Origin: Synechococcales cyanobacterium SupBloom_Metag_052
Lineage (GTDB): Bacteria; Cyanobacteriota; Cyanobacteriia; PCC-6307; Cyanobiaceae
Assembly: GCA_016463595.1 (NCBI GenBank)
Contig: JAEMQZ010000010.1
Span: 1 to 38,460 of the forward strand
DNA length: 38,460 bases
Reading direction: 5' to 3'
Shown: piece after piece, positions 1 through 38,460 of the stretch
Layout: every line of letters begins with the position of its first letter
Position numbering within the stretch: the stretch's first letter is position 1
Made by a program: the position numbers and the translations under genes
The notes under the pieces: model-generated
Database searches by the model: none
Seen by the model: only the letters and a program-made list of their open reading frames with translations
Told to the model about the DNA's origin: nothing

Positions 1-17
1 CAGCCAGTCCGGCGCCG

Positions 18-1460
18 ATGGCTGGCGTTGATAGCGAAGCACTGGAATGGGCCCGCCAGGCCTACGCCCGCCTCAAGGCCCAGCAGGAAGCCAACCGCCA
101 GCAGGCCCCCGTCCCTTCCCCTGAACCCGCTCCCCAGCAGGAGCCGGCCCAGGACTCCCAGCCTTCCGAGCCCGCCCAGGCAGCAGAGGTCCCGATAGGG
201 CAGCCTGCCGCCAGTCCGGGGCAGGGGTTGTCTTTGCTGGAGCAGGCCGCGGCCCAGCGGGCCGAACGCCAGCGGCAGTTGCTCGCCCTTGCCATCGAGG
301 AACCGGCCCCCCAGGTGCCCCCAGGTGGGTCATCCGACCCTTCTGACCCTGGCACTTGGGGCGCCACCATCGCCGGCTCAGGGCCCGTTGGGGCCCCCGC
401 TCCGGCCCCCCAGACCCTGGCCACCGGGGGTGATGCCGAACCCCAGCTGGGTGCCTTTGATGCCGATTTCACCTGGTCAGCTGAGGTGCTGGCGGCCCAG
501 GGCCGCCGCCTCGACCAGGTGTCCCTCGAGGAAATTGATTGGCTCGGCCGGTTGCGCCGCGGCCTCGAGAAAACCCGCCGCAATTTCGTCACCCAGCTGC
601 TCACCAACTTGGGCGACGATCCGCTCACGCCGGAGGCGCTGGACGAGCTGGAAACCCTGTTGTTGCGCGCCGATGTCGGCGTCAAGGCCACGGACCAAGC
701 CCTGGGGGCCCTGCGCGAGCGCCTCAATGTGGAGGTGGTGGATCCCAGCGAAGGCATTCGCTTCCTTAAGGACCAGCTCAAGGAGTTGCTTGAGGCGCCG
801 ATTCGCGCCAGTGGCAGTGCCCTGCTCGCCCCCCAGCGCGACCGGCTCAACGTCTGGTTGCTGGTGGGGGTGAATGGGGTCGGCAAAACCACCACCCTGG
901 GCAAGCTGGCCAACCTGGCCACCCGCAGTGGCTACAGCTGCCTGATCGCCGCTGCCGACACCTTTAGGGCCGCGGCCGTTGAGCAGGTACGGGTCTGGGG
1001 CGACCGCAGTGGGGTCACGGTCGTGTCCAATCCCTCGGCCAATGCCGATCCGGCGGCGGTGGTGTTCGATGCGATCGGCGCCGCCCAATCCAAGGGTCTC
1101 GACCTCGTGCTGGTGGACACGGCCGGACGCCTGCAAACCAAGCACAACTTGATGGAAGAACTGGCCAAGGTGCGTCGCATTGTCGATCGCCTGGCCCCCG
1201 AGGCGGCCGTGGAATCGCTGTTGGTGCTCGATGCCAGCCAGGGTCAGAACGGCCTGCGCCAGGCCATGGCCTTTGCCAAGGCGGCCGGCCTTACCGGTGT
1301 GGTGCTCACCAAGCTCGATGGCAGCGCCCGCGGCGGGGTGGCTCTCGCCGTGGCGTCGGAAGCGGGGCTGCCGATCCGGTTCATCGGCGCGGGTGAGGGT
1401 ATCCGTGATCTGCGCCCGTTTAACAGCTTCGAGTTCGTCGAAGCGTTGCTGGACGGTTAA
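18..1460 (+). CDS. ftsY: Signal recognition particle receptor FtsY
   Basis: FtsY is the SRP receptor GTPase. It docks ribosome-nascent chain complexes carrying Ffh at the plasma or thylakoid membrane. The 480-residue protein has a long Pro/Gln/Ala-rich N-terminal region (about 25-150), standing in for the acidic A domain, then a helical N domain (about 165-275) and the G domain. Visible GTPase motifs are GVNGVGKTTT (about 283-292), DTFRAAA (from residue 314), DTAGR (from 367) and TKLDG (431-435), with GAGEGIRDL near the C-terminus. These motifs separate FtsY from Ffh, which would carry a Met-rich M domain after the G domain. The ATG at 18 gives the N-terminus expected in cyanobacterial FtsY (EALEWARQAYARLK). 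The gene is complete; its promoter lies outside the window. A GAF/PP2C phosphatase gene follows after 40 bp. Identity is firm; the low-complexity linker is normal for this clade. Confidence 0.97.
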   Translation: MAGVDSEALEWARQAYARLKAQQEANRQQAPVPSPEPAPQQEPAQDSQPSEPAQAAEVPIGQPAASPGQGLSLLEQAAAQRAERQRQLLALAIEEPAPQVPPGGSSDPSDPGTWGATIAGSGPVGAPAPAPQTLATGGDAEPQLGAFDADFTWSAEVLAAQGRRLDQVSLEEIDWLGRLRRGLEKTRRNFVTQLLTNLGDDPLTPEALDELETLLLRADVGVKATDQALGALRERLNVEVVDPSEGIRFLKDQLKELLEAPIRASGSALLAPQRDRLNVWLLVGVNGVGKTTTLGKLANLATRSGYSCLIAAADTFRAAAVEQVRVWGDRSGVTVVSNPSANADPAAVVFDAIGAAQSKGLDLVLVDTAGRLQTKHNLMEELAKVRRIVDRLAPEAAVESLLVLDASQGQNGLRQAMAFAKAAGLTGVVLTKLDGSARGGVALAVASEAGLPIRFIGAGEGIRDLRPFNSFEFVEALLDG

Positions 1461-1500
1461 GCGTTGATCGGCCCGAATCGCTCCCAGGGCCGGGACAAAT

Positions 1501-2937
1501 TTGGCACCACTGCTACCTTGCGGGTCCCATTGCGGCCCCCCCTTGGGCAGCAAGCCGTCGCGGATTCAACCCCCGCCCCAGTCCCTGCCCCCAACGGCTT
1601 CGGCAACGGCCTCCCAGCGCCAGCTGTTCGACAGCCTCAGCCGGGAGCAACGCCGCAACCAGGAGCTGCTGGCGTCCTTGGCCTTTGCCCTGCGCAGTTT
1701 CACCAACCTCAACCGCTTCCTGGAGCTAGTGCCCCTGGTGGCAGCTCGCTTGATGGAGGCGGAGGGGGCCCTGCTGCTGCCCTTCCATGCCAATGGTCAG
1801 CTGTGGCGTGACCACTTCCAGGGCACCCCCTCCCAACGCAGTCGGGACGTGCTCCGCCAGCTGGCCGGCTTAAACGACGCCAGCCTGTTGGCATCGGCGG
1901 GTGAGGCCGGCCTGGTGGCCCACCTGGATCAGGTGGTGGCCCAGCATTGGGGGGAGGGTGCTGTGGTGGGCACCTCGGTGGTGGCCCGCAGACGCCAACG
2001 GGGACGTCTCTACGTGTTCGGCCCAGCCGGGGGAGCGGGGTGGAGCGATGGGCACCGCCGCCATGGCCAGCTGGTGGCCGACCTCACCGGGGTGGCGCTG
2101 GAAAGCGACGCCTTGTGGCAGGAACGGCGCCGCCATGAACGCCTCGATCGCCAGCTCAGCACCGGCGCCGAGATCCAGGCCCAGCTGCTGCCGGACCACT
2201 GCCCGGTGATCGAGGGGGTGGAATTGGCGGCCCGCTGCCGGCCGGCCTACCTGGTGGGCGGCGATTACTACGACTTCATCCCCACCCGGCCCCAGCTCCA
2301 GGGCCGTTGCCGCGAGCAGGGGCCCTGGGCCCTGGTGATGGGCGATGTGATGGGCAAGGGTGTGCCCGCCGGCCTACTGATGACCCTGCTGCGGGGCATG
2401 TTGCGGGCCGAGGTGCGCACGGGGCTGCCCCCCGATCGCATCCTCCACGACCTCAACCAACTGGCCCAGGAGGATCTGGCCCACTCCCACCGCTTCGTCA
2501 CCCTCTTCTATTCCGACTTTGATCCGGCCAGCCGCCTGCTGCGGTACGCCAATGCGGCCCATAATCCGCCCCTGGTCTGGCGGCGCCAGGGCCAGCAGGT
2601 GGAGCGGCTCGATGCCCCCGGTCTGTTGATTGGCTTAGAGAAGGAGGCCGATTACGGCTGTGAGCAAACCGTGCTGGAGCCTGGCGACGTTTTGCTCTGC
2701 TACACCGATGGGGTCACCGAAGCTGCCGGCATCAGCGGCGAGCGCTTCGAGGAGCAGCGGCTGCTGAGCTGCCTACAGGAGGCCTGCCGCGCCGGCTTGG
2801 GGGCCCAGGCGATCTTGGACCAGCTCTTTGCCCGCCTCGATCGCTTCGTTGGCAGTGATCGCTCCCTGGAGGATGACGCGTCGCTGGTGGTGCTCAAGGT
2901 GAAGGAGCACCCCAAGCTGGCCAGCCTGCCAAGCTGA
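1501..2937 (+). CDS. RsbU-like PP2C serine/threonine phosphatase with N-terminal GAF-like domain
   Basis: The C-terminal half (about 225-470) is a SpoIIE/RsbU-type PP2C phosphatase domain. Metal-binding acidic residues are visible in GGDYYDF (D255), GDVMGKG (D282), the CYTDGVTEA motif and the final DDAS (D458-D459). The segment at about 40-200 looks like a GAF sensor domain. Such proteins dephosphorylate anti-sigma-factor antagonists or other phospho-Ser/Thr proteins in response to a signal; the partner here is unknown, since no sigma factor or STAS gene lies nearby. The first possible start is a TTG at 1501, and no ATG occurs before the GAF core, so the start is uncertain by up to about 40 codons. 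argH begins 22 bp downstream on the same strand, suggesting co-transcription. I recall this phosphatase sitting between ftsY and argH in other picocyanobacteria. Confidence 0.85.
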
Positions 2938-2959
2938 GCGGTTGCGGCATCCAGGCCCG

Positions 2960-4432
2960 ATGGCAGCCCCCAATTCCGAGATCGTCCCCGGCCCTGAATC
3001 CCTTAGCCCTGAATCCCATGGCGCTGGTCCCCCTGGTGGGGTCACCGGCGGTGGGGCTGCGGGCTGGAGCGACCGCTTTGAGGAGGGGCTCCACCCGGCG
3101 ATCGAGCGCTTCAATGCCTCAATCGGCTTCGACATCGAGCTGCTGCAGCAGGATCTCGACGGCTCGATCGCCCACGCCACCATGCTGGGCAGCTGTGGAG
3201 TGATCACTGTTGCCGAAGCCCAGCAGCTGGTGGCTGGGTTGGAGCAGGTGCGCCAGGAGGCTGCGGCCGGCGACTTTCGCCCCGGCCTGGAGGCCGAGGA
3301 CGTGCACTTTGCGGTGGAGCGGCGCCTGATTGAGCTGCTTGGACCCGTCGGCAAGACCCTGCACACGGGCCGCAGCCGCAACGACCAGGTGGGCACGGAT
3401 CTGCGCCTCTGGTTGCGCCAGAAGGTCGACCTGATTGATGGTTCCCTGCTGCGCTTTGAGCGGGCTTTGCTGGCCCAGGCCGAGGCCCAGGCCGACACCC
3501 TGATTCCCGGCTACACCCACCTGCAACGGGCCCAGCCGGTCTGCCTGGCCCACCACCTGCTCGCCTATGTGGAGATGGCTGAACGGGACCGGGGTCGCCT
3601 GCGGGACCTGCGCCATCGGCTGAATACCTGCCCCTTGGGCGCGGCGGCCCTGGCCGGTACACCGGTGCCAATCGATCGACGCCAGACCGCGGCGGCCCTG
3701 GGCTTCGAGACGGTTTACGCCAACAGCCTGGATGCCGTTAGTGATCGGGATTTCGCGGTGGAATTCTGCGCCGCCGCCAGCTTGATCATGGTGCATCTCA
3801 GCCGCCTGGCCGAGGAGGTGATTCTCTGGGCAAGTGAGGAGTTCGCCTTTATCCGCCTCACCGATCGCTGCGCCACCGGCAGCAGCTTGATGCCCCAGAA
3901 AAAGAACCCCGATGTGCCCGAGTTGGTGCGCGGCAAGTGTGGCCGGGTCTTCGGCCACCTGCAGGGGCTGCTGGTGATGATTAAGGGCCTGCCGCTTGCC
4001 TACAACAAGGATTTCCAGGAAGACAAGGAAGCCCTGTTCGACACCGTGCGCACCAGCCTGGATTGTCTCGAGGCCATGGCCATCCTGCTGGAGGAGGGCA
4101 TCAGCTTTCGGCCTGAGCGGCTGGAGGCTGCGGTGGGATCCGATTTCTCCAATGCCACCGATGTGGCCGACTATCTAGTGACCAAGGGGGTGCCCTTCCG
4201 CGAGGCCTATCAGCTGGTGGGCGGTCTGGTGAAAACCTGCCTCAAGGAGGGTCTCCTGCTGCGGGACTTGCCCCTGGAGCGCTGGCAGCAGCTCCATCCC
4301 GCCTTTGACCAGGCCATCTATGCGGCCATCGCCCCCCGCCAGGTGGTGGCGGCCCGCCGCAGTGAGGGCGGCACCGGCTTTGATCAGGTGAAGCTCCAGC
4401 TGGCCCGCACCCGCAGCCGCCTCTACGGCTGA
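2960..4432 (+). CDS. argH: Argininosuccinate lyase ArgH
   Basis: ArgH splits argininosuccinate into arginine and fumarate, the last step of arginine biosynthesis in the cytosol. The 490-residue protein is of family length with a Pro/Gly-rich N-terminal extension of about 35 residues before [19 protein letters not shown]. Diagnostic motifs are HTGRSRNDQ (from residue 135) and the fumarate-lyase signature [11 protein letters not shown] (307-317), whose Ser308 is the expected catalytic base. The ATG at 2960 is the only ATG ahead of the core; a TTG 18 bp earlier is less likely. It lies 22 bp after the phosphatase gene and is probably co-transcribed with it. A stem-loop follows the stop codon at 4444-4466. 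Confidence 0.97.
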
Positions 4433-4443
4433 GCAAGGTTGGA

Positions 4444-4466
4444 TCCTGGTTCCCTGCGGGCCAGGA
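4444..4466 (+). terminator. Stem-loop after argH, possible terminator
   Basis: Starting 12 nt past the argH stop, TCCTGG (4444-4449) pairs with CCAGGA (4461-4466). Inside it CCC pairs with GGG around a TGC loop. The hairpin is GC-rich, but no T-run follows, so it may end argH transcription or only protect the 3' end. Confidence 0.4.
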
Positions 4467-4495
4467 GCGGAGGCCAGTCCTGGAAGCCGGCTGGG

Positions 4496-4521
4496 CCGAT
4501 TGGGCCCTAGGGCCCAATCGG
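4496..4521. repeat. Perfect 26-bp palindrome between argH and the RRM gene
   Basis: The 13-base half CCGATTGGGCCCT is followed directly by its exact reverse complement. It begins 63 bp after the argH stop and ends 60 bp before the GTG of the RNA-binding protein gene. It could fold as an intrinsic hairpin in RNA from either strand or act as a dimeric-protein operator. No T-run follows on the plus strand. The core GGCCCTAGGGCC is seen again between rsgA and ebfC. Confidence 0.75.
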
Positions 4522-4581
4522 ATTGCATCGCCGGGTTTAGATTTGGCCGGTTGGATCTCTGCCTTTTGGCCCCCTAGGCCT

Positions 4582-5121
4582 GTGAGCATTTTTGTTGGCA
4601 ACCTTCCCTTCCGCGCGGAACAGGAAGACATCGCTGAATTGTTTGCCCCCTTTGGAGAGGTGTCGAACTGTTCTCTCCCCCTCGAACGGGAAACGGGCCG
4701 CAAGCGCGGCTTTGCCTTTGTCGAGATGGCTGATGTCGAGAGTGAAGGCCGGGCGATCGAGGCCCTCCAGGGCACCGAGCTGATGGGTCGCCCCCTGCGG
4801 ATCAATAAGGCCGAACCCAAGGGAGCTGCTGCGCCGCGCCGCGCCCCAGGCGGTGGCGGTGGTTATGGCGGTGGCGGTTACGGAGCTGGCGGTTATGGAG
4901 GCGGTGCTTCCGCAGGTGGTGGCGGCTACGGCGGGGGCGCCCCGGCTGGTGGCTACGGCGGCGGTGGTGCCGAGTCCGAACGGTCCTCCGGTGCCAACGG
5001 TTGGGAAGATCGCAGCTACGGCGGCGGTGACAGTTTTGGTGAGGGTCGCAGCCGGCGCCGGCGCAGCTCCCAGTCCGACCCCCATGGCGGCAACGACGAC
5101 TACGGCGGCGCCGAGGTCTGA
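4582..5121 (+). CDS. Cyanobacterial RNA-binding protein, single RRM plus glycine-rich tail
   Basis: The 179-residue protein has one RNA-recognition motif at about 1-80: RNP2 is IFVGNL (3-8) and RNP1 is RKRGFAFV (40-47). The tail from about 88 to 140 is built of YGGGGYG-like repeats, and the end is Ser/Arg/Gly-rich and polar. This is the architecture of the cyanobacterial Rbp family, which is related to plant glycine-rich RNA-binding proteins and often cold-induced. In some cyanobacteria Rbp proteins help place thylakoid-protein mRNAs. The chosen start is GTG at 4582 because the family begins with (M)SIFVGNLPFR; the frame stays open to a TTG at 4543 but without family residues. The 149-bp spacer upstream carries the stem-loop and palindrome and presumably its own promoter. 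Which rbp paralog this is cannot be told. Confidence 0.93.
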   Translation: MSIFVGNLPFRAEQEDIAELFAPFGEVSNCSLPLERETGRKRGFAFVEMADVESEGRAIEALQGTELMGRPLRINKAEPKGAAAPRRAPGGGGGYGGGGYGAGGYGGGASAGGGGYGGGAPAGGYGGGGAESERSSGANGWEDRSYGGGDSFGEGRSRRRRSSQSDPHGGNDDYGGAEV

Positions 5122-5141
5122 TCTCCTGGCTTGGGCCTGGC

Positions 5142-6191
5142 TTAAAGGCCCTGGGCTTCTAGCTCCTGGGCGGCTGTTTCCAGCACGATTGCCCCGGCGC
5201 TGCGGGCGCCGGCGGCCTCGCCAAGGCGCCGGCGCCAGTGCCGGGCCCCGCTCACCCCTTCCACCACCTGTACCAGGTGCCGGGCGATCGGCCAGAGGCG
5301 CCCGCCTGCCTCACACCAGCGCTGGGCATAGGGCACCAGGCCCCGCACCACGCTCGAAGCACTGGCCAGGGGGGAAGCCCCGTCGCCAAACAGGTCCCGG
5401 TCGACCGGGGCCCAGCGCAGGGGATGGCTGTAGGCGGCCCGGCCCACCATCACCGCATCCACAAGCTCCAGCTGGCGCTGGCAGGCGGCCAAATCCCCTA
5501 GGCCGCCGTTGAGTTCGACCTGCAGCTGGGGCCGCTCCTGTTTGAGCTGGTGCACCAGCTCGTACCGCAGGGGCGGCACGCTGCGGTTTTGTTTGGGGTC
5601 GAGGCCCTCGAGCCAGGCCTTGCGGGCGTGCACGCTGAAGCGGCAGGCCCCGGCGGCAGCCACGGTGTCAACGAAGTCGAGCAGTTCGGCGTAGGAATCG
5701 CGCGCATCGATGCCGATCCGATGTTTCACGCTCACCGGCAGGCCTGAGGCGGCGGCCATGGCGGCAATGCAGTCGGCGACCCGGGCCGGTTCCGCCATTA
5801 GGCAGGCACCGAAGCGGCCTTTTTGCACCTTCTCGCTGGGACAGCCCACGTTGAAGTTGACCTCGTCATAGCCCCAGGCCGCCGCTAGGCGGGCCGCGGC
5901 TGCCAGTAGCCCAGGATCGTCGCCACCCAACTGCAGGGCCAGGGGTTTTTCAACGGGATCGAAGCCGAGCAGGCGTTCCAGGCGGTCTTGCTGGCCTGGC
6001 TTGTCGCAGTGGTGGATGGCCTGGGCCACCACCATTTCGCTGTAGAGCAGGCTGCGGCGCGTGATCTGACGCATCAGCACCCGGAAGTGCCGATCGGTGT
6101 AGTCCAGCATTGGCGCCACACTGAAGCGGTAGGACGGCACCGCGGTGGACGGAACCTCCGTGGGGTCGTGCTGGTTGGGCCCATTTGCCAT
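5142..6191 (-). CDS. dusA: tRNA-dihydrouridine synthase, DusA type
   Basis: This FMN enzyme reduces uridines in the tRNA D-loop, in the DusA type at positions 20 and 20a. The 349-residue sequence has the DusA-specific opening RFSVAPMLDYTDRH (22-35), the catalytic cysteine in FNVGCPSE (C117), VKHRIGID (155-162) in the FMN barrel and a NGGL motif later. The C-terminal 80 residues form the helical tRNA-binding domain. The start chosen is ATG at 6191. A GTG at codon 18 (6138-6140) also precedes the conserved core and cannot be excluded. The gene converges on the RRM gene (20 bp apart) and diverges from the flavoprotein gene, whose ATG is only 6 bp away, so at least one of the two promoters must lie within the neighbour's coding sequence. 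Confidence 0.93.
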   Translation of the reverse strand: MANGPNQHDPTEVPSTAVPSYRFSVAPMLDYTDRHFRVLMRQITRRSLLYSEMVVAQAIHHCDKPGQQDRLERLLGFDPVEKPLALQLGGDDPGLLAAAARLAAAWGYDEVNFNVGCPSEKVQKGRFGACLMAEPARVADCIAAMAAASGLPVSVKHRIGIDARDSYAELLDFVDTVAAAGACRFSVHARKAWLEGLDPKQNRSVPPLRYELVHQLKQERPQLQVELNGGLGDLAACQRQLELVDAVMVGRAAYSHPLRWAPVDRDLFGDGASPLASASSVVRGLVPYAQRWCEAGGRLWPIARHLVQVVEGVSGARHWRRRLGEAAGARSAGAIVLETAAQELEAQGL

Positions 6192-6197
6192 CTCCCC

Positions 6198-7535
6198 ATG
6201 CTGCCCCCTGCCTTGCCCCAGGCCGACACCCAGTCCGACGTCGCGCCCGAGCCTGGAGCCGAGTCGTCCGGCCTACGGGCCTGGGACCTGGTGGTGGCCG
6301 GCGGCGGACCGGCCGGCTTCATGGCGGCGATCACGGCTGCGGAGGCAGGTGTGCGGCAGGTGGTGCTGCTCGAATCCACCCCCACGCCCCTGGGCAAGGT
6401 GTTAATCAGTGGCGGTGGCCGCTGCAATGTCACCCATGCCGACTGGGACCCCCGCAGCCTGGTGGGCCATTACCCGCGGGGGGGAAAGGCCCTGCTCGGG
6501 CCCTTCAGCCGCTTTGCTACCGGCGACACGGTGGCCTGGTTTGCCGAGCGGGGCCTCTCCCTGGTGGAAGAAGATGACGGCCGCCTGTTCCCCACCAGTA
6601 ACCGGGCCAGTTCGGTGGCGGCCAGCCTGCGCAACGCCGCCCTGGCCGCGGGGGTAACCCTGCGCACGGCGGTGGCCCTCCAGGCTGCCGAGCCCCTGCC
6701 GGCGGGGGGCTTTCGGCTGGCCCTGCGGGCTGGTGGAGGGGTGTTGGAACAGCTGGAGACCCGCCAGTTGGTGCTCGCAACCGGCAGCCACCCCAGTGGC
6801 CGGCGCTTGGCGGCGGACCTGGGCCATGGGCTGGTGCCGCCGGTGCCCTCCCTGTTCACCCTGGCCCTGGCCGGGGGGGGGATGGGCGAGCTGGCAGGCC
6901 TGGTGATGGATCCGGTGGGGTTGAGCCTGGAGTTGGCGGAGGGCCGGTTTCGCCAGTCTGGTCCGGTGCTGTTCACCCACCGGGGCCTGAGTGGCCCGGC
7001 GGTGTTAAGGCTCACGGCCTTTGCGGCCCGCAGTCTCAAGGCGGTGGCCTACCGCTGCGAGCTGGGCGTGGATTGGAGCGGCGGCCGCTCCCAGGCGGAT
7101 CTCGAAGCCCTGTTTGCCAGCCTGCGCAGCGACCAGGCCCGCAAACAGCTCGGGGCCTGGCGGCCCTGGCCAGAGTTGGCCCGGCGTCTTTGGACGGTGC
7201 TGTTGGAGCAGCAGGCCGTCGATCCCCAGCAGCGCTGGGCTGATCTGAGTCGGCCGCAACAACAGCGCCTGATCCAGGCCCTACGCGCCAGCCGTTATCA
7301 GGTCAGCGGCCGCGGCCCCTTCGGCGAGGAATTTGTCACCGCCGGTGGGGTACCCCTGAAGGAGTTGAACCTGGCCACGATGGCTAGTCGCAAGCAGGCC
7401 GGTTTGTATTTGGTCGGAGAACTGCTGGATGTGGATGGGGTGACTGGCGGCTTCAACTTCCAACATTGTTGGACCTCCGGCTGGCTGGCTGGACGGGCGA
7501 TTGCAGCAACAGCCGATCCCAGGCAGGCTAGCTAA
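6198..7535 (+). CDS. HI0933/BaiN-family FAD-dependent oxidoreductase
   Basis: The 445-residue flavoprotein has an FAD-binding Rossmann motif LVVAGGGPAG (31-40) and the family hallmark SGGGRCNVTH (71-80). It ends with the second FAD-contacting block around GELLDVDGVTGG. The HI0933 family (E. coli YhiN relatives, including BaiN) binds FAD; its physiological substrate is mostly unknown, so none is assigned. The ATG at 6198 was chosen because the upstream open frame is only the antisense of dusA. Its first 25 residues are a non-conserved Pro/Ala/Glu tail, so a later start is possible. The gene ends 8 bp inside the 3' end of pilC on the opposite strand. Base composition is normal for the window (GC-rich), unlike pilC. 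Confidence 0.88.
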   Translation: MLPPALPQADTQSDVAPEPGAESSGLRAWDLVVAGGGPAGFMAAITAAEAGVRQVVLLESTPTPLGKVLISGGGRCNVTHADWDPRSLVGHYPRGGKALLGPFSRFATGDTVAWFAERGLSLVEEDDGRLFPTSNRASSVAASLRNAALAAGVTLRTAVALQAAEPLPAGGFRLALRAGGGVLEQLETRQLVLATGSHPSGRRLAADLGHGLVPPVPSLFTLALAGGGMGELAGLVMDPVGLSLELAEGRFRQSGPVLFTHRGLSGPAVLRLTAFAARSLKAVAYRCELGVDWSGGRSQADLEALFASLRSDQARKQLGAWRPWPELARRLWTVLLEQQAVDPQQRWADLSRPQQQRLIQALRASRYQVSGRGPFGEEFVTAGGVPLKELNLATMASRKQAGLYLVGELLDVDGVTGGFNFQHCWTSGWLAGRAIAATADPRQAS

Positions 7536-8781
7536 TGTTTTGAAAAACACTGAACATCGGAAGATACATTGCCACCAGGATTGCCCCCACAATTCCACCG
7601 ACCAACACGATCATGGCCGGTTCGAGCATGGCCGTGAGATTTTTGACAATCAGACCGACTTCTTCTTCGTAAAAATCGGCCACCTTGGAGAGCATGGCGT
7701 CCATTTCACCAGTCTCTTCGCCAATGGCCAACATACTCAAGGCCATGTCAGGGAAGATTTGTTTGCTAAGCAAACTTTTGCTGAGGCTGATGCCCTCCTG
7801 TACATCATTTCTTGCCCGGTCCAGGGCTTCCTGAACGGCCGCATTGCCCGACGTTTGTTTGAGAATTTCTAGGGCCTGAAGAATCGGCACACCGGCCCGG
7901 CTTAGGGCGCTATAGGTACGGCAGAACTGGGCGGTGGCGCTTTTGAGGATTAGGTCACCGAAGAGGGGAATCTTCAAAAGAACCCTATCCACGCCCATGC
8001 GGCCCACGGGTGTAGCGTAATAACGGGAAAAGAGAAAAACTGCTAAGGCAATAACAGCTATTATGGGCAGCATGTATTCGGGTGAACGCAGAAAGCCGCT
8101 TAGATCAACAAGCATCTGGGTAAAGGCGGGCAGCTCGGCGCCAAGGCTTTTAAAAATATCAGCAAATTGCGGAATAATGAAAATCGTCATTCCCAGAAAA
8201 ACAGCAATAGCGATGAATAAAACTGCGACCGGATAGCCCAGGGCACCCTTGATCTGGTTCTGGAGTTTGGCAACATCTTCCTGCAATTTGGCCAGACGCC
8301 GCAAGGTCTCATCGAGTACACCGCCGGCTTCGCCAGCTTCCACCATGGAGACCATCAGTCGGTCGAAAACCATGGGCCAGCGCCGCATGGCGCTGCCGAG
8401 GGTTGTCCCCTGGTTGACTTCGATGCAGATCGCGGTGAGAGCCCGTTTGAACAGGGGTTGGGTCTGCTGGCTGGCCAACATTTCCAGGCTCCTAACGATC
8501 GGTACCCCGGCATCAATTAGGGCTGCCATTTTGTTGGAAAACAGGGCCTTATCCCGCACCCCAGGGCGTTTTTCCAGCATCTTCGAGAGGCTTTGGCCCA
8601 GGTCTGTACGGGGCGCCTTCGCTTTGGTGGGTTTGCTGTTGGTGGGCTGGGGAACAATTGAGGTTGCAATTTTGCCGGAACGCCGCAGGTCTCGCTTGGC
8701 GAGGGCCATGCTCGCTGCCGTAACGTGAACTTCCTTTGTTTCGCCTTGGCGGTTCGTGTAGTTGGCGATGAAAACGGGCAT
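7528..8781 (-). CDS. pilC: Type IV pilus inner-membrane platform protein PilC
   Basis: PilC is the polytopic platform on which the PilB and PilT motors act. The 417 residues contain the two repeated GspF/T2SF helical bundles: one from about 75 (FSNKMAALIDAGVPIVRSLEML) and one from about 280 (FCRTYSALSRAGVPILQALEIL). There are three clear membrane helices at about 188-210, 237-257 and 388-410. The cytoplasmic N-terminus (about 1-60) is Lys-rich. The gene is last in the minus-strand order pilB-pilT-pilC, 86 bp after pilT. Base composition is much lower in GC than the flanks (35% in 8161-8220 by my count). Its stop codon overlaps the end of the flavoprotein gene by 8 bp, tail to tail. Confidence 0.95.
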   Translation of the reverse strand: MPVFIANYTNRQGETKEVHVTAASMALAKRDLRRSGKIATSIVPQPTNSKPTKAKAPRTDLGQSLSKMLEKRPGVRDKALFSNKMAALIDAGVPIVRSLEMLASQQTQPLFKRALTAICIEVNQGTTLGSAMRRWPMVFDRLMVSMVEAGEAGGVLDETLRRLAKLQEDVAKLQNQIKGALGYPVAVLFIAIAVFLGMTIFIIPQFADIFKSLGAELPAFTQMLVDLSGFLRSPEYMLPIIAVIALAVFLFSRYYATPVGRMGVDRVLLKIPLFGDLILKSATAQFCRTYSALSRAGVPILQALEILKQTSGNAAVQEALDRARNDVQEGISLSKSLLSKQIFPDMALSMLAIGEETGEMDAMLSKVADFYEEEVGLIVKNLTAMLEPAMIVLVGGIVGAILVAMYLPMFSVFQNIS

Positions 8782-8867
8782 GGCGCTCTGGCAGTCAGGT
8801 AAGACGTTGAAAAGCGTTAATGGCGGTAGGGGGCACCTAGGGCGTAGGCCGCAGAGTTGATAGCAGC

Positions 8868-9944
8868 CTAAGTGGCTTGCAGCATCCTACTTAATTCTTC
8901 GGGTTTGCTGGCTTTCGCCAGACCTTCTTTGGCGCTGATAATGTTTTTATTGACCAAGATGGATAGGGCTTTTTCAAGGGTCTGCATGCCAAGTTGCCCG
9001 CCTGTTTGCATCTGAGAATAGAGCTGGGCTGTTTTGCCTTCACGAATTAAATTGGCGATGGCTGGTGTATTGATCATGATTTCCTGGGCCAGCACCCGGG
9101 CGTATTGACCAGGTAAGGGATTAAGGGCCTGGCATAGGGTCTGGCAAAAGATTCCCACCAGGCTGCTGCTGAGTTGGGTGCGAACCTGATTCATTTGTTC
9201 AGCGGGGAACACATCGAGAATGCGGTCGATGGTCTGGTGTGCTGAGCTGGTGTGCAGGGTACCAAAGACAAGGTGGCCGGTTTCGGCAGCAGTGATCGCT
9301 AGTTGGATGGTTTCAAGGTCACGCATTTCTCCAATTAGGATCACATCGGGGTCTTCCCGCAAAGCCGCCCGTAGGGCTGCACTGAAACTCTTGGTGTCTT
9401 CGTTGATTTGCCGCTGATGAATCAGGCTGAGGTCATTGACATAGGTGAATTCGATCGGATCCTCGATGGTAAGAATATGTTCGGCCCTGCTGTGGTTGAT
9501 GTGGTCCATCAAGGAGGCCAAGGTGGTGGTTTTCCCCGAGCCAGTGGGGCCGGTCACAAGAATCAGGCCCCTCGGTTTGCTGCAGGAGTCCACTACCACG
9601 GCCGGCAGGGCCAACTCTTCCGTGGTCGGAATATGGTTGCTGAGGGCGCGCAGGCAAGCGGCATAGGTGCCTCGTTGCCGGTAGGCATTAACGCGGAATC
9701 GGGCGATTCCCTTCAGTCCATAGGCACAGTCCAGTTCCCAGGTCTGCTCCAGTTGTTTGCGTTGGGAGTTGTTGACGAGCGAAAAAATTAATTGATTACA
9801 GTCCTGTTCTGTGAGCTTCTCTTCGCGCATGGGCGTCAGCCTTCCATTGAAACGTCCATAGGGGGGCTGGCCGACTGAGAGATGCAGGTCACTGCCACCC
9901 CCCTCCACCAGTTGGGTCATGAGGTCTTCGATCAGTAATTCCAT
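8868..9944 (-). CDS. pilT: Type IV pilus retraction ATPase PilT
   Basis: PilT is the hexameric cytoplasmic ATPase that disassembles the pilus, driving twitching and DNA uptake. The 358 residues show an N-terminal PAS-like domain, Walker A GPTGSGKTTT (132-141), the Asp box (EDPIEF, 161-166), Walker B region DPDVILIGEMRD (198-209) and the His box GHLVFGTLHTSSA. The C-terminal AIANLIREGK is the PilT-specific retraction motif (AIRNLIRE in other species), which separates PilT from PilB. It follows pilB after 168 AT-rich bases holding a strong hairpin and a good promoter, so pilT and pilC can probably be expressed without pilB. Confidence 0.97.
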   Translation of the reverse strand: MELLIEDLMTQLVEGGGSDLHLSVGQPPYGRFNGRLTPMREEKLTEQDCNQLIFSLVNNSQRKQLEQTWELDCAYGLKGIARFRVNAYRQRGTYAACLRALSNHIPTTEELALPAVVVDSCSKPRGLILVTGPTGSGKTTTLASLMDHINHSRAEHILTIEDPIEFTYVNDLSLIHQRQINEDTKSFSAALRAALREDPDVILIGEMRDLETIQLAITAAETGHLVFGTLHTSSAHQTIDRILDVFPAEQMNQVRTQLSSSLVGIFCQTLCQALNPLPGQYARVLAQEIMINTPAIANLIREGKTAQLYSQMQTGGQLGMQTLEKALSILVNKNIISAKEGLAKASKPEELSRMLQAT

Positions 9945-9973
9945 GGCTGTAAATCCCGGTCAAGATGGTGGTG

Positions 9974-10002
9974 ATTATCAATCAAATTAAAGTAATAAGC
10001 AA
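9974..10002 (-). promoter_or_regulatory. Predicted sigma-70-type promoter for pilT-pilC
   Basis: Reading the minus strand, a -35 element TTGCTT (9997-10002) and a -10 element GATAAT (9974-9979) are separated by exactly 17 bp. The -10 lies 29 bp upstream of the pilT start codon at 9944. The stretch is strikingly AT-rich compared with the rest of the window. Confidence 0.6.
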
Positions 10003-10059
10003 CCCTTTTAGGCCGAATTATTGGGTGTTTGCCTGAGGGTCTAGTTTCGGGATTAATGC

Positions 10060-10089
10060 GACTGTCGTCCGGTGGTCGGACGACTAGTC
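10060..10089 (-). terminator. Strong hairpin in the pilB 3' region
   Basis: GTCGTCCG (10064-10071) pairs perfectly with CGGACGAC (10077-10084) around a GTGGT loop. GACT (10060-10063) and AGTC (10086-10089) extend the stem after a one-base bulge. In pilB mRNA it begins 23 nt after the stop codon. There is no T-run after it, so it may be a terminator, a processing site or a 3' stabiliser between pilB and pilT. Confidence 0.5.
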
Positions 10090-10112
10090 ATTTTCAGTCT
10101 AGTTCCTTGGCG

Positions 10113-11921
10113 TTAATTCCTTGGAGTTAAGCAGTAGGGGCATTCCAGCCATTCATCCTGCATACCGGCGCCACAGCCCTTGCAACTGATCGCGTGCAGG
10201 GCCTTGGCCTTGCGCTCCGATTCAAGACCGGTATCGGTGAGAATCATCCGGCCAACCTCTTCTAGGGTGGTGTGGCCATTGCGAACCAGGTCAAGTCCGT
10301 AGCCGAGTAGGGTTATCATGCCATTTTCTATGGCCAGACGGCGTATCTGCTCCGTGCTTGCTTCCAGGGAGATGGCAGCGGTTAAAGCATCATTGATACG
10401 CAGGACTTCGTAGACACCAATTCGACCCTTGTACCCGAGACCTTTGCAGGTAGCGCAAGCTTTCTGATGGGGCTCAGTGCCGCGCTTTGCTTTGAAGAAG
10501 CTGATATTGGCTTCGCTATTGGCAAGCAAGCCAAAGCGACCTAGCTCCTGTTCGCTCGGATGGTAAGCAACACGACAGGTGGGACAAACGCGCCTGACGA
10601 GTCGTTGCGAAACGATGCCAATGAGGGAGGCGCTGATCAGGAACGGTTCTACCCCCATTTCCGCAAGTCGGGCAATGGCACTAGGAGCGTCATTGGCATG
10701 CAGGGTGGTTAATACCAGGTGACCGGTAAGGGCCGCTTCAACAGCGGTTTTGGCCGTTTCTAGATCTCTGGTTTCACCGACCAGCAGCACATCGGGATCC
10801 TGGCGCATGAACGCCCGTAGGGCCCGGGGAAAGTCGTAGCCTTTGTCGCGATTCACCTGGGTTTGGGAGATCCCCTTGAGGCTATATTCAATTGGATCCT
10901 CAACGGTTGATATGTTGATAGTTGGACTATTGCGTTCCGATAGGAGTGAATAGAGAGTTGTGGATTTACCCGATCCCGTCGGGCCGGTCACCAGGATCAT
11001 GCCGTAGGGCTTCGATCCCATATCCCTGACCACGGCTAGGGAGTCTTGATTGCTAATCAGTTTGTCGAGTCCTAGTTTGGTCGAACCGCTATCGAGCAGT
11101 CGCAGGCAGACTTTTTCGCCATAACGGGTTGGCAGGGTGCTGACCCGCAGATCGAAGACGCGGCCGCGGTACATGCGGCGAATGCGACCATCCTGGGGCA
11201 GTCGTCGTTCGGCGATATCTAGATCCGCCATGATTTTTAATCTGGACGTGATCGCTGGGATGATATTTTTGGGCAATACGGCGAGCTGTCCGAGCACGCC
11301 ATCGTGGCGTAAGCGAATGACTAGACCATCCTCTTGGGGTTCAACGTGGATATCGCTGGTGCCACTACTAAGGGCTTGAATCAATATCTTGTCAACCAGG
11401 TTGATGATGGGCGAGGAATTGGTTGTTTCCAGGTCCATGTTGGCGAAATTTTCCTCCTCTGGAGCAGCCTCAAGACTGGCTACCTGGTTGAGGTTGTCCA
11501 ACAATGAAAAGGGCTCATTGCTGGTGCTGCCATCGCCCGAATCAACCTGGAAGGACTCCTCTGCAGCCCTGCTTAAGCGTGTTTCTTCCAGAATCGCTTC
11601 GATATCCGTCTTCATCGCCAGACGCAGTTCCAGCCTCAGGCCTTGGCCTAGGGCGATGTCCTGGAGCCGGCCACGGTCTTCCTTTTCAAGGGTGGTGGGT
11701 ATCGCCACCACCAGCACGTCGTTGTGCTGACGAACTGGCAGGCAGGTGAACTCCTCGCATTGCTCCTGGCTGAGCGAGGGGCTCCAGCTCCAACGGATCG
11801 GCCCGGCCTCGCCCAGTTCGGCCGTTGTCAGCAACCGTTCCCCCAAGAGCAGCTCCACTTCGAGCCTCTTCTGCAGGGGATCGCTGGCTACGGGTACGGG
11901 CCGAGAAGGGGTCAAGGCCAT
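10113..11921 (-). CDS. pilB: Type IV pilus assembly ATPase PilB with extra C-terminal zinc-ribbon
   Basis: PilB is the hexameric motor that drives pilin polymerisation. The 602 residues comprise an N-terminal MshEN-like region (about 20-115), an acidic linker, and the GspE core from about 170. Walker A is GPTGSGKST (313-321), the Asp box EDPIEY (341-346) and Walker B ends in VGETRD (381-386). The normal PilB zinc motif is present: C446/C449 and C489/C492. Beyond the usual end there is a further Cys pair set, C580-X2-C583-X10-C594-X2-C597, resembling a small zinc-ribbon; this is unusual for a GspE-type ATPase. It is the first gene of the minus-strand pil block and diverges from grpE across 105 bp. 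Local GC is low (42% in 10861-10920) relative to grpE/dnaJ. Confidence 0.96.
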
Positions 11922-12026
11922 GGCTTGGAGGGACCAGGCAGACCTGGGAGGTGCGGGCTTCCCCCGCTTGTGGGTAGAGCCCGTGAGAATCCAACATGTC
12001 TAGGTCAGATCCTCGCTTCAGTCAGC

Positions 12027-12728
12027 ATGAGCGGCGAAACAAACAATCCCCACGACTCCGCTGCCGAGGCCGTTAGTGCCGCGCCGGCCGACCTGTCCTC
12101 TGACCAGTCTCCTGGGGTTGGGGCCGAAGGTCCTGCCCTGGAGGCCATTCCCGATCCGGAAAGCGAGGGCGATGGGGCCAGCGAGGGAGGGTCCGTTTCC
12201 GGCTCCAGGGAAGAGCAGTTGGAGGCGGAACTAACGGCCCTGCGCAGCGAAAACGAGAGCCTGCGCTCCCAGTCCCTGCGGATTGCCGCCGATTTCGACA
12301 ACTTCCGCAAGCGCCAGTCCCGTGAACAGCAGGACCAACGCCTGCAGATCACCTGCTCAACCCTCACCGAGATCCTGCCGGTGGTGGACAACTTTGAGCG
12401 GGCCCGCCAGCAGCTTGAACCCCAGCACGAGGAGGCCCAGGGCCTGCATCGCAGCTACCAGGGGCTTTATAAGCAGCTGGTTGACGTGTTCAAGCAGCTG
12501 GGGGTATCGCCCATGCGGGTGGAGGGCGAACCCTTCGATCCCAGCCTGCATGAGGCCGTCATGCGCGAGCCCAGCGACGAGCATCCCGAGGATGTGGTGA
12601 TTGCCGAACTCCAACGGGGCTATCACCTCGATGGCCGGGTTCTGCGCCATGCCCTGGTCAAGGTGTCGATGGGACCAGGCCCCTCGGCAGCGGCTACGGC
12701 AACGGCCGGCTCCAGCGAAGGCGATTGA
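12027..12728 (+). CDS. grpE: Nucleotide exchange factor GrpE
   Basis: GrpE releases ADP from DnaK so that the chaperone cycle can continue. The 233-residue protein has an acidic, low-complexity N-terminus (1-60), a long coiled coil (about 60-115, containing [15 protein letters not shown]) and the C-terminal beta-wing domain with [14 protein letters not shown]. The ATG at 12027 fits; the open frame runs further upstream but overlaps pilB antisense and is not protein-like. dnaJ follows after 42 bp. No CIRCE element (TTAGCACTC-N9-GAGTGCTAA) is visible in the 105-bp gap to pilB, so HrcA control at this site is not supported. Confidence 0.95.
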
Positions 12729-12770
12729 GCCAGTTCACGGGTTTTAGGGTTCCACTAATAGAGCTGAGCG

Positions 12771-13901
12771 ATGGCGGATTATTACGACCTCTTGGGGGTC
12801 AGCCGGGATGCGGACCCCGAGACCCTCAAGCGGGCCTATCGCCGCATGGCCCGGCAGTACCACCCCGATGTCAACAAGGATCCTGGGGCTGAGGACAAGT
12901 TCAAGGAGATCGGCCGCGCCTACGGGGTGCTCAGCGATCCCCAGACCCGCAGTCGCTACGACCAGTTCGGTGAGGCCGGCCTGGGCGGAGGCGGTGGCAT
13001 GCCCGACATGGGCGACATGGGAGGGTTTGCCGACCTGTTTGAAACCTTCTTCAGTGGCTTCGGCGGCGGCGCCAGCCAGGGCGGCGGCGGCGGTCCCCGG
13101 CGCCGCGGGCCCCGTCAGGGCGACGACCTGCGCTTCGATTTGACAATCAGCTTCAGCGAGGCGATTGCTGGCCAGGAAAAGGAAGTTCAGATCCGGCACC
13201 TGGAAACCTGCACCACCTGCAAGGGCTCGGGTGCCAAGGCCGGCAGCGGCCCCACCACCTGCGGCACCTGCTCTGGAGCTGGCCAGGTGCGACGCGCCAC
13301 CCGCACCCCCTTCGGCAGTTTTACCCAGGTGGCCGCCTGTCCCACCTGTGAGGGCACCGGTGAGGTGATTGCCGACCCCTGCAATGCCTGTGGCGGCCAG
13401 GGCCTGCAACAGGTGCGCAAGAAGCTACGCATCAACATTCCCGCCGGGGTTGATACCGGCACCCGGCTGCGGGTTTCCAACGAGGGCAACGCTGGTCAGC
13501 GGGGTGGCCCGGCCGGTGATTTGTACGTGTTTCTCACGGTTCAGTCCCATCCCCAGCTGCGGCGCGACGGGATCACGATCCACTCCGAGGTCACGGTCAA
13601 TTATCTGCAGGCGATCCTGGGCGACAAGATTGAGGTGGAGACCGTTGACGGACCCCAGGCCCTGGACCTGCCGGCCGGAACCCAGCCGGGGGCGGTGCTC
13701 AACCTCATTGGCAAAGGGGTGCCGAAACTCGGCAACCCCGTGGCCCGGGGCAACCACCTGATCACTATCAAGGTGCAGCTGCCCACCAAGCTCAATGGTG
13801 AGGAGCGCAACTTGCTGGAGGAACTAGCCGGCCACCACAGCGCCAAGGGCCAGAAGCATCCCCACAAGAGCGGCCTGTTTGGCGGCCTGTTCGGTGGTTG
13901 A
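12771..13901 (+). CDS. dnaJ: Chaperone protein DnaJ, type I
   Basis: The 376-residue co-chaperone stimulates DnaK ATPase activity and delivers unfolded clients. It has a J domain (1-67) with HPD at 31-33, a Gly/Met-rich linker (about 70-115), and four complete zinc-binding CXXCXGXG repeats at C147/C150, C164/C167, C190/C193 and C204/C207. Two beta-barrel client-binding domains and a Gly-rich C-terminal tail follow. All type I features are intact. It is in the grpE-dnaJ-tusA-like-rsgA group. Possible starts of the next gene (TTG 13879, GTG 13894) overlap the 3' end of dnaJ, suggesting translational coupling. Confidence 0.96.
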
Positions 13902-13926
13902 TTCGTCCCAGGGCGATGACTGGGCC

Positions 13927-14199
13927 ATGGGGACAGGCGCCCAGGCTCCCCAGGAAGGGGCCCAACCGACGCTTCGCCAGAGCCTGGATCTGCGCGGCAC
14001 GGCCTGTCCGGTCAACTTCATCCGCACCCGCCTGGCCCTGGAAACGATCGAGCCTGGGGCCTGGTTGCAGGTGGATCTCGACGCTGGGGAGCCCGAGCGC
14101 CTGGTGGCTGATGGCCTGCGCCAGGCCGGCCACCAGGTAGAGATCACGTCCCTGGAGGACGGTGCCGTGCGCCTGCTGATCTGCCGCCATGGGGGCTGA
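13927..14199 (+). CDS. TusA-family sulfur-carrier protein
   Basis: The 90-residue protein matches the SirA/TusA fold: LDLRGTACPVNFIRTRLALE, with the signature Cys-Pro pair at 27-28, followed by an alternating beta-alpha pattern ending RLLICRHGG. TusA carries persulfide sulfur in tRNA 2-thiolation or molybdenum-cofactor pathways; the actual role here is not shown, since no tusBCDE or mnmA lies nearby. The ATG at 13927 was preferred because it gives a family-like length, but GTG 13894 and TTG 13879 in the same frame overlap dnaJ and would couple translation. The rsgA start codon lies 11 bp inside its end. Confidence 0.8.
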   Translation: MGTGAQAPQEGAQPTLRQSLDLRGTACPVNFIRTRLALETIEPGAWLQVDLDAGEPERLVADGLRQAGHQVEITSLEDGAVRLLICRHGG

Positions 14200-15316
14200 G
14201 GCGCCGCAAACGGTCGACGGCTCCTCCCCAGACAGCGCATCTGCCTGCGGGTTAGTGGTGGCCCTGGAGGCTAATTTCTGCCGGGTGGCTTTGGAGTCCC
14301 CTGGCCCGGGGGGCGTGAAACAGCTGCTCTGCGTGCGCCGCACCCGCCTGGGCAAGACGGGCCAGCAGATCTGCGTGGGCGATCGGGTCCAGGTGGAGGG
14401 GGTCGACTGGACCTCCCGCCGGGGCGCCGTGGCGGCGGTGGCGCCCCGCACCAGCCTGCTGGCCCGGCCGGCGGTGGCTAACTGCAACCGGGTGGTGGTG
14501 GTGATGGCCCTGGTGCAGCCCGACCTCGATCCGATCCAGCTCACCCGTTTCCTGCTCACGGCCGAAGCCACCGGGGTCCAGGTGGATCTGGTGCTCACCA
14601 AGGCCGATCTCCTGGCGCCGGAGCTGCTCCAGGAGTGGCGCCAGCGCCTGGGCGCCTGGGGCTACGAGCCCTGGCTGGTATCTGCCCAAACGGGCGCCGG
14701 GATCGAGCCCCTACGCCAGCACTTGGCGGAGCCGGGGATTGCCGTGCTTTGCGGCCCCTCCGGGGTGGGTAAGAGCAGCCTTCTCAATGCCCTGGTGCCC
14801 GATCTGGCCCTGCGGGTGGGGGCGGTGTCCGGGCGCCTGCAGCGGGGTCGCCATACCACCCGCCACGTGGAGTTGTTTGCCATTGGCGGCGGCGGCCTTC
14901 TCGCCGACACCCCCGGTTTCAACCGGCCTGACCTACCGCCGGATCCAGGGGCGCTGGTGGGGTTATTCCCCGAGGTGCGGGGGCGCCTGGGCGCGGGCGG
15001 TTGCCGCTTCACCAATTGCTTGCACCAGGGTGATCCCGGCTGCGTCGTTGGCAGCGACTGGCCCCGCTATCCCCATTATTTGCAGTGCTTACAGCAGGTG
15101 CTCGCCCAGGAGGCTGCAGTCCAATCCCGGCCCGCCGAACCGGGCCTCAAGCAGCGCGGTGGCCGCTCGGAGCCGCGTCTCGATCCGCGCCTGCGCCAGC
15201 TGTCCCGTAAGCGCCAGCGCCAGGCGGATGGACCCCAGGGTGAGGACTCCGCCGCCGATCTGGTGGCAGAGGAGGCGGAGGATCGGGACCTGGATCGGGG
15301 GCCGGCGGCTCCCTGA
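14189..15316 (+). CDS. rsgA: Ribosome small-subunit biogenesis GTPase RsgA
   Basis: RsgA is a circularly permuted GTPase that checks and releases late 30S assembly intermediates. The 375 residues show an N-terminal OB fold, then the permuted motif order: TKAD (G4, 137-140) comes before GPSGVGKSS (G1, 189-197) and DTPGF (G3). The zinc knuckle ligands are C272, C277, H279 and C285. A basic, low-complexity C-terminal tail of about 60 residues (RQLSRKRQRQADG) probably binds RNA. The ATG at 14189 overlaps the TusA-like gene by 11 bp. The gene ends 32 bp from the convergent ebfC. Confidence 0.95.
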   Translation: MGAEAPQTVDGSSPDSASACGLVVALEANFCRVALESPGPGGVKQLLCVRRTRLGKTGQQICVGDRVQVEGVDWTSRRGAVAAVAPRTSLLARPAVANCNRVVVVMALVQPDLDPIQLTRFLLTAEATGVQVDLVLTKADLLAPELLQEWRQRLGAWGYEPWLVSAQTGAGIEPLRQHLAEPGIAVLCGPSGVGKSSLLNALVPDLALRVGAVSGRLQRGRHTTRHVELFAIGGGGLLADTPGFNRPDLPPDPGALVGLFPEVRGRLGAGGCRFTNCLHQGDPGCVVGSDWPRYPHYLQCLQQVLAQEAAVQSRPAEPGLKQRGGRSEPRLDPRLRQLSRKRQRQADGPQGEDSAADLVAEEAEDRDLDRGPAAP

Positions 15317-15328
15317 ACCCGGCTCCAA

Positions 15329-15340
15329 GGCCCTAGGGCC
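15329..15340. repeat. 12-bp palindrome in the rsgA/ebfC convergent gap
   Basis: GGCCCTAGGGCC is a perfect palindrome in the 32-bp spacer between two convergent stop codons. It has the same core as the 26-bp palindrome at 4496-4521. It could serve as a weak bidirectional hairpin. Confidence 0.55.
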
Positions 15341-15348
15341 GGCCCGCC

Positions 15349-15690
15349 TTAGCCCCCCATGCCGGGGAGGTTGAGGTTGAGGCCGCCGGTGAGCTCCTCC
15401 ATGCGTTCTTTCATCGTGGCGGTAGAACGGTCGTAGGCGGCCTTGAGGGCCTCCAGCACGGCCACTTCGGTGGCCCCAGCCCCGTCGGCCACGAGCTCGG
15501 GGGCCAGTCGCACCCGCAGGGGTTGCTGGTTGCCCGAGACCCAGACGCTGGCGCGGCCATCGCTGCTGCTGCCCTCCAGTTCCATTGCATCCAGTTCTTC
15601 CTGGAGTTTCTGGGCGTCCTGTTGGATCTGCTGGGCCTTGCGGAACGCTTCGGTGAGCTGGCCGAAATTGGGAAGTCCGAAGCCGGCCAT
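15349..15690 (-). CDS. YbaB/EbfC-family nucleoid-associated protein
   Basis: The 113-residue protein matches the YbaB/EbfC family: an amphipathic first helix ([20 protein letters not shown]), a central three-strand sheet containing [17 protein letters not shown], and a last helix ([18 protein letters not shown]). Family members bind DNA as tweezer-like dimers and influence nucleoid structure and transcription. It is the third gene of the minus-strand run murC-murB-ebfC, 53 bp after murB, which is an unusual partner for cell-wall genes but one I recall in other picocyanobacteria. It converges on rsgA. Confidence 0.9.
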
Positions 15691-15743
15691 TCAGGCAAAA
15701 AGCAAGGTTAGTTCAGGCTAAACCCTGCGGCCCGGCCGGGCTT

Positions 15744-16688
15744 TCAGCTGGCCTGGGCGGACTCCCCAAAGCTGCCGAGCCGCTGGACCTCCGGGTGTAG
15801 GTCGATGGCGTGGGCCTGGCGAACCCGCTGCTGCACTAGGGCGATCAGCTGGTCCATGTCGCTGGCCCGGGCTGAGCCGGTGTTGACGATGAAATTGGCA
15901 TGGAGGGTTGAAACCTCGGCGCCGCCGACGCTGAGGCCTTTAAGGCCCAACGCTTCGATGAGTTGGCCCGCTTTCTGGGGTTCTGGGTTGCGGAAGACGC
16001 TGCCACAGCTGGGTTGTTGGTAGGGCTGGCTACTCGTGCGGCTGCGCAGGTTGGCGCTGGTGCGCTGGCCCACCGCGGCGGGATCGAGGCCGGCCCGCAG
16101 CCGGAAGCGGGCCGAAAGCACCAGCAGGGGCTCCTGCTGCAGCCGGCTGTGCCGGTAGGCAAAGGCCAGGTCACGGCTAGCCAGCACAAAGGGTTCGCCA
16201 TCGCCATTGGGATCAAACACGGTCACGTCCTCCAGCCACTCGCTGGTGCAGCCCCCCTGGGCGCCCGCATTCATCACCACGGCGCCTCCCACGGTGCCGG
16301 GGATGCCCACGGCCCATTCCAGGCCGCCCAGGCCGGCGCGGGCGGCCCGGCGGGCCAGGGTGGGGATCGGTTCCCCGGCCTGGGCTTCGATCAGGCCCGT
16401 GGCGCCATCGAGCTGGCTGCCCTGGAGCCGCCGTTGGCAGAGGGTCAGGCCGGCCAGGCCCTGGTCGCTAATCAGCAGGTTGGAGCCGGCGCCGATCACC
16501 TGCAGGGGCAGGCCCTGGCGCCGGGCCCAGCGGGCCAGGGCGATCACCTGGTCGTTGGCTTCGGGTTCCGAGAACCACTGGGCCGCTCCCCCCACCCGCC
16601 AGGTGGTGAACTCGGCCAGGTTCACCGCCGACCGCAGACCAGGGGGAAGCCCAGCTCCCAGCTCCGCAGGCAGGGCAGCGGTCTCCAT
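15744..16688 (-). CDS. murB: UDP-N-acetylmuramate dehydrogenase MurB
   Basis: MurB reduces UDP-GlcNAc-enolpyruvate to UDP-MurNAc using FAD and NADPH in the cytosol. The 314 residues show the FAD-domain motifs [12 protein letters not shown] (64-75) and [16 protein letters not shown] (128-143), Y178-R179 in the substrate site, and the catalytic Ser230 in CGSVFRNP. A Glu near the end (E300, HPEVQRLG) completes the site. YR and GSVFRNP together indicate a type II (Bacillus-like) MurB. Its start lies only 3 bp after the murC stop, so the two are co-transcribed and probably translationally coupled. Confidence 0.96.
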
Positions 16689-16691
16689 GGC

Positions 16692-18251
16692 TTAGGCCGC
16701 CAGGGCCAGGGGGCTTGGCCGTTCTTCGAGCCGTTGCAAGCGGTTCCAGAGCCCGTTGACATCCCCAGCCCCCATGGCCAGCACCAGATCGCCTGCCACA
16801 GTGCTGAGCCCGACTTGATCGGCTAGGTCGTCTAGGTCCAGGGCCACGCTCACGGCCAGATCCGGGCGGATTCGCCGGACCTCGGCGGCCAGGGCTTCAC
16901 TGGAGATGCCAGCGATCGCGGCTTCGCCGGCGGTGTAGAGGGGGGCGAGCACCAGGGCATCGGCCTGGCTGAGGGCTTGGGCAAAGCCCTGCAGGAACTG
17001 GGCCGTGCGCGTGTAGCGATGGGGCTGGAACACGGCCACAAGCCGCTGGGGCGGGCTGGGCAGGGGGCTGCGGCCGCTGCTCACCATCAGCCGGGCCATG
17101 GCCAGGGTGGCCGCCACCTCGCTGGGATGGTGGGCGTAGTCATCAACGATCTGGCGGCCCTGCCAGGTGCCGCGGTAATCGAAGCGGCGACCGGGGGCCT
17201 GCAGGCTGGCCAGGGCCTCGCACAGTTCGGCGAAGGGCACTCCCTGGAGGCGACAGGCCGCCAGGGCACCGGTGGCGTTGCTGAGGTTGTGCAGGCCAGG
17301 CAGGGGCAAGGTGAAACGGCCCACCAGTTGGCCCGCTTCGTGGAAATCGGCCACGCAGCTGTCGCCATTGAGTTGCACCGGGATCGCGGCGAAGTCCACC
17401 GCTTCTGCCTGCACGACCGACCACCAGGCCTGGGCCTTGAAGTGCTGCCGCAGGACCGGGCAATCCCAGTTGGCCAGCAGGCTCTGGCAGCCCTGGGCGA
17501 ATTGCTGCAGGGTGCTGATCAGGGCGTCTAGATCCGGGTAGTGGTCCGTGTGGTCCAGCTCCAGGTTTGTGATCACCCCCAGGCTTGCGGGAAATTTCAC
17601 CAGGGAGCCATCGGATTCGTCGGCTTCGGCCACCAGCAGGGCGCCGGCGCCACTGCGGCCATTGCTGCCGAAGGCGGGCACGATGCCGCCGATCACGGCC
17701 GTGGGGTCCTGGTTGGTGCCCGCCAGCAGGGTGGCCACCATGGTGCTGGTGGTGGTTTTGCCGTGGCTGCCGGCAATGGCAATGGCGCTCTGGGAGCGGA
17801 TCAGGGCGCCAAGCACGTCGGAGCGATGGCATACCTCAAGGCCGAGTCGCCGGGCCTCCATCAGTTCGGGATTGGAGCTGGGCACGGCAGAACTCACCAC
17901 CACCAGGGGCCTGGGGGCCGGCTGGGCTTGCCCAGGTTCAGCAGAGTGGGGCGCAGCGGGGGATGGGTTGGCCAAGATCGCCGTGATCGTGGCGGCGCTT
18001 TGGTGCGCAAAGACACGCACGCCCCGGCTGCGCAGGTCCGCCAAGACGGCGTTGTCCTTGGGATCGGATCCGCTGATCCCAAAGCCCCGATCGGCCAGGA
18101 TCCCGGCGATCGCTGACATCCCGATGCCGCCAACCCCAATGAAGTGGAGAGGCTGCTGACGATCGAGGGTCAGGGCCAAGGGCAGCTCTCCAGGACTGGA
18201 CGACGTTAATCCGGGAAGCTCTCCTTTTCGCTTGCTTGCAGCGTCCCGCAA
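16692..18251 (-). CDS. murC: UDP-N-acetylmuramate--L-alanine ligase MurC
   Basis: MurC adds L-alanine to UDP-MurNAc with ATP, starting the peptidoglycan stem peptide. Motifs in order are the Rossmann [14 protein letters not shown] (about 37-50), the ATP loop [11 protein letters not shown], a central HTDHYPD and the C-terminal FQPHRYTRT. The open frame begins with TTG at 18251 (519 residues), but the first 25 or so residues are not conserved-looking. A second TTG at 18177-18179, 6 nt after GGAGAG, precedes [18 protein letters not shown] and would give 495 residues; I consider it at least as likely. The gene heads the murC-murB-ebfC operon and diverges from gap2 across about 136 bp. Confidence 0.95.
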
Positions 18252-18335
18252 AGCTTGACGTCCAAACCGCTGCGAGCACGATTCGGCACGGCCGGGCCGC
18301 CTAGCTCAATTCCAAGGAGCTGGCAACCATTTCTG

Positions 18336-18341
18336 TATGAT
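18336..18341 (+). promoter_or_regulatory. Possible -10 element of gap2
   Basis: TATGAT lies 46 bp upstream of the gap2 ATG in the murC/gap2 divergent region. No good -35 hexamer sits at 16-18 bp spacing, so this may be an extended or activator-dependent promoter. Confidence 0.35.
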
Positions 18342-18387
18342 CGGCAGCCAAATCCGATCTTCCTAGCGGGTTTCTCCCCTTTCTGCC

Positions 18388-19410
18388 ATGACCTTGCGCG
18401 TTGCGATCAATGGATTCGGCCGAATTGGTCGGAACTTCATGCGCTGCTGGCTGAGCCGCGGCACCAATACCGGCATCGAGGTGGTGGGTCTCAACGGCTC
18501 CGGTGATACCACCACTAATGCCCACCTTCTTAAATATGACTCGATGCTCGGCCCTCTTCGGGGCGTCGATGTCACCACAACAGATAACGCCATCTACGTC
18601 AACGGAAAGGAAATCAAGGTTTTCTATGACCGTAATCCGGCCAACCTTCCCTGGAAGGATTGGGGCGTGGATTTGGTGATCGAGTCCACCGGGGTCTTCA
18701 ATGATGATGTGGGAGCCAGCAAGCACTTTGAAGCCGGCGCCAAGAAGGTGATTCTTACTGCTCCTGGCAAGGGAGCAAAAGTGGGGACTTTCGTGGTTGG
18801 CGTCAACGCTGATCAATACCGCCACGAAGATTGGGACATTCTCAGCAATGCCAGTTGCACTACCAACTGCATGGCGCCTGTCGTGAAGGTGTTGGATCAG
18901 GAGTTCGGCATCGTCAAGGGCACGATGACCACCACCCACAGCTACACAGGTGACCAGCGGATTCTCGACGCCGCCCACCGCGATCTGCGTCGGGCCCGGG
19001 CCGCAGCCGTCAACATTGTTCCCACCTCCACTGGCGCCGCCCAAGCAGTGGCCTTGGTTTACCCGCCGATGAAGGGCAAGCTGAGCGGGATTGCCATGCG
19101 GGTTCCTACCCCCAACGTGTCGGTGGTGGACATGGTGCTCGAAATCAGCCGCGACACCACCAAGGAGGAGGTGAACGCGGTGCTCAAGGCCTCCTCGGAA
19201 AATGCCATGAAGGGCATTATTAAGTACACCGACCTGCCCCTGGTGTCGAGCGACCACGCGGGCACCGATGAATCCGCGATCATCGACTCTGACCTCACCC
19301 TAGTGATGGGCGGCAACATGCTGAAAGTCATCGCTTGGTATGACAACGAGTGGGGCTATAGCCAGCGGGTTGTCGACCTCGCCGAACTGGTCGCCAGCAA
19401 GTGGAAGTGA
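18388..19410 (+). CDS. gap2: Glyceraldehyde-3-phosphate dehydrogenase, Gap2 (photosynthetic) type
   Basis: The 340-residue enzyme converts 1,3-bisphosphoglycerate and glyceraldehyde-3-phosphate; in cyanobacteria Gap2 is the Calvin-cycle form that accepts NADPH. Visible features are the NGFGRIGRN dinucleotide motif (8-16), the catalytic SNASCTTNC (C157) and H184 in [11 protein letters not shown]. The residue run after the second strand (LNGSGDTTT) lacks the Asp that makes Gap1 NAD-specific, which favours dual cofactor use. No CP12-like extension is present, as expected for a cyanobacterial A4 enzyme. Codon use is a little less GC-rich than the neighbours, as in highly expressed genes. It stands alone, transcribed away from murC. 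Confidence 0.95.
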
Positions 19411-19448
19411 GGAACTAGGGGCTTTTGTTCCTGAGTTAACCCTCGTCT

Positions 19449-19481
19449 TAAAACACGGTTTCATCTAAAACACGGTTTCAT
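19449..19481. repeat. Tandem 16-bp direct repeat downstream of gap2
   Basis: TAAAACACGGTTTCAT occurs twice (19449-19464 and 19466-19481), separated by one base, giving a 17-bp period. It lies 38 bp after the gap2 stop in the 205-bp spacer that faces the thiL 3' end. No coding sequence overlaps it. Both copies are identical. Confidence 0.85.
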
Positions 19482-19615
19482 TGAGCCTGGGCCAGCAGTT
19501 CCTTTCACGGTTCTGCCGGCGTCAGGCTTTTTGCTGCGAGGCCCGGGGTTGGGGGGCTGGTGGACCTGGCGCCTTCGCTAGGGCGTGAGGGCTTTGCGGC
19601 GATCGTTGCCAGCGA

Positions 19616-20632
19616 TCAGTGGAAATGGCTAAAGCCGGCGGCGTCCGCCAGCGCCAGGGCGGTTCCGTCGGCCCAGCGCAGGGGTCTCGTGACCCAGCCG
19701 CTGACGTCAGAGGGTTGGGCTGGCTCTAGGCGACCAATCACCTGGGCCCCCGCCAGCTGCTCCACTAGGGCCTCGGCCCAGGCGGGGGCCAGGGCCAGCA
19801 CTAATTCGAAATCTTCGCCGCCGCCCAGGCACCAGGCTTCGGCCTGGGGCAGCTCTGCCATGGCGGCGGCCAGGGGCAATTGGTGTCGCTCCAGCACGGC
19901 CTGGCAAAGGCTGCGCTTGGCGATCGCGGCCACGGCCTGGCCCAGGCCATCACTGCTGTCCATGCCAGCCACCCGCCAGGGTTCGCCCGGGGGCTGGCTG
20001 GCCGTTAGGGCTGCAAGCCCATCTAGGCGCGGCCGCGGCCGGCGATGGGCGGTGATGGCCCGCTCCTGCAACTCCGGGTCGCCCAGGGGCTCCAGCTCCC
20101 CCTGCAGCAGGGCCAGGCCCAGGCGGCTGAGGCCGTGGGCGCCGCTGCTTACGAGCAGGTCGCCGGGACGGCCATCGCGGCGCCGAATCGGCCGGGCCGG
20201 ATCCAGCCGCCCTAGGGCCGTGATCGCCAGGAGCCGTTGCTGGCTGCCGCTGCAGTCGCCGCCGAGCAGGGTGCCGCCATAGTGGGCCAGGGCCTCGCTG
20301 AGCCCGCCGTAAACCCCCTCAACCCAGGCCCAGGGAGTCTCGGCTGGGGCGGCCAGGCCCACGGTCAGGCCCACAACCTGGTGGCAGCCCATGGCGGCCA
20401 GGTCGGAGAGGTTGGCCGCAGCGGCCCGCCAGCCCAGGTCCCCGGGGCCCATGGTGGTGTCGCTGAAGTGGATCCCCTCCACCAGCAGGTCCGTGGTCAC
20501 CACCAGGCCGTGGTCCCCATCTGGGCTGACCAGGGCGCCGTCGTCGTCGAACTGGCCTTGGGGGGCAAAGGCCCCGAGGCGCTCGATCAGGCCCCATTCC
20601 CCCAGGTCCGCGAGCCGTAGCGGCTCAGCCAT
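19616..20632 (-). CDS. thiL: Thiamine-monophosphate kinase ThiL
   Basis: ThiL phosphorylates thiamine monophosphate to the active cofactor thiamine diphosphate. The 338-residue protein has the PurM/ThiL fold: FDDDGALV (metal-binding Asp cluster, 28-35), TTDLLVEGIHFS (46-57), ANLSDLAAMG (73-82), GGDCSGS and the later MDSSDGLGQ and GGGEDFELVLA. All kinase motifs are present. Its ATG overlaps the stop codon region of the upstream isomerase gene by 8 bp, a sign of translational coupling. Together they form a minus-strand operon transcribed toward gap2. Confidence 0.94.
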   Translation of the reverse strand: MAEPLRLADLGEWGLIERLGAFAPQGQFDDDGALVSPDGDHGLVVTTDLLVEGIHFSDTTMGPGDLGWRAAAANLSDLAAMGCHQVVGLTVGLAAPAETPWAWVEGVYGGLSEALAHYGGTLLGGDCSGSQQRLLAITALGRLDPARPIRRRDGRPGDLLVSSGAHGLSRLGLALLQGELEPLGDPELQERAITAHRRPRPRLDGLAALTASQPPGEPWRVAGMDSSDGLGQAVAAIAKRSLCQAVLERHQLPLAAAMAELPQAEAWCLGGGEDFELVLALAPAWAEALVEQLAGAQVIGRLEPAQPSDVSGWVTRPLRWADGTALALADAAGFSHFH

Positions 20633-21770
20633 GGGCCTGCAGGTTTTCGGCCCCGTCGATCACCCGCGCCTTGACGATGCCGTCATCGGCGCTGAGCTCC
20701 TGCAGCACATCAAAGCCATCCACGACGTAGCCGAAGGCCGCATAGCGCCCATCGATCAGGTTCAAGCCCGCGGGGGTGAGTTCGGCTTCAAACAGAAACA
20801 GGAAGAATTGGGAGGAGCCGTCATTGAGGGCCTCGTCGGAATGGGCCCAGCCCAGGGTGCCCTTGGTGGCAAAGGGCAGCACCGGCGCGCCCTTGAACAG
20901 GCCTAGATCTTCGAACGTTTGGTTGTAGAAGGGAACGGCCTGGTCCGGTACCCGGATCTCTAAGGGAACCTGGCGCTCGGCCTTGGTGTTGGGATCGACG
21001 AAGCCCTTGGCGGCTCCAACGGGATCACCGGTTTGCAGTACGTAGAAGTCTTCGGCGCGGTTGAAGGGCAGGTTGTCGTAGAAGCCCCGCTGCACGAGAT
21101 CGACGAAGGCACCGCCGGTCAGGGGCGCGTTGTAACCGTCCACCACGGCAGTGAGCACGCCCTTGCTGGTGGTCAGTTCCACGGTGGCGCGGCCCAGCAG
21201 CCTGGGCAGGGCGGCGAATTCCACTGGGATTTCAAACGGGAATGGCCCCACCAGCAGGGCTTCCAGGTCCCCGATCGTGGCCAGGGCGGTGCGTCGGGCG
21301 GTCAGAAAGCCATCGCGGTCCTGCTGGTCGGCGGCGCTCGCCATGGCCTGGAGCTGATCGGCCACGGCGCTCAAGGCCGCCACGCTTGCGTCCCGATCGG
21401 CCGGAGGCAGGCTGGCAGTGATCGCCGTGCCCCGGGTGCCCAGTTGCCCCTGGCTGCGGCGCACGCTTGAGCTCAGGGCACCCCAGCGTTTGGCGCGCAG
21501 GTCATCGCTGGTGCCCTCCAGCAGGTGTTGCAGCTTCTGAAGATCTGCCGATTCGATCGGCAGGGCATCGCGCAGGATCGCCGCCGGGTCAGTCACGGCA
21601 TTGCCGGGCGGCAGGAAGGCCCAGGCGGGCCCAGGGGCGAGCAGCCCCAGCAGCAGCAGGGCGGCCAGGAGAGGTCGGAGGCCAGCGGCGCCTAGGGCCT
21701 GGAACCACCCAGAGAGCCAGGAGGTCCAGGGCCTGGCCGCCAGTTGAACCCGCCTGTGACTGGGATCCAT
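20625..21770 (-). CDS. Exported cyclophilin-type peptidyl-prolyl isomerase, Cyp38/TLP40-like
   Basis: The 381-residue protein starts with basic residues, then a hydrophobic stretch (about 31-51, ending APGPAWA), fitting an export signal with cleavage near residue 51. A helical domain follows (about 55-185, PsbQ-like in plant Cyp38). The C-terminal cyclophilin domain (about 195-375) includes [20 protein letters not shown] and [10 protein letters not shown]. Plant CYP38/TLP40 is a thylakoid-lumen factor needed for photosystem II assembly, and the shared layout suggests the same compartment; whether isomerase activity remains cannot be judged. ATG at 21770 was chosen because the open frame above it is only efp antisense. 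It is coupled to thiL. Confidence 0.88.
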
Positions 21771-21809
21771 TGCTTCATGCCTGCCTCTGAATGGACTTTG
21801 GCACAGCCG

Positions 21810-21815
21810 TACAAT
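21810..21815 (+). promoter_or_regulatory. Possible -10 element of efp-accB
   Basis: TACAAT lies 22 bp upstream of the efp ATG in the 67-bp gap to the divergent isomerase gene. No clear -35 at normal spacing is seen. Confidence 0.35.
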
Positions 21816-21837
21816 CCGCCTCAAACGTTCTGCCGGA

Positions 21838-22398
21838 ATGATCTCGAGCAACGACTTTCGTACCGGCACCTCGATCGAGCTCGATGGCCAGGTCTGGCGT
21901 GTGGTCGAGTTTCTGCATGTGAAGCCCGGCAAGGGCTCCGCCTTCGTGCGCACCAAGCTCAAGGCCGTCCAGAGCGGCAACGTGGTGGAAAAGACCTTCC
22001 GGGCTGGCGAGACCCTGACCCAGGCAATCTTGGAGAAATCCACCCTGCAGCACACCTACATGGAGGCCGAGGACTACGTCTTCATGGACATGGGCACCTT
22101 TGAGGAAACCCGTCTTACCGCCAAGCAGATCGGCGATAGCCGCAAGTACCTCAAAGAAGGCATGGAAGTGAGTGTGGTGGCCTGGAACGGCAAGCCCCTG
22201 GAAGTGGAGCTCCCCAATTCCGTGGTGCTGGAGATCACCCAGACCGATCCCGGCGTCAAGGGCGATACGGCCACCGGTGGCACCAAGCCCGCCATCGTCG
22301 AAACCGGGGCCCAGGTGATGGTTCCCCTGTTCCTCTCGATCGGCGAGAAGATCAAGATCGATACCCGCACCGACAGCTACCTGGGCCGGGAGAACTAA
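21838..22398 (+). CDS. efp: Translation elongation factor P
   Basis: EF-P binds between the ribosomal P and E sites and relieves stalling at polyproline stretches. The 186-residue protein has the three beta-barrel layout, with the functional loop [10 protein letters not shown] in domain I; Lys32 sits at the tip where E. coli EF-P is modified. No epmA/epmB-like gene is in the window, so modification state is unknown. The C-terminal signature [13 protein letters not shown] is intact. accB follows after 5 bp, so the two are co-transcribed, an arrangement I recall in many cyanobacteria. Confidence 0.97.
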
Positions 22399-22403
22399 TC
22401 GTC

Positions 22404-22883
22404 ATGCAGCTCGACCACGACCAGCTCCGCCAGCTCATCACCTTGCTGGGCGAGAGCGATATCCAGGAACTCAAGCTCGAGGGTGATGACTTCCGCCTCG
22501 AACTGCGCCGCAACCTGCCAGCGAGCCAGCCCCAGGTGGTGATGCAGGCCGCCCCTGCCCCTTCCCTGCAGGCCGCTCCCCTGGCGGCCCCCTCCGCCTC
22601 CCCTTCCGCTGCGCCTCCGGCAGCGGCAGCCGTTCGCGGCGACCTGCTGGAGATCACGGCGCCGATGGTGGGCACGTTTTATCGGGCTTCAGCCCCTGGC
22701 GAACCCGTCTTTGTCGAGCTGGGTAGTCGTATTTCCGTCGGTCAGCCGATTTGCATCCTCGAGGCGATGAAGCTGATGAATGAATTGGAGGCCGAGGTCA
22801 GCGGTGAGGTCGTGGAGATCCTGGTAGAAAATGGCACTCCGGTCGAATTCGGCCAGGTGCTGATGCGGGTCAGGCCAGCCTGA
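22404..22883 (+). CDS. accB: Biotin carboxyl carrier protein of acetyl-CoA carboxylase
   Basis: AccB carries biotin between the carboxylase and carboxyltransferase of acetyl-CoA carboxylase, the first step of fatty acid synthesis. The 159 residues have an N-terminal helix-strand module, a flexible Ala/Pro/Ser linker (about 48-78) and the biotinyl domain with EAMKLM; Lys123 is the biotin site. The 'thumb' (ASAPGEPVFVELG) typical of AccB is present. It lies 5 bp after efp and converges on pdxA. In the 63-bp gap to pdxA a small GCCAG/CTGGC stem is visible but no T-run. Confidence 0.96.
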   Translation: MQLDHDQLRQLITLLGESDIQELKLEGDDFRLELRRNLPASQPQVVMQAAPAPSLQAAPLAAPSASPSAAPPAAAAVRGDLLEITAPMVGTFYRASAPGEPVFVELGSRISVGQPICILEAMKLMNELEAEVSGEVVEILVENGTPVEFGQVLMRVRPA

Positions 22884-22946
22884 TCCTGCCTAACGCCAGC
22901 AAGTCCTGGCAGTCAACGGCCAAGCCAAGCGATCACAAGGGCTAGT

Positions 22947-23993
22947 TCAGCCCAGCTCCCAGGCTGTTTCCAAGGCGGCTTCCATGCTTTGGCTCCTGGC
23001 GATGCCCTTGCCAGCGATGGCGAAGGCCGTGCCGTGGTCGGGGGAGGTGCGCAGGAAGGGCAGGCCCAGGGTCGTGTTGACGGCGGCATCAAAGGCCAGC
23101 AATTTGACCGGGATCAGGCCCTGGTCGTGATACAGGGCCAGGTAGCCATCGGCGGCCTGATTGGCATAGGTGGCATTGGCCCAGGCGGCCCCGGCCCCGA
23201 GCCAGCAGGTGTCCGGTGGCAGGGGGCCCAGCAGCTCCACGTTTGGATGGTGCAAGCGCCAGGTCGCCAGCAACGGCTCCAGCCAGGCCTGCTCCTCTTG
23301 CCCTAGCTGGCCCGCTTCGCCCGCATGGGGGTTAAGGCCCGCCACCACCAGCCTGGGCCGCTCGGCAAAGCGCTGGCAGAAGCCCAGCAGCGTATTGAGC
23401 TTGGCTTCGACCCGGGGCCCATCCAGGCTGGTGGCCACGGCGGAGAGGGGGATGTGGGTGGTGGCCAGCAGGGTGTTGAGGCGCCAGGACCCATGGGGCG
23501 CCCGGGCGGTGAACAGCATCGAGGCTTCGCTGACCCCTGCCAGTTCGGCCAGCCGCTCGGTCTGACCCGGGTAGGCATGGCCAGCGGCATGCCAGGCCTG
23601 TTTGGCGATCGGCGCGGTAGTGAGGGCCTGGCAGCGGCCTTGTAACACCAGTTCGGCGGCCCGGGTGAGCCAGGCAAAGCTGGCGGCCCCGCTGGCGGCA
23701 CTGGACTGGCCCGCAGGGACGGGTTCGCCCAGGGGCAGATCGAGGATGTCGAGGCTGGCTGGATCGGCTAGGGGCAGGTCAGTGACCCCTCGCAGGGCCT
23801 GATAGCTCTGTTCCAGCCAGTGGCGGCAGCCCACCAGTAAGGGGTTTGAGGCGGCGCCGGCGGCTTCGCTGGGGCTGCGGCGCAGGGCCGCTAGGGCCTT
23901 AAGGGTTACCTCGGCGCCAATGCCGGCGGGATCGCCCAGGGCGATGGCGATCCGGCGCTCTTTAACCTTGGGGTTGCTGGCCGGAATTGCCAT
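22947..23993 (-). CDS. pdxA: 4-hydroxythreonine-4-phosphate dehydrogenase PdxA
   Basis: PdxA oxidises 4-phosphohydroxy-L-threonine in the DXP-dependent pyridoxal-phosphate pathway. The 348 residues show ALGDPAGIGAEV (18-29), TTAPIAKQAWHAAG, and likely metal-binding histidines in TTH (H180), NPHAGEAG (H223) and LYHDQG (H289). The C-terminus has TSPDHGTAFAIAG. ATG at 23993 was chosen; the open frame continues 15 codons upstream with no conserved residues. Its start codon shares the bases CATG with the start codon of a small plus-strand gene, so the two starts overlap head to head. Confidence 0.94.
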   Translation of the reverse strand: MAIPASNPKVKERRIAIALGDPAGIGAEVTLKALAALRRSPSEAAGAASNPLLVGCRHWLEQSYQALRGVTDLPLADPASLDILDLPLGEPVPAGQSSAASGAASFAWLTRAAELVLQGRCQALTTAPIAKQAWHAAGHAYPGQTERLAELAGVSEASMLFTARAPHGSWRLNTLLATTHIPLSAVATSLDGPRVEAKLNTLLGFCQRFAERPRLVVAGLNPHAGEAGQLGQEEQAWLEPLLATWRLHHPNVELLGPLPPDTCWLGAGAAWANATYANQAADGYLALYHDQGLIPVKLLAFDAAVNTTLGLPFLRTSPDHGTAFAIAGKGIARSQSMEAALETAWELG

Positions 23994-24201
23994 GCTGCGT
24001 TTGCTGCTGTTGGGACTGCTGCTGTTCGGCCTGGTCACCGGACTAAGCCATGGCTGGATTGAGCTGCGCTGGGATCGCTTCTTCCGCGACGCCGGCGTTC
24101 CCCTCTTCCAGGATGGTCCGGCGCCGGCTCAACCGGCCGGCCCTGGAGTTGGGGCGCCGGCCCGTTCCTCAGCCAGGCAGGCCCCAAACCCCTCCCGGTA
24201 G
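23992..24201 (+). CDS. Small putative membrane or secreted protein, 69 aa
   Basis: The frame begins with ATG at 23992 and encodes a strongly hydrophobic N-terminus (MLRLLLLGLLLFGLVTGLS), then a charged segment WIELRWDRFFRDAGVPLF, then a Pro/Ala-rich end. This looks like an uncleaved signal anchor or a small membrane protein. I recall a similar short gene at this position in other picocyanobacteria, but cannot confirm it. The start overlaps the pdxA start on the other strand (shared CATG), and the last 73 bp run antisense to the 3' end of the epimerase gene. The hydrophobic start is partly due to CTG-rich sequence, so chance is possible. Confidence 0.5.
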   Translation: MLRLLLLGLLLFGLVTGLSHGWIELRWDRFFRDAGVPLFQDGPAPAQPAGPGVGAPARSSARQAPNPSR

Positions 24202-25046
24202 CTGGGGTAGCGCAGGGAGTAGCCCAGCTCTTGGCACAGGCGCCGATTGCGGACGCGGCGGTTTTCGGCCCAAAAGCTCAGGGCCATGGGCCCCATACTG
24301 GCGGCCACGCTGGCGAACGCTTGCACAGGGGGCAATTTGCAGCCCAGCAGGTGGGCAGCGAAACCGAGGGTTTCGCTGGAGGGGCAGGGGCAATCGTCGC
24401 TGACATTGACCAGTTGGGGCCTGGCCTGCGCGGGTAGGGCCAGGCAGTGGCTCAAGGCTCCAACGATGTCATCGACGTGGGTGCGGCAGAACACCTGGCC
24501 CGGCTTGTGGACCAGCCGGCTACTCCCCTGCTGGAGCCCTGCAAAGGGGCTGCGACCCGGACCGTAGATGGCCGGTAGCCGGAAGCTCTGCACCGGCAGG
24601 CCACTGTTGAGCCAGGCCTGCTCACAGGCCAGGCGGGCCCGGCTGCGTTCCAGGCCTGGAGTGGCTTCGTTGGTTTCATCGACCCAGGCGCCCTGGCAGT
24701 CCCCATAGACACCGGTGGTGGAGAGGTAGCCCACCCAGTTGAGGGGGAGTTGGCGCAGCAAGGGCGCCAGGGCATCCAGGGCTGGGTCCTGGCCTTGGCG
24801 ATCGGGCGGGATCGTGCTGAGCAGGTGGGTGGTGCCGGCCAGGTCGCCAGCGCTGGGCACGAGCCCGGCATCGGGATCAAAGGCCAGCCAGCGCCAGGGA
24901 TCGGCGGCGTTCGAATCCCGGTGGCCCCGATGGCTGACGGTCACGTCGAAGCCGGCCTGGGCCATGGCGGCTGCGAAGCGACGGCCGCTGAAACCGCCCC
25001 CGAGTACCAGCAACTGGCCCCGGGACTTGACAGATGCGCTGGTCAT
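24129..25046 (-). CDS. NAD(P)-binding epimerase/dehydratase-like protein (extended SDR, YeeZ-like)
   Basis: The 305-residue protein opens with a Rossmann motif, LLVLGGGFSGRRFAAAMA (12-29), and has the STTGVYGD motif typical of SDR-type sugar epimerases and their YeeZ-like relatives. The canonical YxxxK catalytic pair is not evident: the matching region reads RARLACEQAWL, so classical epimerase activity is doubtful. A PAIYGPGRSP motif marks the substrate-binding region. The start is ATG at 25046; the upstream extension of the frame is antisense to the next gene. Function is unassigned, since no sugar-nucleotide genes surround it. Confidence 0.8.
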   Translation of the reverse strand: MTSASVKSRGQLLVLGGGFSGRRFAAAMAQAGFDVTVSHRGHRDSNAADPWRWLAFDPDAGLVPSAGDLAGTTHLLSTIPPDRQGQDPALDALAPLLRQLPLNWVGYLSTTGVYGDCQGAWVDETNEATPGLERSRARLACEQAWLNSGLPVQSFRLPAIYGPGRSPFAGLQQGSSRLVHKPGQVFCRTHVDDIVGALSHCLALPAQARPQLVNVSDDCPCPSSETLGFAAHLLGCKLPPVQAFASVAASMGPMALSFWAENRRVRNRRLCQELGYSLRYPSYREGFGACLAEERAGAPTPGPAG

Positions 25047-25080
25047 CAGTACAGATGTATCACTTCTTTGATTGTGGCCG

Positions 25081-25305
25081 ATGGCGTCCTCCAGTTTCTC
25101 CCCTTCCCGTTCCAGCAGCCTGCGTTCGCGCCGGCTTGCCACCAGCGTTGATGCCACTCCTTTCGGCCTGGGCGCTGGCACCGCCGCCTTGTTCTTGGCC
25201 CTTGTGCTTCTCCTGGTGGCCACCTTGGTGGCCCCGGAGCAACCTGGCAGTCTTGCCAGTATCTGCCAGCGCCACAATGGCGCTGAGGCCTGCCGGGTGT
25301 GGTGA
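25081..25305 (+). CDS. Small single-pass membrane protein, 74 aa
   Basis: The protein has a Ser/Arg-rich N-terminus, one clear membrane helix (GTAALFLALVLLLVATLVA, about 33-51) and a short tail with two cysteines, ICQRHNGAEACRVW. The tail looks conserved to me (I recall similar ICxRH...ACxVW endings in picocyanobacteria), but this needs a search. The two Cys residues could form a disulfide if the tail faces the periplasm or lumen. It starts 34 bp from the divergent epimerase gene; an in-frame TTG 9 bp earlier is an alternative. It ends 56 bp from the convergent antiporter gene. Confidence 0.6.
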   Translation: MASSSFSPSRSSSLRSRRLATSVDATPFGLGAGTAALFLALVLLLVATLVAPEQPGSLASICQRHNGAEACRVW

Positions 25306-25361
25306 GCCTGGCGGGCAGCTCAGTCCCAAGCGGGCGATCCGGAAGGGACCGAACCTCTGGC

Positions 25362-26642
25362 TCAGCTGGATTGTTCGTTCAGGCTGAGATCGGCCTGGGG
25401 TTTCAGGGCGTTGGCTAGTAAATCTGTGGCGGCAGGTAGAAAATAGCCTTGAAAAATCAGCCCATAGAGAACCACGGCCAGGGCGAAGGCCGGCATGAGG
25501 GTCCCCCAGGGAACCCCGCTAGCAGCAGCCTGTAGGGCAATGGCGATCGGCACCGCTCCCCGCAAGCCCGCGAAGGCAGAGAATGTCTTTTCTGGTGCCT
25601 GGAAAGGAGAGCGGTACAGGGTGATAAAAGTCATCAATAGCCGACTAACCATCGTGATCAGGAAGACCACCAGGGCGTACCACTTGAGGGGCCAGATCTC
25701 TTGAGGAAAGACAACAAGTCCCAGGCAGATCAGTAAAATTAGCTCCGAAGCCCGATTAATAATCGTAAATTCGGAGACGATGATGCAATCGATTTCATTG
25801 GAGTTCCCGATCACGCAGCCCATTACATAGGCGCAAAGTAAGGGACTGCCACCGCAGAGGAAAGCCGTTGCACAGCTCAACATTAACAGGGCCAGGCAGA
25901 TCACTTCACTGCCAGCATTCGGCTCCAAGTAATGCTCTCGGGCAAGGATGTACGTTCCCAGCAAAGCGCCAGCCCAGCCAACGGCAGCTCCAACCGCAAA
26001 CTCAAGGCCCACATCACGGAGCAGTAGAAGGGGACTTTCAAGTTGGCCTTTGGCGAGGGCGAGAGCGACACCGGCAAGGATAACGGCCACCGGATCGTTG
26101 AAACCAGATTCACACTCAATTAAATTGAGCAATGGGCCGGGGATTTTGCTGGCGATCGGACGCAGCAATGCCAGTACGGCTGTTGCATCAGTGCTGCAAA
26201 GCATGGCTCCAATAAACAGGGCTAGGGGCAGGTCTGCTGAAAATTGAGTGCCAGAGCCATTGGTAAGGGCAGGGATAAATTGGTAATCAAGATTTAATCG
26301 GGATAGGCCATAAATCAAGGCAGTTGCAGATCCAGCCGTGATCAGACAGCCCAGGGTGGCCATCCGTAACCCCGACCAAATCACACGACGCATCGAGGTC
26401 CATCGTGTTGTTAGACCTCCATAAAAAAGAATAATGGCAAGTCCCAGGCTGGCGATTGACTCCGCCTGCTCATTAGAAAGATAGGATTGATGGTTGCCGA
26501 GGAAATCAGGCAAAAGCATTCCCATGATGAGAATGAGCAGCATGCCCGGTAGTTTGATCTTTTCTGAGATACTTTCTAGGAGGCGAGAGAGTAGTAATAA
26601 GCCTCCGAACAGAAGCATGTAGATATACGTCGTGTGTTCCAT
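25362..26642 (-). CDS. CPA1-family cation:proton antiporter
   Basis: The 426-residue, strongly hydrophobic protein has about 12 predicted membrane helices. The characteristic CPA1 ion-site motifs are STDATAV (150-156) and the N-D pair in ESGFNDPVAVIL (N182-D183). The family exchanges Na+ or K+ for H+ to keep pH and salt balance; which ion is carried cannot be read from sequence. The C-terminus ends shortly after the last helix, so the TrkA_C/CorC regulatory domains of NhaP2 are missing. Local GC is low (42% in 25741-25800) against more than 60% in neighbours, a sign of different origin or selection. The 229 bp upstream are AT-richer and presumably hold its promoter; no strong hexamer pair was found. 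Confidence 0.9.
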   Translation of the reverse strand: MEHTTYIYMLLFGGLLLLSRLLESISEKIKLPGMLLILIMGMLLPDFLGNHQSYLSNEQAESIASLGLAIILFYGGLTTRWTSMRRVIWSGLRMATLGCLITAGSATALIYGLSRLNLDYQFIPALTNGSGTQFSADLPLALFIGAMLCSTDATAVLALLRPIASKIPGPLLNLIECESGFNDPVAVILAGVALALAKGQLESPLLLLRDVGLEFAVGAAVGWAGALLGTYILAREHYLEPNAGSEVICLALLMLSCATAFLCGGSPLLCAYVMGCVIGNSNEIDCIIVSEFTIINRASELILLICLGLVVFPQEIWPLKWYALVVFLITMVSRLLMTFITLYRSPFQAPEKTFSAFAGLRGAVPIAIALQAAASGVPWGTLMPAFALAVVLYGLIFQGYFLPAATDLLANALKPQADLSLNEQSS

Positions 26643-26871
26643 TGGCAGTGATGATTGATTGATTGCCGTAATCTAGCAAGGGTGCTCCGCCCTGCTTTGG
26701 CGGTGTCTCCCTAGGGTTTCGATTCCTTCGAGCTAGCCGATGGAGCGAGGGTTTGCCTAACAATAAATGTTATGAAATCGATGTTCGCCTGCCGATCACG
26801 TCGCAGTCATGCCCATCGAGCGGCCTCGCCTTAGAGAGGGGCTGGATAGGGCTGAAAACAGGGTTTTGGCC

Positions 26872-27303
26872 TCAGGCGGCTTGTAAGGTCCAGCCCGGAC
26901 CGGTGCTTGGCTTTGGTTGGGTGTGCTTGGTAGCAGCTGGCTTGGTTTCTGCCGTTACTGCTGGGCTGGCCCATTGCAGCAGGCGCAGGGCCAGCTTTAG
27001 ATCTCCGTCAAGCCAGGCCCGAATCGCCATGGCCCGGCGGGGGTCGTAGAAGCGTTGGCGGCGATACCACTCGAACACGTCGGTGTCGCTTTTGCGGCCA
27101 TTGCATGAGAGGCAGGCCGGTACACAGTTTTCAGTGACACTTAGGCCACCCCGGCTGCGCGGCAAAACATGGTCGATGGATTCGGATTGTTTGCCGCAAT
27201 AAATGCAGGACTGATCCGTGTGAATGTGGAGAGATTGTCTCCAATGTCGAACGCGAAGTTTCGGGCACAAATCTTCAAGGAAAACCGCATCCCTGGCGTG
27301 CAT
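26872..27303 (-). CDS. HNH endonuclease domain protein
   Basis: The 143-residue protein has a clear HNH nuclease fold. The zinc ribbon is C33-X2-C36 (CIYC) and C64-X2-C67 (CLSC). The catalytic core is IDHVLPRSRGG, with D44-H45, and the later N59 and N68 (TENC...CNGRKSD). The C-terminal tail after about residue 115 is Pro/Thr/Lys-rich and unordered. Free-standing HNH proteins of this sort occur in many cyanobacteria; roles in repair or DNA processing are possible but not shown. The gene diverges from the SNF2-like helicase across 292 bp, and the 229 bp downstream lead to the antiporter start, all on the minus strand except the helicase. Confidence 0.88.
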   Translation of the reverse strand: MHARDAVFLEDLCPKLRVRHWRQSLHIHTDQSCIYCGKQSESIDHVLPRSRGGLSVTENCVPACLSCNGRKSDTDVFEWYRRQRFYDPRRAMAIRAWLDGDLKLALRLLQWASPAVTAETKPAATKHTQPKPSTGPGWTLQAA

Positions 27304-27437
27304 CCGATCGTCTCGGTTGGGGCAATTCTCGCCCGATCGGCCCAGATGTCAATGTGTCGAAGGCTGCCATTTTCCCCTTTGGCAAAGGCTCCTGTGCTGG
27401 CCAGCCTGCCCTGGCGGGCTGGGGCGAGGTTGCTTAA

Positions 27438-27596
27438 GATTTTATTTGGTTTGGCGGGCTTGCAGCTGGCCTGGAGGCAATCCCCTGTGGCCCCCTGTTC
27501 GACCCAGCGCCCTATGGCCCGATCGGCTCCCCCGTGCAGCCCTGGGGTCCCAACCTGTCGGCCGTTAACCCTTGGCTGAGCCGTCCCGGTGCCTGA
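27438..27596 (+). CDS. Possible short Pro/Gly-rich reading frame coupled to the helicase start
   Basis: After a TAA at 27435-27437 this frame stays open for 52 codons and ends with TGA at 27594-27596, whose A is the first base of the helicase ATG (TGATG). The encoded end, PCGPLFDPAPYGPIGS followed by PVQPWGPNLSAVNPWLSR, looks more protein-like than the two other frames. No ATG or TTG is available; the options are ATT at 27444 or a late GTG at 27534. It could be a leader peptide, the remnant of a longer gene, or chance. Confidence 0.3.
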   Translation, partial: DFIWFGGLAAGLEAIPCGPLFDPAPYGPIGSPVQPWGPNLSAVNPWLSRPGA

Positions 27597-29170
27597 TGCG
27601 GCTGGGTGCCGCCGGCACGATCGAGGTGGTCACCCCATTCGATGCCGTCACCCAGGCCCAGCTGCGGGCCATCCGACCCCAGGGCCGCTGGTTTGCGCGC
27701 CGCCGCTGCTGGGAGTTTCCCCTGGAGGCCGGCGGTGCCCTCAACGCTGGCTTGGGCCGGCGTTTTCATTTGGAGCCGGAGCTGCTCCAGTGGCTGGCCT
27801 GGCTGGACCAGCCGCTGCCGCCGCTGCCGCCCCACCGCCAGTTGGTGGCTGCCGCTGCCCCTGGGGAGCCCTTAGCCGATAAGCGGCGCCTATTTGCCCA
27901 CCAACGGGCGGCGGTGCGCTGGCTGCTGGCCCGTCGCGGCGCCCTGCTGGCCGATCCCATGGGCCTGGGCAAGACGCTGACGGCCCTAGTGGCGGCCCGG
28001 GCGATGGTGCGCTGCGCCGATTGTCGGGTGGTGGTGCTGGCCCCGGCTGGGCTCCATGGCCATTGGCGCCGCGAGGCCGCCAGCCTGGAGCTGGATCTGG
28101 AGCTGCATAGCTGGGCAAAGCTGCCCCGGGGCCTGCCCCCGGCCGGCACGGTCTTGATTGCCGATGAGGCCCACTACGCCCAGAACGTGTCGGCGGCCCG
28201 CACCCAGGCCTTCCTGCGCCTGGCCCGCCATCCGCGCCTGCGGGCGGCCTGGTTGTTGACGGGTACGCCGATGAAAAATGGCCGACCGGCCCAGCTGTTT
28301 CCCCTACTAGCCGCGATCGGCCATCCGATCGCCCAGGACCAACGGGCCTTTGAGGAGCGTTACTGCCACGGCCACTGGCTGGAGCGGGGGGGCGTGCGCC
28401 ATTGGCAGGCCCAGGGCGCTAGCCAGCTCGAGGAGCTGCAGCGCCTGACCCGGCCCTTGCTCTTGCATCGCCGCAAGCAAGATTGTCTTGATTTGCCGGC
28501 CAAGGAACGGCAGATGGTGCCGGTAGAGCTGGATGACGCCGCCGGTCGCGGCTTCCAACACCGGCTGCAATGCAAGGTGGAGGACTATCGCCGTCGGGTG
28601 GCTCGCGGTGAGGTGAGGCGCGATGCCGAGGCCCTGGCCGTGTTCACAGCCCTGCGCCAGATCGGTGCCGACTACAAGCTGCCGGCGGCGGCGGCCCTGG
28701 TGGGCCAGCTGCTGGCCCAGGGGGAATCGGTGGTGCTGTTCTGCAGTTTTGTCGCTTCTGCCCAGTTGCTGCAGGACCGGCTCGGCGGCCAGCTGCTCAC
28801 CGGTCAGGTTCCGCCGCCCCAGCGCCAGAGTGCCGTGGATGCTTTTCAAGCGGGTGCCTCCCGCCTCTTGATTGCCACCTATGGGGCCGGCGGCCTGGGC
28901 TTCAGCCTGCAGCGGGCCCGCCATGTGGTGCTGCTGGAGCGCCCCTGGACCCCCGGCGATACCGAGCAGGCCGAGGACCGCTGCCATCGCATCGGCATGG
29001 AGGGCAGCCTCACCAGCCATTGGCTGCAATTGGGGGTGGCCGACCAGCTGGTCGATGCCCTGATTGCCAGTAAGGCGGAACGGATTGCCCTGTTGCTGCA
29101 GCGCCGGCCGCTGCAGCTGCGGCGTCAGGGTTTTCCGGCCATGGTTAAGGCCCTGCTGGAGGATTGGTGA
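27596..29170 (+). CDS. SNF2-family DNA helicase with HARP-like N-terminus
   Basis: The 524-residue protein has a RecA-like helicase core: Walker A in LADPMGLGKTLTAL (118-131), DEAH at 190-193, TGTPMKN, and in the second half ATYGAGGLGFSLQ and the motif VI EDRCHRIGM. The first 45 residues (TIEVVTPFDAVTQAQLRAIR, then RWFARRRCWEFP) resemble the HARP domain of SMARCAL1, which anneals RPA- or SSB-bound strands and remodels stalled forks. A role in fork repair is inferred. ATG at 27596 was preferred over the in-frame TTG at 27572 because it starts just before the HARP-like block and overlaps an upstream stop (TGATG). The HNH nuclease gene lies divergent upstream. Confidence 0.88.
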   Translation: MRLGAAGTIEVVTPFDAVTQAQLRAIRPQGRWFARRRCWEFPLEAGGALNAGLGRRFHLEPELLQWLAWLDQPLPPLPPHRQLVAAAAPGEPLADKRRLFAHQRAAVRWLLARRGALLADPMGLGKTLTALVAARAMVRCADCRVVVLAPAGLHGHWRREAASLELDLELHSWAKLPRGLPPAGTVLIADEAHYAQNVSAARTQAFLRLARHPRLRAAWLLTGTPMKNGRPAQLFPLLAAIGHPIAQDQRAFEERYCHGHWLERGGVRHWQAQGASQLEELQRLTRPLLLHRRKQDCLDLPAKERQMVPVELDDAAGRGFQHRLQCKVEDYRRRVARGEVRRDAEALAVFTALRQIGADYKLPAAAALVGQLLAQGESVVLFCSFVASAQLLQDRLGGQLLTGQVPPPQRQSAVDAFQAGASRLLIATYGAGGLGFSLQRARHVVLLERPWTPGDTEQAEDRCHRIGMEGSLTSHWLQLGVADQLVDALIASKAERIALLLQRRPLQLRRQGFPAMVKALLEDW

Positions 29171-29259
29171 ACGCAGGGGTTCAGGCAGCAGGGCTGGCCG
29201 GCAGGCCGACAACAGGGTTGCCACCAGCCCAGTGACCAGCCAAGCCAGCCGCGAAGGGC

Positions 29260-29724
29260 CTAATTGGGTCGATCGTTGCGGTTGACGCCGCTGTTGTTCG
29301 TGCTGGGTTGGCTGGTCACGGGGGCGGCAGCGGCAGCCGCTTCGGCAGACGCTTGCTTTTCATACAGGCTGCCTAGGTATTTGCCACATTCCGGGAAACT
29401 TGTGGGGTTTTGGACCACCGCTTCGGTGATCATCACCGAGGCATGTTCCGGCGAGGTTTTGAACAGGCTGGCGCTTTGGCGTTTGATCAACGCATAGGCG
29501 GCGATCCAGCTGACCTCGTGGTTATTGCCGGCAGTGCGCATGAAGCAATACACCTGGGCGCCCTTGCCCCCAGGGGTGTCGCCAGCGGCGGCTAGGGCAG
29601 GGCGGCCCAGGAGTTGGCTTGGATCCAGGAGGCCCATGGCCAGAGCGGGGATCAGCAGGGCCTGGCGCCAGCACCGGCCGGGACACCGGGGCTGGCTGGC
29701 GCTGGCAAGGGGGTGGATCGCCAT
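29260..29724 (-). CDS. Small exported protein of a cyanobacterial unknown family
   Basis: The 154-residue protein has an N-terminal signal-like stretch (about 20-48, ending GRPALAAA), then a compact conserved-looking core: QVYCFMRTAGNNHEVSW, SLFKTSPEHASVMITEAVV and FPECGKYLGSL. Two cysteines (C60 and the one in FPECGK) could pair after export. The C-terminal 35 residues are Ala/Ser/Asn-rich and disordered. I believe this is a family restricted to cyanobacteria (DUF6554 comes to mind, from memory only). Function unknown. It faces the helicase end (89 bp) and follows the AbrB-like gene on the same strand after 109 bp. Confidence 0.75.
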   Translation of the reverse strand: MAIHPLASASQPRCPGRCWRQALLIPALAMGLLDPSQLLGRPALAAAGDTPGGKGAQVYCFMRTAGNNHEVSWIAAYALIKRQSASLFKTSPEHASVMITEAVVQNPTSFPECGKYLGSLYEKQASAEAAAAAAPVTSQPSTNNSGVNRNDRPN

Positions 29725-29833
29725 GGGTTGGTGTCCGGCGCTGGGGAAGTTCAGATCACCGTATCGATCGCCTGGCGTCTGTCCAGGTTCGCCAGTTTTC
29801 AGGGCGGCTGGTCTGGGGGTGGCGTTGCTTCCC

Positions 29834-30355
29834 TTAATTGGTCGGTGGCGCCTGATCCAGGGAGAGCACCAGCCGCACCACTAGGGGCAACACCACCAGC
29901 ACCGTGATCAAGCGCACCGCATGCAAAGCCGCCACGGCTGCCCCCACGCCAAATTCGGCGCCCACCAGGCTCATGCCGCTGATGCCCCCTGGCGCGGCGC
30001 CCAGCAGGGCCACGATCGGATCAATGCCCAGCAGGCGGCTGCACCACAGCCCCACCACCAGCCCTGTCATCACCAGGGTCACGGTGATCAAGATGGCGGG
30101 ACGCCATAACAGGCGTAATTCGGCCAAGGCCGTGCTGGTGAGGCTGGTGCCGATCACCGTGCCGATGGCGATTTCCAAGACCGTGCGGGTGCCCTGGGGC
30201 CATTGGGCCGCTTCCAGTTTGCCGCTCATGCTCACCAACCCGGCCCCGAGCAGGGCACCCGCTAGGGGGGCGGCGGGAATGCCGGTGCGGATGGCCAGCA
30301 AGCCACCGACCAGGCCGGCCAGGAGATAGAGCAGCAGGGTGATTGGGCCGTGCAT
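29834..30355 (-). CDS. AbrB-family membrane protein, half-length
   Basis: The 173-residue hydrophobic protein has about five membrane helices and the family motif ALLGAAPGGISGMSLVGAEFG (about 116-136) followed by HAVRL, as in the AbrB (putative ammonia monooxygenase/transporter) family. Full-length members are about 350 residues with two such repeats; this one holds a single repeat and both ends look complete, so it may act as a dimer. Substrate unknown; the old 'ammonia monooxygenase' name is not supported. This is unrelated to the DNA-binding AbrB transition-state regulator. It diverges from a small coiled-coil gene across 95 bp. Confidence 0.8.
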   Translation of the reverse strand: MHGPITLLLYLLAGLVGGLLAIRTGIPAAPLAGALLGAGLVSMSGKLEAAQWPQGTRTVLEIAIGTVIGTSLTSTALAELRLLWRPAILITVTLVMTGLVVGLWCSRLLGIDPIVALLGAAPGGISGMSLVGAEFGVGAAVAALHAVRLITVLVVLPLVVRLVLSLDQAPPTN

Positions 30356-30450
30356 TCGGGGCGAATCCTGGGGGTGAAGCCAGTCTGGGAGATCACTTGA
30401 GCTGCGGCCATTTCTGTGGTGTCATCGGCCCAGCTATTTGCCATTCGACC

Positions 30451-30828
30451 GTGTCCGAATCCGTGTCCTTCCGAATCAGCCGCACTGCTGAGGACCTGGC
30501 CCAGACGGTGGCTGCCCTGTCCAAGCGGCTGGTGAGTCTCGAGCAACGGCTCGGGGCCCTGGAGGTTCAGGGCGCCAGCCTCCAGGCCCATGTCAGGACT
30601 GCTCCCGAGGTTGATCCGGCCGAGCTGGCTTGCCTGGATTCGGTCGACCAGCTGTTGGCCGATTGCCGCAGCCTGTTGGCGGTCACGGAGCCGTCGACTA
30701 CCCAGCTGCCGAATATCGAGCTGCCGATCGCCCCAGTCGATGCAAGTGATTCAGATTTGGCAGGTCTGGATCCAGACTTGGACTGGGATGGCCTGGCGGA
30801 GCTGGAGGCTCGAGAAGCCGATGCGTAA
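30451..30828 (+). CDS. Small acidic coiled-coil protein, 125 aa, unknown
   Basis: From GTG at 30451 the protein starts (M)SESVSFRISRTAEDLAQ and continues as a heptad-patterned helix (about 12-45, TVAALSKRLVSLEQRLGALE). The remainder is acidic and rich in Asp/Leu (ending DLDWDGLAELEARE). No known domain is recognised. The GTG was chosen because the frame above it reads as antisense of the AbrB-like gene and spacer; a TTG at 30343 also opens the frame. The coiled coil suggests a dimer. I recall similar short proteins in marine Synechococcus but cannot name a family. Confidence 0.6.
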   Translation: MSESVSFRISRTAEDLAQTVAALSKRLVSLEQRLGALEVQGASLQAHVRTAPEVDPAELACLDSVDQLLADCRSLLAVTEPSTTQLPNIELPIAPVDASDSDLAGLDPDLDWDGLAELEAREADA

Positions 30829-30921
30829 AGGATGGAAGCCGGCCCCTCTAGCGAGGAGACCCTCACCTTGGCGGCTGGCTAAGGGCTGACCGTCGATGCC
30901 ACAATGGAAAGAAAGGCAACG

Positions 30922-31170
30922 ATGGCAACCCCTAATAGCCAGTGCGCTGGACAATCGCCCGTTTCCAGCCAGGCCAGTAACGGGCGCCTTGGTAACAAGC
31001 TCGGGCACGGGACACCCGCCTGTCAGGTCCTAGAGGAAGGGGGCCACCAACTGGAAAAGTTGGAATTCGCCCTGGCGGTTGCGATTACCCGGGGTGACGA
31101 GCAACGTTCGGACCAACTCCGGGCCCAGATCGCCGAGCTGGGGGGCAACCGCGAAGAGCCGGGCACCTGA
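30922..31170 (+). CDS. Small conserved-looking protein, 82 aa, unknown
   Basis: ATG at 30922 has a good ribosome-binding site (AAAGG, 6 nt upstream), better than the in-frame ATG at 30904. The first 35 residues are polar; the end forms two helices, LEKLEFALAVAITRGDEQRS and DQLRAQIAELGG, closing with NREEPGT. This helical hairpin and the closing motif are the parts I recognise from other picocyanobacteria, without a known function. No membrane segment or metal motif is present. Confidence 0.6.
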   Translation: MATPNSQCAGQSPVSSQASNGRLGNKLGHGTPACQVLEEGGHQLEKLEFALAVAITRGDEQRSDQLRAQIAELGGNREEPGT

Positions 31171-31287
31171 GAACTCCTAAACCGGGCCAGCCCCATCCAC
31201 GCCTGATCCACCCATCTCGAGGGACTGGGTTTGATCAGCCAGCCCGCTCTGACATGCCTGGATCAGCACCCTCGGTCATCCAGCGAT

Positions 31288-31371
31288 TGTTTCGCCTGGG
31301 TCGCCTAGCTGGCGTGATCTTGGTCGGTTGATCAAGGTTTCCAGCTTTCCACGCCAAAATGTTTCGCCTGG
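31288..31371. repeat. 12-bp direct repeat upstream of a small gene
   Basis: TGTTTCGCCTGG occurs at 31288-31299 and again at 31360-31371, a 72-bp offset, inside the 243-bp gene-free stretch 31171-31413. The second copy is followed by an AT-rich run with TATATT (31375-31380), which could be a -10 element of the next gene. A palindromic TTGATCAA lies between the copies (31328-31335). No RNA gene was recognised in this stretch. Confidence 0.5.
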
Positions 31372-31413
31372 AGGTATATTTCTATCAAGATATCAGTTTT
31401 GTTCAGGTCAGAC

Positions 31414-31620
31414 ATGCAGTCAGTCCTACCGGCCGTTGGCGGTGATAAGAAAAAGATTCTGATTGGTCAGGCTTCCGTTCATGAGGCCGCTGCTGAGGCT
31501 GCAGCGGTGCTGGGTGATGTCGAAGCAGCCGCCCGCTTGATTCTGCAGGCCCTTGATTGTGAGCGTCGCGCCGGCAGTCTTGGTCCCCAGGTGCTGCAGT
31601 TGATTAAGCCCCGTGGCTAA
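31414..31620 (+). CDS. Small Ala-rich helical protein, 68 aa, unknown
   Basis: The protein runs MQSVLPAVGGDKKKILIGQ, then a predicted helix-turn-helix-like stretch (SVHEAAAEAAAVLGDVEAA, ARLILQALDCERRAG) and ends QVLQLIKPRG. It looks like a compact helical domain, well conserved in style but without a family name I can give. ATG at 31414 follows AGG at 6-8 nt; a TTG at 31399 would add five residues. It is preceded by the AT-rich control region with the direct repeat, suggesting its own promoter. The 127 bp after it lead to the tRNA gene on the other strand. Confidence 0.6.
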   Translation: MQSVLPAVGGDKKKILIGQASVHEAAAEAAAVLGDVEAAARLILQALDCERRAGSLGPQVLQLIKPRG

Positions 31621-31747
31621 AGGGCCCCCTGGTCAGGGTTAGGCCGACCACTCCATGGGTGAACTGGCAATGATTCGCCATGCCTGGGAGCAAGGTTTTG
31701 GCCCGAAAAGTTAAGCCTTAGTTTCAGGTAGCAGCTGAGCTATCAAA

Positions 31748-31818
31748 GCGGGTGACCGGATTCGAACCGGCGACGTTCAGCTTGGGAAGCTGACATTCTA
31801 CCACTGAATTACACCCGC
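31748..31818 (-). tRNA. tRNA-Gly, anticodon CCC
   Basis: Read on the minus strand, the 71-nt sequence folds as a full cloverleaf: acceptor GCGGGTG/CACCCGC, D stem ATTC/GAAT, anticodon stem TCAGC/GCTGA with loop TTCCCAA (anticodon CCC, reading GGG), a five-base variable loop, and T stem GCCGG/CCGGT around TTCGAAT. The next base is T, as expected for the glycine discriminator. CCA is not encoded and must be added enzymatically. The gene stands alone between unrelated genes. Confidence 0.95.
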
Positions 31819-31826
31819 ACAATTCA

Positions 31827-31832
31827 ATATTA
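31827..31832 (-). promoter_or_regulatory. Likely -10 element of the tRNA-Gly gene
   Basis: TAATAT on the minus strand ends 8 bp before the mature tRNA 5' end, correct for a short leader. A -35 element at normal spacing is not obvious. Confidence 0.5.
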
Positions 31833-31913
31833 GCAGCCCTTGCTTGCGCCCCTGCCCCGGGTGCGTCGCCATGGGGGAGGGTGCGGGGTTGCGGCCGGGC
31901 ATTTGGCGCATTG

Positions 31914-31946
31914 GCCGGGTCCAGGGGCTTGGCTCCCGGACCCGGC
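31914..31946 (-). terminator. Strong hairpin after the aminotransferase gene
   Basis: A nine-base stem (31914-31922 with 31938-31946) is extended by an inner GGG/CCC after a one-base bulge. It starts 8 nt after the aminotransferase stop on the minus strand. The loop is GCTTGGCT on the plus strand. No T-run is present, as with the other hairpins in this GC-rich window. Confidence 0.5.
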
Positions 31947-31954
31947 GATCGGGC

Positions 31955-33106
31955 TCAGCGGGCCAGTTCGAGCGCTGCGGCGCCCACGCCGGCACCGATG
32001 GCAGCCTTGGCCAGGCCCAGTTCCTGCAGGGTGGCCTCAATCGCCGCCACGGCGGTGATCACGTCCCGGTCGCAGACAAAGCCGAGGTGGCCGATGCGGA
32101 ACACCTTGCCCTTGAGGTGGTCCTGGCCGCCGGCCAGCAGGATGTCGAAGCGATCCTTCACCTTCTTGCGCAGGGCTTCGGCATCAATGCCCTCCGGGGC
32201 CACGGCCGTGATCGCCGGGCTGCCATAGCCCTCGGCGGCATAAAGGGGCAGGCCGATGGCCTTCATTGCCGCCTGGGTGGCGCGGCGGTGCCGGTCGTGG
32301 CGGGCGAAGATTGCCTCGAGGCCTTCGGCCTGCATGATCTCCAGCGAGGCCTCCAGGGCGAAGTAGAGGTTGATTGCCGGGGTGAAGGGGTTGCTGTCAG
32401 CCGCTGCTGATTTGCGGTATTTGCCCAGGTCCAAATAGAACTTCGGCAGGTCGGAGCGCTCGTAGGCGGTCCAGGCCCGCTCGCCCATGGCCACAAAGGC
32501 CAGGCCCGGCGGCATCATGTAGCCCTTCTGGGAGCCGGAGCCAACTACGTCTAGGCCCCACTCATCCATGGGCACGTTGGTGGCGCCCAGGCTGGTGACG
32601 CAGTCGGCGATGGTGAGGGCCGTGCCGTGGGCGCGCACGTGGCCGGCAATGGTCTGGAGGTCGTTGATCACCCCGGTGGAGGTTTCCGAGTGGGTGAGGA
32701 TCACGGCTCGGATCGCCTTGCCTGTGTCCGCCTCCAGGGCAGCGCGGAAGGCTTCGGGATCAAGCGGCTGGCCCCAGTCCGCCTTGATCACCTGCACATC
32801 CAGGCCGTAGGCCTTCGCCACCTTCACCCAGCGCTCACCGAACTTGCCGTTGTCGCCGCAAAGCACCCGGTCGCCCTTGCTGAGCACGTTGATGATGCCG
32901 GCCTCCATCGCCGCCGTGCCACTGCCCGTGATGGCCAGCACGTCGCCGCTGGTTTGGTGCAGCCACTTGAGCTGGGCGGTGGTGCGTTTGACGATCTTCT
33001 GGAAATCGGCGCTGCGGTGACCGATCGGGTGACGGCCCATCGCCAGCAGGACGGTTTCCGGCACCGGAGTGGGGCCTGGGATCATCAAGGTGAGTTTGTC
33101 CTGCAT
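31955..33106 (-). CDS. Alanine/serine--glyoxylate aminotransferase family protein
   Basis: The 383-residue protein is a class V PLP enzyme. It opens with MQDKLTLMIPGPTPVPE and HRSADF (30-35). ITGSGTAAMEA (59-69) binds the phosphate, D168 pairs with the pyridine nitrogen, and the Schiff-base lysine is K194 in GSQKGYMMPPG. Relatives transfer amino groups from alanine or serine to glyoxylate, fitting cyanobacterial photorespiration; donor preference cannot be read here. ATG at 33106 gives the family start; the open frame continues 155 codons further but is antisense to cbiD. It diverges from cbiD across 129 bp. A strong hairpin follows the stop. Confidence 0.93.
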   Translation of the reverse strand: MQDKLTLMIPGPTPVPETVLLAMGRHPIGHRSADFQKIVKRTTAQLKWLHQTSGDVLAITGSGTAAMEAGIINVLSKGDRVLCGDNGKFGERWVKVAKAYGLDVQVIKADWGQPLDPEAFRAALEADTGKAIRAVILTHSETSTGVINDLQTIAGHVRAHGTALTIADCVTSLGATNVPMDEWGLDVVGSGSQKGYMMPPGLAFVAMGERAWTAYERSDLPKFYLDLGKYRKSAAADSNPFTPAINLYFALEASLEIMQAEGLEAIFARHDRHRRATQAAMKAIGLPLYAAEGYGSPAITAVAPEGIDAEALRKKVKDRFDILLAGGQDHLKGKVFRIGHLGFVCDRDVITAVAAIEATLQELGLAKAAIGAGVGAAALELAR

Positions 33107-33235
33107 GGCAGTGGCGGGGGCGAGGGGCGGGGGGACGCCGCGGCGGCGCGATCGACCACCATAAAAAACGGTGAACACCCCCGCTTTATTCCACCCAGCA
33201 CCCCACCTCTTTGATGTTGCGCGCCGATCGCTTCG

Positions 33236-34342
33236 ATGGCTGAGGGTTACACCCTGCCCGTTTGGGTGGCGGCGGCCGCCCGGGCGGCCCTCCTGGCCCT
33301 GCAGGGCCAGCCCTTTGGGGCCGACCAGCCCCTGGACCTGGTGCACCCCGCCGAGATCCGGCCGGTGCCGGTGGTGGCGGCCGCGCCCCTGGGCGATGGC
33401 CAGGCCCTGGCGGTGGCCCGCTGCGAACCCGGGGCCCTGCTCGACCTCACCCGCGGCCTGGTGGTGTGGGTGCTGGTGCGTTGCCAGCCCCTGGAGCCGG
33501 AGCAGCCCTGGCTGCAGTTGGAGGCCGGCGAAGGCGTGGGGGTGCATGGACAAGACCGGGCCCTCTGCCATTCGGCCTACGCCCGCCAGCTGCTCGAAAC
33601 CAACCTGCGGCCCCTGCTGCCCGCGGATCAGGCCCTGGTGCTGCGGCTGGTGTTTCCCCAGGGGCGGGCCCTGGCCGAACGCACCAGCAATGCGGCCTTT
33701 GGCGTGGTGGATGGCCTGGCCCTGATCGGCACCCAGGCCCTAGTACAAAGCAGCGCCGCTCCGGACCAGTTGGCCCTGGCGCGCTCGGAGCTGGAGCGGC
33801 GCGCTGGCGCCGCAGGGTTCAACGGCGATCTGGTGTTGGTGATCGGCGAGAACGGCATGGATCTCGCCCCGCGCCTAGGTCTGGCGCCGGACCTGCTCCT
33901 CAAGGCGGGCAACTGGCTGGGGCCCCTGCTGGTGGCTGCGGCGGAAGCGGGGGTGCGGCGGCTGTTGCTGTTTGGCTACCACGGCAAGTTGATCAAGCTG
34001 GCGGGAGGCATCTTTCACACTCACCACCACCTGGCCGATGGCCGCGCCGAGGTGCTTGTGGCCCTGGCGGCCCTGGAGGGGCTGGACGGCGCCGATCTGC
34101 TGGCCCTGCATGGGGCGGCCACGGTGGAGGCGGGCCTGGCGGGTCTGGCGGCTAGGGATCCGGCCACCGCTGATCGCCTGCGTCAGAGAATCGCCACCAG
34201 CGTTGAGCAGCGGGCTGAGGCCTACCTGGCCCGCTACGGCCAGCAGGCCACCCGGGTCGGGGCCGTGCTCTTCGATCGCCAGCGCCAGATCACGGCCCAG
34301 GGTCCCCAGGGACAGCTGCTCTGGCAGGCCTTCCAGGCCTGA
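33236..34342 (+). CDS. cbiD: Cobalt-precorrin-5B (C1)-methyltransferase CbiD
   Basis: CbiD methylates C-1 of the corrin ring in the anaerobic (cobalt-early) cobamide pathway. The 368-residue protein has family motifs around YTLPVWVAAAARAALLAL (5-22), TSNAAFGVVDGLALIGT, VIGENGMDL, LLFGYHGKLIKLAGGIFHTHHHLADGR (shown partly: key residues G-H-K-K-A-G-H-T-H) and ADRLRQRI. It is unrelated to SAM methyltransferases of the CobM type. ATG at 33236 fits the family start. guaA follows after 68 bp on the same strand. Picocyanobacteria make pseudocobalamin, for which this step is needed; other cbi genes are not in the window. Confidence 0.93.
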   Translation: MAEGYTLPVWVAAAARAALLALQGQPFGADQPLDLVHPAEIRPVPVVAAAPLGDGQALAVARCEPGALLDLTRGLVVWVLVRCQPLEPEQPWLQLEAGEGVGVHGQDRALCHSAYARQLLETNLRPLLPADQALVLRLVFPQGRALAERTSNAAFGVVDGLALIGTQALVQSSAAPDQLALARSELERRAGAAGFNGDLVLVIGENGMDLAPRLGLAPDLLLKAGNWLGPLLVAAAEAGVRRLLLFGYHGKLIKLAGGIFHTHHHLADGRAEVLVALAALEGLDGADLLALHGAATVEAGLAGLAARDPATADRLRQRIATSVEQRAEAYLARYGQQATRVGAVLFDRQRQITAQGPQGQLLWQAFQA

Positions 34343-34410
34343 CGCCTAGGCTTGGGTCAGAGATCTGGCGTCTGTAGCCCAGTCGCGACCCGTCGCCTTA
34401 ACGAGCCCCT

Positions 34411-36006
34411 ATGTCCGCTGCTCAGCAGAACGCCGACGGTGAGATCGGCCGCTCCCCGGCGATCGTGATCCTTGATTTTGGCTCCCAGTATTCGGAGCTG
34501 ATTGCCCGCAGGGTGCGCGAGACCGAGGTGTATTCGCTGGTGATGGGCTATGCCACCACGGCCGAGGAGCTGCGCCAGCTGGCTCCGAAAGGACTCATCC
34601 TCAGCGGTGGCCCCAGTTCGGTTTACGAAGAGGGTGCGCCGGTCTGCGATCCCGCCATCTGGGACCTGGGCATTCCGGTGCTGGGCGTTTGCTATGGCAT
34701 GCAGCTGATGGTGCAGCAGCTGGGCGGCGCCGTGGTGGCTGCCGGCCGGGCCGAATACGGCAAGGCGCCGATCACGGTGGACGATCCGATCGATCTGCTC
34801 ACCAATGTCGAGCAAGGCTCGACGATGTGGATGAGCCATGGCGATTCGGTGCAGTCTCTGCCAGAGGGATTTGTGCGGCTTGCCCACACCGAGAACACTC
34901 CTGAGGCGGCAGTTGCTAATCACGCACGGCGGCTTTATGGCGTGCAGTTCCACCCGGAGGTGGTGCATTCCACGGGCGGCATGGTGATGCTGCGCAACTT
35001 TGTGTATCACATTTGCGGCTGTGAACCCGATTGGACCACGGCCGCTTTCATTGAGGAAGCGATTGCTTCGGTGCGGGAGCAGGTTGGCGAACGTCGAGTG
35101 CTCTTGGCCCTCTCAGGTGGGGTGGATTCCTCCACCCTGGCGTTCCTTTTGCACCAGGCGATCGGTGACCAGCTCACCTGCATGTTTATCGATCAAGGCT
35201 TCATGCGTAAAGGTGAGCCAGAGTTCCTGGTGGAGTTCTTTGATAAGCGTTTCCATATTAATGTGGAATACATTAATGCCCGCGATCGCTTCATTAGTAA
35301 GTTGGCTGGTATTACCGATCCCGAGGAAAAACGTAAGATTATCGGCACCGAATTCATTCGGGTTTTTGAGGAAGAAAGCAAACGCCTTGGCCCCTTTGAT
35401 TTCCTGGCCCAGGGCACCCTCTATCCCGATGTGATCGAGTCGGCTGGCACCAACGTCGATCCCAAAACGGGCGAGCGGGTCGCCGTCAAGATCAAGAGCC
35501 ACCACAACGTTGGCGGCCTGCCCAAGGATCTCCAGTTCAAGCTGGTGGAACCGCTGCGGCGCCTCTTCAAAGATGAGGTGCGCAAGGTGGGGCGCTCCCT
35601 CGGCCTCCCCCAGGAAATCGTTGGTCGCCATCCCTTCCCCGGTCCCGGCCTGGCGATTCGGATCCTGGGCGAAGTAACCGCCGAAAAGCTCAATATCCTG
35701 CGCGACGCCGATCTGGTCGTGCGCGAAGAAGTGAAGAACGCCGGCCTCTATCACGACATCTGGCAGGCCTTTGCTGTGTTGTTGCCCGTTAAAAGTGTGG
35801 GCGTGATGGGGGATAAGCGCACCTACGCCTTTCCGATCGTGCTGCGCTGTGTGTCCTCTGAAGACGGCATGACCGCCGATTGGTCGCGGTTGCCCTACGA
35901 ATTACTGGAAACGATCTCTAATCGCATCGTCAATGAGGTGAAAGGGGTGAATCGGGTCGTCTACGACATCACCAGCAAGCCCCCCGGCACGATCGAGTGG
36001 GAATAA
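34411..36006 (+). CDS. guaA: GMP synthase (glutamine-hydrolysing)
   Basis: GuaA aminates XMP to GMP. The 531 residues comprise a class I glutamine amidotransferase domain (about 15-205) with catalytic C94 (GVCYGMQ), H181 and E183 (QFHPEVVHS), followed by the ATP-pyrophosphatase domain with SGGVDSS (235-241) and a C-terminal dimerisation domain ending KPPGTIEWE. All catalytic residues are present. Base composition is uneven: 35221-35400 is about 44% GC by my count, against 63% at 34501-34560, although the protein is intact. It follows cbiD after 68 bp. Confidence 0.97.
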
Positions 36007-36018
36007 AGGCCCCTTCCG

Positions 36019-36068
36019 CCCCCTGGTCGGTGGGGCTCCAGTACCACGACCCGATCCCCCCTGGTCGG
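36019..36068. repeat. 12-bp direct repeat between guaA and the next gene
   Basis: CCCCCTGGTCGG is found at 36019-36030 and again at 36057-36068 in the 139-bp spacer after guaA. Offset is 38 bp. The spacer shows no other structure I can support. Confidence 0.55.
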
Positions 36069-36145
36069 CTGGCGGCGGCGCTCCCCGGTTTGGGGCTGGT
36101 GGCACCGGGCCGGCTTCGATACCATCGGGGCCCAGCCACCAACCC

Positions 36146-36757
36146 TTGACGGCCGCCATCGAGCAGGACATCCAGCTGCAGCGCCGCCTTCAGCAGGACA
36201 GCATTCAGCTGGCTGGAAAGACGATCTATCTCAATCCGTTCCTGTACTGGCGCCGCTTCGACGCCAACACGGATCGCTGGCTGCGGGAGCCCGGCCAGCT
36301 GGCGGAGGACCAGATCCAGGCCAACCGGGCCCGCTTTTACCCGGAGCTGGTTTGGGAGCTGCTGCCCCCAGAGGACACCGCCATCAAGGATGGCGCCGTG
36401 GAGATGTTCCTCAAGACCCTGGAGCTGATCAGCACCTTTAATCCAGAGCTCACCTCCGGCCAACTGCTGGAGGTCGAGCGCAAGATGGCGGTCACCAAGA
36501 AGCGGGCGTTTGAGCGTTGGGTGGCCAAATCCCTGCGGCGCCGGCTGCAACAGCAGGCCAGTGAGCGCCGCCGCTTTGACCGCGAGCGCCTGCTACGCAA
36601 CTGGGCCGAGTGGTGCAGCCTCGAGGTCACCCGCCAGGCGGTGCTGCCGTTCACGGCCCTGCTGGTGCTGGCCGTGGTGGGCGGCTGGTGGCTGGGGTCG
36701 CGCCAGCCGGTTAGCCGCGAGGTGATCGTCCAGCCCGGGGTGAGCCGCACACCCTGA
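36146..36757 (+). CDS. Conserved-looking tail-anchored membrane protein, 203 aa, unknown
   Basis: The protein starts (TTG at 36146) MTAAIEQDIQLQRRLQQDSI. It has a compact soluble region with YLNPFLYWRRFDANTDRWLR (28-47), a helical Arg/Lys-rich region (about 120-160) and one membrane helix near the C-terminus (about 167-186, LPFTALLVLAVVGGWWLG). The topology suggests a cytoplasmic domain anchored by its C-terminus. I recall homologs of this layout in marine Synechococcus, but no function. No other start codon fits better: upstream bases are GC-rich spacer. It is followed by another unknown gene after 60 bp. Confidence 0.7.
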   Translation: MTAAIEQDIQLQRRLQQDSIQLAGKTIYLNPFLYWRRFDANTDRWLREPGQLAEDQIQANRARFYPELVWELLPPEDTAIKDGAVEMFLKTLELISTFNPELTSGQLLEVERKMAVTKKRAFERWVAKSLRRRLQQQASERRRFDRERLLRNWAEWCSLEVTRQAVLPFTALLVLAVVGGWWLGSRQPVSREVIVQPGVSRTP

Positions 36758-36817
36758 GCCCGGGGCGGGCAGACTGGGGACATTCAGTAAGCAGTGCGAA
36801 AGCACCTGGTGCCTGCC

Positions 36818-37210
36818 ATGGCGGCTGACCCCCTTGATGCCCTACGGCTGGCCCTGATGCAGGAGGTGTTGCCCGTGGGCATGGCGGTGGTGGAACGGGC
36901 CCGCCGTGGTGGTCCCCGTGATGTGATCGAAGCCTTTACCGACTCCAGCGATCCCTTGGGCACCCTCAAGCAGGAAGGGGATGGCGCCGCCCGCTCCCTG
37001 CGCGACAGCCTCGATCGCCTCCAGCCCGGCCTGGGCAATCCGGTGGTCAAGGTCACCGTTGAGGAGATGGCCGATGGGGACCCGGAGCTCGGCGCCATCG
37101 CCAAGCCAGCGGCCCCCACCGCCGCAGACCGGCTCCTGTTGCAGCAAACCCTGGCCCGGGTGTCCAGCGATCTGGCCGAGCTGCAACAGCGGTTGCTTAC
37201 GGCCCCCTGA
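36818..37210 (+). CDS. Small soluble protein, 130 aa, unknown
   Basis: From ATG 36818 the protein reads MAADPLDALRLALMQEVLPV, GMAVVERARRGGPRDVIEAF, then LGTLKQEGDGAARSLRDSLD and NPVVKVTVEEM, ending in a predicted coiled-coil helix (RLLLQQTLARVSSDLAELQQ). An in-frame GTG at 36794 would add eight residues. No domain is recognised. It follows the tail-anchored protein gene and may share its transcript. The stop codon lies in the loop of a terminator-like hairpin. Confidence 0.65.
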   Translation: MAADPLDALRLALMQEVLPVGMAVVERARRGGPRDVIEAFTDSSDPLGTLKQEGDGAARSLRDSLDRLQPGLGNPVVKVTVEEMADGDPELGAIAKPAAPTAADRLLLQQTLARVSSDLAELQQRLLTAP

Positions 37211-37227
37211 ACGGGGGATTGTTCTTT
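37203..37227 (+). terminator. Possible intrinsic terminator, stop codon in the loop
   Basis: CCCCC (37203-37207) pairs with GGGGG (37213-37217) around TGAAC, whose TGA is the stop codon of the preceding gene. ATTGTTCTTT follows, the most U-rich tail seen behind any hairpin in the window. A second small stem (GCTCT-GCG-AGAGC, 37228-37240) comes right after and would serve sqdX on the other strand as well. Confidence 0.45.
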
Positions 37228-37259
37228 GCTCTGCGAGAGCTCCCCTGCTCCTTAGGCCC

Positions 37260-38393
37260 TTAGGCCACCAGTTGCAGGGGCGGCGTCAGGACTTGGTCGT
37301 AGTAGCGACGCAGCTGGGCGGTGGCTCCGGCCCAGCCCCAGCGCTCGGCTTCCTGGCGGGCATCGAGGCGCAGTTGTTGGCGCCGGCTGGGATCGCCGAG
37401 CAACCGTTGGGTGGCGGCGGTGAGGCTGCCGCTTTCGTCGGGTTCATAGAGGCAGCCATTGAGGCCATCGCTGACGATGTCAGGGATACCGCCCCGGTTG
37501 GCGGCCACCACCGGACAGCCGGCAGCCATGGCTTCGAGCAGCACCAGGCCCAGGGTTTCGGTGCTGGAGGGGAACAGAAAGGCATCGGCGCTGGCATAGG
37601 CGCTGGCCAGGTCGGTGCCGGCCAGGTAGCCCATGAAGGTGGTGGCGGTGCCCTCGAAGATTTTTTCCAGCTGGGCCCGGTATGGGCCATCGCCCACGAG
37701 GGCCAGGCGGCTGCCGGGCAGGGCTTCCAGCACGGGGCGGATGCGGTCGATCTGCTTTTCGGCTGAGAGGCGGCCGATGTAAAGCAGCAGGCTGTCGCTG
37801 GCGCCGTGGTGGCCCAGCAGCCGTTGGCGCATGGCTTCGGAGCGGAGCTCGGGACGAAACAGCTCCGTGTCGACACCCCGTTGCCAGAGGGCGGTGTGCT
37901 GAATGCCGTGCTCGCGTAGCTCCTCGACCATGGCCGTGGAAGTGCAGAGGTTGAGCTGGGCCTGGTTGTGGGCGGCCTTGAGCAGTTCCCAGAGCAGGGG
38001 CTCCAGCATGCCCATGCCGTAGTGCTCCAGGTACTTGGGCAGGTGGGTGTGGTAACTGGCCACTAGGGGGATGCCCTTGGTTTTAGCCAGCCAGATCCCG
38101 CCTAAGCCGAGCACCGCCGGGTTGACCACATGGACCAGGTCCGGGGCGAAGGTGTCGAGGGCCTCAGCCACCGAGGGCCTGGGCAGGGCCAGCTTCAGCT
38201 CCGGATAGAGGGGGAGGGGCATCGCTGGCACGCCGACCACCTGGGCCCCCAGGTAGGTCTCGGGGGCTCCTTCCGGACAAAAGATCATCACGGCATCGCC
38301 GGCGGCCACCAGGTGCTCCACCGTCTTGGTGAGCCGCGTCACAATGCCGTCGACCTTCGGTAGGAAGGTTTCGGTGAAGAAGGCGATCCTCAC
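37260..38393 (-). CDS. sqdX: Sulfoquinovosyltransferase SqdX (sulfolipid synthase)
   Basis: SqdX transfers sulfoquinovose from UDP-sulfoquinovose to diacylglycerol, giving the thylakoid lipid SQDG. The 377 residues form a GT4/GT-B glycosyltransferase: MRIAFFTETFLPKVDGIVTR at the N-terminus, HVVNPAVLGLGGIWLAKTKG, SYHTHLPKYLEHYG (113-126) and the donor-site EX7E motif E279...E287 in SSTETLGLVLLEA. These motifs match cyanobacterial SqdX rather than other GT4 enzymes. The start is GTG at 38391-38393, overlapping a TGA in an upstream frame (GTGA), suggesting translational coupling with a gene beyond the window edge, possibly sqdB. Confidence 0.95.
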   Translation of the reverse strand: MRIAFFTETFLPKVDGIVTRLTKTVEHLVAAGDAVMIFCPEGAPETYLGAQVVGVPAMPLPLYPELKLALPRPSVAEALDTFAPDLVHVVNPAVLGLGGIWLAKTKGIPLVASYHTHLPKYLEHYGMGMLEPLLWELLKAAHNQAQLNLCTSTAMVEELREHGIQHTALWQRGVDTELFRPELRSEAMRQRLLGHHGASDSLLLYIGRLSAEKQIDRIRPVLEALPGSRLALVGDGPYRAQLEKIFEGTATTFMGYLAGTDLASAYASADAFLFPSSTETLGLVLLEAMAAGCPVVAANRGGIPDIVSDGLNGCLYEPDESGSLTAATQRLLGDPSRRQQLRLDARQEAERWGWAGATAQLRRYYDQVLTPPLQLVA

Positions 38394-38460
38394 GAGGGCT
38401 GGCTGGGACGCATGGGTGGGGGCGGAGGGGCGGACGGGCGGCCGGGCTCAGGCCGGCGCC
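38390..38460 (-). other. Upstream reading frame entering from the window edge, end overlapping sqdX start
   Basis: On the minus strand a frame is open from the window edge through Pro-rich codons and ATG (38411-38413) to TGA at 38390-38392, sharing GTGA with the sqdX start. It could be the C-terminus of the upstream gene or a seven-residue leader (MRPSQPS). In another frame a TGA at 38448-38450 could instead be the end of the upstream gene. Too little sequence is present to choose. Confidence 0.3.

Follow-up and report, generated by a model that had tools for sequence, protein, structure and literature searches.

The C-terminal cysteine ribbon of cyanobacterial PilB: a probable docking site for Hfq, with similar ribbon arrays in non-photosynthetic relatives

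The type IV pilus extension ATPase PilB encoded in the window (the whole stretch of 38,460 nucleotides analysed here) carries four cysteines close to its C-terminus, in addition to those of the internal metal site, which raises the questions of what this terminal module is, how widely it is shared and which partner it might bind. The features to which we refer are the following:

7528..8781, minus strand: pilC, platform protein (T2SSF; Pfam T2SSF, 1.1e-64)
8868..9944, minus strand: pilT, retraction ATPase, adjoining pilB (Pfam T2SSE, 2.6e-49; resembles the pilT neighbours at other pilB loci)
10113..11921, minus strand: pilB, type IV pilus extension ATPase, 602 amino acids (open reading frame translation; Pfam T2SSE, 5.3e-122)
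10116..10232, minus strand: C-terminal extension past the PilB core, residues 564–602, comprising a predicted helix (564–576) and the ribbon (solved chains, models)
10131..10184, minus strand: four-cysteine ribbon C580-X2-C583-X10-C594-X2-C597 (translation; four cysteines in 62/62 loci)
10446..10586, minus strand: internal PilB metal site C446, C449, C489, C492, residues 446–492 (kept in 62/62 loci)
12027..12728, plus strand: grpE, divergent from pilB (Pfam GrpE, 2.3e-42)
12771..13901, plus strand: dnaJ (Pfam DnaJ and DnaJ_C)

The translated PilB contains cysteines at positions 55, 60, 272, 446, 449, 489, 492, 580, 583, 594 and 597, among them the second four-cysteine site that the initial annotation had claimed apart from C446/C449/C489/C492; residues 578–602 together with the stop codon correspond to window positions 10113–10190. 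The ATPase core (Pfam T2SSE) spans residues 166–557 and a PilB-type N-terminal part is present (MshEN, 24.4 bits, cut-off 23.1), with the TIGR02538 model of type IV-A PilB scoring 511.5 bits, below its curated cut-off of 675.65. The gene order pilB-pilT-pilC with grpE close by fits cyanobacterial PilB1, and GrpE or DnaJ is encoded beside 53 of 57 tail-bearing pilB loci. As far as the 2015 review of the field describes it (PMC4390875), Synechocystis pilB1 (slr0063) has the same core, internal four-cysteine site and four-cysteine tail. The pilB-pilT-pilC order, the adjacent grpE and a genomic Hfq are likewise common to both organisms, and we found no important difference between the two systems. 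The window's PilB is an ordinary cyanobacterial PilB1 with the usual tail, and the feature is already known: according to the same review, cyanobacterial PilB1 ends in a tetra-cysteine domain that is zinc-finger-like and invariant, and that neither PilB2 nor the PilB of other bacteria carries.

Extent and conservation of the PilB tail

The tail is a true C-terminal extension, given that the Pfam core stops at residue 557 and that the alignments of the 21 listed solved chains, some of them truncated constructs, all end at or before residue 563. The solved PilB, GspE and PilF structures (5zfr, 5tsg, 3jc8, 6f8l, 1p9r) have the ATPase core in common with the window's PilB, from approximately residues 137–175 to 556–563, and no match beyond. 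All four tail cysteines, and likewise the four internal ones, occur in each of the 62 PilB loci that were fetched, which are mostly best-scoring matches and include the window's own. The alignment of cyanobacterial PilBs proposed in the initial annotation thus yields full conservation, ruling out chance or an annotation error as the source of the tail. Mean identity to the window across 60 loci is highest for the ribbon (77%), followed by the core (72%), the linker (59%) and the N-terminal part (35%); that is, the ribbon is conserved as well as the core and the linker less so, and the linker preceding the ribbon varies between cyanobacterial PilB1 lineages. Within a set of 61 sequences chosen with a Cys-pattern filter, the distance from first to last cysteine is 18 residues in 60, the 61st being a second pilB without tail, and across the 60 distinct tails W591, Y596 and D563 are invariant and the cysteine spacing is constant.

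We further drew 291 genomes from the class and accepted PilB matches at E 1e-60 or better. Such matches were found in 280, and all 11 genomes without one belong to the window's own family, which we take to be Cyanobiaceae. The class genomes outside this family number 255, of which 221 were examined to the PilB end (33 dropped out when five large genera were thinned, and 1 was overlooked). The tail is present in 219 of these 221 genomes and is accordingly class-wide, so that the rarity implied by the initial annotation has to be given up; together with the 2015 review (PMC4390875), this survey rules out a lineage-specific novelty. The match itself reaches residue 600–602 in 217 genomes (133/133, 8/8 and 76/80), and the remaining four comprise two with the tail in another frame, one in which the match ends at the contig's end and one with a paralogue only. 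The earlier statement that ATPases of this type normally have only the internal site holds for the relatives outside the phylum that were covered here, judging by the ends of the Pfam core and of the solved chains, but inside the class the tail is the rule.

Second PilB copies mostly stop at residues 559–580 and lack the tail, with one copy that has an internal stop extending to 593. Separately, pilB is split by a frameshift or stop at three loci (L101, L165 and L166), where the ribbon is still readable downstream.

Predicted fold of the ribbon

A model of the 42-residue tail based on 43 sequences reaches a pLDDT of 86–90 over most of the ribbon and places a helix at residues 564–576. The helix is also predicted by AlphaFold for residues 160–602, with a ribbon pLDDT of only 53–59. 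Pfam zinc-ribbon models match the tail below their gathering thresholds (Zn_Ribbon_1, PF13240, 19.2 versus 25 bits; DZR, PF12773, 17.5 versus 27.3 bits), and zf-RanBP has no Pfam match in it. A Foldseek search with the tail model gave no significant match, the top one being a ribosomal chain (E 0.15); many of the next-nearest matches are small four-cysteine fingers of the RanBP2/NZF type (best finger, E 0.20), and most of the listed fingers superpose at an rmsd of 0.6–1.4 over 25–28 residues. Fingers of the RanBP2/NZF family have the spacing C-X2-C-X10-C-X2-C. The tail has this spacing as well; the matches are not significant, and the two likely have a small ribbon fold in common, with no kinship claimed. 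The confidence of the tail model, the four-cysteine fingers among its (not significant) neighbours and the sub-threshold Pfam zinc ribbons all support the separate C-terminal ribbon predicted in the initial annotation. The PilB tail is probably a small zinc-binding knob, zinc being the metal that we infer.

Hfq and the tail-bearing PilB

For Synechocystis 6803, the PilB1 C-terminal domain is described as interacting with Hfq and placing it (PMC4390875), and Hfq binding is elsewhere attributed to the PilB extension (PMC12288463). The docking of a cyanobacterial regulator, suggested in the initial annotation, is borne out by these two sources insofar as they name Hfq as the partner; for PilC, the other partner suggested there, we found no support. 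A PilB-Hfq-EbsA complex has also been reported (PMC8092324, PMC11407516), and cyanobacterial Hfq is described as having a role in motility and as being no RNA chaperone (PMC10989914).

The genome from which the window derives encodes a 79-aa cyanobacterial-type Hfq, divergent from dapF (G000:C34:16882-17118; L034:752-988), which matches the cyanobacterial Hfq structures 3hfn (E 3.9e-5) and 3hfo (E 2.6e-4). The Pfam model PF17209 detected no Hfq in this genome and none in the Synechococcus elongatus control. Because of these misses, we relied on our own Hfq alignments and retained PF17209 solely for the canonical Hfq search; for the same reason, Pfam-based surveys may undercount Hfq.

Across 151 genomes of the window's family, Hfq is found in 105 of the 106 that bear the tail versus 5 of the 45 others. 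The latter include eight genomes whose sole PilB is tail-less, at approximately 50% identity (Hfq in 0/8), nine with only a more distant pilB (1/9) and 28 without a PilB match (4/28, one of the copies with two stops). The single tail-bearing exception, the draft genome G330, yielded no Hfq with either Hfq model. For the class draw, Hfq was counted in at least 262 of 291 genomes with 19 first-look candidates scored per genome, a restriction owing to which some of the absences in the first count are false: a recheck of 14 tail-bearing or unsettled genomes (13 from the class draw and G330) recovered Hfq in 4 more. Losses cluster in few genera, so that the number of independent events is much smaller than that of genomes, and since PilB1 and the tail go together, the co-occurrence of tail and Hfq does not isolate the tail. 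Fisher p values for the family counts carry no correction for kinship, and we do not treat them as proof. The Hfq copy with two in-frame stops (L171, G392:C15:422300-424600) belongs to a picocyanobacterium; in three relatives equally without a PilB match (G221, G248 and G369), the copy is still open.

The tail-less members of the family, presumably Prochlorococcus-like, deserve separate consideration. Neither GrpE nor DnaJ is encoded within the fetched flanks of any of the 18 tail-less loci (L093–L100, L102–L110 and L112). The tree, in which 7 of the 8 tail-less PilBs of approximately 50% identity were included, puts them, with long branches, in a group with the second pilB; their placement with the window's family is not rejected by the AU test (p 0.29). 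Given this location away from grpE and dnaJ, as far as the fetched flanks extend, and the grouping with the second pilB, the co-loss with Hfq concerns PilB1 as a whole, and we do not claim the loss of the tail from a Prochlorococcus-like PilB1 as a clean natural experiment. Tail-less pilB-pilT units of picocyanobacteria contain the sole pilB in some genomes and occur in addition to a tail-bearing pilB in others.

The explanation that we favour, with a probability of roughly 0.7, is that the tail is the standard dock of cyanobacterial PilB1, that Hfq is its partner and that six tails hold the Hfq ring at the pilus base. Each motor subunit would end in a helix followed by a single zinc-loaded four-cysteine ribbon serving as a docking knob. 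The ribbon's partner in this organism, too, would be Hfq, as an Sm-ring protein employed for pilus assembly and not for RNA work. The six tails of the PilB hexamer would then hold the Hfq ring, ring upon ring, and the Hfq ring together with EbsA might license pilus extension. Counting against this explanation are the five genomes of the family in which Hfq persists without the tail (four lacking a PilB match, one having only a second pilB), the tail-bearing draft G330 and the low pLDDT of the ribbon in the longer model.

Ribbon arrays outside the photosynthetic class

A draw of 117 genomes from the phylum revealed several families outside the window's class in which PilB ends in ribbons. The PilBs of Sericytochromatia/Tanganyikabacteria, the former assigned from named records and the tree, and of Obscuribacterales carry one to three C-terminal four-cysteine ribbons (L116–L133, L200–L212). 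The Obscuribacterales clade consists of 13 records, namely, 8 labelled Obscuribacterales or Obscuribacter, 2 Melainabacteria and 3 other, including 1 Chloroflexi; this last one, a metagenome-assembled genome with a ribbon array on its pilB (L200), groups with Obscuribacterales and is possibly mis-binned. Two families of small genomes, presumably Gastranaerophilales-like (f43 and f50), had no tail in the phylum draw.

The spacing C-X2-C-X10-C-X2-C recurs in 73 of 73 ribbons from 29 arrays. When scored with a model of the cyanobacterial ribbon, the last ribbon is the nearest to the cyanobacterial one in 17 of 19 triple arrays (12/13 from the Obscuribacterales clade, 4/4 extra copies and 1/2 others), with means in the Obscuribacterales-clade triple arrays of 21.6 bits for the last ribbon versus 10.2 and 8.9 for the others; the corresponding figure for double arrays is 1 of 6. 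Four single ribbons behind a long linker score 21–25 with the same model. Most of the pilBs with ribbon arrays adjoin pilT and many adjoin pilC. Most of their cores form one supported group with cyanobacterial PilB1 in a quick tree, a group that also includes the tail-less picocyanobacterial PilBs and the ribbon-less L122 but not four of the triple-ribbon copies.

Sericytochromatia and Obscuribacterales PilBs (L117, L121, L200–L212) thus have the PilB core, the pilB-pilT(-pilC) order and the C-terminal ribbons in common with the window, but differ in having either a long linker or as many as three ribbons. A further difference is that no clear cyanobacterial-type Hfq was found in 13 ribbon-bearing genomes outside the class, a sample apparently without Obscuribacterales; the best partial match had an E-value of 0.001 with the first model and 0.31 with the second, two more reached 0.45 and 0.71, and canonical Hfq (PF17209) was detected in 1 of the 13, an assembly with 9% contamination. 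The outcome that the initial annotation named as refuting, namely, that most PilBs outside the clade share the four cysteines, did not arise, as solved PilBs of other phyla are without the tail; ribbons of a similar kind are nevertheless present in other classes of the phylum. Ribbon arrays of non-photosynthetic classes were not found in the literature that we searched, although this search was not exhaustive, and they represent the new part of the present analysis, the tail itself being already published.

Since ribbon-bearing relatives outside the class are without a clear cyanobacterial-type Hfq, Hfq is not the sole reason for the ribbon, which may pre-date its partnership with Hfq. The occurrence of arrays in non-photosynthetic classes, apparently without such an Hfq, suggests that the docking site came first. 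Tentatively, and at slightly less than even odds, the tail could be the surviving last ribbon of an array present on the PilB of the phylum's common ancestor and thus pre-dating the photosynthetic class, with Hfq recruited later and giving up its RNA work. Nearly a coin toss, in our estimate, is the related possibility that the phylum's PilB has in the ribbon a general docking module of older date, with Hfq a late or secondary cyanobacterial partner; the proposed target of the ribbon would be a different protein of the pilus base or a contact between subunits. The uniform spacing of the one to three ribbons in Sericytochromatia and Obscuribacterales, mostly in the pilB-pilT(-pilC) order, the scarcity of Hfq in the 13 genomes and the grouping of most array cores with cyanobacterial PilB1 are consistent with such a module. 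Nevertheless, a very divergent Hfq might escape detection, Obscuribacterales lie outside the Hfq sample, generic zinc ribbons could have been gained independently, double arrays do not follow the pattern of the triple ones, and the four triple-ribbon copies branch outside the PilB1 clade.

Two further explanations leave Hfq out of direct contact with the ribbon or replace docking altogether. That the ribbon's main role is to fold or stabilise PilB, or that its partner is EbsA and not Hfq, with the Hfq contacts being indirect, would accord with a report of Nostoc two-hybrid assays in which EbsA binds PilB directly and Hfq only very weakly (PMC11407516), and with the zinc of the related EpsE being reported as essential (PMC5061722); we nonetheless regard it as unlikely, as it is to the C-terminal domain of PilB that reviews attribute the binding of Hfq (PMC4390875, PMC12288463). 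It is even harder to see the four thiols as a redox switch or an RNA-binding knuckle instead of a protein dock, an option to which we give very little credence: the fold neighbours do include the RNA-bound ZRANB2 finger (Foldseek, not significant), but many of them are Ran- and ubiquitin-binding fingers, a metal ribbon suits both the cysteine spacing and the invariance of W591 and Y596, and we found no redox or RNA evidence. Under the favoured explanation, in which the tail is the standard PilB1 dock for Hfq, the C-terminus of PilB would be the meeting point of the cyanobacterial pilus motor and Hfq, a protein that is an RNA chaperone elsewhere and would be a part of the pilus here.
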